Source: Candidatus Aenigmatarchaeota archaeon (lineage in GTDB: Archaea > Aenigmatarchaeota > Aenigmatarchaeia > GW2011-AR5). From it: 8,412 nucleotides of DNA. Every line of letters begins with the position of its first letter. Position 1 is the stretch's first letter. The stretch lies in NCBI GenBank assembly GCA_016198645.1, contig JACQIE010000011.1:1-8412 (forward strand), in the 5' to 3' direction. This document shows positions 1 through 8,412 of the stretch, piece after piece. The notes beneath the pieces were generated by a model that searched no databases, was not told where the DNA came from, and saw only the letters and a list, made by a program, of their open reading frames with translations. A program made the position numbers and the translations under genes.

Positions 1-1
1 G

Positions 2-1111
2 CTCATGGTCGTCGAGAACAACATACGCTCTCCGCGGTACGGCATTCCTATAATAGCGTGCAAGCACGACCACATAACAGGCGCGTATCTTCTTACGGCC
101 GACGGGACCAAGCTCGCCCGCCGCGAAGCGACGGAGATTCTGAACGCCATGGGCATAGAAGAATTCGCGATAAAGGACGAATACACCGGGAAAGAAATAT
201 TCAGCCATATACTGCCCAAGGGGCTTAACGTTGCTTACACGGATGCGGCAGGCAACGAAGTGGAGATAAAGGACGGCTTCCTGAAGAAAGGTATCATAGA
301 CGAAAACGGCCTGGGCGAAAAGAAGGGCATGCTGATAGACGTAATCGATAAACAATACGGGCACGCCGCGGCGCGGGATTTCATTGACATGGTTTCACGG
401 CTTGCGCTGGAAGTCGTGTCGCGAAGAGGCTTCACAATCTCGTCTTCCGATGAAGACATCTCTGCCAAATCCAGAAAGCGGATTGAGGAGATAGTTCAGG
501 AATACGAGGATACGACCAAGATGCTTGTTCGTGATTACGAGAAGGGGCACGGCGACAAAAAGAGCGGCATGGGCATAAAGATGGTATTGGAAAACAAGAT
601 ACTGCAACTCGGCGGGGACGCTTCAAACAAGGCAAGCGACGTGATAAAGAAGGAGCTTCCCATGAACTCTTCCGTCATAATGGCGGTAAGCGGCGCGCGA
701 GGCAGCTACGTCAACCTCACGCAGATGTGCGCTTTCGTCGGCCAGGAAGCACTGGAAGGCGAACGGATATTCCGCGGCTTCCTCGGCAGGACGCTGCCGC
801 ACTTCCCGCGGGGAGACCTCGGGCTGAAATCCCACGGTTTCGTGTCCCACGGATACAAGGAAGGGCTTGACCCGTTTGAATTCTTCTTTGACGCCATGAA
901 TTCGCGCGAAAACCTCATGGACAAATCGCTGCACACGAGGCACAGCGGTTACATGGAAAGAAGGCTCGTGAACGCGCTGCAGGACCTGCGAGTCGAATAT
1001 GACGGCACGGTCAGAAACAGCCGCGGGCAGATAATACAGTTCAACGCGGGATGCGACGGGATAGACCCGTCCAAATCAGACTCGGGCACTATAGACTTCG
1101 GGAGATTGTGA
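2..1111 (+). CDS. rpoA1: DNA-directed RNA polymerase subunit A' (Rpo1N), 3' part, truncated by the window edge
   Basis: C-terminal part of the large catalytic archaeal RNA polymerase subunit A', which corresponds to the N-terminal two thirds of bacterial beta' and eukaryotic Rpb1. The frame is open from base 2, so the ATG at 5 is an internal methionine. The block SPRYGIPIIACKHDHITGAYLLT (residue 10 onward, counting from that ATG) matches the family's SPRYGGPIIG...DHISG segment. Further along are the funnel-like region, GARGSYVNLTQM (about 230-241), the bridge helix (about 295-320) and the usual A' ending with NALQDLRVEYDGTVR and GIDPSKSD. The catalytic NADFDGD motif lies upstream of the window. 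The bridge helix reads DAMNSRENLMDKSLHTRHSGY, where archaea and eukaryotes normally have a form close to HAMGGREGLIDTAV+T..SGY. The subunit is split from A'' at the usual archaeal position. The stop TGA at 1109-1111 is 5 bases before the A'' ATG. Confidence 0.97.
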   Translation, partial: LMVVENNIRSPRYGIPIIACKHDHITGAYLLTADGTKLARREATEILNAMGIEEFAIKDEYTGKEIFSHILPKGLNVAYTDAAGNEVEIKDGFLKKGIIDENGLGEKKGMLIDVIDKQYGHAAARDFIDMVSRLALEVVSRRGFTISSSDEDISAKSRKRIEEIVQEYEDTTKMLVRDYEKGHGDKKSGMGIKMVLENKILQLGGDASNKASDVIKKELPMNSSVIMAVSGARGSYVNLTQMCAFVGQEALEGERIFRGFLGRTLPHFPRGDLGLKSHGFVSHGYKEGLDPFEFFFDAMNSRENLMDKSLHTRHSGYMERRLVNALQDLRVEYDGTVRNSRGQIIQFNAGCDGIDPSKSDSGTIDFGRL

Positions 1112-1116
1112 TAGAT

Positions 1117-2229
1117 ATGATACCACAGGCAATAATGAAAAAGTTTGACGAATACTGCGAGAAGAACGGCATTGACGGCAGGAAGAAAGAGGAAAAACTG
1201 GAAGCGCTGAAGAAAGCGATGGGCAAATACCTCTACGAGCCGGGAGAAGCCGTAGGCATCGTGGCTGCGCAGAGCCTTTCCGAACCGGCTACGCAAATGA
1301 CGATGCGCTCTTACACGCTCGCGTCGCAGAGCGACAGGCTGAGCAAAGTCACGCAGGGACTGCCCCGCCTGATAGAGATATTTGACGCCCGAAAGACGTT
1401 TGAAAAGAACATGATAATCCATCTCAAGGAAAAATACAACAGCAAGGAAAAGGCGAAGGAGGTCGCGACCAAAATCAAAGAAACGTTCATAGGCGACATA
1501 ATAAAATCGGATTCAATGGACCTTGTGGACATGCGCATAGAACTTGAGCTTGAGAACGTGGGGCAGAGGGACGACGTGAAGAAAACTCTTGAGAAGCACG
1601 TGAAAGGATGCGACATAAGCTCGCGCGACAACAAGGTCTATGTCAAGCCGGCCGAAGGCGACTACAAGAACATGAGAAAGATACGGAACAAGATTCTTTC
1701 ATTCCATATAGGCGGAATAAAGGACATCTCCAACGTCGTCGTTGTGAACGAGGACGGCGAATGGATTATACAGACGGCAGGAAGCAACCTCGATAAAGTG
1801 CTGGCAGTGCCGGAAGTTGACGTTTCCCGCACGACGACGAATGACCTGTATCAGGTATACGAAGTGCTGGGAATAGAAGCCGCGCGAAGCATGATATTCT
1901 CCGAGTCGAAAGACACGCTGGAAGAGCAGGGGCTGGAAGTGGACGACCGTTATCTTCACCTGCTCGCCGACACGATGACGTTTGACGGCACGATAAAGTC
2001 GATAGGAAGATACGGCGTTTCCGGGCGCAAGGCATCCGTGCTTGCGAAAGCCAACTTCGAAGAAACGAAAAGGCACCTGATAAACGCCTCGTTCTACGGG
2101 CAGACGGACAACATGCGCGGCATAATAGAAAACGTCATGGTGGGGCAGGTCGCCCCGATAGGGACGGGCATGGTGAACCTCACGATAGACATGGACAAGA
2201 TGCGCGCCGCCATCCGCAAGGAGAAGTGA
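1117..2229 (+). CDS. rpoA2: DNA-directed RNA polymerase subunit A'' (Rpo1C)
   Basis: C-terminal part of the split archaeal largest polymerase subunit; 370 residues, normal for the family. It supplies the trigger loop and cleft/jaw elements of the active site. Visible motifs are PGEAVGIVAAQSLSEPATQMTMRSYT (residues 42-67), then KVTQGLPRLIEIFDARK (77-93), and near the C-terminus NVMVGQVAPIGTGMV. The ATG at 1117 was chosen because the downstream IPQAIMKKFDEY resembles an A'' start. A GTG at 1108 that overlaps the A' stop is an alternative, with GGGAG at 1100-1104 as a possible ribosome site. The gene is translationally adjacent to A' and almost certainly in one operon with it. Oddity: archaea normally read GEPGTQMTMRTFHYAG here, but this protein has SEPATQMTMRSYTLAS, so the conserved trigger-loop histidine is Thr67. 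About 10 further residues before the LPRLIEI block also differ from consensus. Confidence 0.97.
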   Translation: MIPQAIMKKFDEYCEKNGIDGRKKEEKLEALKKAMGKYLYEPGEAVGIVAAQSLSEPATQMTMRSYTLASQSDRLSKVTQGLPRLIEIFDARKTFEKNMIIHLKEKYNSKEKAKEVATKIKETFIGDIIKSDSMDLVDMRIELELENVGQRDDVKKTLEKHVKGCDISSRDNKVYVKPAEGDYKNMRKIRNKILSFHIGGIKDISNVVVVNEDGEWIIQTAGSNLDKVLAVPEVDVSRTTTNDLYQVYEVLGIEAARSMIFSESKDTLEEQGLEVDDRYLHLLADTMTFDGTIKSIGRYGVSGRKASVLAKANFEETKRHLINASFYGQTDNMRGIIENVMVGQVAPIGTGMVNLTIDMDKMRAAIRKEK

Positions 2230-2231
2230 CA

Positions 2232-2240
2232 TATTTAAGC
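2232..2240 (+). promoter_or_regulatory. TATA box for the L30e-like gene
   Basis: TATTTAAGC lies in the only gap of this part of the cluster (2230-2261). Its centre is about 26 bases before the ATG at 2262, the usual archaeal TATA to start-site distance. The implied mRNA begins at or next to the start codon (leaderless). The same nine bases occur on the minus strand near 8388-8396. Inferred from spacing only. Confidence 0.55.
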
Positions 2241-2261
2241 TTTGTTTAATGAGTGATAAAC

Positions 2262-2489
2262 ATGGAAACGATTTCAAAATTACCGGAGAAGAGAGCCGTC
2301 ATAGGAGCGAGGGAAATAGCCAAAGGTATAAATAGCGGGAAGATAAAGGAAGTCGTAGTGGCGAGCAACTGCCCTGAAAAACTTTACGCTTCCGTGAACG
2401 TAGCGATAAAAAAATTCGAGGGCGACGAAAAGGACATGGCCACGAAACTTGGGAAGCCTTTCCCCGTTGCAATGGCGGGCTTTGAGTAA
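2262..2489 (+). CDS. rpl30e: L30e-like ribosomal protein (L7Ae/L30e/S12e/Gadd45 fold)
   Basis: Small RNA-binding protein of the L7Ae/L30e superfamily, a component of the large ribosomal subunit at this locus in archaea. Visible family features are RAVIGAREIAKGINSGKIKEVVVASNCPEK, which matches the GxKxxxKAlksGkaklVivAsNcP consensus, and the closing GKPFPVA block. The order A'-A''-L30e-NusA is the standard archaeal one, which supports the assignment. The protein is 75 residues against about 100 in typical L30e: it stops just after GKPFPVAMAGFE and lacks the last strand/helix residues. ATG 2262 is preferred because a TATA box lies 26 bases upstream; a GTG at 2253 in the same frame would add three residues. 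The TAA stop overlaps the AAGGA at 2488-2492 that precedes nusA. Confidence 0.88.
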   Translation: METISKLPEKRAVIGAREIAKGINSGKIKEVVVASNCPEKLYASVNVAIKKFEGDEKDMATKLGKPFPVAMAGFE

Positions 2490-2498
2490 GGATAAACT

Positions 2499-2918
2499 AT
2501 GAAAGTCAGGCTTGACGAAGAAACGATTGAATCAATCAACTTCTTCCAGAATCTCACGGGCGCGTACGTGATGGACATGCTTTCCGAAGACGACACGCTG
2601 TATTTTGTCGTCGGCAAGGGGCAGTACGGCTATGCCGTGGGCAAGAACGGCGAGAAAATAAAAAAGGCTGAAAATCTTTTCAAGAAGAAAATAAGGATAC
2701 TTGAATACTTCGATACGGTGCAGGAATTCATCGCCGCCGCTATACCCGAAGCCAAGAAAATCGAAGTGAAGGACGGCGCGGTGGCAATAAGCGTGCCACC
2801 GTCGGAAAGGCCGAAGGTAATCGGCAAAGGCGGCAGCAAGATAAAGGCGCTGACAAAAATAGCGGAAAGGCTTTACGAAACTAAAGGCATAAAACTACTC
2901 GCGCCTGTAAGAATGTAG
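2499..2918 (+). CDS. nusA: Archaeal NusA-like transcription factor with two KH domains
   Basis: Archaeal NusA is a short RNA-binding protein made of two KH domains; it lacks the N-terminal polymerase-binding and S1 domains of bacterial NusA. At 139 residues it is normal for the archaeal family. The N-terminus has the typical FFQNLTGAYVMDM segment (15-27). KH1 carries the GxxG loop GKNG (48-51) within YGYAVGKNGEKIKKAENLF. KH2 carries GKGG (109-112) within RPKVIGKGGSKIKALTKIAE. Both loops are intact, so both domains should bind RNA. The start lies 9 bases after the L30e stop with AAGGA (2488-2492) upstream, consistent with translation from the same mRNA. In most archaea rps12 would follow directly; here two redox-type genes intervene. 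Confidence 0.94.
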   Translation: MKVRLDEETIESINFFQNLTGAYVMDMLSEDDTLYFVVGKGQYGYAVGKNGEKIKKAENLFKKKIRILEYFDTVQEFIAAAIPEAKKIEVKDGAVAISVPPSERPKVIGKGGSKIKALTKIAERLYETKGIKLLAPVRM

Positions 2919-2927
2919 ATGATGCAA

Positions 2928-3224
2928 ATGGCAAGGATAGTGAAGCACGAAGCGAAAGGGCCCGTAGAAGTGAACGAGAACTGGGTATGCATGTGCGGCC
3001 TAAGCGGAAACAAGCCGCTGTGCGACGGCTCCCACAAGCAGACTACGATATGCATCTGTCCCTCCCCTGCCTGCCCGCTCACGGAAGAAAAAGAAAATAC
3101 TCACAGATACGAAAACGTCAAGAAAACGGAAATCAACGTCGGCGATGAGCACGACGAGGTCAAAGTCGAACGACATTTACAGATACGAAAACGTCAAGAG
3201 AAGGAAATCAACGGGCATAAATAA
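2928..3224 (+). CDS. CDGSH iron-sulfur domain protein
   Basis: The protein has the complete CDGSH signature CMCGLSGNKPLCDGSH, that is C-x-C-x2-S-x3-P-x-C-D-G-S-H. In the mitoNEET family its three Cys and one His bind a [2Fe-2S] cluster. The function is probably electron or cluster transfer; the partner is unknown. ATG 2928 was chosen because MARIVKHEAKGPVEV resembles usual archaeal CDGSH N-termini; two tandem ATGs at 2919 and 2922, directly after the nusA stop, are alternatives. After the motif, the expected short linker contains an unusual three-cysteine stretch, CICPSPACP. The remaining C-terminus (about 40 residues) is highly charged and contains a near-repeat of about 35 bases read in two frames, so the tail may be a recent duplication or partly frame-shifted. 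The position between nusA and rps12 is unusual. The next gene is a heme-type membrane protein, which suggests a shared redox role; that is an inference. Confidence 0.88.
   Translation: MARIVKHEAKGPVEVNENWVCMCGLSGNKPLCDGSHKQTTICICPSPACPLTEEKENTHRYENVKKTEINVGDEHDEVKVERHLQIRKRQEKEINGHK
3103..3138 (+). repeat. Direct repeat, copy 1 (in the CDGSH gene)
   Basis: 36 bases that recur at 3179-3213. The first 20 bases and the last 11 (GGAAATCAACG) are identical; the middle differs by one substitution and one missing base. In the CDGSH frame it encodes RYENVKKTEIN. Confidence 0.85.
3179..3213 (+). repeat. Direct repeat, copy 2 (3' end of the CDGSH gene, frame shifted)
   Basis: 35-base near-copy of 3103-3138, starting 76 bases after it. 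In the CDGSH frame it reads QIRKRQEKEING. In the +1-base frame it reads RYENVKRRKST, the counterpart of copy 1. That frame is open from an ATG at 3145 to TGA 3238-3240 (31 codons). Confidence 0.85.
3216..3224 (+). promoter_or_regulatory. TATA box for the ferric-reductase-like gene
   Basis: CATAAATAA overlaps the end of the CDGSH gene. Its centre is about 25 bases before ATG 3245, which again suggests a leaderless start. No ribosome site stands before this ATG, so an independent promoter is plausible. Confidence 0.5.
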
Positions 3225-3244
3225 AGCGGTTTTGCGATGATGGC

Positions 3245-3847
3245 ATGGACACGAAAAAAATACATGTCGCGGGCTTTCTGCTTATCGCGATGACGGTCGT
3301 TGCTGCGCGGGTTCTTGCGCCCTCGCCGCCGGAGGAGAGCGTTTATCTCGCAAGCGGCTTCGGATTTCTTTCGCTGCTCTCGCTTATCTTTGTGCTGGCA
3401 ATTCCGATTTTCGTGAAATATGCGGGGAGCCCGCTCACGGCTTATCTCCTTGCCAACAGGCGCTGGCTGGGCATATACGTTTTTATCTTTGCGCTCCTGC
3501 ACGTGCTTGTCGTCTATAACTTTTTCTTCGGCTGGGACGTGAGCAAGATGATAAACAACACAAACGCGCCTTTTATTGCGCTGGGCTCGATGGCGTTCCT
3601 GATACTTGCGTCCATGACCGCCACGTCTAATAACGCCTCGGTGCGCATACTCGGCAGGAACTGGAAAAGGCTTCATATGCTGATATATGTCGCGCTTGCC
3701 ATGATACTTGTGCACTCATACAGCGTAGGGCTCGTTTTCATGAGTAACCGCGCTCTTAGCGCCGTCGTCATCGCACTGGCCGCAACAGTCGTAGCTATCA
3801 AGGCTGCGATGAAGCTCGCAGCCTGGCAATCAAAACAACCTTTATAA
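3245..3847 (+). CDS. Six-helix ferric-reductase-like / MsrQ (YedZ)-like heme membrane protein
   Basis: A 200-residue integral membrane protein of the ferric reductase-like transmembrane domain family, closest by pattern to MsrQ/YedZ. Predicted hydrophobic helices: about 7-25, 38-58, 75-95, 110-126, 145-162 and 169-188. Likely b-heme ligands are His86 (in FALLHVLVVYN), His144 (in NWKRLHMLIY) and His157 (in MILVHSYS). The 13-residue His144-His157 spacing and the RRWLG / LGRNWKRLH blocks are hallmarks of MsrQ-type proteins. MsrQ passes electrons from the quinone pool or a flavin enzyme to the periplasmic methionine sulfoxide reductase MsrP; no msrP is visible here, so the acceptor is open. The adjacent CDGSH protein is a candidate soluble electron carrier (inference). 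ATG 3245 was chosen for its TATA spacing and because a short charged end precedes helix 1. Its final codons overlap the TATA box of rps12. Confidence 0.85.
   Translation: MDTKKIHVAGFLLIAMTVVAARVLAPSPPEESVYLASGFGFLSLLSLIFVLAIPIFVKYAGSPLTAYLLANRRWLGIYVFIFALLHVLVVYNFFFGWDVSKMINNTNAPFIALGSMAFLILASMTATSNNASVRILGRNWKRLHMLIYVALAMILVHSYSVGLVFMSNRALSAVVIALAATVVAIKAAMKLAAWQSKQPL
3841..3847 (+). promoter_or_regulatory. TATA box for rps12-rps7
   Basis: TTTATAA, coinciding with the stop codon of the membrane-protein gene. It is centred about 31 bases before ATG 3875, giving a predicted start about 5 bases before the gene. It would let uS12-uS7 be transcribed independently of the upstream redox pair. Confidence 0.5.
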
Positions 3848-3874
3848 CCTTTTGGAGATAAGCGGTTAGAGAAC

Positions 3875-4300
3875 ATGGCAGGAAACTTTTCAGCTAGGAA
3901 ATTGAAGAAAAACAGGAAAAAGTTTAGACTTAAGAAGGAAAAATACCGAAGCAGGATTTTTAAATTGCGCGAGAAAACGGACCCTCTGGAAGGCGCTCCG
4001 CAGGCGCGTGGAATCGTGCTTGAAAAAAGGCAGATAGAGCAGAAACAACCCTCTTCCGGAATGATAAAGTGCGTAAGGATACGGCTGGTCAAAAACGGGA
4101 AGCAGATAACCGCGCACGTGCCGAGAAGCGGCGCGATAAACCAGATAACCGAGCACGACCAAGTGACAGTCGAAGGAATGGGCGGCTCGCAGGGCGGCTC
4201 CGTAGGCTCGATATCCGGCGTCAAGTGGAAAGTATTCAAGGTCAATGATATTTCTCTGGAAATGCTCCGGACAGGAAGGAAGCAGAAAACATCGAGATGA
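3875..4300 (+). CDS. rps12: 30S ribosomal protein uS12
   Basis: Decoding-centre protein of the small ribosomal subunit; 141 residues against about 145 in archaea. Diagnostic segments are FSARKLKKNRKKFR (5-18), KTDPLEGAPQARGIVLEK, KCVRIRLVKNGKQITAHVP, GAINQITEHDQVTVEG and a final VFKVNDISLEML. Two loops that reach the codon-anticodon helix differ from the family. The usual archaeal/eukaryal KQPNSAIRKCV is KQPSSGMIKCV here, and the usual GD(I/L)(P/S)GV is GSISGV, so the loop aspartate corresponding to bacterial Asp88/89 is Ser. Some DPANN-like proteins may share the first change; I recall this only loosely. The gene has its own TATA box and ends in an ATGA overlap with uS7, which indicates translational coupling. 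Confidence 0.96.
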   Translation: MAGNFSARKLKKNRKKFRLKKEKYRSRIFKLREKTDPLEGAPQARGIVLEKRQIEQKQPSSGMIKCVRIRLVKNGKQITAHVPRSGAINQITEHDQVTVEGMGGSQGGSVGSISGVKWKVFKVNDISLEMLRTGRKQKTSR

Positions 4301-4968
4301 TTACAATGGAAGAAACACGAACATACCCTGTGAAAAAACCGCAACCCAAGAAAGCCGTGAAGAGCGTGGCGCTGCCGGAAGTCAGGCTTTTCGGCAAGTG
4401 GCCGAATGTCGCGGAAGTCAAGGACATCGGGCTCAAAAATTACATTACCGTGAAACCGCTTATCGTGCCGAAGTCTTTCGGCACAATGAGCGGCGGGCGG
4501 TTCCACAAGTCAAGAATGCACATAGTCGAGCGCCTGGCAAATCACATGCTCGTGCCTGGCCACACCGGAAAGAAGCACAGGGTTTCATCCGGCTATATGG
4601 GCGGCAGGAGCGACGGCAACCTGAAAAAGATAGAGACTGCTTTCGCTATTATTGAAAAAAAGACGAATGTTAATCCGGTCCAGGTACTTGTAACAGCGGT
4701 GGAAAACGCCGCACCGCGCGAGGAAGTCACTTCTTACCAGCTTGGGAGCATAATGGCGCGGGACTCTGTCATAATGTCGCCCCAGAGGCGCGTAGACAAG
4801 ACGCTGCGGAATATCGCTCAGGGCGTTTACAAATCCGCCTTTGGCAAGAAAAAAACCGTGGAAGACGCGCTGGCGGACGAGATTGTCGCCGCGTTCAAAT
4901 CGAGCAACGACAGCCATGCCATACGCGAGAAAGAGCGGCTGGAGCGCGAGTCAATAGGAGCGAGATGA
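4297..4968 (+). CDS. rps7: 30S ribosomal protein uS7
   Basis: Small-subunit head protein that nucleates 16S 3'-domain assembly and lines the E site. Recognised from LFGKWPNVAEVKDIGLKNYI near the N-terminus, RMHIVERLANHML, TGKKHR, AFAIIEKKTNVNPVQVLVTAVENAAPREEVT and the SPQRRVDKTLRNIAQG block, then EDALADEIVAAF and a charged end. It has 223 residues, longer than most archaeal S7. The extra length lies in an N-terminal basic tail of about 28 residues and an insertion VSSGYMGGRSDGN between GKKH and the IIEKK helix. The start ATG 4297 overlaps the uS12 stop; ATG 4306 is an alternative three codons in. In typical archaea EF-2 follows directly; here about 570 bases of other sequence intervene. Confidence 0.96.
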   Translation: MITMEETRTYPVKKPQPKKAVKSVALPEVRLFGKWPNVAEVKDIGLKNYITVKPLIVPKSFGTMSGGRFHKSRMHIVERLANHMLVPGHTGKKHRVSSGYMGGRSDGNLKKIETAFAIIEKKTNVNPVQVLVTAVENAAPREEVTSYQLGSIMARDSVIMSPQRRVDKTLRNIAQGVYKSAFGKKKTVEDALADEIVAAFKSSNDSHAIREKERLERESIGAR

Positions 4969-4972
4969 TAAG

Positions 4973-5167
4973 ATGACAAATCGTATTAGTCCGTCGAGAG
5001 AAGTAAATGAAGCATTTAGCAACGACCCGATACATTTCTTTCCGGCAACTACAGAAGCCTTACAGGCTGCTTATAATGACACAAAAGGCGTTTGGTATAA
5101 AAGCGAAATTCTACGAGCAGAACTTGTCCATGGCAGACATCAGCCGCCTGAATTATATAGAGAGTAA
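4973..5167 (+). CDS. Small protein of unknown function (64 residues)
   Basis: I do not recognise this protein. It is a short, soluble-looking, mildly acidic to neutral polypeptide with no membrane segment, no cysteine pairs and no repeat. The ATG is only 4 bases after the uS7 stop, in the spacing expected of an operon gene, but the only ribosome-site-like sequence is GGAG at 4957-4960, 12 bases upstream. Codon use is visibly more AT-rich than in the neighbouring ribosomal genes. It may be a real lineage-specific gene or an open frame at the start of the noncoding structured region that follows. Confidence 0.45.
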   Translation: MTNRISPSREVNEAFSNDPIHFFPATTEALQAAYNDTKGVWYKSEILRAELVHGRHQPPELYRE

Positions 5168-5188
5168 TTCCAGTTGTTGAGCGGAATT
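5166..5188 (+). repeat. Inverted repeat / hairpin overlapping the end of the small ORF
   Basis: AATTCC (5166-5171) and GGAATT (5183-5188) are complementary and extend by a T-G wobble and a G-C pair (5164-5165 with 5189-5190), with an 11-base loop. It is the first of several hairpins in 5160-5400. Confidence 0.5.
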
Positions 5189-5192
5189 GCAG

Positions 5193-5274
5193 TAAACTAC
5201 CCGCTGGTGAAGGACGCACGATGCTGCATGACAGCTTCGCTTTTCACCGTGCGTCCTTGCAAAGCGGGCGTTTA
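5193..5274. ncRNA. Putative structured RNA: long imperfect stem-loop upstream of EF-2
   Basis: A nested inverted repeat of 82 bases. TAAAC (5193-5197) pairs with GTTTA (5270-5274). After a small internal loop, CCCGCT (5200-5205) pairs with AGCGGG (5263-5268). A 4x4 internal loop follows, GGTG against GCAA. Then AAGGACGCACG (5210-5220) pairs perfectly with CGTGCGTCCTT (5248-5258). The 27-base apical part holds a further small hairpin, GCTG/CAGC (5223-5226 with 5232-5235). GGTGAA (5206-5211) could instead pair with TTCACC (5242-5247), an alternative fold. No protein frame explains it. It does not show RNase P, SRP, 5S or tRNA motifs that I can recognise, so the class is unknown. It could also be a leader or transcript-end structure, or an imperfect palindrome acting as DNA. 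Confidence 0.5.
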
Positions 5275-5305
5275 GTAAGGAAAGGACTTTTAGCGCATGA
5301 TTCGG

Positions 5306-5311
5306 TTTTTT
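5306..5311 (+). terminator. Possible U-tract terminator after the structured RNA
   Basis: Six consecutive T residues lie 32 bases after the long stem-loop. Archaeal polymerase terminates at U-rich tracts without needing a hairpin. The position would end the rps12-rps7 transcript, or a transcript of the structured RNA, ahead of the EF-2 promoter. Weak evidence on its own. Confidence 0.3.
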
Positions 5312-5328
5312 GGCGACACGGGGTCGTC
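5312..5328 (+). repeat. Short hairpin
   Basis: GGCGAC (5312-5317) pairs with GTCGTC (5323-5328), including one G-T pair, across a 5-base loop ACGGG. Confidence 0.35.
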
Positions 5329-5339
5329 TTCGGCTTTAT

Positions 5340-5365
5340 TACGAGGAATCTTTGAATTCCTCGTA
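5340..5365 (+). repeat. Perfect hairpin, 10-base-pair stem
   Basis: TACGAGGAAT (5340-5349) and ATTCCTCGTA (5356-5365) are perfectly complementary around a 6-base loop CTTTGA. It is the first of two back-to-back perfect hairpins in a stretch without a credible gene. Confidence 0.7.
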
Positions 5366-5368
5366 TAC

Positions 5369-5396
5369 ACAAAGACTTTCTGTGGAAAGTCTTTGT
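5369..5396 (+). repeat. Perfect hairpin, 12-base-pair stem
   Basis: ACAAAGACTTTC (5369-5380) and GAAAGTCTTTGT (5385-5396) are perfectly complementary around the tetraloop TGTG. It begins three bases after the preceding hairpin and is followed by AT-rich sequence. The pair may form an RNA module, a terminator-like element or a DNA palindrome. Confidence 0.7.
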
Positions 5397-5422
5397 TGTA
5401 ATTATTTGTCGTTCTTGGTTAG

Positions 5423-5501
5423 TATATATCCTCCCAAATCCAACACTATAGCGTTCGTTGATATTATCGCCGCTCTAAACGACATGGGAAAGGAATAAAA
5501 A
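5423..5501 (+). promoter_or_regulatory. Candidate EF-2 promoter region (two TATA-like elements)
   Basis: TATATAT at 5423-5429 is a strong TATA box but predicts a start near 5452 and a leader of about 90 bases. AATAAAAA at 5494-5501 predicts a start near 5523 and a short leader of about 20 bases that still contains the ribosome site at 5531. The second fits the gene better. The rest of 5400-5540 is AT-rich and shows nothing else I can name. Confidence 0.4.
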
Positions 5502-5530
5502 GTATTGGATAGTAAAGAGAAAGGAAATAT

Positions 5531-5536
5531 GGAGGT
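5531..5536 (+). promoter_or_regulatory. Strong Shine-Dalgarno site of EF-2
   Basis: GGAGGT is a full match to the anti-Shine-Dalgarno of archaeal 16S rRNA, placed 5 bases before ATG 5542. It fixes the EF-2 start. It contrasts with the leaderless-type starts elsewhere in the window and shows that translation begins upstream of the intron. Confidence 0.85.
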
Positions 5537-5541
5537 AAATA

Positions 5542-7744
5542 ATGACACAGGCTTCAGTAGAAACGATAGCCACACTGATGCATAAGCCCGACAAGATACG
5601 GAACATAGGAATCGCTGCCCATATCGATTGATTCTGAATTGCGGTTCAGGATTCGAGTGCATGGGAAAACGACTCTTTCCGACAACCTTGTCGCAGGCGC
5701 GGGCATGATATCAGAAGAACTGGCAGGCCAGCAGCTGTTCACGGACTTTGACAAGCAGGAGCAGGAGCGCGGAATAACCATATTCGCAGCCAATGTTTCG
5801 ATGGTTCATGACGTGGACGGCGACGAATACTTAGTAAACCTTATCGACACGCCGGGGCACGTGGATTTCGGAGGCGACGTCACGCGCGCAATGCGCGCGG
5901 TGGACGGCGCTGTCATAGTTACGGATGCCGTTGAAGGCGTCATGCCTCAGACTGAAACTGTCATCCGCCAGGCGCTGCTTGAGCGGGTGAAGCCCGTGCT
6001 CTTCATCAACAAAACGGACAGGCTCGTGAGAGAGCTGCAGCTCACCCCCGAGCAGATGCAGGAGCGTTTTGTGCGAATAATCGGGCAGGTCAACGGGCTA
6101 ATAAGCAAATACGCGGAAACGGAGTTCGCCAACAAGTGGATGGTGAAAGTCGAAGACGGCTCTGTCGCCTTCGGCTCTGCGTATAGAAAATGGGCGATAT
6201 CCGTGCCTTACATGAAGAAGACGGGGATAAGCTTTAAGGACGTCATCGAGCACACGAAGAAAGAGGAGCACGACGAACTCTCAAAGAAAGCACCGCTTCA
6301 CAAAGTATTACTTAACATGGTAGTGAAACATCTTCCCAGCCCTGCGCAGGCGCAGGTCTACAGGATACCGAGAATCTGGAAAGGGGACGAGACCAGCGAG
6401 GAAGGGCAGGACATGATAAAGCTCAACGAGAAGGGCGGCATAGCCGCCGTCATCACCAAAGTCAACCCCGACCCGCACGCTGGCTACGTCGCAACGGCGC
6501 GCATATTCTCCGGAACGATAAAGAAAGGAGACGAGGTTTATCTTATCGCGCAAAAAAAGGTGCAGAGAATCCAGCAGGTGTCCATTTACAAAGGCCCGCA
6601 ACGCGTCCAGATGGACGAGATACCGGCCGGAAACATTGTCGGCCTCGTAGGATTGACGGAGGCATTTTCCGGTGAAACGATAGCGTCAAAGGAAATACAT
6701 CCGTTTGAAAGCATAAAGCACATATTCGAAGCTGTCGTGACTAAAAGCCTCGAACCGGCGAATCCGGCCGACCTGCCGAAGCTGATTACGTTCTTGAAGC
6801 ACGCAACGAGGGAAGACCCGACGCTCGTGTCAAAAATAAACGAGAACACGGGCGAGACGCTTATTTCCGGGCTGGGCGAGCTGCACTTGGACGCGAAAGT
6901 CGAGCGCCCGCTGAAAGAAAGAGGCATTGAAATCAAGACGTCGCTGCCGATAGTCATATACCGCGAAACGGTGCGCGAGCCTTCGCCCGAAGTGGAGGAA
7001 AGGTCGCCAAACAAGCACAACCGGTTCATCCTGCGCGTTGAGCCGATGGAGGACGGCGTGCACCAGCTGTTCGCTGACGGCAAGATTGACGAAGTCATGA
7101 TACGAAAGGACCTGAAGAAGGCAGTGACTCTCCTCGTCGAAGCGGGCATGAGCAGGGACGAGGCAAAGAAAATAGTCACGATGAGCAACAACAACCTTCT
7201 CATAGACGAGTCTAAAGGCGTTCAATACCTTAACGAAACGATGAAACTCATAATCGAGGCGTTTGCAAGCGCCGTGAACGCCGGTCCCCTGGCGGGCGAG
7301 CCGTGCAACCAACTGAAGGTATTTATCACGGATGCCACACTGCACGAGGACAACGTGCACCGCGGGCCGGCGCAAGTAATACCCGTTGTCGCCCAGGGCG
7401 TCAAAGCCGCGATGATGCGGGCGAAGCCGACGCTGCTTGAGCCCGTGCAAATCGTGAGAATAGACGCGCCCGAAGAGCTCGTAGGCAACGTCATGACGCT
7501 CATTCAGAACAAGCGCGGGCAGATTTTAGATACAACGATAGAGCAGGGAACCGCGGCAGTGAAGGCGAAGATACCCGTGGCGGAGACGTTCGGCCTTGAA
7601 GCGGCGCTGAAAGGCAATACCGAAGGCAAGGGATTCTACTCATTGATAGATGTGTTGTTTGAGAAACTGCCGGAAGACCTGAAGATGGACGTCGTCAGAA
7701 AGATACGCCAACGCAAAGGATTGCCCGAATTGATGCAGCAGTAA
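5542..7744 (+). CDS. fusA: Translation elongation factor 2, interrupted by a 31-base intron: join(5542..5628, 5660..7744)
   Basis: GTPase that drives ribosomal translocation. Exon 1 encodes 29 residues ending KIRNIGIAAHID, followed at once by TGA. Exon 2 continues HGKTTLSDNLVAGAGMISEELAG and runs 694 residues. Joined, the protein is 723 residues, normal for archaeal EF-2. Motifs in the spliced numbering: P-loop AHIDHGKTT (26-34), RGIT (66-69), DTPGH (92-96), NKTD (146-149), FGSAYRKWAIS for G5. The diphthamide loop LHEDNVHRGPAQVIP has His596 as the modified residue. All catalytic motifs are intact, so the gene is not decayed; the interruption falls only inside the P-loop. The start is fixed by the GGAGGT at 5531 and by the usual N-terminal length. 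The unspliced reading gives a 29-residue peptide and, from a TTG at 5639, a P-loop-damaged fragment. No tuf or rps10 follows in the window. Confidence 0.95.
5629..5659 (+). other. Intron in the EF-2 mRNA with bulge-helix-bulge splice junctions
   Basis: Excising exactly 31 bases (phase 0) restores IAAHID|HGKTT. The RNA around it folds as: exon helix CCCAU (5618-5622) with AUGGG (5661-5665); central four-base helix AUCG (5623-5626) with CGAG (5654-5657), three Watson-Crick pairs plus one A-G mismatch; three-base bulges AUU (5627-5629) and UGC (5658-5660); inner helix GAUUCUGAA (5630-5638) with UUCAGGAUU (5645-5653), nine pairs including two G-U; loop UUGCGG (5639-5644). Archaeal tRNA-splicing endonuclease cuts after the second base of each bulge, which gives 5628|5629 and 5659|5660, precisely the boundaries required by the protein. 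An alternative register (UCGA with UCGA, bulges UUG and GUG) would remove 29 bases and leave the frame broken. There is no room for a homing endonuclease. Confidence 0.88.
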
Positions 7745-7815
7745 GTGCGAATCGCATCGTATCCTGCTACTTCGGCGACGGACAAAGAGGCAGAAAACGG
7801 ATTCTCGCGCACGGC

Positions 7816-7822
7816 TTTTTAA
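7816..7822 (+). promoter_or_regulatory. TATA box for the 89-residue ORF
   Basis: TTTTTAA, flanked by ACGG and CCGT, is centred 26 bases before ATG 7845: a leaderless arrangement like that of the L30e and membrane-protein genes. The T-run could also serve to end the EF-2 transcript, 72 bases after its stop. Confidence 0.5.
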
Positions 7823-7844
7823 CCGTATCTGTGTTAGTGGAAAA

Positions 7845-8114
7845 ATGGCACTGACCAGACTAATGAACGTAGATGGAAATATAGGAATGAACAATCCCGA
7901 AACTCTGCGGGACTTGACTATAGACTTGCGGAGAATGGATAAGTTGGGACACGAAAACCGGCCTTCCGGCGCGAATGCTTACGAAGTGCACGTTAGCCGG
8001 GGCATAGAGACCGGCTTTGTTTTCGAGATACAATACGGGCAGCTGCGCGGAAACGATTTTACGCCACTGGGAGTGCCGTCCAGATACAGCACGGAAACGC
8101 TTCCTTATCTGTAG
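7845..8114 (+). CDS. Protein of unknown function (89 residues)
   Basis: I do not recognise this family. The product is soluble-looking, with alternating acidic and basic residues in the first half (NPETLRDLTIDLRRMDKLGHENR) and a probable beta-rich second half (AYEVHVSRGIETGFVFEIQYGQLRG). There is no membrane segment and no metal-binding motif. Support for a real gene comes from the TATA box 26 bases upstream of the ATG, codon use resembling the neighbours, and a stop placed 4 bases before the stop of the convergent gene on the other strand. It occupies the place where tuf or rps10 would be expected after EF-2 in many archaea. Confidence 0.6.
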   Translation: MALTRLMNVDGNIGMNNPETLRDLTIDLRRMDKLGHENRPSGANAYEVHVSRGIETGFVFEIQYGQLRGNDFTPLGVPSRYSTETLPYL

Positions 8115-8118
8115 CCTT

Positions 8119-8352
8119 TCATCGCATTAATTCTTGGTGATTGACGGAAAGGATTGCCACGCCCAGCAGCAGCGACGCCCAGAAACTCAACTCGTGGCTG
8201 CCGGGAAAAAGATATATATCGAGCAGCCCCCATGCCCCGCGCCAGAACGCCACTATGGCGAAACCCACTATTATGGCGAGGACAAACTTCCCCGTGCGGC
8301 GTGCCATAAGATTACTTTGCATGCCGGTAATAATAAGAATGCCGTGAAGCAT
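8119..8352 (-). CDS. Small membrane protein with two predicted helices
   Basis: A 77-residue minus-strand product with two hydrophobic helices, KFVLAIIVGFAIVAFW and SFWASLLLGVAILSV, joined by RGAWGLLDIYLFPGSHEL. The WRG.WGLLD.YLFP signature recalls small uncharacterised membrane proteins seen in archaea and bacteria; I cannot name a function. The ATG at 8352 gives the longest frame. The ATG at 8307 (MARRTGKF...) would put a basic end just before helix 1 and may be the true start, giving 62 residues. It runs toward the 89-residue ORF, with 4 bases between the two stop codons. No shared function is implied. Confidence 0.65.
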   Translation of the reverse strand: MLHGILIITGMQSNLMARRTGKFVLAIIVGFAIVAFWRGAWGLLDIYLFPGSHELSFWASLLLGVAILSVNHQELMR

Positions 8353-8387
8353 ATATTTACTACCAATATGTGATAAATAATAGAGAA

Positions 8388-8396
8388 GCTTAAATA
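8388..8396 (-). promoter_or_regulatory. Possible TATA box for the minus-strand membrane protein
   Basis: On the minus strand this reads TATTTAAGC, identical to the element before the L30e gene. It predicts transcription from near 8366, leaving a leader of about 14 bases to the ATG at 8352. A second AT-rich element near 8371-8378 could serve instead. Confidence 0.35.
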
Positions 8397-8412
8397 CGGG
8401 AAAGCATAGTAA

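What the first reader, a model, noticed from the sequence alone, without database searches (positions are those of the whole stretch)
5618..5665. A 31-base bulge-helix-bulge intron splits the P-loop of the EF-2 gene
Seen in the sequence: EF-2 is open, conserved and motif-complete on both sides of one 31-base insertion that begins with an in-frame stop and shifts the frame. Deleting exactly 5629-5659 restores IAAHIDHGKTT. The flanks fold into a 3-4-3 bulge-helix-bulge with a nine-pair inner stem and five-pair exon stem, and the predicted cut after base 2 of each bulge matches both protein-derived boundaries. Established: archaeal tRNA and rRNA introns are removed at this motif, and a few protein genes (best known is crenarchaeal cbf5) carry such introns; ARMAN-type splicing endonucleases accept relaxed motifs. 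An mRNA intron this short, in an essential GTPase, is to my knowledge very unusual.
Basis: partly seen in the sequence, partly recalled or inferred. Interest (0 to 1): 0.95.

Follow-up and report, generated by a model that had tools for sequence, protein, structure and literature searches.

The report
Tiny introns inside archaeal translation genes
In an uncultured archaeon the gene for EF-2, an essential translation factor, is interrupted inside its GTP-binding site by a 31-letter insert that is predicted to be spliced out of the messenger RNA by the machinery that normally trims transfer RNAs, and inserts of the same build interrupt EF-2 and several other core genes in other genomes of its phylum.

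Summary
EF-2 (TIGR00490) is open on both sides of a 31-nt frameshifting insert (5629-5659). The protein fixes its boundaries uniquely, and they match bulge-helix-bulge (BHB) cleavage after base 2 of each bulge. One correction: the central helix has three canonical pairs plus an A·G mismatch. No second EF-2 was found in the genome held (70% complete).

Both same-genus relatives lack the insert. Inserts of the same build (14-35 nt, median 31) occur in EF-2 of 14 of 137 genomes of the phylum with an EF-2 hit (a 15th is partial), and in aIF2-gamma, aIF5B, RtcB, CarB and TopoVI-B: 35 mapped introns, 18 genomes. In BHB register 127 of 140 central pairs form; 10,000 permutations of 3' partners never exceeded 91. 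The only RtcB found in this genome, the likely ligase, is itself split by two.

Best reading: pre-mRNA mini-introns, likely cut by EndA and joined by RtcB. A 2020 paper knew one BHB intron in an archaeal mRNA's coding part, cbf5. EndA was not found in this incomplete assembly but is in 26 of 31 genomes of the order searched; no RNA data were available. Boldest lead: 20 of 32 introns lie within six codons upstream of intein sites.

The parts
5531..5536 (+). GGAGGT, Shine-Dalgarno-like site 5 nt before the EF-2 start codon
   Evidence: sequence; function inferred
5542..5628 (+). EF-2 exon 1, codons 1-29 (MTQ...AAHID)
   Evidence: translation; matches the N-terminus of relatives in tblastn
5618..5622 (+). 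outer (exon) helix, 5' strand CCCAU
   Evidence: 5 of 5 pairs
5623..5626 (+). central helix, 5' strand AUCG (exon 1)
   Evidence: 3 canonical pairs + outermost A.G mismatch
5627..5629 (+). 5' bulge AU|U, predicted cut between 5628 and 5629
   Evidence: cleavage inferred
5629..5659 (+). 31-nt intron, begins with an in-frame TGA and shifts the frame
5630..5639 (+). inner helix, 5' strand
   Evidence: 10 pairs (last is U.G)
5644..5653 (+). inner helix, 3' strand
5654..5657 (+). central helix, 3' strand CGAG (intron)
   Evidence: same CGAG in the site-A introns of G011 and G050
5658..5660 (+). 3' bulge UG|C, predicted cut between 5659 and 5660
   Evidence: cleavage inferred
5661..5665 (+). outer (exon) helix, 3' strand AUGGG
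5660..7744 (+). EF-2 exon 2, from HGKTT to the stop codon
   Evidence: TIGR00490, 990 bits; Pfam GTP_EFTU to EFG_C

Best explanation
The 31-base insert at 5629-5659 interrupts the P-loop codons of the only EF-2 gene found in this genome and is likely removed from the mRNA as a bulge-helix-bulge intron, presumably cut by the tRNA-splicing endonuclease EndA and presumably rejoined by the RNA ligase RtcB. Shown by sequence: the insert, its stop and frameshift, the unique protein-derived boundaries, and the match of those boundaries to the BHB cutting rule. Also shown: 34 further inserts of 14-35 nt in EF-2, aIF2-gamma, aIF5B, RtcB, CarB and TopoVI-B of 18 genomes of the same phylum (this one included) obey the same register, and each of the 35 either shifts the frame (23) or carries an in-frame stop (12). 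Inferred: in the transcript the exon bases CCCAU and AUGGG (around the codons for Ala-His-Ile-Asp / His-Gly) pair, the intron's 3' end pairs with the last exon-1 bases, EndA cuts after base 2 of each bulge, and ligation restores IAAHIDHGKTT. Unspliced mRNA would make only a 29-residue peptide, so EF-2 output would depend on splicing. In this genome the RtcB gene is itself split by two such introns, so the likely ligase would be needed to make its own mRNA.
For: Unique boundary and BHB register. Over 27 introns: 0 of 10,000 permutations of 3' partners reach the observed central pairing; shuffled inserts score 131.8 +/- 9.9 in sum against 377. Over 35: central pairs 127 of 140, three innermost 103 of 105, at least 3 of 4 in 34 of 35, all four in 23; permutation mean 66.1, maximum 91; shuffles 175 +/- 11.6 against 482; sliding the register by 1-6 bases gives 91-154. 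Eleven of the 35 have a single protein-consistent boundary; in 9 of these the three innermost pairs form, and all 11 have at least two of four central pairs. At the same site, G000 and G011 keep ten of ten inner pairs although three pairs differ on both sides (sequences). All 35 inserts shift the frame or carry a stop. Exon 1 has a good Shine-Dalgarno-like site. No second EF-2. EndA in 26 of 31 genomes of the order, both same-genus relatives included; RtcB in 26 of 31, this genome included. cbf5 introns, with cDNA support in some species, are cut between bulge residues 2 and 3 (PMC2738675, section read).
Against: No RNA evidence. EndA was not found in this genome (70% complete). RtcB was not found in G011, which carries the same-site intron (56% complete). 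The BHB is near but not at the minimum free energy (-15.7 against -16.4) and the fold is not unusually stable (z -1.04); several others are much less stable as BHB than their MFE, for example G130 -2.6 against -23.2, RtcB-1 -0.4 against -14.3, aIF5B +1.4 against -3.3. [quoted passage not shown] the sister's EndA is short and closest to M. jannaschii EndA, and its alignment shows RAR where M. jannaschii has RKK. Two of the 35 (G005 RtcB, G073 aIF5B) break the innermost central pair. Where several boundaries fit the protein I kept the one with the best BHB score; the shuffle control chooses in the same way, the permutation control does not.
Confidence: 0.95

Rival explanations
1. Programmed ribosomal bypassing: the ribosome hops over the insert, as in T4 gene 60 or yeast mitochondrial byps, with no RNA splicing.
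For: Short inserts, often beginning near a stop codon and forming a hairpin.
Against: Known byps use matched take-off and landing codons (recalled); only 1 of 27 inserts has them, and the window's pair is GAT/GTG. Bypassing predicts no pairing between exon 1 and the intron's 3' end, yet the three innermost of these pairs form in 103 of 105 cases.
Confidence: 0.02
2. Assembly or sequencing artefact, or a recently broken EF-2 gene.
For: Metagenome-type assembly, 70% complete, 96 contigs; the EF-1-alpha gene of the same genome has one in-frame TAG without an insert.
Against: The 694-codon downstream frame is intact and 78% identical to the same-genus EF-2; no second copy; inserts of the same build at 3 neighbouring P-loop sites and elsewhere in EF-2 of 13 other genomes, all with BHB register.
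Confidence: 0.01
3. EndA cuts the mRNA here but the exons are not rejoined: the BHB is a cleavage switch that destroys EF-2 mRNA, as a BHB in a 5' UTR is processed in Haloferax HVO_1309.
For: BHB cleavage in an mRNA leader is reported for HVO_1309 (PMC7714728, passages).
Against: Without rejoining there is no P-loop: no downstream start gives one and no second EF-2 was found. The introns fall so that ligation restores the exact conserved peptide in all 35 cases (by the search criterion itself), with exactly one or a few boundaries possible.
Confidence: 0.02

Closest known systems
cbf5 pre-mRNA introns of Desulfurococcales and Sulfolobales (Crenarchaeota)
   Same: Protein-coding gene, BHB-like motif, predicted cut between bulge residues 2 and 3, patchy presence in related species (PMC2738675: abstract, Results part 1, Background).
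   Different: One gene, one site there; here EF-2, aIF2-gamma, aIF5B, RtcB, CarB and TopoVI-B, up to five introns in one gene (G074 EF-2), 14-35 nt, another phylum, and the closest enzyme in kind is M. jannaschii EndA rather than the hetero-oligomeric one.
Archaeal tRNA introns at 37/38 and rRNA BHB introns
   Same: 3-nt bulges around a 4-bp helix (PMC6379350 passages). The spliced EF-2 junction CCCAU-AUCGAU|C-AUGGG has the geometry of an anticodon arm, 5-bp stem and 7-nt loop with the intron after loop base 6, which follows from BHB geometry.
   Different: The substrate is an mRNA whose exon stem is built from codons; an A.G mismatch in the central helix.
HAC1/XBP1 mRNA splicing by IRE1 and a tRNA-type ligase (recalled; not tested)
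   Same: Works alike: endonuclease plus tRNA-type ligase, no spliceosome, mRNA substrate.
   Different: Other endonuclease and hairpin-loop cleavage; no homology claimed.
Inteins at the P-loop K|T site of EF-2 and aIF2-gamma and at IN|C of RtcB
   Same: Same genes and nearly the same codons in the same phylum.
   Different: Inteins are long open frames excised from protein; the insert here is 31 nt with a stop and a frameshift.

Membership tests
Archaeal BHB intron (broad sense) | 3-4-3 spacing: two 3-nt bulges on opposite strands separated by a 4-position helix | tested here: met
   register score not reached by any of 1000 shuffles of this insert
Archaeal BHB intron (broad sense) | cut after base 2 of each bulge coincides with independently known exon ends | tested here: met
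   single protein-consistent boundary for the window intron
Archaeal BHB intron (broad sense) | host has a splicing endonuclease EndA | tested here: inconclusive
   PF01974 in 26 of 31 genomes of the order but not found in this 70% complete genome
Archaeal BHB intron (broad sense) | host has the ligase RtcB | tested here: met
   G000:C72, PF01139, E 4.4e-151, itself interrupted
Archaeal BHB intron (broad sense) | spliced product and excised (circular) intron in RNA | not testable with these tools
   no transcript data held
Strict (canonical) BHB | all four central pairs canonical | tested here: not met
   window intron 3 of 4 (A.G outermost); 23 of 35 introns meet it
cbf5 intron family | lies in cbf5 and is homologous to that intron | tested here: not met
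   host gene is EF-2, TIGR00490
Intein | continuous open frame with splicing blocks | tested here: not met
   31 nt with a stop and a frameshift; true inteins are recognised by Pfam in G060 EF-2 and G005 aIF2-gamma
Translational bypass element | matched take-off and landing codons (recalled criterion) | tested here: not met
   GAT against GTG; 1 of 27 inserts matched

The most novel reading that the evidence does not exclude
The mini-introns are scars or shields of intein homing. An intein's homing endonuclease cuts the intein-free P-loop (or RtcB IN|C) allele; end-joining leaves a filler of about 30 nt within the recognition site; only fillers that fold into a BHB survive, because EndA and RtcB splice them out. 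The result is an allele that still works and can no longer be homed into. Introns would thus be an immune state of the gene, which explains why they sit next to intein sites and why intein-bearing and intron-bearing EF-2 genes are sisters.
Probability: 0.2. Interest if true: 0.97.

Novelty: new variant of a known kind. Interest (0 to 1): 0.92.

Why it matters
A 2020 paper states that only one BHB intron in an archaeal mRNA besides its own 5'-UTR case had been reported, cbf5 (PMC7714728); my searches (open-access PMC, no preprints) listed none in EF-2, aIF2-gamma or RtcB of this phylum. If spliced, the tRNA machinery makes the mRNAs of core translation factors in a phylum-wide, patchy fashion, with introns as short as 14 nt and up to five in one gene. 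It would mean that gene callers truncate or miss essential genes in these genomes, that translation output is tied to tRNA-splicing capacity, and that the ligase RtcB would need its own product. It makes intron gain in prokaryotes directly testable, because intron-bearing and intron-free sister genomes exist for the same codon.

Tried and rejected
Rejected: programmed bypassing (1 of 27 matched codons); broken gene or artefact; intein; cbf5-type homology (other gene). Thermodynamic folding gave no support by itself (z -1.04). Rfam: no hit in the window at gathering thresholds; one chance-level hit (RUF1, E 0.26) upstream of EF-2. tRNA introns as an internal control led nowhere: ARAGORN with introns allowed predicts some in G000, G015 and G074, but my strict BHB scan of three of them found none in two and only alternative registers in the third, so I draw nothing from them. 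An S10 intron in G074 (30 nt, central CGGG:CCCG) looks right but was not put through the boundary search and is not in the 35. G005 EF-2 has the 3' end of a site-A intron next to an N gap and is not in the 35. Several rows of the phylum searches start inside the gene at contig ends or gaps and were not followed (for EF-2 for example G046, G078, G100, G103, G110, G144, G116; for EF-1-alpha for example G065, G120, G121, G125). In the survey of this genome I set aside by eye the stop-containing alignments that lay on the antisense strand or at gene ends; two on contig C27 (L265) were not looked into. The survey's reference ORFs were called mechanically, so some of the 194 matched loci are antisense ORFs. 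Beyond the phylum only those rows that fitted into the list were seen; none of these had a stop or a late start, and most rows were not listed.

Full report
1. The observation. The window carries, on the + strand, genes for RNA polymerase A' (end) and A'' (by position and the archaeal gene order, recalled), L30e, NusA-like, a CDGSH protein, a ferric-reductase-like membrane protein, S12, S7 and EF-2. EF-2 is read as 29 codons from ATG 5542, preceded by GGAGGT, and as 694 codons from 5660 with a full aEF-2 match (TIGR00490, 990 bits). Between them lie 31 bases that begin with TGA. Only one deletion restores the conserved peptide. The two exon-intron boundaries so fixed are exactly those expected from cutting after base 2 of two 3-base bulges. 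The central helix has three canonical pairs and an A.G mismatch; outer helix 5 of 5; inner helix 9-10 pairs. Folding energy alone would not have flagged it (z -1.04; BHB -15.7 against MFE -16.4 kcal/mol).

2. Whose genome. The window is contig 71 of a 655-kb, 96-contig, 70%-complete genome. The nearest named records found are 'Candidatus Aenigmatarchaeota'; the G129 contig of the same phylum has the length and the EF-2 insert of one of them (JAPLVB010000010.1, L034). No second EF-2 was found.

3. Relatives. Both same-genus genomes (G015, G016) have EF-2 without the insert. In the same family G011 has a 30-nt insert at the same place with a different inner stem: ten of ten inner pairs are kept although three of them differ on both sides (sequences). 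G005 shows the 3' end of a same-site insert beside an N gap. G018 and G006 have 30-nt inserts at HG|KTT. Over the phylum, 156 genomes were searched and 137 had an EF-2 hit. With mapped boundaries, 14 of the 137 carry 22 EF-2 introns, at P-loop sites and at GAG|MI, FDE|QERRR, GAN|VSM, VD|TPGH, HVD|FGG and GDV|TRA. G074 EF-2 has five (29, 32, 14, 31 and 17 nt). Six EF-2 genes have instead a long open frame entering at K|T (G022, G035, G060, G062, G067, G087); for G060 Pfam confirms an intein.

4. Other genes. aIF2-gamma: 128 of 155 genomes had a hit; regions of 13 genomes were fetched and six have introns in the P-loop (five at GH|V, one at VD|H). In G005 the same gene carries both an intron and an intein. 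EF-1-alpha: 132 of 155 had a hit and no listed row showed the signature of an intron; G000 and a second copy in G035 have one TAG each, and truncated rows were not examined. RtcB: hits in 26 of 31 genomes of the order; the one RtcB of G000 has two introns, G020 and G005 one each. aIF5B of G073 has an 18-nt one. Two surveys used ORFs from 707 kb of the sister G015. In 56 of 96 G000 contigs (378 kb, window included) 194 loci matched, and EF-2, RtcB and CarB are interrupted. In 254 kb of G074, 88 loci matched, and EF-2, aIF2-gamma, TopoVI-B and probably S10 are interrupted. Names of CarB, TopoVI-B, S10 and aIF5B come from NCBIfam, as do aIF2-gamma and EF-1-alpha; RtcB from Pfam PF01139, its NCBIfam hits being RtcB-like below cut-off.

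5. The rule. All 35 mapped inserts shift the frame (23) or contain an in-frame stop (12), so none can be read through. In BHB register the three innermost central pairs form in 103 of 105 cases, four-pair helices in 23 of 35, at least three pairs in 34 of 35. Pair types at each position vary widely (for example C-G 14, T-A 11, A-T 5, G-C 3, T-G 2 at the third). Permuting the 3' halves among introns gives 66.1 +/- 5.8 pairs (maximum 91 of 10,000) against 127; shuffling intron letters with the same choice among boundaries gives 175 +/- 11.6 (maximum 219 of 2000) against 482; sliding the register gives 91-154. For 27 of them inner-helix pairs were 199 of 223. Eleven introns have only one boundary compatible with the protein; nine of these have all three innermost pairs. 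The exceptions are G005 RtcB and G073 aIF5B. Imposed BHB energies are always at or above the MFE and sometimes far above it.

6. Machinery. EndA (PF01974) is in 26 of 31 genomes of the order, absent from the G000 assembly. The sister's gene is 203 aa with N- and C-terminal EndA domains, closest to M. jannaschii EndA (1a79, E 2.9e-31). The alignment keeps the Tyr and His of the catalytic region, has RAR where M. jannaschii has RKK, and has a six-residue insertion with lysines (LKKGPK) just before the His (which residues are catalytic is recalled). Lysine-bearing loops near the active site are the proposed basis of relaxed specificity in ARMAN and crenarchaeal enzymes (PMC12397907, passages). 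That this insertion does the same here is a guess that would reconcile a short EndA with imperfect BHBs.

7. History. On an EF-2 tree of 51 rows (exon-2 part; rows chosen with a bias to interrupted genes) site A needs at least 3 changes, B 3, C 2, D 3, inteins 6. Introns come and go. In four well-supported sister pairs one member has the P-loop intein and the other an intron (G087/G085, G062/G074, G067/G066, G035/G036); the G036 EF-2 intron is not in the P-loop but at HVD|F. Of the 32 introns in the three genes that also carry inteins here, 20 lie within six codons upstream of the intein site (EF-2 13 of 22, aIF2-gamma 6 of 6, RtcB 1 of 4; the RtcB intein site is read from the Cys start and long frames). 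This is the base of the novel case. A shared liking for conserved motifs is the sober alternative, and G005 aIF2-gamma, with both, shows that the two are not exclusive.

8. Known or new. PMC2738675 (abstract, Background and Results part 1 read) describes cbf5 introns cut at the same bulge position; PMC7714728 (passages) says in 2020 that cbf5 was the only other BHB intron reported in an archaeal mRNA. Searches listed no paper on such introns in EF-2, aIF2-gamma or RtcB of Aenigmatarchaeota; the library is open-access PMC only. I rate it a new variant of a known kind.

Noticed in passing
G000:C72 (L253), minus strand, bases 227-1594: The only RtcB gene found in the window's genome has two introns (32 nt at MPDGH|FGYG, 31 nt at GFD|INC): the likely splicing ligase would be needed to make its own mRNA.
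   Followed up: partly
G000:C6 (L201), about 175-230: A 21-nt insert with an in-frame stop in carbamoyl-phosphate synthase large subunit, with central 3 of 4 and inner 5 pairs; nine boundaries fit the protein.
   Followed up: partly
L245 (G005 aIF2-gamma): One gene with a 30-nt P-loop intron and, five to six codons further, an intein with a LAGLIDADG domain.
   Followed up: yes
L168 (G074 EF-2), about 150-600: Five introns in one EF-2 gene, the shortest 14 nt with no inner helix at all.
   Followed up: yes
G000:C18 (L248), bases 33-35: EF-1-alpha has one in-frame TAG without any insert, about 30 bases from the contig end; error or recoding not tested.
   Followed up: no
window 2919-3847: A CDGSH iron-sulphur protein (PF09360) and a ferric-reductase-like membrane protein (PF01794) lie inside the RNA polymerase, L30e, NusA, S12, S7, EF-2 gene string.
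   Followed up: no
window 5165-5541: A 377-nt gap before EF-2 with a 24-nt imperfect inverted repeat (5200-5268) and a perfect 12-nt hairpin (5369-5396); no Rfam family.
   Followed up: partly
window 4973-5167: A 64-aa ORF between S7 and EF-2 without a Pfam match.
   Followed up: no
L281 (G015), 3-1985 minus: TopoVI-B of the sister genome goes from residue 111 into sequence that matches intein-containing models, in a gene that has a mini-intron in G074.
   Followed up: no
L160 (G066), EF-2 start: Same-site (D) 32-nt intron as in G074, beside an intein-bearing sister G067.
   Followed up: yes
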